From contig NC_060201.1 of the NCBI RefSeq assembly GCF_020623625.1, positions 496,001 to 560,000 of the forward strand: 64,000 bases of DNA. Reading direction: 5' to 3'. Source of the DNA: Saccharomycodes ludwigii. Taxonomy: Eukaryota > Ascomycota > Saccharomycetes > Saccharomycodales > Saccharomycodaceae. This document shows, one piece after another, positions 1-64,000 of the stretch. A program made the translations under genes and the position numbers. Within the stretch, counting starts at the first letter, position 1. Each line of letters opens with the position of its first letter. Under the pieces are notes generated by a model. That model was given only the letters and a program-made list of their open reading frames with translations, was not told the origin of the DNA and did no database searches.

Positions 1-190
1 TTGAATTATTCGTTATTATGTCATATACCTGTTACTATAAACCTACATCCTGGTGCCTGTAGCTTACAAACAAGTAGTATTATATACGGTAAAGATAAGA
101 TTGAAAATAAGCAAGCTTATAACGTATACTAATTCAATAGGAAAAAAAAAAAAAAAACACAAAACACCTGTACCTTTATTTTTTCCAACT
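1..190 (-). repeat. Ty5-like LTR remnant, cut by window start
   Basis: Diverged LTR of the same family as the element at 2022-7299. The stretch around 15-35 matches the LTR's TTATG-TATACCTGTTA segment. The end around 165-190 matches the terminal CACCTGTAC-TTTATTTTC-CAAC segment. Its orientation is the same as the LTRs of the whole element, whose coding strand is minus. It is an old fossil that continues off the window's left edge. Confidence 0.6.
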
Positions 191-539
191 ATCAAATATT
201 AATTTTTTAAAAAAAATTAAAAATAAATATAATTATTAAAAACACAAATTTATTGTTCGCATAATATTAGTATTTAATAATTATAAAAGTACAATATCAC
301 AATTAAGATTTATAATAATAATACAAATTTAAATTATATATTTAAATTAAAAACCGTAAATTATACTTATTTACTATTATTTTAATAATAAGTTAATAAA
401 ATATTATATTTTATTAAATATAAATAAAAAATACTTTGCGAACCCAAAAATTAGTTTTATAATAGATATTTCTATATATAGAAAGTACGAATCTTTAAAA
501 AGGTACGGGTGCATAAAATGTTTTTTTTTGGGTAATGTA
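191..539. other. Extreme AT-rich tract between two LTRs; candidate centromere core
   Basis: By hand count, 191-436 has about 21 G/C in 246 bases, roughly 92% AT. Inside it, GTTCGCA (255-261) and TGCGAAC (437-443) form a 7-bp inverted repeat separated by 175 bases with about 14 G/C. No plausible coding sequence is present. LTR remnants of the same family lie on both sides (1-190 and 540-679). The tract is left of ERG26, which in S. cerevisiae is the gene next to CEN7. The size and composition resemble a point-centromere CDEII, but no canonical CDEIII (TTTCCGAAA) or CDEI (RTCACRTG) is seen, so the centromere role is inference. Confidence 0.35.
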
Positions 540-679
540 TGTTGAGCGTATAGCTGATCTAACCGATCAATAGAATGATTCATATTATATAAGGAAAGAT
601 AATATCTAGAAGCAGCCACGTATATGATGTACGAACAGATAAAAAATAAAGACACACCCGTACATTTATTTTCTCAACA
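540..679 (-). repeat. Solo Ty5-like LTR, short form
   Basis: Begins TGTTGAGCG and ends TTTTCTCAACA, the same terminal inverted repeats as the LTRs of the whole element, with close similarity at both ends. It is about 140 bp against 243 bp for a full LTR. Flanking pentamers ATGTA (535-539) and TTGTA (680-684) differ at one base and may be a diverged target-site duplication. It is an old solo fossil. Confidence 0.8.
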
Positions 680-744
680 TTGTATACCGGTATGATTATA
701 AATCCTATATTGACATATATATAACATGACACTGTTTTCGTTAT

Positions 745-859
745 ATTAATGGTTTTTACATTTAAGCTGAAGTGACAAAGGCAATATATTCATATTAACA
801 GATACATTACATAATATGAACAATTCTATGTAATAGTAAGACCAGCTTTTTGCTCAACA
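745..859 (+). repeat. Ty5-like LTR remnant, opposite orientation
   Basis: Reads as the reverse complement of the LTR: segments near TATTCATATTAACA (788-800), TACATAATATGAA (about 808-820) and the end TGCTCAACA (851-859) match. It is partial and diverged. The boundary at the left is not clear. Confidence 0.65.
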
Positions 860-959
860 AATATATATACAATTTTTTTATTTTTTTGCACATCATGCAC
901 TTAATTATTTTAGTTTTTACATTCACTTATATGATCTCAATGAACTTAAACTAAGTATA

Positions 960-1078
960 AATCATAAAGATAAGCTCTGTGGAGAAGGTATAAGGACTAG
1001 GGTGTAGATTCATAGCAATAGGTATATTAAGTAATATGAATAATTCAATGAAAGGATAAAATCAGATTTTTGTTGAAC
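960..1078 (+). repeat. Ty5-like LTR remnant, opposite orientation
   Basis: A second reverse-oriented diverged LTR copy: AGCTCTGTGG, GGTGTAGATTCAT, AGGTATATTAAGTAATATGA and the end GTTGAAC align with the reverse complement of the 243-bp LTR. It is old, and the left boundary is uncertain. Confidence 0.5.
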
Positions 1079-1788
1079 TATTTGTTTACGCATGATATAC
1101 TGAAGCAAGTGATATATTAATATCGAAAAGTTTATTAAAAAATAAGCATAACTTTATTGATTGAATAATTTTGATATTCGTTAAAAAGAAAGATTAAAAA
1201 AAAAAAAAAAAAATAAAATAAAATAAAAAAAAAAAGTTTTTTAAATATCTCTCTAGAACAATCAAATAATGTATAATTCTGACATAAGTGAAAAAATAAT
1301 GACATAATTATAGCATAAAAGATAAATTTTTTTTATATGAAAGGATAATTGAATCCTGGGGAAGCAGATGAATCAGATCTACTTGACAGGTTCTATATGA
1401 CTTTGATCATTATTAATAAGAATTTTTAAATAAATGTTTCATTCGATTTATTGTGACACAGCTTAAATATTTGCTGTAGTTCCGGAAACTATAACCTTAT
1501 TAAGAAATTGCTTAATATAGAAAATGAAAAGAATTACGTACAATATGGAAAATACAAAAAATTTCACCTCCTCCTCCCTCCCTATAAAAGGTGATAATAT
1601 AAGCTTTATATGACCGAACTAAAAAGCAACTTTATATATACATGTAAAAGAAACATACCAAGTATGTTTGAATAATAAATTTACATGCTTATTTTCTCTT
1701 ATTTTCTCTTATTTAGCGGTAACATATTGTGTAGTTGCAATTTTTTACAGCTCTTTTATTTCCTTACATAATAAAAAATAATGATTTA
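1079..1788. other. Gene-free spacer in the LTR cluster
   Basis: No convincing ORF. It holds A-rich runs (about 1196-1235), a pyrimidine-rich patch (about 1566-1585), an imperfect palindrome AGTTCCGGAAACT (1478-1490) and a tandem ATTTTCTCTT-like repeat (about 1690-1712). It may contain further decayed LTR pieces that cannot be assigned by eye. Confidence 0.4.
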
Positions 1789-2021
1789 TGTTGAGCTAAT
1801 AGCTGATCTAACTGTTCTATAAAATTATTCATATTATGCAATATACCCATTAATATGAATACACACTTTAATATCTGTAGCGTAAGCAAAGAGACTTTTT
1901 ATAGAGCTTACGTATAATTTAAGTAATGTTGTGTTATACAAAGAAAGATACTGTCTATAAGAAAACAAGCACATGATATACACAGGTAAATAAACAATAA
2001 ATACACACCTGTACATTTATT
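1789..2021 (-). repeat. Older Ty5-like LTR, interrupted by the whole element
   Basis: Starts TGTTGAGCTAATAGC and runs as a diverged LTR copy up to GTACATTTATT. It continues after the inserted element with TTCTCAACA at 7305-7313. The two parts together give about 242 bp, a full LTR length. The younger element (2022-7299) therefore sits nested near the end of this older solo LTR. Confidence 0.85.
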
Positions 2022-2264
2022 TGTTGAGCGAATAGCTGATCTAACCGATCAATAGAATGATTCATATTATGTAATATACCTGTTAATATGAATATACACC
2101 TTAGTCTCTTTTAGCTTATGTAAAAGGGACTTCTTATATAATTACGTATAACTTAATTAATATAATATTATAAAAGGAAAGATAGTATTTAGAAGCAGCC
2201 ATGCATATGACGAACAGGCAGATAGAAAATAAATATACACACCCGTACATTTATTTTCTCAACA
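2022..2264 (-). repeat. 3' LTR of the Ty5-like element
   Basis: 243 bp, TGTTGAG to CTCAACA. No difference from the 7057-7299 copy was seen when read side by side, pointing to a recent insertion. The polypurine tract lies next to it at 2265-2273. Confidence 0.95.
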
Positions 2265-2303
2265 CTCTCCCTTACTTAATATTATCATAGTCTTTGTATA
2301 GTA

Positions 2304-5300
2304 TTAAGTAGTAATAAAGGTGTCACGGCATCTTTCGTGTAAAGCTCTTGAGAGAGGTTTGGTCATCATATCAGCTGGTTGTTCTGTTGTTTTTAAAAAT
2401 TGAATGTTTACCTTTTTGGTTTCAACGGCTTCTCTTATGTGGTGATATTTTACGTTAATGTGTTTTGTACGGTTGTGTTGTGTTGGATGTTTAGCAAGTG
2501 CAATTGCAGATGTGTTATCAGCCATCAAATCAATAGATGGTATTTCAATGTTCAGGCCATTAAATATGTCAGTTAACCAATATGCTTCTTTACACGCTTC
2601 ACTCATGGATATATATTCTGCATCAGTAGAAGATAAGCACATTACTTTAATTTTCTTGGAACTCCACGTAATGGGTGCACCACTGTAAACTGTGATGTAT
2701 CCACAGGTAGAATGCATATCCGTCTTATCATCGGCATAGGATGCATCACTGTAGACAGTAAGATGAGACGGAATACCTTTTTTATAAGTGAGACTAAAAT
2801 CTTTAGTAGTAATTAGATAGTCAACAACTCTTCTAGCAGCTTTCAGATGCACATTTGTAGGCGATTTGAGAAACCGAGATAAAAATGAAGCAGCAAAAGC
2901 AATATCATATCTCACAGTATTCGAAGCAAATAGCAGTTTTCCCACCATGCTTTGAAATCTAGTGATATCGGAAGTTGGAGGTTCAATTGAAGAAAATAAA
3001 TCGGCATGTTTATCTAGTGGAGTATGAATGGGTTTAAATGGAGGTCCAAATTCAACAAGCAATTTTGAAATATAATCGGATAGAGAGACCGAAATTCCTT
3101 GTGGAGATTGCGTTATGTTCATACCAAGAAATTTTGAAGCAGGTCCAAGATCTTTCATCTGGAAACACTCGGACAAGTAATGCTTGACTTTAGAAACATT
3201 AGCAGAAGAGCTACCGGCAATCAATAAATCATCAACATAGAGTGCAACAAAAGTTTCATCGGAGTTATTGCAACAAACAAACAACCCATGCTCAGATGGA
3301 TGTTTTGTAAAGCCTATATGGGCTAATTTTCCAGCTATAGTTTGGTTCCAAAGAAGAGGCGCTTGTTTCAAACCATATAAGCTTTTATTCAATTTCCACA
3401 CCATGCCAGGAGCATGTGGATAACCAACAGGAGGACGGACATATATGGGTGTATCAATAGGTGCATTTAGAAATGCCGTGGTTACATCCATTTGGTGGAT
3501 TAGGAAACCACGAGACGCAGCAACAGCAAGAAACAAACGAACGCTGCTATAACGAATAACAGGAGCAAATGTTTCATTGTAATCAATACCAGCACGCTGT
3601 GTAAAACCTTGGGCAACTAAACGGGCTTTGTACAACCCTGAATCCTTAATGGTAAAGACCCAACGAGAACCTATAGTTTTAGTGTCGGATGGAGGAGAAA
3701 CCAAATCAAACGTGTGATTTTCAACAAGCGAATTTAATTCCTGTTGACACGCACTTTTCCATTTTTTACCATTTGGACCTTTTAATGCAGCACTAAAGTT
3801 TTGTGGTATTTTATCATCATGGGTTCCAAAATAGGCCATAGCAGATAAAGCAATATTAGAGTGCTCAGGAAATGCTGCTGTATGGGAACGTTTAATAGCA
3901 GTGGATGAATAACCCTCAGTAGCGTTGGTTTCAGTCTGATCAAAAACGTCAGGCGATGTATGGACTAAGGAATCTGTTGTTCCAGTTGAAGCTGGTAATA
4001 ATGGTAATTCATTTAGTGATGGTACAGTCGAAGAGGAATTTTCTGATGTTGATGGTGAGGAAGATATAGAAGTAGATGGTAAAGCAAGATCCAAAAGCTG
4101 AGAGGTAAGTGGTGTATTCCCACCATGGGGAATGAAAAAGGGAGCCACTGATGACGATCCAAGGAAAGGAGCTGTTGCTTCACCAACTTCAAGTGGTTGA
4201 ACTGAAGTGGTTAGTAATTTCTGCGAGTCTGGTAATAGTTTTGAAAAATCAGGAGAAGGAATGGATTCAGATGATTCTGTAGCAGGCAAGGATGAACTGT
4301 TTGAGAAGGGAACAAGGCTGTCCAAGGAAGCTAATTTTTCTTTAGAGGTATGTTCACCAGTTTCATAATTGGTTGGGAGAACTGATAATTGTTTGATAGG
4401 ATTTGCAGCAATACATGATTGCCTAGGAGGGAGAATGGTATCTAACCCAGTTTGAGTACTTTCAACAGGCTGATGTCCGATGTACGGCATTGGGGAATCA
4501 TCAGGCATTCGATGAATAATTGAGTTTGTTGCTAAGGGAACTAAGTCAGAATTGGTTGTATTAGCAATTTTGTTATTCTGTAATGAGTCAAAGGTCTTTT
4601 TATCATCTGGTAGAATTATATCCCCGTCTGAGTCAGACGATAAAGATGAGGTATTGATATTGTTTATCATAGATGTCATTGGTGGTAGGTAAGTTCCTTT
4701 ACTAGCCATACTAGGATTAATAGATGAATTAGTTTGGGTTGATCCAATAGATGGATACTTAGGGGGTCCTGTAACTTTTGAATCAGCAAAATTATAGGCT
4801 TTTGACGAGTCAGATGAGTAGGCAAATGGAAACATAGTATCATCAAAAACAATATCTCTATTAGCTGCAACAAAAATCTTAGCACTATCAATATGATAAA
4901 TCCTATAGGCTTTGTGAGAGCTATCATAACCAACAAAAACACCAAGGATAGAGTTTGGCATCAATTTTCCATCACGATTAGACTCTGGTAATGTAACATA
5001 CGCAGCACATCCAAATACATGTAGATGTTCTATATTAATAGATTTGGGAGATTTATTAAACCAGATACAGTATGGTATTTTGTTATTGTTAAATGGACGA
5101 GGTGTCCTGTTGATAATATAGACAGAAGTTTGTAGTGCCTCTGTCCACAAATAGGGTGGTACCTTTCCTCCAATCATCAATGCTCTCATTCGTTCTTCGA
5201 TAGTACGATGTGTACGCTCAGCAATTCCATTTTGATAACTGGAATGTGATACGGTGAATTCATGTTTCACCCCTTTCTTTTGAAGATATTCATGAAAATT

Positions 5301-7100
5301 ATTGTTGTCAAATTCACCACCATGATCAGATCTAATAGTACCAAGTCGATAATTGTAACCATTTGCAGCAAAGAAATTCTCAATTTGGGTTATCCATGTA
5401 ATCAATGAGGATGTGGCATCAGATTTGCGCTTTAAGGATATAACAGTTATATATCGGGAGAAAGCATCAACTATTGTTAGAAAATATCTAGCTTCAGTTT
5501 GTTCTTTATATCGAAAGCCACCACAGATATCAACCATGATGACAGACAGTGGTTGTTTATACGTAGTGGTTGAAGATGTCGACTTGTCATGGATACCTTT
5601 TGACAATTGACAGGTTGGGCATTTAGAATACTTCTCAGAGTTCAAAATTGGTTTTCCAAATATCCGGGCAGCGGCATTATAATATTTAACACTGGGGTGT
5701 CCTAATTTAGCATGCCAGATTGGTGCACTTGATGAGGAAGCTGCAATCTTTTGTGAGACTGGGCCAAACGATAGGTTGTCCGCAGCAAGAGAGCAGAAAG
5801 CAAAGGAATCACCACACCAAGAATAAATACCGCCCTTAGTTTCAATACCAACCTGACGTAACACATCTTTTCCATGTAGCCAGACGGTACCGTCTTTCTT
5901 GAATACAAGGTCATAACCTTCACTCCTAATTTTCCTAACAGAAATTAGATTGTTCTGAAGATCAGGTACATATAAAACATCCCTGAAGACAGTTCCATTT
6001 ATATTAACAGTTCCTATTCCTTCTGCCGTTAATCTCTTTCCACCAATACCATTAACTGTTGTGTTACATGGTAGTAGTTCTGTAAAACAACTCCTATTAT
6101 CAGTCATATGTGCTGAACATCCACTATCTAAACACCAAATAGGTTCAGATTTGACAAAATTATCACATTTTCGGGATTTAGAATTTCCGTTTGAGAAGAA
6201 TGCGCTACTTTTGGTTTTTTGTAATATTTCTCTACATTTCTCAATATCGGGACAATTGATAGTTTTATGATCTTTGTCGCATAACTTGCACCTATACTTT
6301 GTTTCTCTGTTATATCTTTGATTTTTGGCTGAGACCTTAGTAAAAGCATCACCATTTTGGATTTTCTGTGATGTATTGAGGGTTGAAGATTGAGAAAGAA
6401 AAGCAGAAGATAATGGATTTATGGCATTGTCTTTATTCTTTCTTGTTGCTGACTTATTAGTCAAATACAATTTAATCTGATTAACAGTGACATCTGTGGA
6501 ATCACCATACTTATCAATCACCATATCAGCAATTGCTGGACAATAATCTAAAAATAAGGCACTTTGGTATAAAACTGAGTTTGTCATTCTCAAGTCATCT
6601 AATTCGACTAGATGATTTATAACTTCAGTACATGTCGAAATGGAAGAAGTTAAGGTATAAGGTGTAGGCTTCTTGCTCATGGCATCATAGTAGGATCTCA
6701 AAGTACCGGAGGAATACATCTCATTCAAGCTATCCCAGCCGGCCTTGGTTCTTAGATAATAATTTGTGCCCCGAAAAGCATTTGTGGCAGCTGTATATGT
6801 ATCTAATGTATTTTCATCGAGAGATTTTCTGATGGCCATGTCTGCAATTCGACTAGCCGTGGTAAGCATTCTAGTGGTAACAAATGTATCAGCATTATTA
6901 ATGTCTGGTATGTTTAATAGACCAGTTTGCAAGAAACTCACAATATATGGGTTAAAGGCTGTTAACATATAAGTAAATTCGTCACACCATTTTTTATAGT
7001 TGGAATTTCCTTTTAATTTGTAGAGTACTTCGGGTATTGCCTCAGGGCTCATAACCTGTTGAGCGAATAGCTGATCTAACCGATCAATAGAATGATTCAT
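2304..7100 (-). CDS. Gag-Pol polyprotein of the Ty5-like element
   Basis: A single frame of 1598 residues. Visible parts in order: a Gag region; a zinc knuckle CKLCDKDHKTINC; a protease motif LDSGCSAHMT; an integrase zinc region with HAKLGHPS and CPTC; integrase core motifs (IMVDICGG, RSDHGGEFD, QNGIAERTHR); a serine/proline-rich linker; reverse transcriptase with YVDDLLIAGS; and RNase H (VYSDASYADD). The order protease-integrase-RT-RNase H defines Ty1/copia (Pseudoviridae). The first ATG is inside the LTR, and a second in-frame ATG lies in the primer-binding sequence, so the true start is open. One fused frame, rather than two overlapping ones as in Ty1, is like Ty5. Confidence 0.93.
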   Translation of the reverse strand: MNHSIDRLDQLFAQQVMSPEAIPEVLYKLKGNSNYKKWCDEFTYMLTAFNPYIVSFLQTGLLNIPDINNADTFVTTRMLTTASRIADMAIRKSLDENTLDTYTAATNAFRGTNYYLRTKAGWDSLNEMYSSGTLRSYYDAMSKKPTPYTLTSSISTCTEVINHLVELDDLRMTNSVLYQSALFLDYCPAIADMVIDKYGDSTDVTVNQIKLYLTNKSATRKNKDNAINPLSSAFLSQSSTLNTSQKIQNGDAFTKVSAKNQRYNRETKYRCKLCDKDHKTINCPDIEKCREILQKTKSSAFFSNGNSKSRKCDNFVKSEPIWCLDSGCSAHMTDNRSCFTELLPCNTTVNGIGGKRLTAEGIGTVNINGTVFRDVLYVPDLQNNLISVRKIRSEGYDLVFKKDGTVWLHGKDVLRQVGIETKGGIYSWCGDSFAFCSLAADNLSFGPVSQKIAASSSSAPIWHAKLGHPSVKYYNAAARIFGKPILNSEKYSKCPTCQLSKGIHDKSTSSTTTYKQPLSVIMVDICGGFRYKEQTEARYFLTIVDAFSRYITVISLKRKSDATSSLITWITQIENFFAANGYNYRLGTIRSDHGGEFDNNNFHEYLQKKGVKHEFTVSHSSYQNGIAERTHRTIEERMRALMIGGKVPPYLWTEALQTSVYIINRTPRPFNNNKIPYCIWFNKSPKSINIEHLHVFGCAAYVTLPESNRDGKLMPNSILGVFVGYDSSHKAYRIYHIDSAKIFVAANRDIVFDDTMFPFAYSSDSSKAYNFADSKVTGPPKYPSIGSTQTNSSINPSMASKGTYLPPMTSMINNINTSSLSSDSDGDIILPDDKKTFDSLQNNKIANTTNSDLVPLATNSIIHRMPDDSPMPYIGHQPVESTQTGLDTILPPRQSCIAANPIKQLSVLPTNYETGEHTSKEKLASLDSLVPFSNSSSLPATESSESIPSPDFSKLLPDSQKLLTTSVQPLEVGEATAPFLGSSSVAPFFIPHGGNTPLTSQLLDLALPSTSISSSPSTSENSSSTVPSLNELPLLPASTGTTDSLVHTSPDVFDQTETNATEGYSSTAIKRSHTAAFPEHSNIALSAMAYFGTHDDKIPQNFSAALKGPNGKKWKSACQQELNSLVENHTFDLVSPPSDTKTIGSRWVFTIKDSGLYKARLVAQGFTQRAGIDYNETFAPVIRYSSVRLFLAVAASRGFLIHQMDVTTAFLNAPIDTPIYVRPPVGYPHAPGMVWKLNKSLYGLKQAPLLWNQTIAGKLAHIGFTKHPSEHGLFVCCNNSDETFVALYVDDLLIAGSSSANVSKVKHYLSECFQMKDLGPASKFLGMNITQSPQGISVSLSDYISKLLVEFGPPFKPIHTPLDKHADLFSSIEPPTSDITRFQSMVGKLLFASNTVRYDIAFAASFLSRFLKSPTNVHLKAARRVVDYLITTKDFSLTYKKGIPSHLTVYSDASYADDKTDMHSTCGYITVYSGAPITWSSKKIKVMCLSSTDAEYISMSEACKEAYWLTDIFNGLNIEIPSIDLMADNTSAIALAKHPTQHNRTKHINVKYHHIREAVETKKVNIQFLKTTEQPADMMTKPLSRALHERCRDTFITT

Positions 7101-7299
7101 ATTATGTAATATACCTGTTAATATGAATATACACCTTAGTCTCTTTTAGCTTATGTAAAAGGGACTTCTTATATAATTACGTATAACTTAATTAATATAA
7201 TATTATAAAAGGAAAGATAGTATTTAGAAGCAGCCATGCATATGACGAACAGGCAGATAGAAAATAAATATACACACCCGTACATTTATTTTCTCAACA
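7057..7299 (-). repeat. 5' LTR of the Ty5-like element
   Basis: 243 bp, identical by eye to the left LTR. The Gag-Pol reading frame opens inside it (ATG at 7100). The half-tRNA primer site abuts its inner edge. Confidence 0.95.
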
Positions 7300-7304
7300 T
7301 TATT

Positions 7305-7313
7305 TTCTCAACA
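7305..7313 (-). repeat. Terminal piece of the older, interrupted LTR
   Basis: TTCTCAACA after the TTATT target duplication is the missing end of the LTR at 1789-2021. This shows the nested insertion. Confidence 0.8.
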
Positions 7314-7397
7314 AAATAAACTCACAATTTATATATCTTTTATTATAACACAAAATTTGGACTGGAAAAAAAACTTTTTGTCGAAACTCATGAATGT

Positions 7398-7542
7398 TGT
7401 TGAGCGAATAGCTGATCTAACTGTTCGACAGAATTATTGATATTGTGTGATATACACAAAGCTAGAATGTATAAGAATACCAGCATATGATGTATGGGTA
7501 AATATAACGTAAATACACACCTGTATTTTTATTTTCTTAATA
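7398..7542 (-). repeat. Solo Ty5-like LTR, short and diverged
   Basis: Begins TGTTGAGCGAATAGCTG and ends around CTGTATTTTTATTTTCTTAATA, matching both LTR ends with many differences. It is about 145 bp. An old solo fossil. Confidence 0.75.
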
Positions 7543-8781
7543 AGTGCTAAGGAGATGGTTGACCTAATAAAAGTGTATATATCAATGTACTACGTCTTGC
7601 AGTGTAAAATTACTATCAAGATTTTTTTATCATTTGACAAGGAGAGTTACATGACGTACATTGTACAAGTAGAAAATAACCTTAACTAGCAGGAACTTAA
7701 TAAAGGAGTTATTACATATAATTAAGAAAATAAGCCCTTGTATTTGTTTTCTTGAAAAAATAAATATAGGGACATAAGTTTGGGTATCTAGTGAGCATTG
7801 TTGTCTATTAATGTCTATATTTTACATATAATATATTATGTTTTGTCATGATAGGAATAGCGATACTCTTGTAGGTCTTGTTATAATGTTTGAAAAGGAT
7901 ATTAGGTTCTTCTAATTTTTCTTGACAATTAATAAAGATAACAAAGTAAACTTTTGGTGGCAGATGCTATTATTTAGGAGTTACAAAATATGCTCAAAAA
8001 TCAAAACAAAAGATAAGTTAGTTATATGGTTAGTATGGGGTGTTTACAGCTAGTATCCTATTAGAATAAGGGTAAATCTTGATAAAGTAAACATCTATAA
8101 AGCGCCATGTTTATCAGCAACCATCTGAATGCTCTTTTCAATTCCTAAACGTTCTGATATAGACTGATAGTGACTGGATGAAGCGCATAGATATGGGGTT
8201 TTATGATTGTTGTATAATAGAATAGTTTGAAGTTATTAGTTAAATAGTAAGTGAGCTGGAGCACTGCAGTAGGTTCTACTTTTCAACTAATATCAAGAAG
8301 AAATTAATGAACGACAGATTCGTTTATAACAAGATGGGAATTTTTTTCGAATTCTTTTTTTTTTTTTTTGTTTTTTTTTTTTTGGTAAGTTACGATAGTT
8401 TTTGCACTCGTACAGTATAACTTTTTATTATGCTCTGCGTGAGTAAGGAATCGTGTTTTTCCCATTTTTTAATTAATGATTTTATTTTGAATTAAAATTG
8501 CAGGCTCCAACTATTTCTTAGTTTTCCAGGATTATAGGAACTTTTGGTTGCTGTTGATGTTATTACGACCATTATGATTGGCATTATTACTGCTTTTTTT
8601 TTTTTTTTTTTCGTTTTCCCTTTTCCCTTTTCCCTTTTCCTTTTTTTTTTTTTCTCTATTATAAAATTTCCTCATATATCTTTATTTATTTGTCCCCACT
8701 GTGATCTGTAATTCACCAGGAACATAAGCTACACAGACTTTTATTAAAAAAAAAGAAAAAAAAAAATCTATATTATTAGGG
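7543..8781. other. Gene-free region and ERG26 upstream sequence
   Basis: No ORF worth calling. About 7660-7755 has weak similarity to LTR ends (TAGAAAATAA; CCCTTGTATTTG). Poly-T runs occur at about 8355-8382 and 8594-8611. A short CCCTTTT tandem lies at about 8617-8640. A TCGTTTA motif (8320-8326), similar to sterol-response sites bound by Upc2/Ecm22, is 456 bp upstream of ERG26; this is weak evidence only. Confidence 0.4.
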
Positions 8782-9837
8782 ATGTCCAAGGAGATAAAAA
8801 GTGTATTGCTAATTGGTGGTGCTGGGTTTTTAGGTCTTCATTTAATTCAAGAATTTTATGATGTTAAACCTCAACCAAAGATCTGTGTATTTGATGTCCG
8901 TCCAATACCAGAAAAGTTAAGTAAACAGTTCACATTTAACCCAAAAGAAATAGAGTTTTTTAAAGGGGATCTAACATCCGAAGAAGATGTTGCTAAAGCG
9001 ATCAAAAGTTCGGGTGCCAATGTTGTAGTCCATTCTGCTTCTCCCATGCACGGGAATACCCAAGAGGTATATGAGAAGGTGAATGTTGAAGGTACTAGGA
9101 ATTTGATTAAGGTTTCCAAAGCTTGTGGTGTGAAAGCCTTGGTCTATACTTCCTCGGCTGGTGTTATTTTTAACGGGCAAGATATTCACAATGCAGACGA
9201 GACTTGGCCAATACCAGAGATTCCTATGGATGGTTACAATGAGACCAAAGCTATAGCAGAAGGGATGGTGTTAAAGGCAAACGATCCCTCGTGTGGATTT
9301 TTAACAGTTGCCTTAAGGCCAGCTGGTATTTTTGGGCCTGGCGATCGTCAATTGGTCCCAGGGTTGAGGGCAGTTGCCAAGCTTGGTCAATCTAAATTTC
9401 AAATTGGCGACAACAATAACTTGTTTGATTGGACGTATGCAGGAAATGTTGCGAATGCTCATGTTTTGGCAGCTATAAAATTACTAGACGCAGAGACAAG
9501 AAATGCAGTTTCTGGGGAAACATTTTTCATTACAAATGACACTCCTGCCTATTTCTGGGCCTTAGCACGTACTGTTTGGAAGGCAGATGGACACATTGAT
9601 AAGTATAATATTGTTTTGTCCAGACCAGTTGCCATTGTTGTTGGATACTTGTCTGAATTTTTTTCTAAATTGCTAGGCAAAGAACCAGGTTTAACTCCTT
9701 TCAGAGTTAAAATTGTATGTGCTTATCGTTACCATAATATTAGCAAGGCCAAGAGATTATTGGGGTATTATCCAGTAGTTGGCATTGAAGAAGGTATTAA
9801 TAGGACTTTGGCCTGGATGGATGAAGGCTTGGATTAA
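8782..9837 (+). CDS. ERG26: C-3 sterol dehydrogenase (C-4 decarboxylase)
   Basis: 351 residues (about 349 in S. cerevisiae Erg26). It is an NAD(P)-dependent 3beta-HSD/SDR enzyme that oxidises and decarboxylates 4-methyl sterol carboxylates in the Erg25-Erg26-Erg27 C-4 demethylation complex of the ER. The sequence shows the Rossmann loop GGAGFLG (12-18), the catalytic YxxxK as Y152 and K156 in GYNETK, and a serine in TSS (123-125) before it. The hydrophobic stretch around AIVVGYLSEFF near the C terminus is typical of membrane-associated family members. The ATG follows an A-rich leader. In S. cerevisiae this gene (YGL001C) is the one next to CEN7; here its upstream side faces the LTR cluster and the AT-rich tract. 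Confidence 0.95.
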   Translation: MSKEIKSVLLIGGAGFLGLHLIQEFYDVKPQPKICVFDVRPIPEKLSKQFTFNPKEIEFFKGDLTSEEDVAKAIKSSGANVVVHSASPMHGNTQEVYEKVNVEGTRNLIKVSKACGVKALVYTSSAGVIFNGQDIHNADETWPIPEIPMDGYNETKAIAEGMVLKANDPSCGFLTVALRPAGIFGPGDRQLVPGLRAVAKLGQSKFQIGDNNNLFDWTYAGNVANAHVLAAIKLLDAETRNAVSGETFFITNDTPAYFWALARTVWKADGHIDKYNIVLSRPVAIVVGYLSEFFSKLLGKEPGLTPFRVKIVCAYRYHNISKAKRLLGYYPVVGIEEGINRTLAWMDEGLD

Positions 9838-10056
9838 GTAGCATAGGAATGTATCTATTAACGTATAAGTTTATGTATGTGTGTTACTTTTATTATCATT
9901 TTTTAACTTTATGAGATCAACGAGAGTGACTTACAGAACTATATAATCATATTTTTGAAATCTACTTACAAATAGCTAACATTATAATATTATTATGAGT
10001 GAAAGAAACAAAAGAAGGGAGAATAAAGGATTATGTTGTCGGATCTTCACTAGTTT

Positions 10057-10728
10057 TTAAAGGTACAAAAATACAAAAATAATTATAGAAAAAAAATAAA
10101 TTGGCAAGGATGTAAAAGTTTTAGTCTTGGATGTCTCTGATAACTGCTCGTATCTTTCTCCAATGTCTGTCGAATTCGTGTAAGTAATGCTGTAGTATTT
10201 TTGTTTAATTTTACCATTTTCCTGCGACATATCACCATAAATATCATAGGAATTATGTTTGGTTTCCGCTCCTTTGTTGCCTAGTCTCGTTGTTACAGTA
10301 GCATTTGATTTTTGTTTCTCGATTAGAATTTTGTTCGAGTTAAAATATCTTTCTAGACTAACAGGTCGAGTTTCAACTGTCACATTGCGTAGATTTCCTC
10401 CATCTAGGGTTCTACAAACATCTGACATAATAGATAAAAAGTTACTAGGAATAGAATTTGTGCATAAACCGAAACACTTTCTTTCTAAGTTCTTCAAGGC
10501 GCGACACTCACAAAGTAGATCATTAGTGTTGCACACTTTTAATCTGGGTAAAAGATCGTATGTACATGTGTTTAGTAATCTAGCGTCTTCTTTGGTACAA
10601 AACGTATTGGGAACGTAATAAGCATATATATTGTGTCTAGGACTTAGTGCTTCTATACGCAGGTCTTTACTTTCCACTGCTAGCATGAAAATGATAAAAT
10701 TTACAATCGCCTTATTGAATAATTTCAT
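10057..10728 (-). CDS. CFEM-like, probable GPI-anchored cell-surface protein
   Basis: 223 residues. It has a hydrophobic N-terminal signal (about 1-20) and a C-terminal hydrophobic tail (FSIIIFVFLYL) that ends the protein, as in GPI-anchor signals. Eight cysteines lie at 44, 55, 66, 73, 75, 85, 89 and 105. From Cys55 on, the spacing C-x10-C-x6-C-x-C-x9-C-x3-C-x15-C, with Asp70 inside C66-NTNDLL-C73, fits the fungal CFEM consensus. The first spacing (x10 between Cys44 and Cys55) is longer than usual. In known CFEM proteins that Asp ligates heme iron. Unlike Ccw14 it lacks a long Ser/Thr-rich stalk. It is convergent with ERG26 and followed upstream by VPS8. No orthologue is assigned; the CFEM reading is inference from spacing. 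Confidence 0.6.
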   Translation of the reverse strand: MKLFNKAIVNFIIFMLAVESKDLRIEALSPRHNIYAYYVPNTFCTKEDARLLNTCTYDLLPRLKVCNTNDLLCECRALKNLERKCFGLCTNSIPSNFLSIMSDVCRTLDGGNLRNVTVETRPVSLERYFNSNKILIEKQKSNATVTTRLGNKGAETKHNSYDIYGDMSQENGKIKQKYYSITYTNSTDIGERYEQLSETSKTKTFTSLPIYFFSIIIFVFLYL

Positions 10729-11065
10729 ATGTAATATAGAACGAAAAAAAAAAAAAAAAAAAAAAATGTTATATGCTTTTCTATTTTAGTAAGCAGTTGC
10801 TTTGTTAATTATTAATAGATATTCAACTGTGGGGTTTAGTTCTTTCTGATCCTTTTTTCTATCTTTAGAAAAAAGAAAATCACATGTTTGTTTCTAAAAA
10901 AAAACTGTGTTTCATTGTTGATACGTTTAAATTTGCTATGTTGGAATTGAATGGAGCATTTTGTTTTAAAGTATATATATATATATATATATATATAATA
11001 AAATAATGACACAAAACTGGCAAAAGAAGCACTACCGTCTTAATTAAAAAAAAAACCCCCTGCGC
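10729..11065. other. Intergenic spacer with poly-A and (TA)n
   Basis: Promoter side of the CFEM-like gene and 3' side of VPS8. It contains an A-run of about 24 (10743-10766) and a (TA)n tract (about 10973-10997). No gene is seen. Confidence 0.6.
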
Positions 11066-14000
11066 TTATGGAATACATTGCAAACATTTATATTTACCAT
11101 TATTTTGTCCTAATTTTTTCAAACATTGTTTATGAAACCCATGAAGACAATGAAAAACAATTAGATCCAAGTCTTCAGATTGCAAAATTTCATCTTTCGC
11201 AGTGAGCTTTTGTCCTTCAGTTTTCAACCAGTTGATAATAACCTCTCTATCAATATCTGGACCATAAAGAACCTCACCACAAGCAAAACACTCTCTATTC
11301 AGCAACATCCATCCCTTCAACGAATATCTTTGATAATTGTCAGTTAGGATTTTGGAATCAGAATTGAAAATTCTTAAAATAAGCTGAGCAGATATCTGTT
11401 CTATTGTATAATTAATAAAAATACTTTGTAGAATTGGTCTGACTTTTGAAATCTTGGATAAAATAAACTCACTATTTTCTAGCACTTTTGTCAAAACAGA
11501 GGTCAACATAAGATTTTTTTTATCCAGTACACCTTCGGTTATTTGTTCTGTTCCCTTATCGATGGTTTCATTCTCCCCATTCAGAGATAATGTCAATATG
11601 ATTTGTTGAATTGCTTCCATACAAAAATTCCTTTTTTCTTCAGTACAGATGTCAGTTACTCCTAGCATATGGTAAGCAGAAAAGAAAATTAAAAGAAATC
11701 GAGACCATAGCTCCATACTGCAAGCTTCTATGCAAGCAGCTAGTCCCCTGGAATAAAGCCTTTCCAAAATATCCTTGCTAAGTGTCGAACAACTTTTTTC
11801 GTCACCGAAATAATCCTTGAAACAAATCTCCGACTCGTCGATTATTTTGGGATAAAAATGCAGCTTAAACATCACATCAAATAGACAGGTGTATTTTTGG
11901 TGCTCTTTTAAAATGTCAAATAGTTCTTTAATATCTGTTGTTTTCAGGTCCATCGACGATAAAACAACATTTAGTTCTTTTTCATATTTTGAATCCTTAC
12001 AAAGGGACTGGATGTACAGACTCAACAGTTTATTACTTATTATTGATACACCCTCATATTCCAAAACTTTTCGTAAAAACTTAATTTTATCATCATCACT
12101 TATTGGTTCTAGGGTTTTTGTTATGTGGGCACAAGCAGAAGGACAGTATTTACACAATACAACAGCAAACTGAGATGCATTAACCGAGATACACTTTGCA
12201 AAGTTTACTAAAAGCGAGTCTATCAATAATTGTTTTTCAATGGGATCGGTGTTTAAATACAAAAAAGCCTCTTCGAGAAGAGGGATCAAATGGACACCAA
12301 AAACATTGGGGGAATCCAGCTGGAAGTATAATTTTAAACAATTCACATATTTGTGTTCACTTCTATAGATGCTAAACAACACCCTGGTAAACCCTTTTTC
12401 TGAAAAAATGGGGATATACTTCTCCAAATCAAAATGCACCTTTTTCATCGACAACAAACATTCTACACCTAGTTCAGAGTCCTGTTTATAGATGTTGTTC
12501 TTGCAAAGATTTTTTATCAAGACATGGCAATTTCTTGTTGATATTCTAATAAATTGTTGATATTTTGGGTAATTGGTTGAGATGAAAACACTTATCAACT
12601 TTGCAATATTTTCATCCAAATCTTCACTTGAATTAACAATCCCCAAAAGAATGTCAATGATTGTTTGTCTGCTTTCAGTTGTCCCAAATTCGCTACTGTC
12701 CATTCCGTTAAAATAAGAGTCTTCAAATAGACAGTTCAACAAAGCTAAACATTTCAATGGGTCCAGCTGGAGTAAAAACTTGAAATAGGGATAAGCAGGC
12801 TCATGCTCACCATAGTCTTTGGAAAAGACACACAACTTTTCGTTGCTGGCTTGTGGCCAACGTATTGTTGATCCATTAAATATAACACCATACAAGGCTG
12901 TTTTAACAGTAGTGGCCTCTTCTTCTGTAAGCGTCTGACTGTTAGGAAACCTTAGCCCGCTTAGTGAATAATAAAGATATTGGAAAAGTAAGTATTGAAG
13001 TTCTTCGTGGCTGGCCCCTTTGAAGAATGTGCCCCTTGGGCTAACCAATTCTGATAGCAGTTCAATGAACGGAGACACAAAGTCGTTAAAAACATTGGGC
13101 CAGAAATACAAGATCAAATCCCAAGCACCTATTTTATTTAAACATTTGATCAATTGGTCTATGTCATAGCATACGGGATCAAGTTTGAAAACTAGACATG
13201 AAAGGATATGGGCCAGGTTAGTGTCTTTTGTGTTCATACCACCTACATAATAGTTTATAATTTTTTTAACAGTCAAAGGTGGAAGAAAAACTTTGTTAAG
13301 GCTGCCATGTTCTAGGAACGTCACAAGTTTAGATAAAAACACGGTCTCCATTTCGTCACTCAGTTCTTTTTCAGTTAAGTGCTCAATAATAGGCATTTCT
13401 CTAGGATTTAATTTGGAATCTATTTCTATAATTTCACCAAAAATCTTGTCTAACTGGGCAGTGCTATGACTACGGTCAGAATCATTTATATCTTGTTTTG
13501 AGAGATGGTCTATTATAGCCAAAGAAAGTGACTCAAACGTTCTATTTAGTTCTTTTTTTATTATTCGAGGGTCGTTATCTAATTTTAGGATCATTCTAAA
13601 AGATGTGCAATTCTCACTGGAAAGTTCCATTAGTATTTGTAAAGCCATTGACATGTTCCCTTGTTGCAAACAACTTAAAATAGTCTCGGACCACGTATTG
13701 AACTTTGCCATCTTTAATGAAGAATTTGTTAACAATGCAATTTGGGAGTTAATAGATGAAACACAAAGCTTTAACGGCTGTAAAAGATAAAATTTTGCTA
13801 TATCAATGCGGCTAGCTATTTTTGCTGGATCACACAAATACATGTCTAGCAACTCAATTTTTCCCGAGCTGGTTAACAAAGATACCATGTATTTATTTAT
13901 TAAGGACAATTTTTCAACACACTCCGCATGCTCAAACTTTTTCGTTGATTTTAAAGTAAATCCAGATCCAAGGCTCGTTTCATCAACTGCAAATTTAAAA

Positions 14001-14944
14001 AGATAAACTGAGGAATCTCTTGAGACATACAAAGACTTACCGCCATCATCTTCGATGTTCCATAGCAAATCACCAACCGACCGCATTGGGGTATCAAAAG
14101 TCTTATAAAATAGTATCAAGTTCGCTTTCTTGAAAGAAAGTATCTTCACACTGTTTAAATCCAATATTGCTACAATATCTTCGATACACTCGCCCCTTAT
14201 TTTATAGGGAAAGGGTAGTGCTTTCGTTACAAGTATGCGGTCATTACCTAGATTTTGAGACTCGGTAGGGATTTCTGCGGTGGTGTATTTTAACTTCCAC
14301 AACCCATTTCTGAACCCTTTGTGATACAACATCCTAAATTTATTATCGCTCACAACAATTCCGGTATGCTTATTCGATAAAAATTCTAGACTAAGAATTT
14401 CAGAGTTTCTATGTTCAACAATATGAAGGATAGAGAGTATTTTCTCAAAGGATTCTTCTCTTGAAGTGGGTTCGGGTGGCCGGTTCAAATCCCATAAAAA
14501 TATATCACCGGACTTGCAGGCAGCTGCTAAATAAGTTCCATCGTGCGATAAGTTAATCATTGTGATTGGTGACCTAAACTCTTGATCTTCTGGAACTAAT
14601 ACGTGTGTGATGAATTGACTATAATTATAAATCAAAACATGGCCTTTACTGGTTCCCAGTGCGATACATCTGCTTGAAGTGAATATAGTTGTTGGTGGTG
14701 GGAATTCTAGTATGCCATACATGTTTTCATAAACTTTTGCTAGGTCTACCCATTTTGTAGTTATTGGCAAAGAATACTGTTCATCATTATCCATTGAAAG
14801 AAGGTGATTGCTGTTTGCCTGACATGATTGTTGTTCAGAGTCTGTATCGTCTTGTTTGAGTAGATATTTGTCTTCCCAATTGGATTTGAAGGAAATATCA
14901 AACATGCCAAGTTTCCCACGGGGTTGTTGGTCATTATTTTCCAT
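11066..14944 (-). CDS. VPS8: Vps8, CORVET tethering complex subunit
   Basis: 1292 residues (about 1274 in S. cerevisiae). Vps8 is the Rab5/Vps21-binding subunit of CORVET, which tethers vesicles at endosomes. The N-terminal third has WD-like beta-propeller strands (for example GTSKGHVLIYNYSQF, LAAACKSGDIFLWDLN). The middle is a long alpha-solenoid. The C terminus has a RING-H2-like zinc region: CFACGE at about 1217, then HCLHGFHKQC and CLQC at the very end. The ATG at 14944 follows a long T/C tract (poly-A in the sense of the gene). Its 3' end faces the CFEM-like gene. Confidence 0.93.
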   Translation of the reverse strand: MENNDQQPRGKLGMFDISFKSNWEDKYLLKQDDTDSEQQSCQANSNHLLSMDNDEQYSLPITTKWVDLAKVYENMYGILEFPPPTTIFTSSRCIALGTSKGHVLIYNYSQFITHVLVPEDQEFRSPITMINLSHDGTYLAAACKSGDIFLWDLNRPPEPTSREESFEKILSILHIVEHRNSEILSLEFLSNKHTGIVVSDNKFRMLYHKGFRNGLWKLKYTTAEIPTESQNLGNDRILVTKALPFPYKIRGECIEDIVAILDLNSVKILSFKKANLILFYKTFDTPMRSVGDLLWNIEDDGGKSLYVSRDSSVYLFKFAVDETSLGSGFTLKSTKKFEHAECVEKLSLINKYMVSLLTSSGKIELLDMYLCDPAKIASRIDIAKFYLLQPLKLCVSSINSQIALLTNSSLKMAKFNTWSETILSCLQQGNMSMALQILMELSSENCTSFRMILKLDNDPRIIKKELNRTFESLSLAIIDHLSKQDINDSDRSHSTAQLDKIFGEIIEIDSKLNPREMPIIEHLTEKELSDEMETVFLSKLVTFLEHGSLNKVFLPPLTVKKIINYYVGGMNTKDTNLAHILSCLVFKLDPVCYDIDQLIKCLNKIGAWDLILYFWPNVFNDFVSPFIELLSELVSPRGTFFKGASHEELQYLLFQYLYYSLSGLRFPNSQTLTEEEATTVKTALYGVIFNGSTIRWPQASNEKLCVFSKDYGEHEPAYPYFKFLLQLDPLKCLALLNCLFEDSYFNGMDSSEFGTTESRQTIIDILLGIVNSSEDLDENIAKLISVFISTNYPKYQQFIRISTRNCHVLIKNLCKNNIYKQDSELGVECLLSMKKVHFDLEKYIPIFSEKGFTRVLFSIYRSEHKYVNCLKLYFQLDSPNVFGVHLIPLLEEAFLYLNTDPIEKQLLIDSLLVNFAKCISVNASQFAVVLCKYCPSACAHITKTLEPISDDDKIKFLRKVLEYEGVSIISNKLLSLYIQSLCKDSKYEKELNVVLSSMDLKTTDIKELFDILKEHQKYTCLFDVMFKLHFYPKIIDESEICFKDYFGDEKSCSTLSKDILERLYSRGLAACIEACSMELWSRFLLIFFSAYHMLGVTDICTEEKRNFCMEAIQQIILTLSLNGENETIDKGTEQITEGVLDKKNLMLTSVLTKVLENSEFILSKISKVRPILQSIFINYTIEQISAQLILRIFNSDSKILTDNYQRYSLKGWMLLNRECFACGEVLYGPDIDREVIINWLKTEGQKLTAKDEILQSEDLDLIVFHCLHGFHKQCLKKLGQNNGKYKCLQCIP

Positions 14945-15470
14945 TTTTTTTTTTTCTTTTTTTTTTTTTTTCTTTTTTTGGCTTGATTATTTTGTTGTAT
15001 TTTATTAATTGATTTTAGTCATTGAAGTTGGTGTACTAAAGAAGAAATAAGCAATTTACAACATATATACTTTATTTTATTACTAGCAGCGGCGTAAAAA
15101 AGAAAAAAAAAAAAAAAAAAAAAAAAAATACTTAAAAATACTTAAAAATAGATAACAAAAATAGATTGTAATAATAACAGAACAAATGATTTAACGTATC
15201 TTGCAAAAAAAAAGTAGATATGATTATGTAATATTTTAAATTTTTTCTTTTTTTGTAAATTAATTAAACTGTATATAATATGTATATCTTTATAAAGAAA
15301 TTTACACAATCGCAAAAAAATACCAACTATGAAAAAAAATTACCATTGTGATACATTTGTGCGAGAAAATCGTTCTAATTATGATAAAAATGCATAAGAT
15401 CAAATAATTAACAATAGCATCGACACAGCATAGTATGATTGTATTGCAAATAGCCCAAAAATTAAAAGCT
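14945..15470. other. Intergenic spacer, VPS8 promoter and SWD1 3' side
   Basis: Holds long T and A runs (about 14944-14978 and 15102-15127) and two tandem TACTTAAAAA units (about 15129-15150). No gene or RNA is recognised. Confidence 0.5.
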
Positions 15471-16889
15471 TTAATCCCCTCTGTTAGATGGATGCAACAT
15501 CATTATTATATCGGTATAATCCACTGGTATAACAAATTTCTCGACGCCAAGATCGTTGCCACGGACATCGTATCTTTCCCTGGTGATCAAATCAATGTCT
15601 TGTTCTTTATTCCATTGTTGTCTTTTCTCTTCATCAACATCAACAATATCATCAAATTCGTCTTCTTTCTCAATATATACAACGTTTTCGTCAATTTCCT
15701 CAAAGTCAGGCGCCAATGCACTCCACTTTGGTGGGACTATAATAGACCATATATATATATTTCCAGATTCAAGACTGTTGCTAGCTATGCACATGTTATA
15801 ATAGTTCCAATCAATACATAGTAACTCTTCATCAGCAGCTCCCTCTAAAACACGAACCAATGATCCTGTGGTTGTTTCCCATAGATAAAGATCACGCGCA
15901 GTAGACCCATGAGGAGAAGCAACCAAGTATTCTCCTGTGTTTGGCCCCAACGCTATATGATTCCATTGCAATTTATTAATAACGTCTTGGTATTTGTGCT
16001 GCAATTCTATTATCTCAAAGACAGGAGTGGCACTATCAGAAGATATTAGTATTTCATACTGTCTTATTGTTCTATCAGACGAGTTGATGCACATCTTGCT
16101 CATTGACTGAGAGACTATTATATTTTTAATGGTTGAATTTGCTAGTTTATCTATTTTGGTTATTTTGTAATGCAGTTTTTGTGACGAGTCATTTGTTATT
16201 TGCTGGAAAACCGTGATATATCCTTTTGAAGTACCTGTTATTAGAATATTAGAAGATGCGGAGCCTTGTTGCTGTAGTTCGCAAGTACACAAACTTAAAG
16301 TAAATCCATATTTTTTCAACTCTATATCGTCAATAAGAAGCAATTGCTCATTTTCTTTATTAAGAAAATCTTCAGTATCAATTATTGGGTAAATTTCCGG
16401 TTTATTGTTATTATTATTTACGCCAAAATCTAGTATAAAGGGCAAATGTTCTTCAAATACACAAACAAAACATTTGTCTACGCAATTGGGTATAAACGAT
16501 GTTTTCCATGGGAAAGAATCAAATCTATATTCACAGCAGTTGCATTTAGTGCCACTATTACAAGCTAGGTCCCATAATTTTATGGTACAGTCTCTTGATG
16601 ATGTCAGAAGATATCTTCCACAATTGGACCATTCTATAGACTGAATGGGTGACACATGACCAGTTAAATTACATCCCAGGTTATTGTTACCTAACATCTT
16701 AATGGGCTTATAAGTATCCATATCATAAATAATGATTGCCCCATTTCCACATCCAGTAGCCAAATAATCACCACATGGACTAAATTTTAAGCAAACAGAA
16801 TAAAACGGACTTTCCAGCACATTAGTTAGAGTCTCTGGGTATTCTTTCAATACAGAAAAAGGATCTTGTAAAAGTAAATTTAAAGCCAT
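15471..16889 (-). CDS. SWD1: Swd1, WD40 subunit of COMPASS histone H3K4 methyltransferase
   Basis: 472 residues (about 426 in S. cerevisiae; RbBP5 in animals). It is a WD40 propeller: the N terminus has FSPCGDYLATGCGNGAIIIYD, then HVSPIQSIEWSNCGRYLLTSS and IKLWDL. Later blades include GEYLVASPHGSTARDLYLWE and SNSLESGNIYIW. The tail is acidic (EFDDIVDVDEE). Swd1 is a core part of the Set1 complex, which methylates H3 lysine 4. In S. cerevisiae SWD1 (YAR003W) neighbours ERP1; here it is divergent from the p24 gene, the same pairing. The insertion with Asn and Cys clusters around residues 130-190 is longer than in the S. cerevisiae protein. Confidence 0.9.
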   Translation of the reverse strand: MALNLLLQDPFSVLKEYPETLTNVLESPFYSVCLKFSPCGDYLATGCGNGAIIIYDMDTYKPIKMLGNNNLGCNLTGHVSPIQSIEWSNCGRYLLTSSRDCTIKLWDLACNSGTKCNCCEYRFDSFPWKTSFIPNCVDKCFVCVFEEHLPFILDFGVNNNNNKPEIYPIIDTEDFLNKENEQLLLIDDIELKKYGFTLSLCTCELQQQGSASSNILITGTSKGYITVFQQITNDSSQKLHYKITKIDKLANSTIKNIIVSQSMSKMCINSSDRTIRQYEILISSDSATPVFEIIELQHKYQDVINKLQWNHIALGPNTGEYLVASPHGSTARDLYLWETTTGSLVRVLEGAADEELLCIDWNYYNMCIASNSLESGNIYIWSIIVPPKWSALAPDFEEIDENVVYIEKEDEFDDIVDVDEEKRQQWNKEQDIDLITRERYDVRGNDLGVEKFVIPVDYTDIIMMLHPSNRGD

Positions 16890-17393
16890 ATTGGCCTGTT
16901 TTTATTTTTTTATTTTTTTATTTTTTTTATTTTTTTATTTTTTTATTTTTTTGTAAATAAGATACGTATGTATATACTTATACAATCTTTAGTTATTAAT
17001 GTTTTTTTTTTCCCTCGTTTATTGATGGGTTTATTTTTTTAGTAATTGTCAACATGTTTAGTATTTTAAGTTTACAATGTTTGAACTGAAGTGTTTACGT
17101 GTTCATTTATTTTTTTTTTTTTTTTTTTTTTTTTTGGTTTTTTTTTTTCCAACAAAGAAAGGAATTTTTGTTTTTCATAGCTCAAAATCGTAAATATATT
17201 TTTTTTTTTTTTAGTATAAACGCTATTTAACAATTTGCTATATCTAAATCAGTTTTATGATCGCTTTATTTGTTTACTCATCAAAAAATATTTGAAAGAT
17301 CAGAGACACAAGTAAAGAGGAAAAAACAAAAAAAAAAAAACCAAAAAAAACCAAAAAAAATACCCCCAATAAATAAAATTAAATAGCCAAGCA
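16890..17393. promoter_or_regulatory. Divergent SWD1/ERP promoter region
   Basis: A 504-bp gap between divergent starts. It has repeated ATTTTTTT units (about 16900-16952), a T-run of about 29 (17107-17135), another T-run (17199-17212) and an A-rich leader with AAAAAAAACC repeats (17328-17360) before the p24 gene. Poly(dA:dT) is typical of nucleosome-depleted yeast promoters. No specific factor site is called. Confidence 0.5.
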
Positions 17394-18050
17394 ATGAAGT
17401 TATTATTGTCACAATTAACTATTCTCTTACTGGTTTTAGTTCAACAGACTTCCGCTTTTTATTTATATGTCACAGGAAGTGATCGTAAGTGTTTTAGTAA
17501 AGAACTTTCAAAAGACACTCTATTATCAGGAGCTTATTCTTTACAAGTTTACAATTCAGATTCACAGACCTATAGAGATGTTATTGGAGATGAAATCAGT
17601 CTTGTTATTGATGTGGAAGAAGTTTTTGATGATAATCACAGAGTTGTTCATCAAACGGGTTCTGCTGTTGGTGATTTTACATTTGTTGCATTGGATTCTG
17701 GTGAACACAAGATTTGTTTCCAACCGCAATCCGGCGGCTGGTTGGCCAAGACTAAATCTAAATTGGATATTCAATTTGAGATTGGTTCTAAATTAGAATT
17801 GGATTCTAAAAAGAAGGGAACCGTTGCTAACTTGCATGCTAAAGTTAATATTTTAAATGCTAAAGTATCAGAAATTAAGAGGGAACAAGCTTTGGTTAGG
17901 GAACGTGAGTCTATTTTTAGAGACAAATCGGAATCTGTTAACGCCCGTGTTGCTTGGTGGTCTATCATTCAATTGATTGTACTAGCGGTTACCTGTGTCT
18001 GGCAATTGAGGCATTTACGTACCTTCTTTGTTAAACAAAAAATTTTGTAG
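17394..18050 (+). CDS. ERP6: p24 family cargo receptor (ERP1/ERP6 type)
   Basis: 218 residues, type I membrane protein of COPII/COPI vesicles. A signal peptide (1-21, cleavage after TSA) is followed by a GOLD domain with two cysteines (Cys33 and the one in HKICF). A coiled coil follows (about 140-180), then a transmembrane segment (about 188-205) and a short cytosolic tail RHLRTFFVKQKIL. The tail has the FF signal for COPII and KxKxx at the end for COPI. p24 proteins sort GPI proteins and others between ER and Golgi. Position beside SWD1 and CDH1 points to the ERP1/ERP6 ancestor (YAR002C-A/YGL002W), so the symbol marks that orthology group. Confidence 0.88.
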   Translation: MKLLLSQLTILLLVLVQQTSAFYLYVTGSDRKCFSKELSKDTLLSGAYSLQVYNSDSQTYRDVIGDEISLVIDVEEVFDDNHRVVHQTGSAVGDFTFVALDSGEHKICFQPQSGGWLAKTKSKLDIQFEIGSKLELDSKKKGTVANLHAKVNILNAKVSEIKREQALVRERESIFRDKSESVNARVAWWSIIQLIVLAVTCVWQLRHLRTFFVKQKIL

Positions 18051-18272
18051 ATTAATTTCTTTTTTTTTTTTTTTTCATTTTTTTTTTTTTTTTTTTCAAT
18101 TTCATTTCATTTCATTACAACTTAGATTATTTATTTACGGTTAATATTATTTAATCATTGCTATATAATACTTTGAGTGTTTGTGTGTATGCATTATGTC
18201 TCGGTAGAAGCATTAAGAAAAAAGATAAAACTTAGTATAGCTATTGAAATTTACAAAGCAGATTGATCCTGG

Positions 18273-18512
18273 TGTTGAGAGAATAAACGTACGGGTATAT
18301 TTTTATGTTCTATTTGCCTTTGCGTCATATGCTTGTTTTCTTAAAGATATTATCTTTCCTTATATAACATAACATTACTTAAGTTATATAGGAGGGGGAG
18401 GGGGGGGTCTCTACATAAGTTAAAGAGACTGAGGTCATACATTTATATTAAAAGGTATATTACATAATATAAGTAATTCTATTGAACGGTTGGATTAGCG
18501 ATTTGTTCAATA
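18273..18512 (+). repeat. Solo Ty5-like LTR
   Basis: About 240 bp. It starts TGTTGAGAGAATAAACGTACGG and ends ATTTGTTCAATA; the inside (TTATCTTTCCTTATATAA, AAAGAGACTGAGG, AAGGTATATTACATAATAT) follows the reverse complement of the LTR at 2022-2264. Its orientation is therefore opposite to the whole element. It holds a G-rich patch (about 18391-18407). No clear target duplication; an old solo fossil. Confidence 0.85.
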
Positions 18513-19250
18513 CAGTTTACACCTATTCCACAATATATTTCATTTAAACTTGTTATTTGTGTTAATATTGAAAAAGAAAAAGTTTTTTTTTTTATCCAAC
18601 AAAAAGTTAGTTTTTAAGCTTTGTGCGCTTTGTTACCCGAACTGAGCGCAATAAGACCGGACAAACCTTTTTATTTTGTGTTGTACCGATGTTCCGTGGA
18701 CTAGCGTATTGGAATGCTTTGGCGGGGAGGGGGAGGGGGGGGGCTATGACCTTTTGGGAAATATTTGACTAACAAACAAAAACAAAAACAAAAAAAAATA
18801 AAAAAAAAAAAAAAGTTCTCTCTTGCTGATTAATTCATTTTTTGTGCTATTTGTTCGTTATTTTTTTTTATTTTTCAATTTTTCAAATCACTTTGTAAAT
18901 AACGCCGCAGAGCAAAAAAACATTGCTTTGATAATATCAAACTGCTAAAGTGATTTATACTAGTAAAAATAATTACAATTGCTGAACTTTTTATTTTATA
19001 TTTTTTTCTCTTTTTTTTTTCTTATGAATTTTGAACCTAAAGCGTTTTGCTTTTGCTTGGTTATTTTTTTTTTTTTTTAGACTCCCAACCTGCTCCGGCT
19101 TGGTTTGACTTGTATATCTATTTAGACTACATATATATATATATATATATATTCTTCCCTTTTTTCCTGTTGTTCTTAAAGATATATGCATATATACGTT
19201 AAATTCTGCTTCCTTCACTGTCACAGATATATGAAAACAATTATCAAACA
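18513..19250. promoter_or_regulatory. CDH1 upstream region with Reb1-type site
   Basis: TTACCCG (18633-18639) matches the Reb1 core. It lies in the loop of a short inverted repeat TGCGCT/AGCGCA (about 18624-18650). A GC-rich block with G-runs (18720-18745) stands out from the AT-rich surroundings. Poly-T and (TA)n tracts (19131-19151) follow. The block is 500-650 bp from the CDH1 start, so it could serve CDH1 or hide a small RNA; neither is shown. Confidence 0.4.
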
Positions 19251-20055
19251 ATGTCTAATCCGTTTTTAAGAAATCCCTTCATTAATAATACTCCTAAGTC
19301 ATCGCCAAATAAACCTGATGTTATCATCAATAGCAGATATAATAGTAGCAGCAATGATAATGATAACGCGAACAAGGATGTTTTAAATACACCAAGGGCC
19401 AATATAAATAGAAGAATTATTAATGATAGTGGTAATATTGCCAGCGCTAGTAATAATTCTCCCTTTTCTTCCCCAACAAAATCTCTGAGCAGCCCACGAA
19501 AAAGATTAAACATGAGTAATTTTGGTACCGACAATGATGATGACGACCATTATGGAACCAAAGCTTTAGGTCACAATTCCAACATATTGTCCTCGCCAGT
19601 TAAAAAAAGCAGGTCATTTACTGTAGATTACTCTTCCGGAAATGTGACTTATTTCACAGACAGATTTCTACCTAAAAGAACGGAAATTGATTTAAATTCT
19701 GCAATATCAATTGGAAGCCAAAGGGGCTTGGCAAATAGGAAGTTAGACGCAGATTCAGACAATCAAATTGAATATCAAAAAGAAAAACACGCAAATCATA
19801 TGTTTGATGTGATCTTAAAAAATGAGTTATTTGGCGATAAGTTAGACAAAAGTGCTGGCAGTTCCGCAGGTTCCACTATAGACATGATTAGCCTTGCTAG
19901 AAAAAGGAACACAATACTAAATACCACCAATTTAAACAGTACACCAACACATGGTGTAATGGGAAACAGCATGGACAATACTGAGGATTTAACTGGCATT
20001 AATAATGGTGGTGGTAATCGGGATGATGATAATGATAATGATAATGATAATGCTG

Positions 20056-20087
<32 letters not shown>

Positions 20088-21272
20088 TTGTTGTTAGCAA
20101 ATAGATTGTTGAATTCCCAAACCAGTAATAGGAAAAAACCAACATCAAGTCATACACAGGGGGCAAACCTATTAACATATACGGACTCCACAGCCAAGAG
20201 AAAAGATAGAAGAAAGTTGCTAAGTGACTCCTTTTTTGACACAAGTGACACCCCTGTTAGGCCGGACTCTAAGAGGTTGTTATTAACGCCCAATAGCAAA
20301 TACAGAGATATACCCAAAGTTCCATATCGTGTTTTGGATGCGCCCGGATTAGCAGATGATTTTTATTACGATTTGATAGACTGGAGTTGTACTGATCTTT
20401 TGGCAGTGGTTTTGGGTTCCTCCGTGTTTTTAACTGACAATAACACAAACGAAATTTTCCAACTTTGCACCAACGACGAAGCTCAATACACAAGTGTGAG
20501 TTGGGTGGATGCAGGTTCTCATTTAGCCGTTGGATTATCTAATGGTTTAGTAGAAATATACGATGTGGTTAAAAGAAGATGTATACGAACACTTTCAGGG
20601 CATGTTGACAGAGTTTCTTGTTTGACTTGGAATAACCATATTCTAACAACGGGAAGCAAAGATGCTAATATTTTCCATAGAGACGTTAGGATGGCCAATC
20701 CATTTTTTGAAACAATAAAAACACATAGTCAAGAAGTTTGTGGGCTTCGTTGGAATCCTGCAGAAAATAAGCTAGCTTCAGGGGGTAATGACAATGTTGT
20801 TTGTGTTTATGATGGAACGTGCAAAACCCCATTTATGAGAATAACTGAACACATGGCTGCAGTGAAGGCTATGGCCTGGTCTCCACACCAGCGAGGTGTT
20901 TTGGCAACTGGTGGTGGTACTGCCGATAAAAGGTTGAAAATTTGGAATGTCAACAGCTCCACCAAGTTAAAAGACTTTGACACTGGGTCTCAGATTTGTA
21001 ACATGATATGGTCCAAAAATACGGATGAGATTTTGACTACACATGGGTATTCCAATTTTCAACTAACTCTATGGGACTATCCAACAATGAATCCAATCGT
21101 TACCTTGAAGGGGCATAGCTTTAGAGTGTTGCATTTAACTTTATCTGCTGATGGTACCACTGTGGTTTCAGGTGCTGGGGACGAAACTTTGAGATATTGG
21201 AAATTGTTTGAAAAGGTGAAAAAGCCAACTATGGAAACAGGTCTACTGAGTTCGTTTAATAAGTTAAGATAG
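19251..21272 (+). CDS. CDH1: Cdh1/Hct1, APC/C activator
   Basis: 673 residues (566 in S. cerevisiae). Cdh1 recruits substrates to the anaphase-promoting complex in late mitosis and G1. The C-box DRFLPKR (137-143) contacts the APC/C. Several SP sites with basic residues (SSPTK, LSSPRKR, LSSPVKK) are likely Cdk sites that block binding. A seven-blade WD40 domain covers about 355-660 (for example HVDRVSCLTWNN, HSQEVCGLRWNP, GHSFRVLHLT). The protein ends LR, close to the IR tail. Low-complexity Asp/Asn tracts (about 258-282) lengthen the N-terminal part. The neighbour ERP gene is also the neighbour in S. cerevisiae (YGL002W-YGL003C), which favours Cdh1 over Cdc20 or Ama1. Confidence 0.92.
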
Positions 21273-21427
21273 CGGTAACGATAGTGTGAAACACCGCTTA
21301 TTTAATTTTATTTATTTGTTTAATATATACATAATATGTGTATCTTTAGGTCTATATAAAGTCGTTAAAATAAATAATGTAGGATTATGTTTTTTTTTGT
21401 TTTTACACTTTTTACCCCAATTTCATT

Positions 21428-23557
21428 CTAAAGGTCCAAAGTCCAATTAAAAAAGTCCTCTTCATAGATAAGCTGGTCTATAATATCAGACACTTTGTTG
21501 TTAGTATTGTTGTCGACATTATTTGCAACAAAAAGGTCCTCTTGCTTGCCATTGAGACGATATTCTGATGATAATGGCAATGGCCTTTCATTGCTGTCTC
21601 TGGTATTCCTTTTTTCCTGTTGCAGCTCCTTAACAGAAACAAATGGTTTAAAAAAATCGGGCACTGTATAATTTCCGTCTAAATATTCTTGTATGTGTTC
21701 TGAATTAGCTTCCCAAACTTTACCCTTGAGATATTTAACTAATATAAATTTATTTACATAATCCTCGGTCCATAAATGCAGCAGGTGGGTTTCTAATAAC
21801 ATGATAACCACATCCACTAACAAATATGGATAATAAGCTGCACAGGCCACGTTCGATGAAACTATGTTTAATACCTCAGTTGGAATAGATTGTAGCACAT
21901 GAGGACCTAAATTTAGAAAAGCATACTCGAAGCTATTCTTGCCTTTTTTCGCCCTATTGTTGTTATATAAGTCTTTGATAACAACAAATAAATACTGCAT
22001 AGGAGTCGAACCTAAAGTGTACCATAAAAAATTACTGAGCACATTGCTGTTATTGGAACTACTGGCAGCGCTTTTCTGCGTTTTTTGTAATCTAATACAA
22101 GTATGGAAGAGTAATAAAATCGAAATTTCTACAATGCCTGTATTGGTGTGGGCATTGTCACCTAAAATACTTTTTAGCCCGATCTCAGAGAATCTTTTGG
22201 TTATTTTTTTTTCCTTACTAAAATCGGTTGTATCACTGTTAAGAGACCCTTCTTTGTGTTGTTCATCCCTAGAAATAAACGTATCATTTGAATTTTCCTT
22301 ATCTGATAGAATTAGCAGTTTCATATATCTTAAGTGTACCCTATACAAAAAAATATAAAGGGTGCTTGAAAAATATCTTCCATAAATTGAATTGTTCTTA
22401 CAAATGGAGTCGCATAGTTTGTTTATTTCGCCATACAGATTTACAATATCGTCCATTGATATTGTGTTGCTATCATTAATATCCATAATAAGCCTGAATT
22501 TTTCATTAATTATAAATCTTCCAACAGTAAAAGCCATGTAATAATGTTTTTTATCCAAAATATCTAAAGAGGGCAACTCAACTTCGTCGTAAAAATAATT
22601 CGGGCTTAAGAATGGCATACCATTAACTACCGAGGAAGACCCTTCCATATAAAGTATAAAATGCCAAAGCATGGTTTGCAATCTTCCCGGCGATTTATTT
22701 ATTCCCAACTGTTGCGCCTGCCTAATGAAAAAGGCGGATTTATCGCAACAGTGTCTCATATTGGGATCCATGACAAATGAGATGATAACCATGGATTGCA
22801 ATATACCTAACCGTGGTGTTCCATATTCCAAGGAACCACTGATATCCAATAATGATCGGTATGCATTGTAGTATTGATTAAAGAGATCCTCTGTGGATTT
22901 TTTAGTGGTATTGGTTATTCTATTTGTGTAAGAAGTGGTAAATAGTATAGTAAAAATTAGTATCAAGTCAGAAATATCTATTTTTGAATTATTGGCAGAC
23001 ATGCTGGCACAGCTGTTTTTAACTAGTCTTGTTATGATATTTTGGTCCAAAATGGGGATAATCGGATGGATATTGTTGAAAAATGTGTTAGTTGAACCAG
23101 TTAATTCATTTTCTGACTTGGGTATTAAATCTATTATCTTGCTAATATCAAGTCGATCCCAATTATTAACAAAATTTAACAGTTGAGACCCATTGGTATT
23201 ACTATCGGTAGTAACACTATTGGTTAGCAATAATTCTTGCTTAACAGATTCGGTGAAAAATGGGGCCAATGTTTTAGATTTGAAAACTGTTGGTTCATAA
23301 TTAGTTAGAGTAATATTCGCTCGTGGATTTTTACTGACTTTGTGATTCTTTGAATTAGTAAGGGTAAAAGTTTTATCTATTTTTTTGCTATTATTCGATT
23401 CAGGTCGTTCAAGTCCGTAAAGGCATTGGTCAAGATTATATTTTACACAATTGGAACATTTGGGAGTTTGACGATCACACTTAACTTTATGTTGATAACA
23501 GTAAACGCAACTAGTTATTTTCCGTTTTCTTTTAATGCCCTTTTTCCCTATTACCAT
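21428..23557 (-). CDS. Zn2Cys6 fungal transcription factor
   Basis: 709 residues from the ATG at 23557. The frame stays open further upstream but without an ATG and through a poly-Lys stretch, so that part is left out. Near the N terminus lies a binuclear zinc cluster C-x2-C-x6-C-x6-C-x2-C-x7-C (residues 17-45), preceded by a basic stretch (KKGIKRKRK). The middle matches the fungal-specific transcription factor domain (FFNNIHPIIPILD; LGILQSMVIISFV; AQQLGINKSP; LWHFILYMEG). The C terminus is acidic and aromatic (EEDFFNWTLDL), a plausible activation tail. It is convergent with CDH1 and divergent from TRP5. The specific orthologue was not recognised. Confidence 0.85.
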   Translation of the reverse strand: MVIGKKGIKRKRKITSCVYCYQHKVKCDRQTPKCSNCVKYNLDQCLYGLERPESNNSKKIDKTFTLTNSKNHKVSKNPRANITLTNYEPTVFKSKTLAPFFTESVKQELLLTNSVTTDSNTNGSQLLNFVNNWDRLDISKIIDLIPKSENELTGSTNTFFNNIHPIIPILDQNIITRLVKNSCASMSANNSKIDISDLILIFTILFTTSYTNRITNTTKKSTEDLFNQYYNAYRSLLDISGSLEYGTPRLGILQSMVIISFVMDPNMRHCCDKSAFFIRQAQQLGINKSPGRLQTMLWHFILYMEGSSSVVNGMPFLSPNYFYDEVELPSLDILDKKHYYMAFTVGRFIINEKFRLIMDINDSNTISMDDIVNLYGEINKLCDSICKNNSIYGRYFSSTLYIFLYRVHLRYMKLLILSDKENSNDTFISRDEQHKEGSLNSDTTDFSKEKKITKRFSEIGLKSILGDNAHTNTGIVEISILLLFHTCIRLQKTQKSAASSSNNSNVLSNFLWYTLGSTPMQYLFVVIKDLYNNNRAKKGKNSFEYAFLNLGPHVLQSIPTEVLNIVSSNVACAAYYPYLLVDVVIMLLETHLLHLWTEDYVNKFILVKYLKGKVWEANSEHIQEYLDGNYTVPDFFKPFVSVKELQQEKRNTRDSNERPLPLSSEYRLNGKQEDLFVANNVDNNTNNKVSDIIDQLIYEEDFFNWTLDL

Positions 23558-24017
23558 AGTCAATATTTGTGCTATGAGTACTAGCTCTAATTTTTTTTTT
23601 TTTTTTTTTTTTTCCTTCGAAATTAGATAACGAGAGGGAGGTTTCTTTATAAAGGAAGAAGAAGAAAGTTTCGGGATTGTTAGGATCCAAATGCGTTTAA
23701 AATAGCCGTTTATGGTCACTTTACACGAGTGTTTTGTTATATATTGTAAAATAGCTTTGTAATAATGATATGAGTCATTTTTGTATGTTGATTCGAAATA
23801 AGTAAAGTTTTTTCTTCTTCTTTGTGCAGATTTTGAAAAAAAGATAAAAAAAAAAAAAAAAAAAAACTTTATTTATTCATATATACATAACTTACATCCC
23901 TTCTCTTTTTTTTTTTTTTTTTTAACATCTTTTGTTAGCTCCACTTGTATAAAAGAAAAGCTAAAAAGAACAAGCAATTAAGCAAGCAATTAATAAGAAA
24001 CAAAAAAAAAAAAAAAA
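23558..24017. promoter_or_regulatory. Divergent promoter, regulator and TRP5
   Basis: 460-bp gap. It contains a perfect Gcn4 site (23770-23778), a T-run next to the regulator start (23589-23612), and A- and T-runs (23848-23866, 23907-23923) before TRP5. A pure A-run leads directly into the TRP5 ATG. Confidence 0.65.
23770..23778. promoter_or_regulatory. Gcn4 binding site
   Basis: ATGAGTCAT is the perfect palindromic Gcn4 consensus, 240 bp upstream of the TRP5 ATG. Gcn4 induces amino-acid synthesis genes on starvation, and TRP5 is a known target in S. cerevisiae. Function here is inference. Confidence 0.75.
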
Positions 24018-26156
24018 ATGTCAAAGTTACTAAAATATACATTCGACCAGGCAAAAAAAGAAAATAGAAGTGCCTTACTCACGTTTATGACAGCTGGATA
24101 TCCTACTGTCGATGATACACTTCCAATTATGAAAGCCTTCCAAGACGGTGGCGTTGATATTATTGAATTGGGACTACCATTTAGTGATCCCATTGCCGAT
24201 GGTCCAGTTATCCAAATGGCAGACACTACCTCTTTAAATAATAATGTCACCATTGCTGATACTTTGAAGTTTTTACGTGACTCCAGAAAGGAAGGTGTCA
24301 CTGTTCCAGTTATTTTAATGGGCTATTATAACCCACTTTTGAACTATGGTGAAGAAAAATTCGTAAAGGATGCTGCTGAAGCAGGTGCCAGTGGTTTTAT
24401 TATTGTTGATTTACCACCAGAAGAGGCTATTAAATTCAGACAATATTGTGTTAAGTATGGTTTAAGTTTAATCCCCTTGGTGGCTCCTAGTACTACTGAT
24501 AGCAGATTAAAAGTGTTGGCCGGTGAATTAGCTGACTCCTTTATATATGTTGTTTCCAGAATGGGCACCACTGGGGTTCAAGACAAGAGCGTTGCTACCA
24601 ACCATTTGAATGAATTGTGTTCTCGAGTTAGAAAATATGCTGGCCCAGATATTCCAATTGCTGTTGGTTTCGGTGTTTCTACTAGAGAACATTTCGTAAA
24701 TGTCGGTAAGTCTGCTGATGGTGTAGTGATTGGTTCCAAGATTGTTTCCTTGGTTGCTGAGAAAAAAACCACTGAAGAGAGGTATAATGCTGTCAAAAGT
24801 TATGTTGAAGAAATATTAAACAACAAGAAGCACAAAATTTTAACGCCACAAGAATTTGAAGAATGGAAACAAAATTCAATTAAGGAGGCTGCTAACAACC
24901 AGGCCAAGCCAATTGACTTCCAAGAGGAACACAAACATTCTAGTACCTTTGGTGAATTTGGTGGTCAATATGTTCCAGAAGCATTACATGCTTGTTTAAG
25001 AGAACTGGAAGAAGCTTTTGAAAGTGCTATTGCTGATCCAAAATTCTGGGAAGAGTTTAGGAGTTTGTATCCATACATGGGTCGTCCATCCTCCTTGCAT
25101 AAGGCGGAAAGACTAACTGATTATTGTGGTGGTGCTAACATTTGGTTAAAAAGAGAAGATTTAAATCATACTGGTTCTCACAAAATCAACAACGCTTTGG
25201 CTCAAATTCTAATCGCTAAAAGGTTGGGGAAAACACAAATTATTGCAGAAACTGGTGCCGGCCAACATGGTGTTGCCACCGCTACTGCTTGCGCCAAATT
25301 TGGTTTATCGTGTACTGTCTTCATGGGAGCTGAAGATGTTCGTCGTCAAGCTTTAAATGTTTTCAGAATGAGGATTTTAGGTGCCAATGTCGTTGCAGTC
25401 ACTAACGGTACAAAGACTTTAAGGGATGCCACGTCAGAAGCCTTCCGTTACTGGGTTTCCCACTTGAAAACCACACATTATGTTGTCGGATCTGCTATTG
25501 GCCCACATCCATACCCAACCTTGGTCCGTACTTTCCAAAGTGTTATCGGTCAAGAAACTAAAGAGCAGTTCAAAGAATTAAACAATGGCAAACTACCGGA
25601 TGCAGTTGTTGCCTGTGTCGGTGGTGGTTCCAACAGTACCGGTATGTTTTCTCCATTTGAAAAAGACACTGGGGTCAAAATGTTGGGTGTTGAAGCCGGT
25701 GGTGATGGTTTAGACACAGCCTACCATTCTGCCACTTTAACTGCTGGAAGACCAGGTGTTTTTCATGGTGTCAAGACTTATGTTTTGCAAGACAATGATG
25801 GACAAATTCACGATACTCATAGTGTTTCTGCTGGTTTAGATTATCCAGGTGTTGGACCAGAACTAGCTTATTGGAAAGCTTCTGGGCGTGCTCAGTTCAT
25901 TGCTGCTACTGACGCTCAGGCTTTGGAAGGTTTCCGTTTATTGTCTCAATTGGAAGGTATTATTCCAGCTTTAGAATCATCCCATGCCATTTACGGTGGT
26001 GTTCAGTTGGCAAAAACTATGTCCAAAGATCAGCATATAGTCATCAATGTTTCTGGAAGAGGTGACAAAGATGTACAAAGTGTTGCTGAGGTTTTGCCAA
26101 AATTAGGTCCAAAGATTGGTTGGGATTTAAGATTTGAAGAAGATCCAAGTGCTTGA
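24018..26156 (+). CDS. TRP5: Tryptophan synthase, fused alpha-beta
   Basis: 712 residues (707 in S. cerevisiae). It makes tryptophan from indole-3-glycerol phosphate and serine. The alpha part (1 to about 265) has FMTAGYP and the catalytic acids Glu50 ([11 protein letters not shown]) and Asp61 (ADGP). After a linker, the beta part (about 300-712) has the PLP lysine Lys389 in HTGSHKINN, the Glu in ETGAGQHG and the phosphate loop GGGSNSTG. Codon choice is biased to preferred yeast codons, suggesting strong expression. A Gcn4 site lies upstream. In S. cerevisiae TRP5 (YGL026C) neighbours CWH41; here RRN6 lies between. Confidence 0.98.
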
Positions 26157-26318
26157 AAGGTGTGTATCTATATATTTATGTGTATTTAATAAATGTAACT
26201 GACATGTATTTGTTTATTTATATATATTAGGCAACTTAATTTTTATTTTTTTTTTTTTAAAAAGGGTTTTTCTTTGTAGTGAGTTTTTGCAAACAATATT
26301 AGTATATACGATTGTTTC

Positions 26319-26349
<31 letters not shown>

Positions 26350-26573
26350 GTAAAAAATACATCATGCAACAAAACATTCTACCTAACTAAAAGCATGTTT
26401 TTTTTTAACTCTTCACTTAATATTTCTTTCTACATTTAACTGTTTAAACACATACTGGAATCGAATATAAGCATATATGTCTATATCCACATTTTAATTT
26501 CAATTTTTTTTTTCCTTTTTTTTTTTTTTTTTTTCTTTCTTCTTCCGGTTGTTCTAAATTCTGAATTTGATAA
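26157..26573. other. Intergenic spacer TRP5-RRN6
   Basis: TRP5 terminator side and RRN6 promoter in 417 bp. It has T-runs at about 26246-26258, 26320-26343 and 26505-26534 (interrupted). No gene is recognised. Confidence 0.5.
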
Positions 26574-29078
26574 ATGCCTCGCAACGCAATAAAACAAGAA
26601 GCTGAGTTTCCTCATTATTTAGGAAGGGGTGTGCAGTTGGATATAGGAAGCAACATATCAAATGTTTACAAATTGAAAAGCTTAGAATCCCTTCTCAAGG
26701 ACAATAACACCACCAATAGCAACAGTAGTAATGTAAAAGAGAGCTGGAAAATTAGTAATGGCTCATTTATATCGCCGAGCAGCAAAAAACCAAGAATTAA
26801 AACATTGGTCCCTGAAATTTATTTAAATCTTTCTAAGGATGATCGTATAAGTACTGATGAACAAAGTGAAGATATTGTTGATTATGAAAGTGACCAAAAA
26901 CTTGACTCGACATTTTCATTTATGTACACCTGGGATGGCGATTCAACAAGGGGTAAAGTTCATTCAAAGGTCCCAAATGTTAAGAGGAAGATGATGACGT
27001 TTGATGGTTCCCCAGAGAAAACGACAGCGTATGCTGAATATAATCCATTACTTCATGATCCACATCTGAGGTCAGAAATATTAGAAGCGGAAAAATCTGT
27101 GCCAGAGTTCAACTTGGAACTTGATAGCAATTATTTCACAAGGGGATATATACAGACAACGAGTGATTTGCGTTTGTCTAGAAATCCAAGAGAGCTAGTA
27201 TGTTATAGATCGACGCAGAATACCTCAGGCTTGGTAATAAAAGAGTTGGCATCTGGTTTGGAAAATAGGGTGTTTTTCAGTTCTGATATAAAGAAAATTG
27301 CAATAGCACCCATATGCAAGATAACCATGAGCTACTCCGATATAATAACAGTTGTTTTGGAGACAGGTATCGTTTTGTTTTTAAGAATAGTTAAAATAGC
27401 CAAGGGCTTTTTAGATGTGATCCAATCCGTGCCTTTGCTACCGGTGGCTTTTCAAGACAATCCATTCGTGGATGTTTCATTTAATCCGTGGGATAAGACA
27501 CAATTTGCGCTTGTAGATTCTATAGGCAATTGGGTATGTGGGAAAATAAAGACAACGCCAAGCAACGAATTGCTAGTGCATCTATCAAACAACAACCTCG
27601 GTACTATCTTTGATCCTGAAGAACTTGATTATACATGGAGAAGAATATTATGGGGTGGTAACTTTAATTCTTTATTAGTTATGGATAGATCAAAGATTGT
27701 TTCTGTTCAGATGGACGAAGGTAGTGAAAAGCATATTTCCCAGAACAAAACTTGGTCAAGAATATTGGATATTTTTAGAATCAGTGATGAATGGACGGTA
27801 TGTTTAACAACGAGGGAGGTGATCATATTAAAAACAGGTAATTCTTCACATGCCATTAGTAGAGAAATTTCTTGGAAACACTATTTCACTAATACAGACG
27901 ATGGAAGAGTCTCTGCTATTTTACTAGAAACCGGTGCTTTGGCCGTTGTGATTTATTCAAAAAATACACACTTAGTTAATATTTTAACCTTCGAGTTTGA
28001 TAGAGACACATCGGAAATAATTTTGAAGAATAAACCTTCGGTTTTAATTGTTAAGGGGGGAATAGAATACCTTGAATTAACTGCAGTAAAGACCGATGAA
28101 TCAGATAACAAAATAAGTGTTTTGTTTAGACTAGATGAATGTATTTTAGATTTGAAATTTGATTTGGATGATAATGAAAGTGGTGTTTCGTTTGTGAGTG
28201 GCATATGTATTAAGGATATAACCGGTTTTAAGCTTACAAGCCATGAAAAGAAACTTTTTTGTGATAAAAAGCTTGTTGAATTATTCCATACAATAAAAGA
28301 GGATGTTTTAAGGGAAAATAGAATTGTTTGTAATGATGTAGATACTTTAGAGTCCTATGGCTTTAGACTTTCCAAAGAATTGGACACTTTGATTGATAGT
28401 ATAAAATCAATTGGTGAATTGGCAAATATTTCATCTGCTATAGAGGATCCGGCTGAATTTGAATCCTTTTTAGGGCAACTAATCGAACATTATTCTACAG
28501 CATATTTATTCACAAGCCCACTTCTTTCGTTTAATATATTTTGCAAGGAAGACATATCAAGCTTTTCCAGTTTCTTTTACAAATTGGCGCAATGCATGGA
28601 AACTATTTTACCCAACGAATCTGCCTGTGATATTAATCATATGCTCAGAGACATGGTTTTGGAATCGTGTGCTATTTACAAAGAAAATTTCTTAAAGAAA
28701 ATGATACAAAACGATGTTGTTAAACTTAGCGACACATATGCTGGAGTGTTAAATTTGTGGGATACTGATCGTTATGATGATAATAATAATAATAATAATA
28801 CTAATAATACACAGAATTCTGAGACTGACGATGTTAGTGATATTAAACAAAATATTGCATCTAGTTTGACAACGCCATTTATTACAATATCATCCCAGCC
28901 ACCTTTGGTCAAATCTTCCCAGATAAAATCAAGCTCAAAAAAAAGAAAAGCCACGCAAAACTCCCAATCTACTTTGCCCAACATAATGGCACCTGCATTT
29001 TCACTTTCATCATCACAGCAATCAACGACAACTGCTGCTAAGAAGAAAAAGAAGAAACTGAAAAAAGGGTTTTTTTAA
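26574..29078 (+). CDS. RRN6: Rrn6, RNA polymerase I core factor subunit
   Basis: 834 residues (894 in S. cerevisiae). Rrn6, with Rrn7 and Rrn11, forms the core factor that loads Pol I on rDNA promoters (TAF1C in animals). The best signature is FVDVSFNPWDKTQFALVDS followed by GNWVCGK (about 299-325), a motif typical of the Rrn6 propeller. WD-like strands surround it (ITVVLETGIVLFLRIVK; RRILWGGNFNSLLVMDRS). The C terminus is Ser/Gln-rich and ends in a lysine tail KKKKKLKKGFF, which could serve as a nuclear or nucleolar signal. An Asn tract (about 740-748) is encoded by AAT repeats. The call rests on these motifs and length. Confidence 0.8.
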   Translation: MPRNAIKQEAEFPHYLGRGVQLDIGSNISNVYKLKSLESLLKDNNTTNSNSSNVKESWKISNGSFISPSSKKPRIKTLVPEIYLNLSKDDRISTDEQSEDIVDYESDQKLDSTFSFMYTWDGDSTRGKVHSKVPNVKRKMMTFDGSPEKTTAYAEYNPLLHDPHLRSEILEAEKSVPEFNLELDSNYFTRGYIQTTSDLRLSRNPRELVCYRSTQNTSGLVIKELASGLENRVFFSSDIKKIAIAPICKITMSYSDIITVVLETGIVLFLRIVKIAKGFLDVIQSVPLLPVAFQDNPFVDVSFNPWDKTQFALVDSIGNWVCGKIKTTPSNELLVHLSNNNLGTIFDPEELDYTWRRILWGGNFNSLLVMDRSKIVSVQMDEGSEKHISQNKTWSRILDIFRISDEWTVCLTTREVIILKTGNSSHAISREISWKHYFTNTDDGRVSAILLETGALAVVIYSKNTHLVNILTFEFDRDTSEIILKNKPSVLIVKGGIEYLELTAVKTDESDNKISVLFRLDECILDLKFDLDDNESGVSFVSGICIKDITGFKLTSHEKKLFCDKKLVELFHTIKEDVLRENRIVCNDVDTLESYGFRLSKELDTLIDSIKSIGELANISSAIEDPAEFESFLGQLIEHYSTAYLFTSPLLSFNIFCKEDISSFSSFFYKLAQCMETILPNESACDINHMLRDMVLESCAIYKENFLKKMIQNDVVKLSDTYAGVLNLWDTDRYDDNNNNNNTNNTQNSETDDVSDIKQNIASSLTTPFITISSQPPLVKSSQIKSSSKKRKATQNSQSTLPNIMAPAFSLSSSQQSTTTAAKKKKKKLKKGFF

Positions 29079-29285
29079 AGCATTGTGCTGTTTTATAATT
29101 TACCGTTATTATTTAAAAGAAAAAGCTTATTTAGCTAATGATATAATTGTAATTCTAGACTTTTATTTTTTTTTTTTTTTTTTTTCTATTTTTTTCATAC
29201 TTAATTTTTGTTTTAAAAATATATGCATTATATGTTGCTTGAGTGATTTGTTTAGGGAAAAAAAAAAAAAATGGAAAAAAATGGG

Positions 29286-29316
<31 letters not shown>

Positions 29317-29496
29317 TTTGTACAATGTGCTACTGTTTTTCACACAATTATTCTAGTCACTTATATATTTATTTATTCTTCCTTTTATCTTTTCAAGGTT
29401 TGTACTTGATTCCATTGATAAATAAACAGCCTTTAAAATTATAATTAAAAAAAATTATATATCACGAAGAAGAAGAAGAATACGTTTTGAGGGAAA
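29079..29496. other. Intergenic spacer RRN6-CWH41 with long homopolymers
   Basis: 418 bp with a T-run of about 23 (29163-29185), A-runs (29259-29271, 29285-29313 nearly pure) and a GAAGAA repeat (29465-29480) in the CWH41 leader. No gene is seen; frames of Lys or Phe repeats here are artefacts of the runs. Confidence 0.6.
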
Positions 29497-31932
29497 ATGT
29501 CACATATTAAACATTTTTTGATTTTCCTATGTGCGCTACTGATAACTACCTGTGCTGCTGCAACTGAATTTAAGACATTCACTAAAAAACTAAACGATTC
29601 ATTATTATGGAGTACATACAGATCCAATTGTTACTTTGGTATGAGACCAAGAAATGTTGATAAAGCACCATTAATTACTGGTTTGATGTGGTATACAAGT
29701 TCTTTTCCAAAAAAGGAGATAGATACTGTAAATATAGAACCTTATATACTTCAACACATGAGACATTTTGTAGATCAACATGAAAACTTGGACAAGTTTA
29801 GTTGGGAGCTTTATGATCCAAGGTTAGGTGGGAAAGAAGTTATCATTGATTCCGAAAACAATGTCAACTTGACACTTTCTTTTGCTAAAACTGACGATGG
29901 TGCTAATTGGGGTGTGCATGTTCATGGCGAACCATTAGATCCCACCAAATCACAAACATTGTCATTAGTTTTTTATGCTGATCAAGGTGGGGATAACTCT
30001 GCTTTAATAAGAAACCCATACTTTCAAGACTCCATCGTTTTAGAAGGTGAATCTGAAGAGTTGGGTCCTTACCAAATGAAAATAGAAAGCATAACTGGTA
30101 ATTTCCATAAAGTAGGCTCTAGATATCCGTCCGTGGACATGTCGCGTCCTTTGCATGAGTCGATTACTGTTCCTCTCGATCACGCTTGGCAGGCAAAAAA
30201 CATTTACCAAACTCTATTGATGGACAGTATAAAAGAAAGATTGATCAAAATGGAAACAGAAATTTCTGATTTGGACTTACCAGCTTTACAAACAATTTTA
30301 AATGTGCATAATTTCCAACCTGGCAATTATCACTTAGTTCAACTTGTTTATGATATGGACACGTCATTTGACTTCTATATCACCTATAACGCCGGGGGTT
30401 CATCTCAAAAAATTGACAATGGTTTCCAATTAAAAAGTTTGATTAAGAGAAAGTTGGATATTATTGAAAATAAATTCAAAAGCAAGGTTCCAATGCTTTC
30501 AACTATTGATGAACAAAAAAAAACGTTTGCCAGAGAAACGTTTTTCAATCTTTTGGGTGGTTTAAGTTATTTTCATGGTAAACAACTGGTTGATAGGAAG
30601 ACAGACTTGGATGAGGGAACTTTGGAAAATAGTGTTAACCTCCAGCAGGCAGAAGAAGAGGGTCCATTTTCCTTATTTACACTAGTTCCAAGCCGTGCAT
30701 TTTTTCCAAGGGGCTTTTACTGGGACGAAGGTTTCCATATTTTACAATTAATTGATTACGATTTTGATTTAAGTTTGGAAATCCTAAAAAGTTGGTTTTC
30801 TTTGATTGATAATGACGGTTGGATTGCCAGAGAACAAATTTTAGGTCCAGAATCTAGATTTAAGGTCCCCGAAGAGTTTAGAGTTCAAAGTCCTCAAATT
30901 GCCAATCCACCCACTTTACTACTAGCCTTTAGTGAAATTTTGCAGAAGGCCATGGAATATACCTCTGATGGTGATTTCGAAGCTGTGAGTGATTTGTTGG
31001 ATGCGGAGGAGACCGAATTTTTGAAAAAAAACAAGGGCTTACTAATTCAATATGCTCATGATATTTATCCCAAGTTATTGAAACATTATGAATGGTTCAG
31101 AACAACACAGAGAGGGCTATATGAAGAATATGAGGACACATTTGAAGAAGCCCATGAGGACGAGGTTTATAGGTGGTTGGGAAGAACCAAGGATCTATGT
31201 TTGCCAAGTGGCTTTGACGATTATCCAAGAGCCCAGCCACCAGACATTGCTGAATTAAATCTAGATGCATTGTGTTGGGTTGGCGTTATGAATAGGGTCA
31301 TGAAACAAATATCTAGCATTTTAAACTACGAGGAGGATGTGGCTAAGTTTTCTGAAATAGAAAAAAACATCAGAGAAAACCTAAATATTGTCCACTGGTC
31401 TGAAAAGTACAAATCCTTTTGTGATGTTACCATTGATAATGATTCCTATGAACCTATTTATGTCTGTCATGATGGTTATGTTACGTTGTTGCCATTTGCA
31501 TTGAAATTGTTATCCCCGGATTCTGCTGCATTGAGGTATATTGTAGATGTGATGTCAGACCCGGAAAAACTTTTTGGTGAATATGGGCTTCGTTCCTTAT
31601 CCAAAGAAGATGAATATTTTAGTAAAGGAGAGGATTATTGGAGAGGTAAAATTTGGCTTAACATTAATTACTTGTGTTTGGACGCTTTACAATATTATTT
31701 CTCGGGTCAAACAACACAGATAACAGATCAAGATTTAATGAATGATGCACATCAGTTGTACTCCAAATTGAGAAAGAATTTGATTGACAATACTTTTGAA
31801 AACTGGAAGATTAGTGGTTATGTTTATGAAAATTATGATGAATTTAGTGGTAAAGGTGGCGGTGCAAAACAATTCACAGGTTGGACTTCCTTAGTTGTCA
31901 ATATGATTTCCAAACTACCCGAAAGTTTATAA
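29497..31932 (+). CDS. CWH41: Processing alpha-glucosidase I (GH63)
   Basis: 811 residues (833 in S. cerevisiae). It removes the outermost alpha-1,2 glucose from Glc3Man9GlcNAc2 on new glycoproteins in the ER. An N-terminal hydrophobic segment (about 7-21) acts as signal or anchor. GH63 signatures: FPRGFYWDEGFH (about 403-414), KDLCLPSGFDDYPRA (about 565) and the C-terminal YWRGKIWLNINY (about 713), the region that carries catalytic acids in this (alpha/alpha)6-barrel family. The preceding YEEYEDTFEEA is acidic. In S. cerevisiae CWH41 is next to TRP5. It is convergent with the MIOX gene, 149 bp apart. Confidence 0.95.
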   Translation: MSHIKHFLIFLCALLITTCAAATEFKTFTKKLNDSLLWSTYRSNCYFGMRPRNVDKAPLITGLMWYTSSFPKKEIDTVNIEPYILQHMRHFVDQHENLDKFSWELYDPRLGGKEVIIDSENNVNLTLSFAKTDDGANWGVHVHGEPLDPTKSQTLSLVFYADQGGDNSALIRNPYFQDSIVLEGESEELGPYQMKIESITGNFHKVGSRYPSVDMSRPLHESITVPLDHAWQAKNIYQTLLMDSIKERLIKMETEISDLDLPALQTILNVHNFQPGNYHLVQLVYDMDTSFDFYITYNAGGSSQKIDNGFQLKSLIKRKLDIIENKFKSKVPMLSTIDEQKKTFARETFFNLLGGLSYFHGKQLVDRKTDLDEGTLENSVNLQQAEEEGPFSLFTLVPSRAFFPRGFYWDEGFHILQLIDYDFDLSLEILKSWFSLIDNDGWIAREQILGPESRFKVPEEFRVQSPQIANPPTLLLAFSEILQKAMEYTSDGDFEAVSDLLDAEETEFLKKNKGLLIQYAHDIYPKLLKHYEWFRTTQRGLYEEYEDTFEEAHEDEVYRWLGRTKDLCLPSGFDDYPRAQPPDIAELNLDALCWVGVMNRVMKQISSILNYEEDVAKFSEIEKNIRENLNIVHWSEKYKSFCDVTIDNDSYEPIYVCHDGYVTLLPFALKLLSPDSAALRYIVDVMSDPEKLFGEYGLRSLSKEDEYFSKGEDYWRGKIWLNINYLCLDALQYYFSGQTTQITDQDLMNDAHQLYSKLRKNLIDNTFENWKISGYVYENYDEFSGKGGGAKQFTGWTSLVVNMISKLPESL

Positions 31933-32035
31933 CAGTTTAGAAATATGGTTCGAGTGTAATTTATCAGTTTGTAATCAATATTAAATTTACATATGTAGAT
32001 ATGTGTATATGTGCGTATATATTTACATAAAAAGA

Positions 32036-32036
32036 G

Positions 32037-32071
<35 letters not shown>

Positions 32072-32072
32072 A
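32036..32072. repeat. (AAAG)n microsatellite
   Basis: About nine AAAG units in the 149-bp gap between convergent CWH41 and MIOX. Confidence 0.9.
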
Positions 32073-32081
32073 TCACCTCTC

Positions 32082-33125
32082 TTAAAAATCAACCAGTTCA
32101 TTGGGGAAGAATTCCTCAATGAGTTCCAAGTAATAGGGTTTGATTTCTGCCAAGTCGTATCTCAAATCACTTTTGGAATATAAATCATATTTGTTAAAAT
32201 CTCTGACAACTTCCAGTATCCTATAATCGTCATCACACATTAGATGACGGTAGGCGTCTTCCCTATGCCAAGGGTAAAAAGAATGGTATCTTATCATTGC
32301 TAAAGCTTGATCATTAAAGGTAGATTGACCCTTTGCTATATAGTACATATATTCGTCGTGTCCCCAAGAAAGCATTAATGCTTTTAGTCCACAATGTGGC
32401 TCGTAAATCCCATATTTTGATGAATATATGGGGTGATTGAAATCAGGATTATTTTTGAAAAACTCGTGAAATATAATATCTTTGGAAAATTCACATCCAA
32501 CTGGGAAAGTGTCACCCACTACATCCCATTGGCCTTCACTATCAAAAAAATATAAAATCTTGCCAAGATCGTGGATTAATCCAACTAATTGCATCCATCG
32601 TGGTTTGCCATCTGCTCTTATCGCTTCTGCTGTTTGAATTGCATGATCTATTTGAGAAAGTTCTGTATCTGGATCAGAATCGTCAATTAACTTACTTAGT
32701 TTGCATAAAGCAGTCCAGATGGGCATGGACGCTCTTTTTTTAGTTTTGAAATTTATTCTTGCCTGAAGGTTATATGCCATGGTTTGTTTCTCATGCTGCT
32801 CCTTATAAAAATTACGAACTCTATATTTGGCTTTCTGATATTGTCTAAACTGCGTTTCGTCCACATCTTTCAGGACTTTACTATGTTGTAAATCAATCTT
32901 TCTTTTGCCATTCTCGTTGAAAGTTTCTTTTTTAGTTGTAGGTTCTTCTTTCTCTTTTTCTATCTTGACTTCGTTGTTTCGAACTACAGGAGATGATTCT
33001 TCTTTAAATTGTGACCTGAAGGCGTTAACTGATTGAACATCTTCATCTATAAGTTCTAGTATATGGCCTTCATTCTCATGTATTATCTTGGGTGCTTCTT
33101 TTGTTTTCTTGTTGTCGTTATCCAT
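32082..33125 (-). CDS. myo-Inositol oxygenase (MIOX)
   Basis: 347 residues from the first ATG at 33125; an upstream open stretch lacks ATG. MIOX uses O2 and a di-iron centre to cleave myo-inositol to D-glucuronate. All ligands are visible (numbers from this ATG): His161 (SQIDHAIQTAE), His185-Asp186 (LIHDLGK), His256 (WGHDEY), His281 (RYHSFYPWH) and Asp314 (FNKYDLYSK). Spacings agree with human MIOX. The first about 90 residues are charged and low-complexity. S. cerevisiae has no MIOX; the family is patchy in yeasts and common in other fungi, plants and animals. No partner of the glucuronate pathway is in the window, so use of inositol as carbon source is only inference. Confidence 0.93.
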   Translation of the reverse strand: MDNDNKKTKEAPKIIHENEGHILELIDEDVQSVNAFRSQFKEESSPVVRNNEVKIEKEKEEPTTKKETFNENGKRKIDLQHSKVLKDVDETQFRQYQKAKYRVRNFYKEQHEKQTMAYNLQARINFKTKKRASMPIWTALCKLSKLIDDSDPDTELSQIDHAIQTAEAIRADGKPRWMQLVGLIHDLGKILYFFDSEGQWDVVGDTFPVGCEFSKDIIFHEFFKNNPDFNHPIYSSKYGIYEPHCGLKALMLSWGHDEYMYYIAKGQSTFNDQALAMIRYHSFYPWHREDAYRHLMCDDDYRILEVVRDFNKYDLYSKSDLRYDLAEIKPYYLELIEEFFPNELVDF

Positions 33126-33353
33126 ATTTATTAAGACAAATATTAAAAGAAAAGGGGAAAGAAGAAAAAGGGAAAAAGAGAAAAAAAATATACTTTTTGC
33201 CACTAAGGAACCTTTAAGTTCACAATTATATATACGTGCTGAATTTTCCTTTCCTTTTCTTTGGTGTATTGGAGATAAAAATGATTTTTTTTATGTACTT
33301 ATCTTTATTTGTTTGTTTTGTTTTCCAAATTTAATTTTTGATTTTCAATTGTA

Positions 33354-33384
<31 letters not shown>

Positions 33385-33521
33385 GAAAAAAGAAAAAAAA
33401 CGTAAGGGAGAGGGAGATCGGTCGTTGTGATGTTTAATTTAGAATGTTTTATTGGACACTCGTGCCCCATCCATCCCAAGACATCTTTTGCAGTACTTTG
33501 TATATATATATATATATATAT

Positions 33522-33580
<59 letters not shown>

Positions 33581-33727
33581 CGATTATATTAATCAGTAAT
33601 TATCTTTTAGAATGAACTTATTCGTTTTGTTTACATTCTTTTCCTTTTTTTAACATTTCCAGTTTTTACATCGTGTCAGTATGTAAAATTAACTTACTAT
33701 TGATAAAGTCTACTTTGTAACACAGAA
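33126..33727. other. Spacer between MIOX and the Ty3-like element
   Basis: MIOX promoter side with a purine-rich block (33145-33190) and an A-run (33355-33377). It also holds (TA)n (33501-33520) and about 15 units of TTTA (33521-33580). No gene. Confidence 0.6.
33521..33580. repeat. (TTTA)n microsatellite
   Basis: Fifteen perfect TTTA units, preceded by (TA)10. Confidence 0.95.
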
Positions 33728-34087
33728 TGTTATGTCGCAGAGAGGATATACTGAGAGGGACAGGGTTAGTAAACAGATTTGATACTTTACTATTTATATC
33801 AAGGCAGATGTAATAGTTTGTTGCTTGATCTTTTATATATTTTTAACTAATAAAACTATATAACTCATCTATTTCATAATCAACTTTCTAAATAAATCAT
33901 CTCTTTATATATGATTTATTTTCACCTTTTTCCTTATGTTTGTATTAACTTTTTCTAATGTTTCTTCGTTGTCCGCTGGGCATATTTTCCTTCTTGCGGC
34001 GATCTCCGTATGTTCGGTCTTCTCCGTATTCTCGGAAGTACTTGCATCTCGTATAAAACGTGACACACACAATTCTACTTCATAACA
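33728..34087 (-). repeat. 3' LTR of the Ty3-like element
   Basis: 360 bp, identical by eye to the right copy. Confidence 0.95.
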
Positions 34088-34098
34088 TCTTCCTCCTC

Positions 34099-37000
34099 TT
34101 AATTTGAAGTCTCGGTTAGCAATTGTTTATAGTTTGCTAATAAAGAGTTCAAGCGAGAACTGGGTAATAAGTTGATTTCCTCTTTTTCGTAAGTGGCAGT
34201 TAGTTCGGGATTGACATCTAACATCTTACAATAATAATTTCCTGTTGTTGTTTCATAACCTATGATGGCTGTAATTTCTGTGATTCTGTGTATTCTTTCT
34301 TCTTTCGTTCTTGGTAATTGTTTTGGGTATTTTTCTGGGTCATTGTAAAAATGTTTAATCCATTTTATATTGATAGTACGGTGTTTTTTAAAACTTGATG
34401 GTAAGTCTAATTCTACAACATTTGTACCTACTTTGACGATCTTAAATGGACCTAAATAAATTGATTGTACTTTCAAATATCTTCCCCCTGTAAAATAAGC
34501 ATCTCTATGCAATAAAGCATATTCTCCAATGTGAAAATCAATTTCTTTTCTTTTAGCATTTGTAGTTTCTTCCATTTGTTCCTGTCTTAACTGTAATGAA
34601 TCATTAATACGTAATGATAAAGCTTTCAAATGTTTAGTCATTTTTGTAGCATTAAAGTTTCTTGTATCTAGTTCATTAGTTGTATCTAACAACGGTGTAT
34701 TTGGTGTATAACCAATATCAGCTTGAAATGGTGAAATACCAGTACTCGTAACCGGAGTTGAATTATAACAAAATTCCATATGGGGTAAATATACATCCCA
34801 GTAATCCTGATCTTGACTACAAAATGTTCTTAATAGACGGTTTACTATCTTATTCACAGCTTCAGTTTGTCCATCTGTTTGTGGGTGATTACTTGAACTG
34901 AACAATAATTTAATTCCTAATCGTTTCGTTAACTCTTCATATACGGAAGCAGTAAAACGGATATCTCTATCAGATACAATCGTTCGTGGGAAACCGTGCA
35001 TTGCAAAGATATATCGGTATAAATATTCAAGTATATCTTTAGAGTTTGCTGTTTTCCTCATCGCAATCCAATGTGATCTTTTCGAAAATCGATCGACAAC
35101 TACCATAATCATATCATTATGTCGTCGTGACGGTGGGAGTCCCGTAATAAAATCAATAGACAAATCTTGCCAACGACCTGAGGCAACGGGTAGTGGTTTT
35201 AACCTGCCTTGAGTAGTATTGGCAGTCTTCTTGTTCAATTGGCAATTCAAACAGTGTCTAATATATCGTTCCACATACTTATGTAATTTCGGGAAATAAA
35301 ATTTATCTGCAATTTTTTCCGTGGTGGCAGCGACACCAAAGTGTCCTCCTTGTAACATTGAATCATGGAAAGCATGTAATAATTCTCTTCTTCTGTTATT
35401 TGGCACACAAATACGTTTTTCATATAAAAGAGTTTTATCTTCATAAGAGTAGCGTTCTTTAATCAACTTTGATCTACCAAATTTCAGTAACAACGTTTCA
35501 TATTGTCTTTTGTCTTTACACTTTACCTTTTCTCTAAACTTTGAATCTAGGGTAACTAAGATTGCAGCAGACCATGGGTCTTTTAATAAATCTTCAAACC
35601 AATCTTTAGGATTTATATTGTCTAGTTCTACAATTGGTAATATTTCTTCTGGGCGAGATAGGCAATCAGCAACTACGTTTTTTGTTCCTTTGATATATCG
35701 TAATTCAAACGTATATTCTCCTAAATAATCTAACCATCGTGCTAATCTTAGATGGGGCTCTGTCTTATTTCTAAACGATAGCAACGAAGAGTGATCAGTA
35801 TTAATCGTAAACTTTCTACCATGCAAATAGTATCTGAAATGTTTAAGATTCAATATGATACCTAATAGTTCTATTTCTCCAACTGGATATCTAGATTGTG
35901 TTTCACTTAAATGTTTTGAGAAGTATCCAATTACACCTTTTAACTTTCCATTCTCATATCTTTCTAACACACCTCCAACATGATGTAAACTAGCATCAGA
36001 TGTTAATTCATAATGGTCTCCTTCCACAAATGGCACTAATACTTGAGTTGACGTTAATGCTTCTTTTAGTTTCTCAAACGCAATTCTTTGCTTTTCTCCT
36101 AATTTTGCTTTCTTGGATGCAAAATCATATAACGGTTGTGATAATTCACTAAATTTGCTTATGAATTTCCTATAATAGTTCGCTAATCCTAAGAACGTTT
36201 GCATACCTTTTATAGTGCTTGGCATAGTTAGCTTTTTAATAGCACTAATCTTATTTTCATCAACACTTAAACCTTCAGCAGTTAAAACATGACCTAAATA
36301 ATTTACTTTGTCTTTTACAAAATGACATTTTGACCTTTTACAGTACAAATTATTACTCTTAAGTTTCTCTAATACTTTCTCTAGTATTTTGTAGTGTTCA
36401 GTTTTGTCTCTTGTGGCAATCAATATATCATCTAAATAGACGTATACATTCTCGATTCCATCTAATAATTTACTCATAAATCTACTAAAATTCTTTGGGG
36501 CCGTTTTAATACCAAACGGTAATACTTCATATCTAAAATGACCAAAGGGTGTAGTGAACGACGTTAAGTCCTTTGATTTCTCGTTCAACCTTAATTGATG
36601 GTATCCTGAGTGTAAATCTAGAGTTGTAAATACCTTTGCATCACCAACTTTCGCGAATAGTTCAGTGATCGAAGGAATTGGGAAACTTTCATTTACAATA
36701 CCTTTATTCAATTCTCTATAGTCAACAACTAATCTCCATGTTTGATCCTTTTTACGTACTAATATAATAGGCGCTCCGCAGGCAGCATTAGATTCTGACA
36801 CAAATCCTTTCTTGATGAGGTCCTCTAGAATCTTTCTACATTCTTGCTCCATCTTGGGCGTTAACCTGTACGGGTATAATTCTGGTGGATTAAAACCTTC
36901 TTTCAATACAATATTATACTCAAAATTTTCTGGGCCTGGATTTCCTGGAAGTTCATTAGTAACATGGGTCTGAAATCTTTTCCTTAGACCTTCTGGTAAC

Positions 37001-38004
37001 TTCTCAAATCCATCCAACTCGTTTTCTTTTTCATTCCTTATGTCAATAGGGCATATTCTACACAAGAACTCGGCGTCTTGTTCTATTTGTTTCTCTTTGT
37101 CATCAGTTATCATATCTACCAAATACATATCTTCGTTTTTGACATCAATCAGTTCTTTAAACACGTCACTGTGTAACTTTATAACTGGGTTACCGATCAA
37201 TAACTCATATCGGAATTTCTTAACCACATAAGCAGAAATCATTATTCTCTTATCGTTAATTTTCATTGGTACTTTGACAAACGATACACAGGTTTCTGTT
37301 GTTTCACTTACCGCACCTTTAAACGTAAATGTATTACAAGGTTTCTCTTTTAACCCTAACTTTTCAACTAGCTTCGCATCTACAAACGAAGTAGGACTAC
37401 CTGTATCGCACAAAGCTTGTACCTTTTTTCTTTTAATCTCACAATTGATAACCAATTTTTTACCAACTAATGGTTCTTCTTGAACTAAGAACACTAGAGG
37501 AAGATCTTCCAAATCTCTCCTCTCCTCAATATCACCCGTCTTGTGATTTTCTGTCACGCAAGGTATATTGGAATACATAAAATCATCATTCTTTACAACA
37601 TCATCAATAGGAGAAGCAACGTTACCCAAATAGGTATCCTTTTGAAGTGAAGTCTCGACAGAATGTTTAGCTGCAGTAGTCATATTAGTAAGTGCAGCGG
37701 AAGTAGGAACATCTTTTTGATGTATAGTAGTATCATGGTGTGGGGCTGCGGTAGTAACTCTCTTAGTTATACCACATCGTTTACTTGTCTTGTGTTTCTT
37801 AATAGGAAGGCCTCGCATTACCAGGGCAATTAGCTCTTGCATGCTCTGGGGAGCCACAGTTGAAACACAACTTGTTTCTTCTACAAACATTGTAAAACTT
37901 CTCTTGGAAGTTATCCTTTCTATAGGAATTCTTCCCTCCTTTGTCTCTTCCGGTATATCTTCTCCCGGCATTCGAATAACCACGTCTTGTGTTATCGATC
38001 GCAT
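34099..38004 (-). CDS. Pol of the Ty3-like element
   Basis: 1301 residues. In order: aspartic protease (ALCDTGSPTSFVD), reverse transcriptase (YVYLDDILIAT), RNase H (LTSDASLHHVGG) and integrase. The integrase has the zinc-binding HHCC region (QGGHFGV; RHCLNCQLNK), core motifs (LSIDFITGLP, IVSDRDIRFT, QTDGQTEAVN) and a C-terminal GPF-type module (YLGPFKIV). The order RT-RNase H-integrase defines Ty3/gypsy (Metaviridae). The annotated ATG is inside the gag overlap; expression is probably as Gag-Pol fusion. Confidence 0.93.
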   Translation of the reverse strand: MRSITQDVVIRMPGEDIPEETKEGRIPIERITSKRSFTMFVEETSCVSTVAPQSMQELIALVMRGLPIKKHKTSKRCGITKRVTTAAPHHDTTIHQKDVPTSAALTNMTTAAKHSVETSLQKDTYLGNVASPIDDVVKNDDFMYSNIPCVTENHKTGDIEERRDLEDLPLVFLVQEEPLVGKKLVINCEIKRKKVQALCDTGSPTSFVDAKLVEKLGLKEKPCNTFTFKGAVSETTETCVSFVKVPMKINDKRIMISAYVVKKFRYELLIGNPVIKLHSDVFKELIDVKNEDMYLVDMITDDKEKQIEQDAEFLCRICPIDIRNEKENELDGFEKLPEGLRKRFQTHVTNELPGNPGPENFEYNIVLKEGFNPPELYPYRLTPKMEQECRKILEDLIKKGFVSESNAACGAPIILVRKKDQTWRLVVDYRELNKGIVNESFPIPSITELFAKVGDAKVFTTLDLHSGYHQLRLNEKSKDLTSFTTPFGHFRYEVLPFGIKTAPKNFSRFMSKLLDGIENVYVYLDDILIATRDKTEHYKILEKVLEKLKSNNLYCKRSKCHFVKDKVNYLGHVLTAEGLSVDENKISAIKKLTMPSTIKGMQTFLGLANYYRKFISKFSELSQPLYDFASKKAKLGEKQRIAFEKLKEALTSTQVLVPFVEGDHYELTSDASLHHVGGVLERYENGKLKGVIGYFSKHLSETQSRYPVGEIELLGIILNLKHFRYYLHGRKFTINTDHSSLLSFRNKTEPHLRLARWLDYLGEYTFELRYIKGTKNVVADCLSRPEEILPIVELDNINPKDWFEDLLKDPWSAAILVTLDSKFREKVKCKDKRQYETLLLKFGRSKLIKERYSYEDKTLLYEKRICVPNNRRRELLHAFHDSMLQGGHFGVAATTEKIADKFYFPKLHKYVERYIRHCLNCQLNKKTANTTQGRLKPLPVASGRWQDLSIDFITGLPPSRRHNDMIMVVVDRFSKRSHWIAMRKTANSKDILEYLYRYIFAMHGFPRTIVSDRDIRFTASVYEELTKRLGIKLLFSSSNHPQTDGQTEAVNKIVNRLLRTFCSQDQDYWDVYLPHMEFCYNSTPVTSTGISPFQADIGYTPNTPLLDTTNELDTRNFNATKMTKHLKALSLRINDSLQLRQEQMEETTNAKRKEIDFHIGEYALLHRDAYFTGGRYLKVQSIYLGPFKIVKVGTNVVELDLPSSFKKHRTINIKWIKHFYNDPEKYPKQLPRTKEERIHRITEITAIIGYETTTGNYYCKMLDVNPELTATYEKEEINLLPSSRLNSLLANYKQLLTETSN

Positions 38005-38599
38005 TCATTATGTAATCTAAGTCCTTATCTAATTTATTCGTATTTCCAACAAGGTTACTGTCAAAATTCAATGAAACATCCAAGTCTTCACGGCAATGTT
38101 CGGTTCTTACAGCAGCATTGACAGCATCAATTAACTTGTCAAAACGGTGCATTCTCATCAATTGGCGAGTTTGAATCTTCAGTCCTTGTATGAACAAATC
38201 AATGGCAAAATCATCTGACATATAATTACGAGGTAACATGTCATAGTACGTCATAAACTGTTTAACATACGTATCGACATCCTCCTTTTGTGAAACTCGC
38301 TTCAACTTTTCCACGATCTGGTACGAGTCTATCTTGGAACTATAGTAATCCTTAAAGTCAGCGGCAAATGCAGAGTATGTCATAGCTCTACAGTCGTTAT
38401 GGTTAAAGTAGTTAGTGAACCATTGTAAAGCATTATCAGTAAGATTTTGACCTACAAAACAAATTTTCACGTAATCGTCTTTAATACCACACATAGCAAA
38501 TTGGGTTTCGAAACTCAACAAAAATGCTGGAATTCTGGAAACATCCTTTTTGGCTCCAGAGAACTTAAATGGGGCGATAACAGTTAGATGCTGATTCAT
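37799..38599 (-). CDS. Gag of the Ty3-like element
   Basis: 266 residues: a capsid-like alpha-helical region (QWFTNYFN; FAADFKDYY; LFIQGL) and a nucleocapsid zinc knuckle C-x2-C-x4-H-x4-C (CFNCGSPEHARANC) near the C terminus. It overlaps pol by 206 bp, and pol is in the +1 frame, which is the arrangement for which Ty3 uses programmed +1 frameshifting. Confidence 0.9.
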   Translation of the reverse strand: MNQHLTVIAPFKFSGAKKDVSRIPAFLLSFETQFAMCGIKDDYVKICFVGQNLTDNALQWFTNYFNHNDCRAMTYSAFAADFKDYYSSKIDSYQIVEKLKRVSQKEDVDTYVKQFMTYYDMLPRNYMSDDFAIDLFIQGLKIQTRQLMRMHRFDKLIDAVNAAVRTEHCREDLDVSLNFDSNLVGNTNKLDKDLDYIMNAIDNTRRGYSNAGRRYTGRDKGGKNSYRKDNFQEKFYNVCRRNKLCFNCGSPEHARANCPGNARPSY

Positions 38600-38631
38600 T
38601 CTTGAAATTTAATTTTAGCGGCGCTACCAGG

Positions 38632-38991
38632 TGTTATGTCGCAGAGAGGATATACTGAGAGGGACAGGGTTAGTAAACAGATTTGATACTTTACTATTTA
38701 TATCAAGGCAGATGTAATAGTTTGTTGCTTGATCTTTTATATATTTTTAACTAATAAAACTATATAACTCATCTATTTCATAATCAACTTTCTAAATAAA
38801 TCATCTCTTTATATATGATTTATTTTCACCTTTTTCCTTATGTTTGTATTAACTTTTTCTAATGTTTCTTCGTTGTCCGCTGGGCATATTTTCCTTCTTG
38901 CGGCGATCTCCGTATGTTCGGTCTTCTCCGTATTCTCGGAAGTACTTGCATCTCGTATAAAACGTGACACACACAATTCTACTTCATAACA
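38632..38991 (-). repeat. 5' LTR of the Ty3-like element
   Basis: 360 bp, identical by eye to the left copy. Its outer edge lies 13 bp from the tRNA-Phe gene. Confidence 0.95.
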
Positions 38992-39004
38992 CAGAAACTG
39001 AAAT

Positions 39005-39021
39005 GCGGATTTAGCTCAGTC

Positions 39022-39053
<32 letters not shown>

Positions 39054-39077
39054 TGTGTTCGATCCACAGAATTCGCA
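39005..39077 (+). tRNA. tRNA-Phe(GAA), without intron
   Basis: 73 nt that fold fully: acceptor GCGGATT/AATTCGC, D stem GCTC/GAGC, anticodon stem TCAGA/TCTGA with loop CTGAAGA (anticodon GAA), T arm CTGTG-TTCGATC-CACAG, discriminator A. It is nearly the S. cerevisiae tRNA-Phe sequence but lacks the intron carried by the S. cerevisiae copies. A T-run terminator follows at 39079-39088. The Ty3-like element is inserted immediately upstream. Confidence 0.97.
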
Positions 39078-39220
39078 ACTTTTTTTTTTGTTCCTGTAAT
39101 ACATATCACAAATATAAATATAAATATAGGTATAAATGTAAATAATGTTAGACGTTCACGATAAGAATAGCGTTTTTTTGTTTGTTTTTTTTTTTTTTTA
39201 TATAAGTTCTAGTATACAAA

Positions 39221-39652
39221 TCAACGTTCTTTTAAAGCTTTGTTTCTCTTTTCTCTCCTTCTTAATCTTTCTACCTTTTTAGCATGCATTTTAGCAGCTA
39301 GCATTTCGTACCTTTCTTTTTCTTCCTTAATTTGTCTTCTGTGCTTCAAACTTTCAATCTTAGTTATGCGAGCATTTTCCTTTTCATCCTTTAATTCCTT
39401 TAATTTTGTCTTAAACTGTTGATCTTCTGATCTTTGTTGTTTCTTCAATTCCCATGAAGTTAACTTTTTATTCTTTACAACTTGGCTATGTGGATTTAAT
39501 GGTTTTTTGGAAACCTTCCATGTCCTACCACTCTTTGGGATACCTTTTATCTTATCAAGATTATTTACCTTCAATGTTGTATTTTCTTTTGGTTTTTGTT
39601 TAGCATCAACAGGCTTTTGTTTTATATTAGTAGTCGTAATACCGTTAGTCAT
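39221..39652 (-). CDS. CGR1: Cgr1, nucleolar rRNA-processing protein
   Basis: 143 residues from the ATG at 39652 (120 in S. cerevisiae). Cgr1 is needed for pre-60S maturation, mainly 27S processing. The conserved part begins SGRTWKVSKKPLNPHSQV and runs into a long basic coiled coil (SWELKKQQRSEDQQFK to the C-terminal RRREKRNKALKER), as in the family. The N-terminal about 35 residues are not conserved. It is divergent from CCM1. In S. cerevisiae (YGL029W) it lies near CWH41. Confidence 0.92.
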   Translation of the reverse strand: MTNGITTTNIKQKPVDAKQKPKENTTLKVNNLDKIKGIPKSGRTWKVSKKPLNPHSQVVKNKKLTSWELKKQQRSEDQQFKTKLKELKDEKENARITKIESLKHRRQIKEEKERYEMLAAKMHAKKVERLRRREKRNKALKER

Positions 39653-39908
39653 TTCTGGATACAAACTCTATTTGTTTGTTGGTATATTGTTGTTTTATTA
39701 TTATTATTACTATTATTTTCCCACCTCAAAGTGTGTGAGTTTTCATGAATGAAAGATATAATAAACATATATCATCTACTTACTATCTGTGAGATAAACA
39801 TGGATTAAAAGTGTAGAAATCTAAAGGTTGGAAATACAAAAGCCTAAAAAGCAGAGCAGAAAGAAGAAGAAAGCAAAAAGAAAAGGGAAAATAATAATGG
39901 AAAAAAAA

Positions 39909-39939
<31 letters not shown>

Positions 39940-40224
39940 AAAGAAACGTGAATTTTTCAAAGTTTACATCGTGCATCTGAAAAAAAAATAAAATAAAATA
40001 AAATAAAATAAAAATAAAAAATAAAAAAGTTTCCAAGCTAATCATTGTTAGCAACATAACTTAAATTTCTTTTTATAAATAGAAAAAACATGTGTACATC
40101 ATATAAAGCAAGCTTGTTTATATAAACTAAGTACAAAGTCATAACACATTATTATTTCTCTTTTTTTTTTTATTCCCCCCTCCCCCCCTTTTTCCCTCCC
40201 TCCTCTTATTTTCTTTTGTTCAAA
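39653..40224. promoter_or_regulatory. Divergent CGR1/CCM1 promoter region
   Basis: 572 bp with an A-rich block (39899-39945), about eight TAAAA-type units (39985-40028) and a C/T-rich patch (40175-40210) just before CCM1. No specific site is called. Confidence 0.5.
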
Positions 40225-42933
40225 ATGAGATCATACAATTTATTAAAATTTAAAGTCCAAAGAAGATTCATTATAATATCTAAGAGCAAATCAAAAACTA
40301 GAAAAAGGCTTATAAGGGATGAGCCGTCCATTACAGGAACAACTGCAGATTTACAGCTCAAAAATCTCAAAAATATGGGCAATGGTATAATTGATTCAGA
40401 TTTGAAGTCTTTAATTAAAACGGAAAATTCTAAGGAATTACAGTTCAAAATTAAGCAACTCCAAGAATTTACCAAGAATTTGAAAGCACAATTAAAGGTT
40501 TCGGAAGCTAAAAAGAAATTTGAAACAGTGGAACGGGAAAATATTAATGAATTAAAATGGAAAGTAACCAGCCAAAATAAAACCACAACTTCCGCACTAG
40601 CAAATAGTAGGGATACAAGTAGATCCTCGGCCAATATAACCAGTTTAATCACATCTGAAAATAACATATTTCAAGAAAATAATAACCTTTTACCGGCAGC
40701 TCTAAAGGAAATTATTGGTAATGACACTCTGATTTTCCAGTGTTTAGCTAATTCAAGAAATAGAAATTGGAACCCTATAGTTGAGAAACTATCGGAATCT
40801 AGTGAAAAACTGTCTATGATGTCTGTCAATGATCTTCGATTTCAGTTCATTCCGTACATACGAAATTTATCGTTTGAAAACATTGAAAGATTGGACAACA
40901 TGTTAATGGAGAGATGCCGGTCCCACAAGGCTGGTCATGACGCAGAAGTTACAAGATTTCCTATGGCCTTTTTTGAATGTATCTTTAAAAATTTACTTGA
41001 CTCGGCAACAACTGCGTCGAATACCAAAGAAAACTATGAATATGTTCTACAATTTTTCGACAAATTGCTTGGACGATATGATAAATCACTAGAAACCTAT
41101 GGAGCCGATGGTTTATTAAAGAAGTTCAAACTTAATAATGTTATCATGGGTCATTGTATAACTTATATCGCCAGAATGGGGGCATTAGCAGAATATAACG
41201 TAATGAATAAATATTTGGCCAAATTTTCCCAATATGGCATCCAACCAAATAGAAATAATTACACCACGTTAATTAAATTTTCCATTGATAAAAAAAATTA
41301 TGCACAGGCTTGGGATTTCTTTGATACTATGAAGTTCTTAAGTGTTAAGGAGCACGCGCCTGATGAAAAAACATATTATAGCATGTTATTGATCTGCAAT
41401 GAAGAAGCAAACTACGCAAAGGCTATTGATCTATACAATGAATTAAAAGATTTGTATGATAATGCAAAAAGCTCAAAAACGAACAAAGTTTTCCCATTCC
41501 ACATTGATTCATCCAGTAAAGATTTGCAGCCTTCAATAAAAACATTGTCTTTGATGGCACTGATTTTGGCTAAAAGTAGCAGAGATAACATCATATCAGA
41601 GGGTAAGAGTGGATCTTTGCGACTATTAGGCTGGAAATATATACATGAAATATGTGACAGAAAGGATGTACAAGTTGCAGAAGCACCATCTACAACTTTA
41701 TCGCGGTATGATAAAGATAGTGGCGATACCCTTAACAATTTGGATTCTTTTTACGTTTTAAAGGCCATGATGGCATTAGCCTCCTATGATGGCGACGTTG
41801 GTCTAGCAAGAGCGTTGTATTTTAAGTATGTTAGTAAAATTAAAATAACAGGATCAACAAAAATCAATTTGGATCCTTCAATGTTTAATTTACTAATGCA
41901 CTCGTATTCTAGGTGTAGATTCGATCATATTCCGGTGTTGCTGGGCTACGAGGAGGGTTCCAAACTAAGATCGCAGATATTATCTAATGTTGACTACACC
42001 GGAAGAACGCTAGAAGAAGCAAATTCTAAAGTCATACTTCCACCATTTCTACCTAAAGCAGAAATTTTGACCAAGGAAGAAATTCTAATGGAATCAAGAG
42101 CACTTTGGCAGTTCCATGTCGAAAGAATGTATGAAAATTCCGATACTATCCAAATCGATTATGAAAAAGACATCGAAGCATGTAAGAAGATCAGTACAGA
42201 TTTCGAAAGTTTTAAATTTAATATGTTTGCGTTGATTACAAACTGGAAAAAATTATCACACGTTGATGACAATTTATTGAACACGAAAAATTTGTGTACA
42301 TTTTTAAACACGGCTATTTCCATGGATGATCTAAGAGAATATCTTCTAAGATTAAGAACGTTTTCATACGAAGAGCCTCAGTTGGATGTCATGCTAAAAA
42401 GGGAGTGGGACAATTATTCACAAAATATCATACCATCATTTACTGGAAAATCTACAGACTCTACGTTTGTCAACACAGAAAATATAAAACAACATAATAG
42501 ATATGATATGTTTTCAATGAGATATCGTATACTGCAGCAATCTGAAATCTATTTGTTGTCAATGAAAGCTGCTGTACACTTTAAAAATTTGGATTTGGGT
42601 AAGGATATATGGAAAAAAAGAGGAGGATACAGAAAAACTTGGGCATTCAAAAATGATCCAAACTGGAAGAAAAACGATGAAATATTTGCCGTTAGCGTCG
42701 TTTCATTTTTCACAGAATTGGGCTATTTAACCGACGCAATGAGTGTTATCATGTCTTCTAAAAAATATATAAACTGGTCCTACCCAATGGTTAAAAAATT
42801 ACACCAAGCTTTATTGGAGATAGAGGATGTTCATAGCATTGAAATTTTACTAGATATTACAAATAATAAAAAGGACTTGTATGAACAGAAATTACAGGAA
42901 ATTGGCAAAAGTTTGGAAAAGCTAAAACTTTAG
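40225..42933 (+). CDS. CCM1: Ccm1/Dmr1, mitochondrial PPR protein
   Basis: 902 residues from the first ATG at 40225 (864 in S. cerevisiae). Ccm1 is a pentatricopeptide-repeat protein needed for mitochondrial 15S rRNA stability and for removal of COB and COX1 introns. The N terminus is basic and fits a mitochondrial signal (MRSYNLLKFKVQRRF). PPR-like helices appear around 310-420 (YNVMNKYLAKFSQYGIQPNR; NYTTLIKFSIDKKNYAQAWDFF; EKTYYSMLLICNEEANYAKA) and again around 520-570. The gene is convergent with GPC1, as YGR150C and YGR149W are in S. cerevisiae; this order supports the call. Confidence 0.85.
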   Translation: MRSYNLLKFKVQRRFIIISKSKSKTRKRLIRDEPSITGTTADLQLKNLKNMGNGIIDSDLKSLIKTENSKELQFKIKQLQEFTKNLKAQLKVSEAKKKFETVERENINELKWKVTSQNKTTTSALANSRDTSRSSANITSLITSENNIFQENNNLLPAALKEIIGNDTLIFQCLANSRNRNWNPIVEKLSESSEKLSMMSVNDLRFQFIPYIRNLSFENIERLDNMLMERCRSHKAGHDAEVTRFPMAFFECIFKNLLDSATTASNTKENYEYVLQFFDKLLGRYDKSLETYGADGLLKKFKLNNVIMGHCITYIARMGALAEYNVMNKYLAKFSQYGIQPNRNNYTTLIKFSIDKKNYAQAWDFFDTMKFLSVKEHAPDEKTYYSMLLICNEEANYAKAIDLYNELKDLYDNAKSSKTNKVFPFHIDSSSKDLQPSIKTLSLMALILAKSSRDNIISEGKSGSLRLLGWKYIHEICDRKDVQVAEAPSTTLSRYDKDSGDTLNNLDSFYVLKAMMALASYDGDVGLARALYFKYVSKIKITGSTKINLDPSMFNLLMHSYSRCRFDHIPVLLGYEEGSKLRSQILSNVDYTGRTLEEANSKVILPPFLPKAEILTKEEILMESRALWQFHVERMYENSDTIQIDYEKDIEACKKISTDFESFKFNMFALITNWKKLSHVDDNLLNTKNLCTFLNTAISMDDLREYLLRLRTFSYEEPQLDVMLKREWDNYSQNIIPSFTGKSTDSTFVNTENIKQHNRYDMFSMRYRILQQSEIYLLSMKAAVHFKNLDLGKDIWKKRGGYRKTWAFKNDPNWKKNDEIFAVSVVSFFTELGYLTDAMSVIMSSKKYINWSYPMVKKLHQALLEIEDVHSIEILLDITNNKKDLYEQKLQEIGKSLEKLKL

Positions 42934-42939
42934 TTTGGA

Positions 42940-43018
42940 CTACTGCTATTATTATTACTACTAGTACTAGTACTAGTATTAGTACTACTACTACTACTTC
43001 TACTTCTACTTCTCTTTC
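42940..43018. repeat. Trinucleotide-rich tract (CTA/TAC/TTC)
   Basis: An imperfect run of ACTACT, CTAGTA and TTCTAC units directly after the CCM1 stop, in the gap between convergent genes. Confidence 0.8.
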
Positions 43019-43120
43019 TTCCTCTGCCACCGCTATCACATGTATATACAAATAAAATATATAAATAGAGATACTTATGTATACTGATAAATATGAATAA
43101 TTTTCGTGGTATATGTACTA

Positions 43121-44314
43121 TCACCGTACCGCTTCATCTTCTTCGATATCCGAGCCCTGGATGTTTCTTATTTCTAACTGTAGTTTTTTTATCTCTTTCC
43201 TTAAACCTTGATCGCCGTAATAATCAATATAATAAGTGGCCCCATTATAAGAAGCAACCAAAAAAATACTCAGTAAGAATATTGAAGCTGCATGACTATC
43301 AGCAAACCAAATACCGCACAAGGACATAGTGATCAATTGATAAAGGTATTGAAATAAAATATATAATAGCATTGGATATGGGTCCGGTAAGTCTAATAAA
43401 GTGGACAAAATAGGAGTATTTTTAAAGGTATGTTTTGTTAAATATTCAAAACTAGTCATTCTTTCTCCAGATTGAATTTTAGTGGATTGTCTAATCGTTA
43501 TAAAATAGTGATAGGAGCATTGCCACAATAAATAATATAGCGAGGTATAAAAAATATTGGTTTTGAGGGGCCAACCACCGTTATTGGTGATATTTGCCTT
43601 TGACAAATAGACAGCGGGGAATCGTTCCCTTTGAAAATCGGTATCATCTAGAACATGCGTTATTACATGGATTGTTAAGGGAGGCATAATATGAATAAAG
43701 CATGAAGTAACTTTATCGACAGAATGTGTAACCAAAGAATTTTTCCATGTAATTACAGCCCAACTTAAGGTACCAAAAGTTAAGGCAAAAGTTGACAAAT
43801 ATAGGCTGATATTGTTTGGAAACGCCCAGATAAATAAAAGACACATGCCGTTCACATAATAACATAAATCTGCTAAAAAATAATGATTATTGGTCTTGTA
43901 ATATGTATATGCCCTTATCGGTATTAATAGAAAGAATAAAATAGTATAATATATATGGAATATCTCCGGTTTATGACCCATTAGAAACCCAATAGTAAAA
44001 ATATTTAACAGGGTAAATGGGTAAAAGAATTTTTCAAATTTTCCAGGTCTTTTGAAAAAAACATCTGATAATTTATCATCCAGTTTGTTTAATTTGTCTA
44101 AAACTTTAATTTTTAATTCATCTAGTTTAAGATCCTGTTTTTTTTCCCTCAAAGTATCACTTATTTTTTGCTTAGCTTCTTGGATTGCCAAGTATCTTTT
44201 TTTAAATTCCTCCGGGGCCTGAGGATCTAATAAATCCAAAAGCCCAAATATATTGGTAAAACTACGTTCTGCTGTGGATTGTTCGTGCATCAGTTCTTGT
44301 CTTTTTTTCTTCAT
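43121..44314 (-). CDS. GPC1: Gpc1, glycerophosphocholine acyltransferase
   Basis: 397 residues from the first ATG at 44314 (432 in S. cerevisiae). The frame is open upstream through a poly-Lys repeat but without ATG. Gpc1 acylates glycerophosphocholine to lysophosphatidylcholine, closing a phosphatidylcholine remodelling cycle. The N-terminal cytosolic part is charged (FGLLDLLDPQAPEEFKKRY). About eight hydrophobic segments follow (FTLLNIFTIGFLMG; IYYTILFFLLIPI; GMCLLFIWAFP; LLWQCSYHYF; LLYILFQYLYQLITMSLCGIW; ASIFLLSIFLVASY). The C-terminal tail is acidic. Synteny with CCM1 fits YGR149W-YGR150C. Confidence 0.87.
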   Translation of the reverse strand: MKKKRQELMHEQSTAERSFTNIFGLLDLLDPQAPEEFKKRYLAIQEAKQKISDTLREKKQDLKLDELKIKVLDKLNKLDDKLSDVFFKRPGKFEKFFYPFTLLNIFTIGFLMGHKPEIFHIYYTILFFLLIPIRAYTYYKTNNHYFLADLCYYVNGMCLLFIWAFPNNISLYLSTFALTFGTLSWAVITWKNSLVTHSVDKVTSCFIHIMPPLTIHVITHVLDDTDFQRERFPAVYLSKANITNNGGWPLKTNIFYTSLYYLLWQCSYHYFITIRQSTKIQSGERMTSFEYLTKHTFKNTPILSTLLDLPDPYPMLLYILFQYLYQLITMSLCGIWFADSHAASIFLLSIFLVASYNGATYYIDYYGDQGLRKEIKKLQLEIRNIQGSDIEEDEAVR

Positions 44315-45460
44315 TTTATTATTATTATTATAATTATAATTATCACTATTCCCCTTCTTCTTTTTCTTTTTCTTTTTCTTTTTCTTTTTCTTTTTCTTCT
44401 TCTTCTTCTTCTTCTTCCTCTCCTTAAGTGTTTTTGAAAACAATTCAGGGGGTCAATGTAGGAAGAAAGTAGCCACTGTCAAAATCTGTTCTATTTATAT
44501 AGTGATGGTGATTGTTTCGAAGAAACTGTAGTGGGATAGGGATAGCCTCGGTATAATAAAAAAAAAAAAAAAAAAAAAAAATAAAAAAAGGTAAACAACT
44601 TGGCAATCATCACATGTAAACATCTGCAAAAATAATACATAAGTACTAGCAAGAAAGACACTATAAGTTCTAACTAATGAATGCAGTCCTAAGAAAGTTG
44701 GTGAATCCGAATTTAAGATACAAGGTTTACAGAAAGAGTTTTTTTTTTCTTTTTTTTTTTTTTTTTAATTGGTAAAGAAGATTAACGTTTTCATCTCAGG
44801 CTTAGATCTAACCTACCCATGGGAACCTTCTTTTCTTTAATTTGCGGAAAATGCAGAAAGGAGTTTACCAAGCTTTCAGTTTTTCCTTTCTTCCTTTTTC
44901 TATATATTTTTTTTTTAATCTAATTTTCCATTTCGTATAAGCTTAGGTAGTTTGTTTGTTTGTAGATATTGTAATACGCCACAAAGGTGTATATTCAAGC
45001 ATTTAAGTTTAACGGGTCAAAAATCATCTTGTACACAAAATTGATTTTACTACTCTTATAAAAAAGGCAGTTTGGTTTACGTATTTGGTTAGTCTAACAT
45101 TTTCTATGTGTAACTTCTTAATTCATGCCCTATTGCAAACCCGTGTCTCCTGAACAACCTTTGTAACACTTTTTTACATCAGCTTTGGTCTATTCTTTTT
45201 CCGTTTTCCATAATATTCCATGATATTTTATTATATGACATCATCCAAGATGAATCACTTCCTACTGTTCCAGTCTATTTCACAGCAGTGTTGTTTCAAG
45301 ATCAACTGGGCTAAAGATATTACTTAGTTAAACCCGTTCTAAATCGATCTTTTCTCGTTATTATATATCACCTATATATAATATATAATTACTTAAGTTC
45401 TAAACTAATTTACACAAGCAAGGACAATATATTTACTAAAGTCAAAACTCTTTAGTGAGA
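44315..45460. other. Gene-free region between GPC1 and tRNA-Glu
   Basis: Begins with the GPC1 promoter and a CTT/CTTTTT repeat (44356-44420). Poly-A (44557-44581) and poly-T (44739-44766) runs follow. No ORF of note. The stretch 45000-45460 is less AT-rich and carries no recognised gene; RPL24, which lies here between GPC1 and NAT2 in S. cerevisiae, is not present. Confidence 0.5.
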
Positions 45461-45736
45461 TGTTGGCTTTATATACTCCTGTTTCCCGTTGTCAACACGA
45501 CAACTTTCACAATAATTAAGTACAGCGCATAGCATTAGCTTTTCGATGCGTTGTTCTTGACTTCGATACCGTGGTGTTATAATAGTGTTAGCTTTGCTGG
45601 CATACGCACTATTAAGCGTAGCATCCACGTACAAGTCTCTTTACGGATAAATCATAATAACATAGTATCTCACTATTTACGGTTATTAGCACGTGATTTA
45701 TCTTGTTATGAGGTTTACTTTATAACAGTCCCAACA
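45461..45736. repeat. Possible solo LTR upstream of tRNA-Glu
   Basis: 276 bp starting TGTTGGC and ending GTCCCAACA, so TGTTGG/CCAACA form 6-bp inverted ends, as in Ty1/Ty2 delta LTRs. It lies 4 bp upstream of the tRNA, a common place for Ty remnants. No target duplication is seen, no second copy of the family is in the window and no internal similarity was established. Tentative. Confidence 0.3.
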
Positions 45737-45740
45737 GTTA

Positions 45741-45812
45741 TCCGATGTAGTGTAGCGGCTATCACATCACGCTCTCACCGTGGAGATCGGGGTTCGACTC
45801 CCCGCTTCGGAG
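45741..45812 (+). tRNA. tRNA-Glu(CTC)
   Basis: 72 nt, close to S. cerevisiae tRNA-Glu. Anticodon loop CTCTCAC gives CTC; T arm CGGGG-TTCGACT-CCCCG; discriminator G. The acceptor stem TCCGATG/CTTCGGA has a T6-T67 mismatch. No intron. No long T-run follows at once; a weak TTT is at 45818-45820 and T-runs occur further down. Confidence 0.95.
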
Positions 45813-46282
45813 GATCTTTAATTTATTTTGGGTGATTCTACTCTTTAAAATTTTTTGGCTGGCTTGTCTAATTTTGAACTCGGTAAATTCTCTCTCAAAA
45901 AAAAAAAAAAAAAAAAAAAACTGATTTGTACAAATGATGAGACCATTTTTAAAAAAAATTATTCGATTAGTCTTGAAGACCTGTTTGTATTTTTCAATAT
46001 GAACGAATGGTTAGACCTTTATTTCTCTGAGTTTAATTAGTTTTTTTTTTCACTTTTTGCGTTTACTTTAACCAAGTAACAACATGGCTTGCAACTAATT
46101 TCATTATTACAAAAAAGAAATATATTGATAGCTAAAATATTAATTACTTAGTACTACCACACACACTGTTATTTTTTCCCCCCTCAAACAGGTAAACGGA
46201 AAACAATACACTCAAACAATGTGTCACAAAAAATAAACTATAAAAATTTAAAAAAAAGGACAAGACTAACGACAGTAAATAC

Positions 46283-46316
<34 letters not shown>

Positions 46317-46584
46317 AAACATTATAACATGTGCTACTCTAACTTGGCTTAGATAAAATTTGAAATTAATTGCATAAATTATTTGTGTCATTTCAAGAAA
46401 AATATTAATAAAATAAAGTGGTTTTATTTCGAACACTTCATTTACTTGCTTATTCTTTTATTTATTTATTTTTTTTTTTTTCTCTATTCAGTTAAACAAT
46501 TTTACAGACATATGCATCCGGTAATTAATATTATTTTTCTCGATCCGTCCTTTTGCTTTTCATTTAAACAACATTGCAACAAAC
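45813..46584. other. Spacer between tRNA-Glu and the 769-residue gene
   Basis: 772 bp with A-runs at 45897-45920 and 46284-46313 and a T-run at 46470-46481. No gene recognised. Confidence 0.5.
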
Positions 46585-47313
46585 ATGCCTTATTTAAGAT
46601 CACAGAGCTTCGGCGTAGTTAATTTTGACACACCAATAAGCAAAACTTCTCAATCCAAGCCAATAGCTGATATTGAGGATACTTTCTCCACTTTTTTTAT
46701 TAATGGTATCCCGCGATATCCCAAAGATCGTGATCAATTCGAAGTCAAAACTATTAGTGAGCAAAGATTTTTCGCAAATGAAGTTCTTAATTTTGTATTT
46801 ATCGGGTTTGATCAAAAAGAATTGTCTCAATTTATGGACAGGTGTAAAAGCGATATCGACTTGACGGATTTTGAGTTCAACATGAAAAAGCTTTTTTCGG
46901 CTAAAATAGGAATATATACATTTAGACAACTATCAAAAAAGTTTCCCGAAAATGTTGCGTACAAGAAAACTTTTGTAAATTGGCAAACATTTGATCAACG
47001 TTATTATGAATATAGAAAACGGAATGGCATTGATGCTTTTGATCAGACTGAAAAAATTGAAGATTATCTTTACAGGTTCCTCGATAATAAATATAGTTGG
47101 TACCATGTAGACATTCTGAAGATTGAACAATCTAACAATAAGCAAAGTAGGTTTTTAAGGTCCTTAAAATTAGAATTCAAAAAAAGGCAGTTTGATATCA
47201 AGGAACATTTTAAAAAATATGAGAGCAAGTTTAATTTGGAACCATATGAATATGCCACTTTCACTATAGTTAACGAGGGGGTAAATTCTGTCAAGAAAAG
47301 TAGAGAAAAGACA

Positions 47314-47348
<35 letters not shown>

Positions 47349-48894
47349 AAAAACAAAAACAAAAACAAAAACAAACGAACGAACCAATAAAAAAAATAAC
47401 CTGGTACAAAATAACAACAAGCAAACTCAATGCAATGCTTTGTTCAATTTTACCAAAGATGGCCAACAAAGTCATGATTATTTAAAAATGGCTATCCTGG
47501 ACAATCCAAAAAGTTTAATCAGTACACCTAGTTCAGAGGTAACTTCCCCCATTTCAGCGTCTAAAAACGTTAATAACATTAAGCTGTTACCGAGAAAATC
47601 AATCCTAAGAGGAGGAAGTAAATATTCATCATTCTCTTCAGCAACATCAGAAAGTTCAAATATAAATTCTCTTACTGACACCAGTGGTCAATATCACTAT
47701 AAAATAGGTGACGATGGAATTGATACTAGAAACAACAAAAGCGGTAGCAGTAGTAGTAGTAGAGGTTCCATTAAAAGTGTAAGGTTTGACGAACAGGTTA
47801 GAGTGGCAAAATATACTGTGGAAACAGATAAAGTACCTAGACCATATGTTAGTAAATCAAAGGCAAGAAAGTTTCATTGTCCTAACCATGGAATTAGTTG
47901 TGATTTTGAACACGCTACTGATGAAAAATTTTTGGCAATAAAACCAGTGGTGAATAAAATTGAAAAACCAAAATATGTTTATGATGCTCGCGATAAAAGC
48001 AGCGCAGCTTCCCATTACACATGTGGCAGCAACGATGCCGAGGACGAAAAAGATGAATATGAAAAAAATGGCATCGATAAAGCCAAAGTTGGTTTGACAA
48101 ACCTACCGCTGTTTTTGGAAAAGACAATTCCAAACACAAGAGTAGAACAAGATGTTAAAACAAGACATAAAGATTTTCATGAAGAATTGGTCAATAAATG
48201 TAAGCAGTTTGATCTGGAATTGTATCGAAATTTTTCGGTACAATTGGAAAAGAGTGTATTTATTAATCTGGTCGAAGAAATGATAAATGATGGGTTAAAT
48301 ATTTACAATATCAAGCAACTTTTCTTTAAATCTAATGGATCAGAAGAAGCGTTTGCAATAAGATTTTTTGCCATGTTCATGAATTATTTGTATCAGTATA
48401 AGAGAGCAGCAAGGATTAATAATCCACAAAATAATGAGAATTTGAGTAAAGCAACACCAAAAGTGATTTTTGGAATGTACTATGCCAATCTATTTGACAA
48501 ATATAAAAATGATTTTGAAAAAATGAGTAGCAACGAATTACATCATTTGTTAGAGAAACTAACGGCAGAATTGGAAGTGAGCAGTTTGAATATAAGTCAG
48601 ATGAAGAAGGATGAAGAAGCTTCAAAAAAAATATTGATTAATGCTTACTGCGAAAGTTTACAAACCTATAAAGATTTATTGTGCTATAAAGATACACTTG
48701 ACTACGAATATTTTACCAAGTTCTTCGAACAACAAGGTATATCAAAGGAAATGAGGAAGACCTATGAAGATTATGATAAAGTTATTGACAATATGTTGCG
48801 AAATCCCTATGTTGTTTACGAGATCGAATTGTTGATAAAACAGATTTTGCCACTGCCTCTAGCAAATATTAGATGCTTTCCGAATATTTACTAA
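46585..48894 (+). CDS. Unrecognised 769-residue protein
   Basis: No family recognised. Residues 1-230 look folded (QRFFANEVLNFVFIGF; FEFNMKKLFSAKIGIYTFRQLSKKF). Residues about 240-268 are a Lys-Thr repeat encoded by an AAAACG/AAAACA array. A disordered Ser-rich part follows. Residues 397-401 read KSVRF, which fits the RVxF docking motif for protein phosphatase 1, within a conserved-looking SVRFDEQVRVAKY. Next is a Cys/His cluster C432-x2-H435-x3-C439-x3-H443 that could bind zinc. The C-terminal 290 residues are again helical (FINLVEEMINDGLNIYNIKQLFF; RFFAMFMNYLYQYKRAARI). The ATG at 46585 begins a clean frame. Gene order near GPC1 and ENP2 gives no clear orthologue. Function unknown. Confidence 0.75.
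47300..47378. repeat. Coding AAAACG/AAAACA minisatellite
   Basis: About twelve hexamer units inside the unrecognised gene, giving a Lys-Thr repeat. Length is probably variable between strains. Confidence 0.9.
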
Positions 48895-49509
48895 TCGGTA
48901 TGTTCGGTTATTTCCTTTTTGCTTTGGGCGGATCGTGAAAAGTGATTATTTTGTTATAGTTATTTATTTATTTGTTTGTTTGTTTATTTATTGAAGTTTA
49001 ATTTTAACTTTTTAAGGACACGCTGGAAAAGATATAAAAAACAATTTTTGGATTTGTAACATAAATAAAATGCTAGATTTTTTCTTTTTTTTTTTATTTT
49101 CCCCCTTGATTATTGGTCAACGCATCAGAAAAATAACTCAAATAATTTATTTAATATATTGAAGATTGTTATGCTAGTGGAATAATATGACTGACACTTT
49201 AGAAAAATAGAGACCTTACGTTGGGTAATACTACGGTATCTTAACGTGTTCAGTGACATCTTCATCCGTACATTATAACACCCTATCAAATAAAATCGTC
49301 GTTTCTTTTTTTTTTTCTTCCGTTTTTTTTTTTTTTCTTTTTTTTTTTTTTTCGAGCAAATGTAAAACATCTCATTTTAAAATTTTAACAATTTAACTTG
49401 GTTCAATGTTTTAACGTTAAATGTCATAGTCTTTTCTTAATCCTTATCATAAAATAATTTTTGTTAGGAACAAAAAAAAAAAGAAAAAGAAATCGATAGT
49501 CAAATACAA
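48895..49509. promoter_or_regulatory. ENP2 upstream region
   Basis: 615 bp. It has T-runs at 49080-49096 and 49307-49352 (interrupted), a TTTA/TTTG tract (48960-48992) and the RRPE/PAC-like pair at 49368-49386. No gene is seen in it. Confidence 0.5.
49368..49386. promoter_or_regulatory. PAC/RRPE-like pair
   Basis: ACATCTCAT (reverse ATGAGATGT, close to PAC GATGAGATG) is followed at once by AAAATTTT (49379-49386), the RRPE core. It is 124 bp before ENP2. PAC and RRPE pairs mark ribosome-biogenesis genes in S. cerevisiae. The PAC part is imperfect. Confidence 0.4.
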
Positions 49510-51678
49510 ATGGTTTTAAAATCCACATCAGCTAGTGACATATCAGTATACCAAGTATCAGGTACAAACGTAGCAAGATCACTACCCGATTGGATAGCTA
49601 AAAAAAGAAAAAGAGCCTTAAAAAATGATTTTGAATATCAAAACAGGGTTGATTTAGTTCAAGATTTCGAATTTAGTGAAGCTTCTAATAAAATTAAAGT
49701 TACGCCTGATGGGCAATTTGCTATGGCTACAGGTACGTACAAGCCACAAATCCACGTTTATGACTTCAATAATTTATCGTTAAAATTTGAAAGACATACT
49801 GACGCAGAAAATGTTGATTTTTTAATACTAAGTGATGATTGGACTAAGTCAGTTCATTTGCAAAATGATAGAAGTATTCAGTTCCAAAATAAAGGTGGAC
49901 TACACTATACTACTAGGATTCCCAAATTTGGCAGATGTTTAAGTTATAACAAGAGTAATTGTGATTTGTATATTGGCGCTTCTGGAGATGAATTGTATAG
50001 GTTAAATTTGGAACAAGGTAGATTTTTAAACCCGTTTAAACTGGAAACAGAAGGTGTTAATTGCATTGATATTAATCCAGTGCATGGTTTGATTTCAATA
50101 GGCATGGAGAACAACAAAGTTGTTGAATTTTGGGATCCAAGAAGTAGAAGTAGAGTTTCTAAACTGTTTTTAGAAAATCAGTTAGATAATTCACAATTCC
50201 AAATAACCGCCACTAGTTTTAGAAAAGATGGATTAAATTTTGCATGTGGTACTTCTAATGGATATAGTTATATCTACGATTTACGTGCCAACAATCCAAC
50301 CATGATCAAGGATCAGGGCTATGGTTTTGAAATCAAGAAAATAATTTGGCTAGATGACGTAGATACCAGCAGTGGTGATAATATCTTGACTTGTGACAAG
50401 AGAATTGCTAAGATTTGGAATAGAAATACTGGTAAAGCTTATGCCAGTATGGAACCTAATGTGGATATAAACGATATTGAACATGTCAAGGGTACTGGCA
50501 TGTTTTTCACGGCAAATGAGGGGATACCTATGCACACGTATTATATTCCTAACTTGGGTCCTGCTCCTCGTTGGTGTTCATTTTTGGACTCCATAACAGA
50601 AGAATTAGAAGAAAAACCAAGCGAATCAGTATATAGTAATTATAGATTTATTACTAGGGAAGATGTCACGAAGTTGAATATCGGCCATCTGGTTGGGTCT
50701 AAAGTGTTGAGACCTTATATGCATGGGTTTTTCATCAATACAGAACTATATGATAGGGTGTCCTTGATATCTAATCCAGATTCATTCAAAGACCAAAGAG
50801 AAAGGGAAATTAGAAAGAGAATCGAAAAGGAGAGAGAATCCAGAATTAGGACTGGTGGTGCGATTGAGAAACCTAAAGTCAAAGTCAACAAAAACTTGGT
50901 TGAAAGATTATCTACGAAACGTGGTAGCAAAGCAGTTACTGAAAATGTATTGAAGGATGACCGTTTCAAGGAAATGTTTGAAGATGAAGATTTCCAGGTC
51001 GACGAAGATGATTATGACTACAAACAGTTGAACCCAGTAAAATCTGCCAAAGAAACTGAAGAGGGCGCTAAAAAACGTATTAGAGCATTAACCGCTGCGG
51101 AAGAATCGGATGAAGAAAGAATAGCAGCAAAAGAGGGACGCAGTGGCAATCACAATTACTCCGATATCGAGGAGGATGGATCAGACGAAGAGAAAGAGGA
51201 AAAAGAAGAAAAAGAAAAAGCAGAAACAGAGAAAAAAATGTCTGAGAGGCAAAAATCACAGATTAAAAAGCAATTAGAAAATATGAACCGCAGAAAAAAA
51301 CAGAGAGAAGAAAGTGCCAAGTACTTAATGGAAATGAGACCTGGAACTGATCTTAACCAGGAAGAGCAAAACAAAGCCGAAGTTTCATTTGGTAAACAAG
51401 TTTCTAAATTAAGAAAGGAACAACTGGATAGCGAAAGAAATGACAATAACACTTTATTCCGCAGAAATCATCGTGGTGAGGCAGAATTAACGTTCATACC
51501 TAAAAAACCACAGCCACGGCCTAAACAAAAATCCAAAGATAATGGAGATAATAACAGTGCCAATGATGATGATGATGATGATGATGGCGATGGTGGAGAT
51601 AGAAAAGATAATGGAAGATCTAAACAAAGATGGGAAGGTAGGAGAAGAGCTAGTAAAAACGTTTTCCGTGGCATGTAA
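49510..51678 (+). CDS. ENP2: Enp2, small-subunit processome protein
   Basis: 722 residues (707 in S. cerevisiae; NOL10 in humans). An essential nucleolar WD40 protein for 18S rRNA maturation in the Enp2-Bfr2-Lcp5 group. The N terminus SDISVYQVSGTNVARSLPDW is typical, followed by a beta-propeller (about 50-360: TPDGQFAMATGTYKPQIHVYDF; EFWDPRSRSRVS; CGTSNGYSYIYDLR; IAKIWNRNTGK). A conserved block after it reads LGPAPRWCSFLDSITEELEE. The C-terminal half is charged: an RERE/KKR coiled coil, an acidic DDDDDDDG run from GAT repeats and a basic RKDNGRSKQRWEGRRR tail. Synteny fits YGR145W. Confidence 0.96.
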   Translation: MVLKSTSASDISVYQVSGTNVARSLPDWIAKKRKRALKNDFEYQNRVDLVQDFEFSEASNKIKVTPDGQFAMATGTYKPQIHVYDFNNLSLKFERHTDAENVDFLILSDDWTKSVHLQNDRSIQFQNKGGLHYTTRIPKFGRCLSYNKSNCDLYIGASGDELYRLNLEQGRFLNPFKLETEGVNCIDINPVHGLISIGMENNKVVEFWDPRSRSRVSKLFLENQLDNSQFQITATSFRKDGLNFACGTSNGYSYIYDLRANNPTMIKDQGYGFEIKKIIWLDDVDTSSGDNILTCDKRIAKIWNRNTGKAYASMEPNVDINDIEHVKGTGMFFTANEGIPMHTYYIPNLGPAPRWCSFLDSITEELEEKPSESVYSNYRFITREDVTKLNIGHLVGSKVLRPYMHGFFINTELYDRVSLISNPDSFKDQREREIRKRIEKERESRIRTGGAIEKPKVKVNKNLVERLSTKRGSKAVTENVLKDDRFKEMFEDEDFQVDEDDYDYKQLNPVKSAKETEEGAKKRIRALTAAEESDEERIAAKEGRSGNHNYSDIEEDGSDEEKEEKEEKEKAETEKKMSERQKSQIKKQLENMNRRKKQREESAKYLMEMRPGTDLNQEEQNKAEVSFGKQVSKLRKEQLDSERNDNNTLFRRNHRGEAELTFIPKKPQPRPKQKSKDNGDNNSANDDDDDDDGDGGDRKDNGRSKQRWEGRRRASKNVFRGM

Positions 51679-51996
51679 TAACAGAGATACAATGGGGGTT
51701 TCTAATAAACGTAGTATTTTTTTGATCAGGGTTGTTTATGATATTGTTAATATAAAGGTGTGTATGCACAGTATGCGTTATTCTTTTAATTTTTCTTGCT
51801 AGTAACGACACTGTTATTTTTAAAGCTCCTGCATGTTTTTAACTTCGGTGCTTATATTCCAAATATCAAACTTTTTGATGACAATTTCAGGATTTTTTTG
51901 CTATTTTATACATATGTATGTGTCATACGCGACTGTGGTGAATAAGTACGTAATATCTATAGATGTCACCTGGATAATATATTATATGTATGTATT

Positions 51997-52039
<43 letters not shown>

Positions 52040-52234
52040 CATTGTTTCGATATAAACTAAAGATATGGGAGGGTAAAGCCAGGTTAGGTAACTATAAATA
52101 ATTAAAACAACAGGTTATATACGTATATATATATAAGTGAAAGTACATAAAAGAACAAGAACATGCTTATATAGGCGACTATATATATACATATTGTATC
52201 CAATAGTCTGAAGTTTGACGTATTATACAAATCA
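51679..52234. other. Intergenic spacer with a 36-A run
   Basis: 3' region of ENP2. A nearly pure A-run of about 36 (52001-52036), then (TA)-rich tracts (52122-52135, 52181-52192). No gene. Confidence 0.6.
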
Positions 52235-52320
52235 TGTTACGTCTCCGAGAGGATATATGTCAGGAAAAAAGGTTAGCAAACCAACTTGACACTTTATTAC
52301 TTGTTTTTTCTATATATTTT
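52235..52320 (-). repeat. Ty3-like LTR remnant
   Basis: Starts TGTTACGTCTCCGAGAGGAT and continues GGTTAGCAAACCAACTTGACA-type sequence, matching the first about 80 bp of the 360-bp Ty3-like LTR with moderate divergence. An old fossil about 650 bp upstream of tRNA-Ser. Confidence 0.7.
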
Positions 52321-52797
52321 TGAAAGATCCTACATTTTGCACGAATTGCAAGAAACATTATTTTCCCTCATAATATGCTTTGTTGTAAAGTGGACTTGGA
52401 TAGTAGTAACTTATTTTTATGTGATGACGCCATGTAATAGAGTATCATCGCACACCATAAAAAAACTAAAAAAGTAAAATAAAGTTAATATAAACCACAA
52501 AAGTATATAAACAAAAAAGATAAGTTCATGTTAAGGGGTAATAACTGATTATATAATCTTAGATAAATATATATAAAATACAAACAAGCATTGAAGTAAA
52601 AAAGCACCACAAAAGTTGTCCAACGACATAGGCGTTCGATAGTAAAATTTGTGTCGTAATATGAAATGCACATACAAACGAACGTTACATCTAACATATA
52701 AGAAAAGTCCAGAATAGCAAAGCTACCGTTCCAAAGAAATAACAACTAAAGGACAACAATGAAACACTGGAAAAGGTTAACATAAACATTAGATCTA

Positions 52798-52860
52798 AAT
52801 GTGAAAATAAATCATATATAGAAAGATGATTTATTGTAAAATTAATTATCAAATTATTAT
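52798..52860 (+). repeat. Ty3-like LTR remnant, opposite orientation
   Basis: AATGTGAAAATAAATCATAT and AGATGATTTATT match the reverse complement of the middle of the Ty3-like LTR. A short diverged piece, about 100 bp upstream of tRNA-Ser. Confidence 0.5.
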
Positions 52861-52961
52861 ACGTAAAAATCTAAATAAAACAAGAAATTAATTACCATAA
52901 TCCGAACCCATAATTACTACGACTAGTGATGAGTTATGCTTAAAATTTTTCATTGTTAAAT

Positions 52962-53066
52962 GGCAACTTGGCCGAGTGGTTAAGGCGAAAGATTAGAATT
53001 TTAGTTATAAATTTCCTAAGTATCTTTTGGGCTTTGCCCGCGCAGGTTCGAGTCCTGCAGTTGTCG
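52962..53066 (+). tRNA. tRNA-Ser(AGA) with a 23-nt intron
   Basis: The exons (82 nt) appear the same as S. cerevisiae tRNA-Ser(AGA) as remembered: acceptor GGCAACT/AGTTGTC, long variable arm GGGCTTTGCCC, T arm GCAGG-TTCGAGT-CCTGC, discriminator G. The anticodon AGA is 52995-52997. An insert of 23 nt (52999-53021) sits after position 37, the standard place for tRNA introns; its TTC can pair with the GAA at the anticodon. S. cerevisiae tRNA-Ser(AGA) has no intron, although its Ser(CGA) and Ser(GCT) do. A T-run terminator is at about 53082-53093. Confidence 0.93.
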
Positions 53067-53352
53067 TATACATATATATTTTCTTTTTTTTTTTTACTTC
53101 TTCCCCCTTTTTGCACTTTTTTTTTTTTTTTTTTTAAATTAAACGGATTACTCCTTTTTTGTTTCTAAGTGTTTTTCTATAGAAATCTACTTGGCTTTTA
53201 CAACGAGGACAATGCCCGAATAGCCAACGTCGCTACTAATTTGACTTTAATTGATCATAATAATACTAAAAATAGACATAGAATTTTTAATACCCAATAT
53301 ACAAAAAAGAAAAGGAAATAAACGTCCAATAACTGGCTAACTACTAGATAAT

Positions 53353-55560
53353 ATGGGATTAAAAAAGTTTTTAAAATTGAAACCGCCTGATGAAGATGTT
53401 GTAAGCATTAATAGAGAAAAATTGAATGAATTGGGTGTAGCAATCAAGAATCCGAATAAGAAAAAAAGAGAAAAATTTGCAGCGTATGGTGTTTTTGCTA
53501 GAGATAAAGGGAAAGAAAAGATATATGCTCCACCAGGGTATGAACAATATGCTCTGAAGTTACAGCAGGAAAAAGATGGTGCTTCAACTTCTGCAGAGGG
53601 GGAAGATTTAAATTCATCTCCACTAGATTCTAATGATAAGAGTAATAATAATAGTAGTAGTAGTACTACTACTACTAATAATATTGAAAATACTGGTGGT
53701 AGAAGTGGCAACTCTGCCTCTGATCCTTACATGAAAGCACCAAATAAGAGTGATTTTGATCCATATGCCAATAATAATTATACTAATAATTACAATGAAA
53801 ACAGTGGAGGTAACAGCAGTAATCCGTATGAAAAAATACCCACATCATCTAACAACTTTAACAATAACAATAACAAACCCAAGTATGACAATCGTGGGCG
53901 TGGTGCTGCTGGTTATAATAATTTTACTGATTTTAACAGTGGTGTAAATTCTGAACCAGTAGATCGTTATTATGCAACTGGTGGTCCATCATCTTCTTTA
54001 GGCTCAGGACCATATGATAGTTATGAGAATAATAAAATGACACCACAACCAGTCAATGGTGGTGGCCAAAACGGTAACACTTATCGGAATAATGGAAATC
54101 CGTATGGTGTAAGAGCAGCAAGGAGCACAAATGACTCCAATAATAGTAGTGTTGGTAGAACGACAGGAGCACAACCGAGTCCTGGTGGTAACCCATATTC
54201 TAATATGTCAACTAATGATACTGTGAAAAATGAGAGTAACACTGAACATAACAACACTAGTACTAATACGAGTATGGGGGTTAATCCATACGGAACAATG
54301 AATACATCCAGCGACTATGGAGCAAAAAACACTAATAACGGCATTATTGGTAGCAGCAATGAGTATGGTGTGGAAGACCAAAATAAAACCACATCTACTA
54401 CTACTATTTCTACATCTACTCCTACCGGCACCACCACCACTACCACCACCACCACTGCGAATCCCATTCCTAATGTTGGGAGTACTGGGTACAGTACTTA
54501 TGAAGAAGATTTGAATGCGCCACCTTTATCTGCAATAGCTACGGCACAGAAACAAAGTTCTGCGCAAGTTTTTGATGATTTAAACGCGCCACCTGGCGAT
54601 GGCGAGGAACAAGCAATTAACTATGATCCATCTACGACAGTTGCTTTAGAACAGGACGGCGAATTTCAGAGCAATATTGGCAATGGTGGGGATGATTTGA
54701 ACGGTTCTATCCATGATAGTCAACAATACCAGTCGTATGATCCCAATCAAAATCAAAACCAGGACTATGGTTATGATTACCAAGCTGGCATTAATGATAC
54801 AGGGTACAAGACATTTGAGCAATTGCAAGAGGAAGAAAGACAAAAACAGCAACAACAAGAAGACGAGGAAGTGGATGAGATCAAGCAACAAATTAGATTT
54901 ACCAAACAATCGTCAGTGGCCTCAACTAGAAATACATTGAAAATGGCACAAGAAGCAGAAATGGCTGGGATGAATACCCTAGGTATGCTAGGGCATCAAA
55001 GTGAGCAGTTAAATAATGTAGAAAATAACCTAATGTTAATGAATGTTCAAAATAGAGAAGCCGAAGATAAAGTTAAGGAGTTGAAAAAACTAAATAGAAG
55101 CATATTGGCTGTGCATGTAAGTAATCCATTCACTTCTAAGCGAAGGTTAAGAGAGCAAGAAGATCGTATTAAAACACAGAGAATGCAAGATAAACTGGAA
55201 CAACAACAATTAAATAATGGCCTTTACAACTCCAGTAGAAGAATAGAGGGCGCGTTTGATGAGAATGTTCATTCGATCAACAATGCCAGCGTAAGAGAAC
55301 GATACCAAAGACAAGAAGCTTTGAATCGTTCAAAAAAATACCAATTTGAAAATGATGAAGAAGATGATGAAATGGAATTAGAAATTGACCGTAATTTGGA
55401 TAAAATTGGACAAATTAGTGGCAGATTAAGAAAGTTGGCACTTGCCACCGGTCAGGAAGTTGATGGCCAACAAGAACGTATTAAAAAGATTGAAGAGGAT
55501 ACCGACAATTTGGATATTAACATCCATTTGAATACAACAAGATTAACTAACATTAGATGA
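53353..55560 (+). CDS. SEC9: Sec9, plasma-membrane t-SNARE (SNAP-25 type)
   Basis: 735 residues (651 in S. cerevisiae). Sec9 pairs with Sso1/2 and Snc1/2 for exocytosis. The N terminus MGLKKFLKLKPPDED and the block KKKREKFAAYGVFARDKGKEK match the family. A long Asn/Ser/Thr-rich disordered part follows, with repeated NPY or DPY triplets (DPYMK, NPYEK, NPYGV, NPYSN, NPYGT), a Thr run (about 353-372) and two copies of DLNAPP. Two SNARE helices close the protein: Qb about 515-590 (TKQSSVASTRNTLKMAQEAE) and Qc about 677-735 (IDRNLDKIGQISGRLRKLAL). There is no transmembrane segment, as expected. Confidence 0.95.
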   Translation: MGLKKFLKLKPPDEDVVSINREKLNELGVAIKNPNKKKREKFAAYGVFARDKGKEKIYAPPGYEQYALKLQQEKDGASTSAEGEDLNSSPLDSNDKSNNNSSSSTTTTNNIENTGGRSGNSASDPYMKAPNKSDFDPYANNNYTNNYNENSGGNSSNPYEKIPTSSNNFNNNNNKPKYDNRGRGAAGYNNFTDFNSGVNSEPVDRYYATGGPSSSLGSGPYDSYENNKMTPQPVNGGGQNGNTYRNNGNPYGVRAARSTNDSNNSSVGRTTGAQPSPGGNPYSNMSTNDTVKNESNTEHNNTSTNTSMGVNPYGTMNTSSDYGAKNTNNGIIGSSNEYGVEDQNKTTSTTTISTSTPTGTTTTTTTTTANPIPNVGSTGYSTYEEDLNAPPLSAIATAQKQSSAQVFDDLNAPPGDGEEQAINYDPSTTVALEQDGEFQSNIGNGGDDLNGSIHDSQQYQSYDPNQNQNQDYGYDYQAGINDTGYKTFEQLQEEERQKQQQQEDEEVDEIKQQIRFTKQSSVASTRNTLKMAQEAEMAGMNTLGMLGHQSEQLNNVENNLMLMNVQNREAEDKVKELKKLNRSILAVHVSNPFTSKRRLREQEDRIKTQRMQDKLEQQQLNNGLYNSSRRIEGAFDENVHSINNASVRERYQRQEALNRSKKYQFENDEEDDEMELEIDRNLDKIGQISGRLRKLALATGQEVDGQQERIKKIEEDTDNLDINIHLNTTRLTNIR

Positions 55561-55878
55561 TTTGGGGGAGAATGTCCCGTGTATGTCTATAATATATTTA
55601 TAGGATTACGGATTTTCATTTTACTTTTTGATGACTGAATGAAAATTTAAATGTGGCGATGATCCCCATTTTGCCTCTTCTTTTTGGTATTTAATAGAAG
55701 TTGAATGTTTTCAATAATCAGCTAACGTACACTTTGGAAATAGTTTGCATTTTTTATCTTTTTATTTTTATTTTTTCTTTTTTCTTTTTTTTTTTTTAAA
55801 GAAAAAAAGTCAAATTAATAAATCAATTAAATTATTTACGTGTTTATACTATTTAATTTATTTAGCTATTTATCTATA

Positions 55879-55925
<47 letters not shown>

Positions 55926-56057
55926 AAAAAAGAAAAAAAAAAAGAAAAAAAAAAAGAAATAAATAAAAAAAAAAAAAGGATGCAAGGTTATATATAGATT
56001 TTCTCGTTGTTTCATTACCATCATTATCGCTACATTTCTCGAAGATTTATCAATATT
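55561..56057. other. Gap between convergent SEC9 and ECL1-family genes
   Basis: 497 bp containing an A-run of about 48 (55876-55923) and further A-blocks (55929-55978), plus T-runs (55765-55797). No gene. Confidence 0.6.
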
Positions 56058-56954
56058 TCACTTCAATGTGGAATCTAACCATAATCTATAGTTATCTTCA
56101 GCAATATGATCAGAGGCCAAAAAGTTTGTAGGCTTATTGCTATTATATTTAATATCATCAGGCTTATCATTGCAAGCAGTGTTTAGCTTATGAAGAACAA
56201 CATCTTCATAATGATTGTAATGCGGATGCATGTCGTCATCATAAAGTGACTGTGAGTAATTTCTTGGGAAATAAAACTCTAAAGAGCCATTATGGTTCTT
56301 CGCAGTATTGTTCACATTGCTACTATTTTCAGGTAGTAAAGATAAATATACTGGTGAATTCATGTTCATTGGCGGGCTAAAACTATTATGATGACCATTG
56401 TCAGAACTATCAGAAGACGAAGAACATGAAGATGATACTGATGAGGAAGAAGACGAAGGAGAGGGGGAAGAAGAAGAACAACAACAATAACAATAACGGA
56501 TTTTGTCGTTATTTTCATTTTTACCGTCTGAAACATGGGCATGTTTACGATAATATTCATCTAATACCTTTTCATCTTCGCTATTGAAAATATTTGCATT
56601 ATTGTCTATATTTTTAACCAAGGATAACGATGGAAATATTAAAGATGGTATTTCAAAGGAAGGCTTTTCATAATCAAGGTTTATATTACTGTGTGTATTA
56701 CTAATGGTACTGCAGATGCTAGCATTATGGTATTGATTATCATTATTGGCCTGTTTCATATTATTTATATCACGTAATCTACAATTTTCTGAACAATATA
56801 GGTTATTCACATATTTATTACCATTATTCTGTACTAAATGCGATTGTTCCTGCTTCAGTTTTTTACCACGTATAACGACACCATCACTATTAATTGATGG
56901 GATCAATTGATCACATACAATACAGAAATCGTTAAATGCAGTTATAGAGGCCAT
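56058..56954 (-). CDS. ECL1: ECL1-family protein
   Basis: 298 residues from the ATG at 56954; the upstream open part lacks ATG. The N terminus FNDFCIVCDQLIP with Cys11-x2-Cys14, then LYCSENCR with Cys54-x3-Cys58, is the short zinc-type signature of the fungal Ecl1 family (extender of chronological lifespan). The rest is Asn/Ser-rich, with a Cys-Ser tract (about 155-180) encoded by an AACAAC/GAAGAA repeat. S. cerevisiae Ecl1 has 211 residues, so this copy is longer. In S. cerevisiae YGR146C neighbours ENP2 (YGR145W) and NAT2 (YGR147C), both in this window, which supports the call. Confidence 0.82.
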   Translation of the reverse strand: MASITAFNDFCIVCDQLIPSINSDGVVIRGKKLKQEQSHLVQNNGNKYVNNLYCSENCRLRDINNMKQANNDNQYHNASICSTISNTHSNINLDYEKPSFEIPSLIFPSLSLVKNIDNNANIFNSEDEKVLDEYYRKHAHVSDGKNENNDKIRYCYCCCSSSSPSPSSSSSSVSSSCSSSSDSSDNGHHNSFSPPMNMNSPVYLSLLPENSSNVNNTAKNHNGSLEFYFPRNYSQSLYDDDMHPHYNHYEDVVLHKLNTACNDKPDDIKYNSNKPTNFLASDHIAEDNYRLWLDSTLK

Positions 56955-58335
56955 GTTTGATAAATTTGATTTTTTGGTTTTATATATATATATGTGTGTA
57001 TATTGTAGTTGAACTAAGGCACCTGTAACATACGTGAAGTCGATTGCAGACAAGTGTTCATATGAAAACAAAGAAAAACGGGATGAGTGAGAGGGAAACC
57101 CAGCAAGAAAGGAATGGAATCAAACAAAAAGGAAAAAAAAGAAAAAGGAAAAAAAGAAATTAAAACAAACCAAAGAATTAACTTTGATTTCCCACATATA
57201 TATATATGAAATCAAATCTGTTTTATTCTATTCGATGAGTATTTAGAATTATGACCCTTTTTAAATTTATTTATAAACGCCATGCATACAAAATTCAAAC
57301 TTTTAAAAAAATTGAAAATATGGAATACCGACCAGAAAAGCAGGCACTATTTTTGGTTATAGAAAAAGAGGTAAAAATACAATAGTAAATAACCTCTTAT
57401 TTTTCTTTTCTTTTTTATTTTATTTATAGAAAAAGAAAAATAAAAAGAAAAATAAAAATAAAAATAAAAAGTTCGGGAACAAATGGAAAAAAAATATATA
57501 TCTTTTTTTTGCTTGTTATTTGTTACTAAAATATGCTCTACTAAGAAATAGATGATAGATTTTATGGCTAGAAACCATTTCAGTTATTTTGTGGTGCATT
57601 TTTAACACAACTTGGCTTATTATTGTTGAATGTTGATTAATTATAATATATATACTGTTTCAACACTATCATAGCAAAATACAAACCACCATCCATTACT
57701 TCCTATAACCTAATCATTTAATTTTACTTTCTGTTTTAGATATCATTACCACCATTCTTCTCTTGTAGTTTCTCTTGTAAATTACAATTTTTACACTTTG
57801 AATAAAGGGAAGAAAAATTCTTTTCTTTTTTTTATTTTTATTTTTATTTTTATTTTTAACGTTGCTTGTTATAAACAGTGTGATGTCCTGATGACCGAGC
57901 TTAATTAGGTTATTATGCCTCCCCCCATCCCATCCCCCCTTTTTTTTTAGAATTTTTTTTTGCTTTGAAACAAAATGACTTCAAACAAAACAAAACAAAA
58001 CAGAACAAAACAAAACACATCAAACCAGAAATGTGTTTATAAAACAAAAACGTGTATATTGATCAAAAAAAAAAAAAAAAAAAAAAAAAACAAAAAAAAC
58101 GAGGCTCAGAATTCCTGTTTTACTCTTCTTTCCCTCGATATCTTTTTTCATTCACATACTCTATTTGCATATTTCCTATTCCTATATAACTCTATTTGTA
58201 TAAATTTATACGACTAAAAGTGTTTCTATAATTGAAAAAGAAAGCTGAGGAACAAATTCATCTCAATATTGTAAAATGTATTCCCCTCTTCCCCCTAGAT
58301 CCCACAAATTGTTATATGACAGTCACCATAATCAG
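56955..58335. other. Gene-free region between ECL1-family gene and MIG1-type gene
   Basis: 1381 bp. It is the upstream region of the ECL1-family gene and the 3' side of the MIG1-type gene. Purine-rich blocks (57120-57175), AATAAAA-type units (57437-57470), TTTTTA units (57830-57860), an AAAAC repeat (57985-58020) and an A-run (58063-58090). No gene or RNA recognised. Confidence 0.5.
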
Positions 58336-59080
58336 TTATTGTAATTGATTAGTTGTACCAATGTTATTAGAATTACCACCATCATTATCCATTGGAAATT
58401 CTATATCCAATGTTCTGATAGGAGGTAATAAATTACTTTTACTATTATAATTCAATACAGGACTTTGTAAACCTGAGTTCAACGCCGTACTGTTGTAACT
58501 ATTGCTTACACTGCTAGTAATAAAACTGTTTCTTACGTTATGATCTCTTTGTTCCTTTAGTAATGTTAATTTTTCATTCAACATAATACCAAAGTCATGA
58601 TTGTAAGTGTTATTATGGTTATTGTTAGCTATGATACTATTAATATGTGGAGTTGACGAAATTGAAGATGATATAAACAGGTTTTTTTGTGTCTGCTGCC
58701 TTTGTTGTTCCACATATTCCAAGTTCTGTAGACTGGTTAATGATTTACTTTTCAAATACTGTTGTTCTTCTTCCCTTTGTTGCTGCTCTATGGTATTAAT
58801 AAATGTATTACTATTTCTTCTTCCTGGTGTTCCTGGATTAGACTTTTTTTGGACCCTATAGATGTTATTATTATTATTGGTATTAGTAGTACTATCTAGA
58901 TATTTATATTGAAGATCAATGTTGCTATTGTTATTACTATCACACATGACATGTTCATGCTCATTGGTATTGTTGTTTATTATTAATGGCGTCATTCTTT
59001 GTAAAGTGGACAATGCAGTTAGCTTTAAAAAACTGGATGATCTACTATTATTAAAATTACTACCCATATTATTACTATTT

Positions 59081-59129
<49 letters not shown>

Positions 59130-59685
59130 TATTATTATTATTATTACTGTGGTGAACAGGAGGAAGAATTACATTGTCAACACCCTGTTGTTGTGATAAT
59201 AATGGTTGATAGCCATCGCTTTTCACTTGTCTTGTATCAGCATCATCATTTTCCTCTCCTTCACTCAGTTGAAATAAGGCCTTTCTTGCAGTAAAATTGG
59301 TAGGATTGGTACCAATATTATGTGTATTTTCTGAGATTATTTCATTCCTCCCCTGTGCTACCGTATTTGTATTTTTCTTTGCGTCTTTGCCACCATCAGC
59401 ATCAACGCTTTGTTTTTCTTCTAAATTTTCTGTTGTGGTCTGGTTTATTTGCTTTTTTTTCCTACCCCTTTTACCCTTTGGTTGTGTGTTTGTATGTATT
59501 TTATAATGCCTTGTTAGTTCATCACTCCTACTAAATCTTTTTTTACAGCCAGCAAAACTACAAATATGTGGTTTTTCTCCTGTGTGAGTTCTTGAATGTC
59601 TTGTTAAATGTTCCATTCTTTTAAATGCTTTCGAACATTGCTTACAAACGTGTGGTCGACTTTCATCATCTTTAGGGTAAGCCAT
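58336..59685 (-). CDS. MIG1: Mig1-type C2H2 glucose repressor
   Basis: 449 residues. Two N-terminal C2H2 fingers: Cys14, Cys17, His30, His34 and Cys42, Cys47, His60, His64, with the Mig-type linker HTGEKPH and recognition helix [11 protein letters not shown] basic GKRGRKKK follows. The middle is low-complexity with an Asn run (about 183-206, from ATT/AAT repeats). Near the C terminus [15 protein letters not shown] resembles the C-terminal LPPIRSLPLPFP block of Mig1. In glucose Mig1 enters the nucleus and recruits Cyc8-Tup1 at GC boxes. The first finger reads [10 protein letters not shown] where Mig1 has LEHQTRH, so DNA specificity may differ slightly. HOP2 is its divergent neighbour, near YGL035C-YGL033W order. 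Confidence 0.85.
59083..59152. repeat. (ATT)n trinucleotide tract in the MIG1-type gene
   Basis: About 22 ATT units with two ACT interruptions. It codes an Asn run on the minus strand. Confidence 0.9.
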
Positions 59686-59729
59686 GGGTGCGAGTGTATG
59701 GGTGTTATTTTTATAATATTGTTGTGTGA

Positions 59730-59765
<36 letters not shown>

Positions 59766-60144
59766 GTTGATAAGATTAAAAGCTTTTGTATTTTTTTTTT
59801 TTTTTTTTACGCTTTCTTATGTATTCTTATATAATGCTAGAGATTCGTTATAATTATTATTGCATTATTTATTTATTGATACTGGGAATTAATATTCAAT
59901 TCAACTTAAGTCAATTCGATTCAATTCAATTCGATCTAATTCAATTCGATTTAATTCTTTTTTTTTTTTAATTCTCCTTTTCACAAAAGCAATTCACTTT
60001 TGGTTTTAAAATATTCTTTAAGTATTAAAAATTGAATCTCCGCAATAAATATAATATAATATAATATAATAAAATGTAATATAATAAAATGTATAGTGGA
60101 ATTCCAAAAAAAGCCCACAAAATTGCCTTATTATTCTTATTAGT

Positions 60145-60177
<33 letters not shown>

Positions 60178-60536
60178 TTTATTCATTTATTTTTTATTTT
60201 ATCTTTAAATGGAAAATGTACGTAATAAAAATATTTGTGTCCCCACACCGGCCAACCCGCCCCACAATAATCTAAAATGCATATTTTAAAATACCGAACT
60301 TGTAGGATATCCTTGTATCCGAAAACTAAACGCGAAGAGCCACGTGAGTATTTACTTTTTAATGTTAATTATTATAAATATACAGCTGGGCGGTTATTTT
60401 CAACATTACCTTTATTCCAAAATATTATTTATGTGCTACAAACTGGAAATAATAGATGGAAAAGGAAATGTTTTATAAAAATAAAATAAATAAAAGGCTA
60501 TAACAACATACATACATACACATAAAAGAATAAAAT
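59686..60536. promoter_or_regulatory. Divergent MIG1/HOP2 promoter region
   Basis: 851 bp: (AAAT)n at 59731-59764, T-run at 59789-59809, TCAATTCGA-type repeats (59898-59955), TAATA repeats (60048-60090) and (TTTA)n at 60148-60176. A CG-rich spot lies at 60240-60265. CACGTGAG (60341-60348) is an E-box of the Cbf1/Pho4 kind. An URS1-like site is at 60387-60396. Confidence 0.5.
60387..60396. promoter_or_regulatory. URS1-like (Ume6) site upstream of HOP2
   Basis: TGGGCGGTTA matches 8 of 10 bases of TCGGCGGCTA (reverse complement of TAGCCGCCGA). It lies about 140-150 bp before the HOP2 ATG, the usual place in meiotic genes repressed by Ume6 in vegetative cells. Imperfect, so tentative. Confidence 0.4.
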
Positions 60537-61469
60537 ATGGGTGCTATCAACTCCAATAAAAGACAAAAGACTACTACCACCACTGCTACACAACAAGTTA
60601 AAGGCGAAGATGCTAAACTACTAATACACAAATATCTAAACGAACAAAGAAGACCATATGGGATCAATGATATAGTCGTTAACTTAAGAAATAAAGTAAA
60701 TAAACCAACTGCCATTAAAATCTTAGATGAGTTAGTTGCCAATGGAGAAATACAATGTAAGTTATTTGGTAAAGCAAACATATATTATTGCAACAAACAA
60801 GAAAATTTTAACGCTGCCACCACCACCGATAGAAAATCTTTGATTGAAAAACTAAAAGATGAAGTGAACAAATTAGAACTGGAAAAATTGGACATGGAGA
60901 ATGATTTAAAAATATGGGAAAATATACCATATAACACTGACGCGGACATATTATTATCGCAAGATATTGAGAAAATTACAGAAGAGATTATAATGTTGAA
61001 GGAAAAGGTGGATAAAAAAAATGACGCCATAAAATTAAACAGAGAGAGATTTGAAATGTGTAATGACAACATTATTGCGGTTAATGAACAAAAAATAAAA
61101 CTATTGGAAGAACATGATACATTTAATAAGAAATTGGATGATTATTCATTCAAATTAGAGAAAAATTTCCATCAATTAGTTACGCTATTAAAAGATATAA
61201 TTAACCCAAAGGATATGGACGAATTTTTGGTATGTTTTTATTTTTGCTTTTCTACTTTTTTATCTTTTTTTTTTTTCCTATTTTATTCCTGTTATCTTAA
61301 CAGAATAACAAAATCTAATTACTAACATTTTGAATAACTTTATAATGATTTGATTTTGAAATATTGGCCTGTATTTTTTTTTTTTTTTGTTTTTGTTTTC
61401 ACTCAATTCATATTTATATCGGCCAACAAAATTATATAGTATGAAACTTTGGGATTGGATCGGATATAA
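60537..61469 (+). CDS. HOP2: Hop2, meiotic homologous-pairing protein, two exons
   Basis: Exon 1 is 60537-61229 (231 residues) and exon 2 is 61440-61469 (nine residues YETLGLDRI and stop), giving 240 residues (218 in S. cerevisiae). Hop2 works with Mnd1 to load Dmc1/Rad51 and promote pairing of homologues in meiosis. The N-terminal winged helix is about 22-90 (AKLLIHKYLNEQRRPYGIND; NKPTAIKILDELVANGEI). A leucine-zipper coiled coil is about 100-200. Reading through the intron gives an implausible Phe/Cys-rich tail. The spliced end EFLYETLGLD resembles the FFEEVGIETD end of mammalian Hop2. An URS1-like site lies upstream. The symbol also fits the YGL033W position. Confidence 0.85.
61230..61439 (+). 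other. HOP2 intron
   Basis: 210 nt. The 5' splice site is GTATGT (61230-61235), the branch point a perfect TACTAAC (61320-61326) and the 3' splice site TATAG (61435-61439). No AG dinucleotide occurs between branch point and 3' site, a gap of 112 nt rich in T. All three are the standard yeast signals; splicing is inferred, not observed. Confidence 0.8.
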
Positions 61470-62106
61470 GCTTTAATGTTGTTGCAATGAGTTTTATTGA
61501 AACGTGTTAAGGTTAATTGATTAAAACCGTTTCTTTATTTATATTATATAGATTTACCTTTATAAATATTATAGTTTGATTACAATAGCGATCATGAGAT
61601 AAGTATATTATATTCAGTAATAAATTCCTTATCGGATATTCCTATTATTTACTATTCTTACCGTTTATTTTTAAGGGGAGACGAAAGCAGTTAAATTTAA
61701 ATTATACAAAAAAAAAAAAAAAAAAATAGCTGGAGATCTCCGTAAGCTGTGTTATGGGCGTTTATTTCCAATAACAAAAAGAGAAAAAATATAATAATAA
61801 TTAAGAAGATACGCTCATATCCGCACTAAAATATTAGATAAGATAATAAAGGTTATTTTCCAATACTGGCAACTACAGATCAAAATAACTTTTCCTAAAG
61901 CAAAAGAAAATAATAAAAAAAAAAAAAAAAAAAAAATAAAACTTATATATAAATAGCCCAAGATTATTTGAAATGATATAATATTTATTGCTTTTTGTCA
62001 ACTTTAATATCTTTTAAACAGAAGAGAAATTATATCATCACAAACAAACAAACAAACAAACAAACAAACAAACAAATAAACAAACAAAAAAACACAAACA
62101 CACAAG
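61470..62106. other. Spacer HOP2-urate oxidase with (CAAA)n
   Basis: 637 bp: A-runs (61708-61727, 61917-61937) and a (CAAA)n tract of about 12 units (62040-62090) in the urate oxidase leader. No gene. Confidence 0.6.
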
Positions 62107-63030
62107 ATGGCTTACTCATACTTATCCTCATCCACCTATGGTAAAGACAATGTCAAATTTTTAAAAGTCAAAAAGGACAAACAAAATCCAAAAAAACAAG
62201 AAGTTATGGAAGCAACGGTTAAAGTTTTGTTAAAAGGTGGTTTTGAAGTTTCTTACACCGAAGCCGACAACAGTGTTATTGTCCCAACTGATACAGTTAA
62301 AAACACCATTTTGATCCATGCTCGTAAATATGACACTTTCCCAATTGAAAAATTTGCTGCCGAATTGGCATTGCACTTCACTAGCAAATACTCTCATGTC
62401 ACTGGTTGTACTATTACTATTACCCAAGATCGTTGGATCAAGTACGACGTTAATGGAAAAGAAAGTTTGCATTCATTTATCCATGAGGGTCCAGAAAAGA
62501 AAATATGTCATTTAGACTATGATCAAGCTAGCGGCTCTTCTAGTTACAAGTTGTTGACTAGTATTAAAGATTTGACTGTTTTGAAATCTACAAACTCTAT
62601 GTTTTACGGCTACAATGTTTGTGAATACACCACTTTGAAACCAACTAAAGACCGTATTTTAAGTACTGATATTTTTGCCACATGGGAATGGAGCTCTCAA
62701 AAGTTGGGATCTTTAGAGTCAATCAGAGATGGTTGCAAGGACGACATTTTTAACAACACCTACTACCAAGCAAGAGATATTACTTTGGATATTTTTGCCA
62801 AGGAAAATTCTGCTTCAGTTCAAGCCACCATGTATAATATGGCTACTGCCATTTTGAAAGTTGCTCCACAAGTTGATTTTGTTTCTTACGAATTGCCAAA
62901 TAAACATTATTTCTTGTTTGATTTTAAATGGTACAAGGGCTTAGATAATGAAAACGAATTGTTTTACCCATCCCCACATCCAAACGGTTTGATTAAATGT
63001 AAGGTTGGCCGTAACAGTTCTAAATTGTGA
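62107..63030 (+). CDS. Urate oxidase (uricase)
   Basis: 307 residues, cofactor-free enzyme oxidising uric acid to 5-hydroxyisourate in peroxisomes. It follows the Aspergillus flavus enzyme closely: YGKDNVKFLKV with the catalytic Lys13, VPTDTVKNT with Thr61-Asp62, LKSTNSMFYGY with the substrate-stacking Phe, TTLKPTKDRILSTD with the urate-binding Arg, SASVQATMYNMA, and PNKHYFLFD with His267. The last three residues are SKL, the type 1 peroxisomal signal. Preferred codons suggest good expression. S. cerevisiae has lost this gene. No other purine-degradation gene is in the window. Confidence 0.97.
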   Translation: MAYSYLSSSTYGKDNVKFLKVKKDKQNPKKQEVMEATVKVLLKGGFEVSYTEADNSVIVPTDTVKNTILIHARKYDTFPIEKFAAELALHFTSKYSHVTGCTITITQDRWIKYDVNGKESLHSFIHEGPEKKICHLDYDQASGSSSYKLLTSIKDLTVLKSTNSMFYGYNVCEYTTLKPTKDRILSTDIFATWEWSSQKLGSLESIRDGCKDDIFNNTYYQARDITLDIFAKENSASVQATMYNMATAILKVAPQVDFVSYELPNKHYFLFDFKWYKGLDNENELFYPSPHPNGLIKCKVGRNSSKL

Positions 63031-63341
63031 TTCCCCATCATTTTTCACCCAAAAAAAAAAATGAAAAAAAAAAAAAAAAAAAAATATTATTTTACACATG
63101 TTGCTATGGCCTAATTGCTTAGAGCCATTTATATTTTTACAGCTTAATACTAGTATCAGGTAATACTTTTAGATTTAGTAAAACCTTTTTTTTTTTATTT
63201 TTTTTATTTTTATTTTAATATTTATTTTAATATTTACTAAATCGTTCTTTTATATTAAGTAGTTTTAAAGTATATACAATGAAAAACGACACACACAAAT
63301 ATATGTACTAGATTAAAAATACTGTTTTCTCTGTTTTCGTT
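63031..63341. other. Gap between convergent urate oxidase and NAT2 genes
   Basis: 311 bp with A-runs (63052-63083), T-rich tract (63187-63225) and a direct TATTTTAATATTTA repeat (63210-63237). No gene. Confidence 0.6.
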
Positions 63342-64000
63342 TCACATTATCCCATTAAACCATTTCTTATCCTTGGTATTTTTCTTTATAGAGTACTTAT
63401 TTGAACCATTAGACTGAACAAACTTATTGAAGTTTTCACCAGTAACCCCGTTCAGAACATTGCCACCTTTCTTACCAATGTTAAAACCCAGTCTTTGTAA
63501 GTATTTAACTATTGATGGGGTAATGGCGGCTGTAATTGGCAATCTAATAAAAATCAAGCTTTTATGAATCCCGTATGCAATCAGAAATTCAGTTAGTATG
63601 TTACTTTCTTTTAGGTATTCCCAGTACCAAGATAGACCATGACTATTATTGGTAGCGTTACCATCCTGCTCTCTTTGTCTTTGTTCCTGTTTAATTCTAA
63701 TTTGTGTTTTCAACTCTTCTTCATCCATGCCCAACCCAACAAGGTTTTTAATTGAATTTAAAGCAAGCTTAATCCTTTCTTCACCCATTGAATGCACCAT
63801 GTAGAAACAAATAGGTAAATCAATTAGGGATAACGTCAAATACACACCTAATGCACTAAACCCGTATTTCTTCATTAGTTCTCTCAATTTGCTATTTTTT
63901 TTGGTGTTGTTGGTGCTATTGCTGGAAGACGAAGAATAGTTTGATTTTTGATTTTTATTATACTTGAATTTGGAACTATTGTTGGCGCATTGATTGTAAC
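63342..64000 (-). CDS. NAT2: Nat2/FAM210-type mitochondrial membrane protein, 5' end outside window
   Basis: The frame runs open to the window edge, so at least 219 codons are present and the start is outside. The first ATG in the window (63875) lies inside the conserved domain. The domain (DUF1279/FAM210) is seen from LRELMKKYGFSALGVYLTLSLIDLPICFYMVHSMG to LTEFLIAYGIHKSLIFIRLPITAAITPSIVKYLQRLG, with two hydrophobic segments. The visible N-terminal part is Ser/Asn-rich, as in a mitochondrial presequence. S. cerevisiae Nat2 (YGR147C) has 288 residues and lies beside ECL1. Function is poorly known; an N-acetyltransferase role once proposed is doubtful. Confidence 0.82.
   Translation of the reverse strand, partial: YNQCANNSSKFKYNKNQKSNYSSSSSNSTNNTKKNSKLRELMKKYGFSALGVYLTLSLIDLPICFYMVHSMGEERIKLALNSIKNLVGLGMDEEELKTQIRIKQEQRQREQDGNATNNSHGLSWYWEYLKESNILTEFLIAYGIHKSLIFIRLPITAAITPSIVKYLQRLGFNIGKKGGNVLNGVTGENFNKFVQSNGSNKYSIKKNTKDKKWFNGIM

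Follow-up and report, generated by a model that had tools for sequence, protein, structure and literature searches.

Saccharomycodes ludwigii chromosome C2 carries a short AT-rich tract, bordered by two inverted boxes and surrounded by remnants of Ty5-like LTRs, and the question raised by this locus is whether the tract is the centromere of the chromosome and, if so, how its sequence would be read. It is an open question how larger, epigenetic centromeres gave rise to short, sequence-read point centromeres; the Saccharomycodales, as a close outgroup, may hold the answer.

The window analyzed here is a stretch of 64,000 nucleotides (C2:496001-560000), in which the position equals the C2 coordinate minus 496000. 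The assembly contains 12,500,424 bases in 8 contigs, of which C1 to C7 are the chromosomes and C8 has a size of 26 kb. An assembly of S. ludwigii NBRC 1722 is described in PMC8567612 as 12.5 Mb in 7 chromosomal scaffolds. All comparisons between elements were made among the seven chromosomes of one S. ludwigii genome, for which we read 20 kb at each of the LTR clusters on C2-C7 and 6.7 kb on C1.

The element at approximately positions 230-468 is very probably the centromere of S. ludwigii chromosome C2. Taken as a whole, a sequence-defined, two-ended centromere at the ancestral CEN1/CEN7 locus is likely to be the best explanation, a reading that draws on the anatomy of the element, its presence on all seven chromosomes, the synteny of the neighbors, the exclusion of LTRs and the genes for Ndc10 and Cep3.

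An AT-rich element between inverted boxes on chromosome C2

A previous sequence-only reading of the window had described a tract of about 246 bp with 92% AT and an inverted repeat, GTTCGCA/TGCGAAC, with a spacing of 175 bp. Both descriptions were reproduced: the most AT-rich 246-bp tract within positions 1-1145 has an AT content of 91.5% and starts at about 192, and the boxes, located at 255-261 and 437-443, are separated by exactly 175 bp. The LTR remnants reported on both sides were likewise recovered, at C2:495904-496066 to the left and at C2:496540-496679 and other places to the right (Table 1).

Table 1. Features in and next to the window around the candidate centromere of chromosome C2. 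Positions refer to the window unless given as C2 coordinates.
Feature	Position	Strand	Basis and remarks
Further left LTR remnant	C2:495904-495961		LTR matches on this flank, E 2.8e-11 and 3e-4
LTR remnant, left flank	1..66	+	LTR match extends 26 bp to the left of position 1
Left end motif, 32 bp, outward-reading	230..261	-	TGCGAA hexamer 261..256; TT in columns 20-21; A in column 32
AT core (CDEII-like), 175 bp, 92.0% AT	262..436		Composition and box spacing
Right end motif, 32 bp, outward-reading	437..468	+	TGCGAA hexamer 437-442
LTR remnants, right flank (540-592 and 582-679)	540..679	+	98 bp from right box
Inverted LTR remnant	754..859	-	LTR match
Inverted LTR remnant	985..1049	-	LTR match
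LTR, 78% identity to intact copy	1789..2022	+	LTR match
Ty5-like element	2022..7299	-	LTRs 2022-2264 and 7057-7299; Pfam Ty5 Gag, rve, RVT_2
LTR remnants	7398..7540	+	LTR match
ERG26 orthologue (3Beta_HSD)	8782..9837	+	Pfam
VPS8 orthologue	11066..14944	-	Pfam
WD40 protein, CDH1 by position	15471..16889	-	Pfam, CDC20/Fizzy among matches
p24 family gene (EMP24/p24), ERP6 by position	17394..18050	+	Pfam

A high AT content alone was dropped as evidence for a centromere, because another 175-bp tract in the window, at 55802-55976, is even richer in AT (7.4% GC, as compared to 8.0% GC for the C2 core). In the genome-wide search for the exact box pair, no match was obtained at this tract, which is the AT-richest in the window. 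The C2 tract was also used as a DNA query against the genome, and the sole match was the C2 tract itself, which shows that the cores are too unlike for detection by such a search.

The statement that there are no genes from position 1 to 8780 had to be revised, since a Ty5-like gag-pol ORF of 1598 amino acids at 2304-7100 on the reverse strand had been overlooked; no host gene was seen in this interval. The ORF is uninterrupted and the two LTRs of the element are 100% identical over 243 nt, which points to a recent insertion.

Paired boxes on seven chromosomes

The exact pair GTTCGCA-N150..180-TGCGAAC was found at two places in the 12.5 Mb, namely in the C2 window and at C7:404607, as compared to none for the reversed control. 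The relaxed pair TTCGCA-N168..190-TGCGAA matched six places in the genome, one each on C2-C7 and all located in Ty5-like LTR clusters, while the reversed control matched three. Spacing bins of equal width yielded one place (191-213) and four places (130-152), none of which is at an LTR cluster or an element, indicating that the chance level is a few places per bin. The half-site pattern (21 bp) on its own was recovered at 18 places, corresponding to the 12 boxes on C2-C7 and 6 others, with 20 places for the reversed control. It is the pairing of the boxes, rather than the lone half-site, that marks the loci. One of the half-site matches, at C1:1315220, was considered as an element and dropped, as it falls within a coding ORF. 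The sequence-only reading had named many equally AT-rich tracts with the same boxes at non-centromeric loci as an argument against a centromere, and no exact hexamer pair with the N168..190 spacing was found in the 12.5 Mb beyond the six elements; the runs over the whole assembly used exact patterns only, so variant copies may exist elsewhere.

On C1, the locus was picked through synteny and the element inside the locus was recognized through its boxes. We searched for RRP6, which we take to be a CEN15 neighbor in S. cerevisiae, via the PMC2NT domain, and obtained a single match at C1:2192850. LTR fragments and a TTCGCA box at C1:2194420 are located upstream of the RRP6 start, and the right box, TGCGAC, which has one mismatch, is found 193 bp further on, with a core of 187 bp and 91.4% AT between the two. 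A second hexamer with one mismatch, TGCGTA, is located 65 bp beyond TGCGAC; the latter was chosen for its spacing, and the outer columns of its site fit the motif. When C1 was left out of the matrix, its two half-sites scored 24.0 and 19.9, as compared to 17.7 for the best background position.

Another candidate for the centromere of this chromosome, at the Ty5-like element C1:2234307-2239586, was dropped since no box pair adjoins it. Its neighbors are KEL3- and HAT2-like (as identified by eye), which we presume not to be centromere neighbors. A partial end motif (TGTGAACACAAAAT..., score 12.4) is present at C1:2239659-2239696, about 70 bp from this non-element Ty5-like LTR.

In total, a centromere-like element was identified on all seven chromosomes (C2-C7 by pattern, C1 by synteny). 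The box spacing from start to start on C1-C7 is 193, 181, 187, 186, 189, 192 and 186 bp (mean 187.7, sd 4.1), and the cores of the six elements other than C2 have a length of 180-187 bp and an AT content of 90.0-93.4%. No run of A or T is longer than 6 in any of the seven cores. The sequence-only reading had suggested comparing the tract with AT cores next to further ancestral centromere-flanking genes, and such cores carry TGCGAA boxes at similar spacing on seven of seven chromosomes, with one mismatch in one box.

All 14 half-sites align without gaps over 32 bp if read outward from the core. The TGCGA sequence, TT in columns 20-21 and A in column 32 are invariant in the 14 half-sites, and A is nearly invariant at columns 6 and 12. 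The full TGCGAA hexamer is present in 13 of the 14, the remaining box having one mismatch; since the C2-C7 elements were selected via the hexamer, its conservation there is built in, but that of columns 7-32 is not. With matrices trained without the chromosome being scored, the half-sites obtained scores of 19.9-29.1 (n = 14), including 29.1 for the left end of C2, which was matched by 0 of 438,548 background positions, and 23.0 for the right end of C2, with no background position as high. No background position in the 219,651 bases was found to reach any half-site score, where the best background score of 17.7 comes from the matrix without C1 and the other six matrices rescored only those positions that scored above 8 in that scan.

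This best match outside the elements is located at 7336-7373 in the window, between two LTRs and about 6.9 kb from the element. It covers the outer half of the motif without the TGCGAA hexamer, and is perhaps a decayed end site. Unmasked BLAST searches of the cores against each other gave many partial matches in both orientations. AT bias alone could produce such matches, and homology among the seven AT cores is not claimed.

Neighboring genes and ancestral centromere loci

Gene identities were taken from Pfam domain matches and from yeast gene names and positions. The gene order ERG26, CDH1 and p24, as previously suggested for the window, was confirmed, with 3Beta_HSD, Vps8, WD40/Cdc20-Fz and EMP24/p24 genes found in turn. 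We take ERG26 to be the CEN7 neighbor and VPS8 to be the CEN1 neighbor in S. cerevisiae. TFC3 and a gene of the N6-adenine-methyltransferase family (EFM5) are located on the other side of the C2 element, which was assigned to locus 1-7. The EFM5 candidate had no match in a sequence search of the PDB. In S. cerevisiae, TFC3 is presumably located beside VPS8; here TFC3 (region L007:3442-6972) shares its side of the element with EFM5, a small rearrangement across the centromere.

The ancestral pairs of S. cerevisiae centromeres are given in PMC5074576 as 1-7, 2-4, 3-14, 5-9, 6-16, 8-11, 10-12 and 13-15. The C3 element has a trehalase gene on one side and an ECM15-type gene and histone genes (by eye) on the other (locus 2-4), while the C4 element has a DOM34-type gene on one side and septin and L32p genes on the other (locus 3-14). 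A fasciclin protein gene flanks the C6 element on one side, with an RTT109-type gene and genes for dynamin and a proteasome subunit on the other (locus 10-12). Next to the C7 element are genes for TRAP-alpha/IRC22 and a BTB-ankyrin protein on one side, and for an RRM protein, NOP16 and PMI on the other (locus 5-9). The C5 element was assigned to locus 8-11 by dynamin and poly(A) polymerase genes on one side, which is the weakest assignment, and the C1 element to locus 13-15 by RRP6, on one side only. Judging from the domain matches and gene names, the elements on at least six of the seven chromosomes appear to adjoin genes at ancestral centromeres. The paired boxes and the ancestral neighbor genes, genome-wide, thus support the suggestion that the tract on C2 is a centromere.

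Could the element instead be a preferred landing site of Ty5, or a boundary, that has no centromere function and a synteny that is coincidental? The distribution of LTRs would agree with this: at least 27 matches were obtained in a genome search with the intact LTR, and among those listed 22 are located within 10 kb and 26 within 46 kb of an element, the remaining one being a weak match (69%) at C3:1808497. However, the genes next to the elements are assigned to distinct ancestral centromere pairs in at least six of the seven cases, and the Ty5-like element at C1:2234307-2239586 has no adjoining box pair. We consider a mere landing site extremely improbable.

Ty5-like elements and LTRs around the elements

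A cluster of Ty5-like elements or LTRs was found at the centromere-like element on all seven chromosomes. In total, 35 LTR matches were identified in the seven regions read, with 2 to 11 matches per region (2 on C7 and 3 short ones on C1). LTR matches are present on both sides of five of the seven elements, only to the left of the C1 element and only to the right of the C6 element. None of the 1,356 bp inside the elements and none of the 560 bp in the adjoining 40 bp on each side are covered by LTRs, as compared to 47.6% at a distance of 41-140 bp, 61.5% at 141-340 bp and 8.1% at 341-1000 bp, and the closest LTR matches are located 44-98 bp from the elements. Ty5-type insertions crowd the element edges and are missing from the centre. 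An LTR-free centre would fit both with selection against broken centromeres and with physical protection.

With regard to other Ty5-like copies, an ORF of 1598 amino acids is also present at the C6 element, the copy on C4 has a shorter ORF of 902 amino acids, and C1 contains a Ty5-like copy with LTRs. Another LTR in the window, at 18273-18510 (76% identity), is located 18 kb from the element and just past the p24 gene.

The clusters could also be taken to mean that an epigenetic kinetochore is formed over the wider LTR cluster, as in a short regional centromere, and that the element is an accessory origin or a boundary. Early origins are often located at centromeres. In several other yeasts, the centromeres are marked by clusters of Ty5 LTRs (PMC12711049). 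Such a regional centromere is very unlikely for S. ludwigii, since there is a conserved element on each chromosome, with 181-193 bp from start to start, since the exact pair is absent elsewhere at such spacing and since LTRs are excluded from the element.

A further alternative is that the boxes descend directly from a Ty5 LTR. Haase et al. have reportedly put forward the hypothesis that Ty5 LTRs were co-opted at centromeres. The location of the elements among LTR pieces on all seven chromosomes and matches with E-values down to 0.002 in unmasked BLAST searches of the cores against the LTR are consistent with such a co-option, which is also discussed in PMC12711049. But the present LTR contains no motif match, the best score being 0.5 as compared to a mean of 2.9 for shuffled sequences, and the fragments aligned by BLAST are short and fall mainly within the AT-rich portion of the LTR. 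There is thus no support for the motif having arisen from the present LTR, and a direct descent of the boxes from the LTR seems distinctly doubtful to us. The sequence-only reading had also proposed an intermediate between LTR-derived DNA and a point centromere. The location inside Ty5-LTR clusters agrees with this proposal, but the lack of the motif in the LTR and the absence of LTRs from the elements do not.

Candidate binding factors and a two-ended layout

In S. cerevisiae, the two ends of the centromere are bound by different factors, and the consensus of CDEI is RTCACRTG. No exact CDEI was found within 150 bp of any of the seven elements, and one-mismatch searches of the same regions gave four matches, all outside the cores and at differing places. 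The CDEIII core, CCGAA, is absent from all seven elements, and within 300 bp the sole TTCGG is located 131 bp to the left of the left box of C6. The absence of both CDEI and CDEIII bears out the previous remark that the tract is unlike known point centromeres. Because there is no exact CDEI and no CCGAA, neither Cbf1 binding nor canonical CBF3 recognition is readable from the sequence.

Homologs of two CBF3 proteins are encoded in the genome. The Ndc10 homolog (C3:281228, E 1.6e-48) aligns to yeast CBF3 subunit A, and for the Cep3 homolog (C3:997227, E 4.9e-92) the alignment with S. cerevisiae CBF3 subunit B begins at residue 2 and includes the cysteine-rich zinc-cluster region. A second protein with an NDC10_II-type domain was detected at C2:1812367-1812696 (E 1.7e-8), in an open frame of 1091 amino acids.

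We suggest a centromere in which two inverted, outward-facing copies of one 32-bp site bracket 175-187 bp of about 92% AT. The AT core would wrap one Cse4 nucleosome, and each end site would be bound by the same sequence-reading complex, most likely CBF3, the Cep3 of which has retained its zinc-cluster region. Such a centromere would be recognized at its two ends alike, rather than having Cbf1 at one end and CBF3 at the opposite one, and the insertion of Ty5-like elements would take place immediately beyond the core that is occupied. Since CDEI and CCGAA are absent from the elements, the binding of CBF3 to both ends is something that we infer, and to which we assign an even chance.

It is also conceivable that the element is an asymmetric point centromere in disguise, with one real CDEIII-like end for CBF3, and another end that is degenerate, auxiliary or a replacement for Cbf1. 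The different factors at the two ends in S. cerevisiae would argue for this, as would the unequal end scores in some elements (29.1 versus 23.0 in C2) and the mismatch in one of the C1 boxes. However, six of the seven elements carry an unaltered hexamer at each end, columns 20, 21 and 32 are conserved at the two ends of all seven, and the stronger end is the left one in three and the right one in four, with no consistent side. We regard a hidden asymmetry as unlikely and prefer the layout with two equivalent ends. As a tentative extension, toward which we lean slightly less than away, the centromere would be a mirror image, and the asymmetric CDEI/CDEIII form would be derived, with one of the equal ends handed over to Cbf1. 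A symmetric element of about 240 bp on seven of seven chromosomes, along with the CBF3 genes, would represent a concrete minimal centromere with two boxes that can be mutated separately.

Comparison with known centromeres

The S. ludwigii elements share with the point centromeres of the Saccharomycetales the presence of one element per chromosome, the ancestral neighbors, an AT core of nucleosome size and the genes for Ndc10 and Cep3. They differ by the lack of CDEI and CCGAA, and by a single 32-bp motif that is inverted at both ends. The GCGAA in the box and its A-rich tail faintly resemble the consensus CCGAA. With a length of 175-187 bp and an AT content of 90.0-93.4%, the cores qualify as an AT-rich CDEII, for which the published range extends to nearly 200 bp (PMC12925627). 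The same paper describes point centromeres without regular CDEI or CDEIII motifs in Naumovozyma, which by this description are similar to those in S. ludwigii.

For H. uvarum, which also belongs to the Saccharomycodales, a centromere motif of 21 bp, or CAM, with two AACGCA copies 5 nt apart has been described (Hession et al., 2025, PMC12711049). The two species have in common a motif at every centromere, inverted boxes with a CGCA core and largely conserved locations. However, the AACGCA pair in H. uvarum is 5 nt apart within 21 bp, whereas in S. ludwigii TTCGCA and TGCGAA flank an AT core, at a distance of 175-187 bp from each other. Clusters of Ty5-like elements and LTRs, as in S. ludwigii, are also described for the centromeres of Cyberlindnera sargentensis, Scheffersomyces stipitis and others (PMC12711049). 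Unlike those, S. ludwigii has a conserved LTR-free element in or beside each cluster.

For all chromosomes of S. ludwigii NBRC 1722, a study from 2021 described putative point centromeres based on synteny and a motif (PMC8567612), and these are probably the same loci as the elements presented here. The main text of that paper, in the portion available, gives no centromere architecture, whereas the elements are here described with a two-ended layout. Proto-point centromeres in the Saccharomycodaceae are mentioned by Helsen et al. (2025). Because of these earlier reports, neither the location nor the general kind is new. Among the literature matches listed, the two-ended layout is not named in titles or abstract openings, and it may be in print elsewhere. 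The layout, with boxes about 188 bp apart, is a structural variant that may already have been published.

A presumed second ancestral locus on chromosome C1

Contig C1, which bears the CEN13/15 element, also contains HAT1 (1,313,242-1,314,450), a gene that we place at the ancestral CEN6/16 locus. No exact TTCGCA/TGCGAA pair was found within the 20 kb read around HAT1. The combination of the HAT1 locus and the CEN13/15 element on C1 suggests a chromosome fusion in which one centromere was lost. The absence of the pair from the HAT1 locus fits with a descent of the seven chromosomes from eight ancestral centromeres. A similar case has been reported for Hanseniaspora, in which one ancestral location out of eight does not hold a centromere (PMC12711049). 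The HAT1 locus on C1 may thereby offer a natural case of centromere loss.
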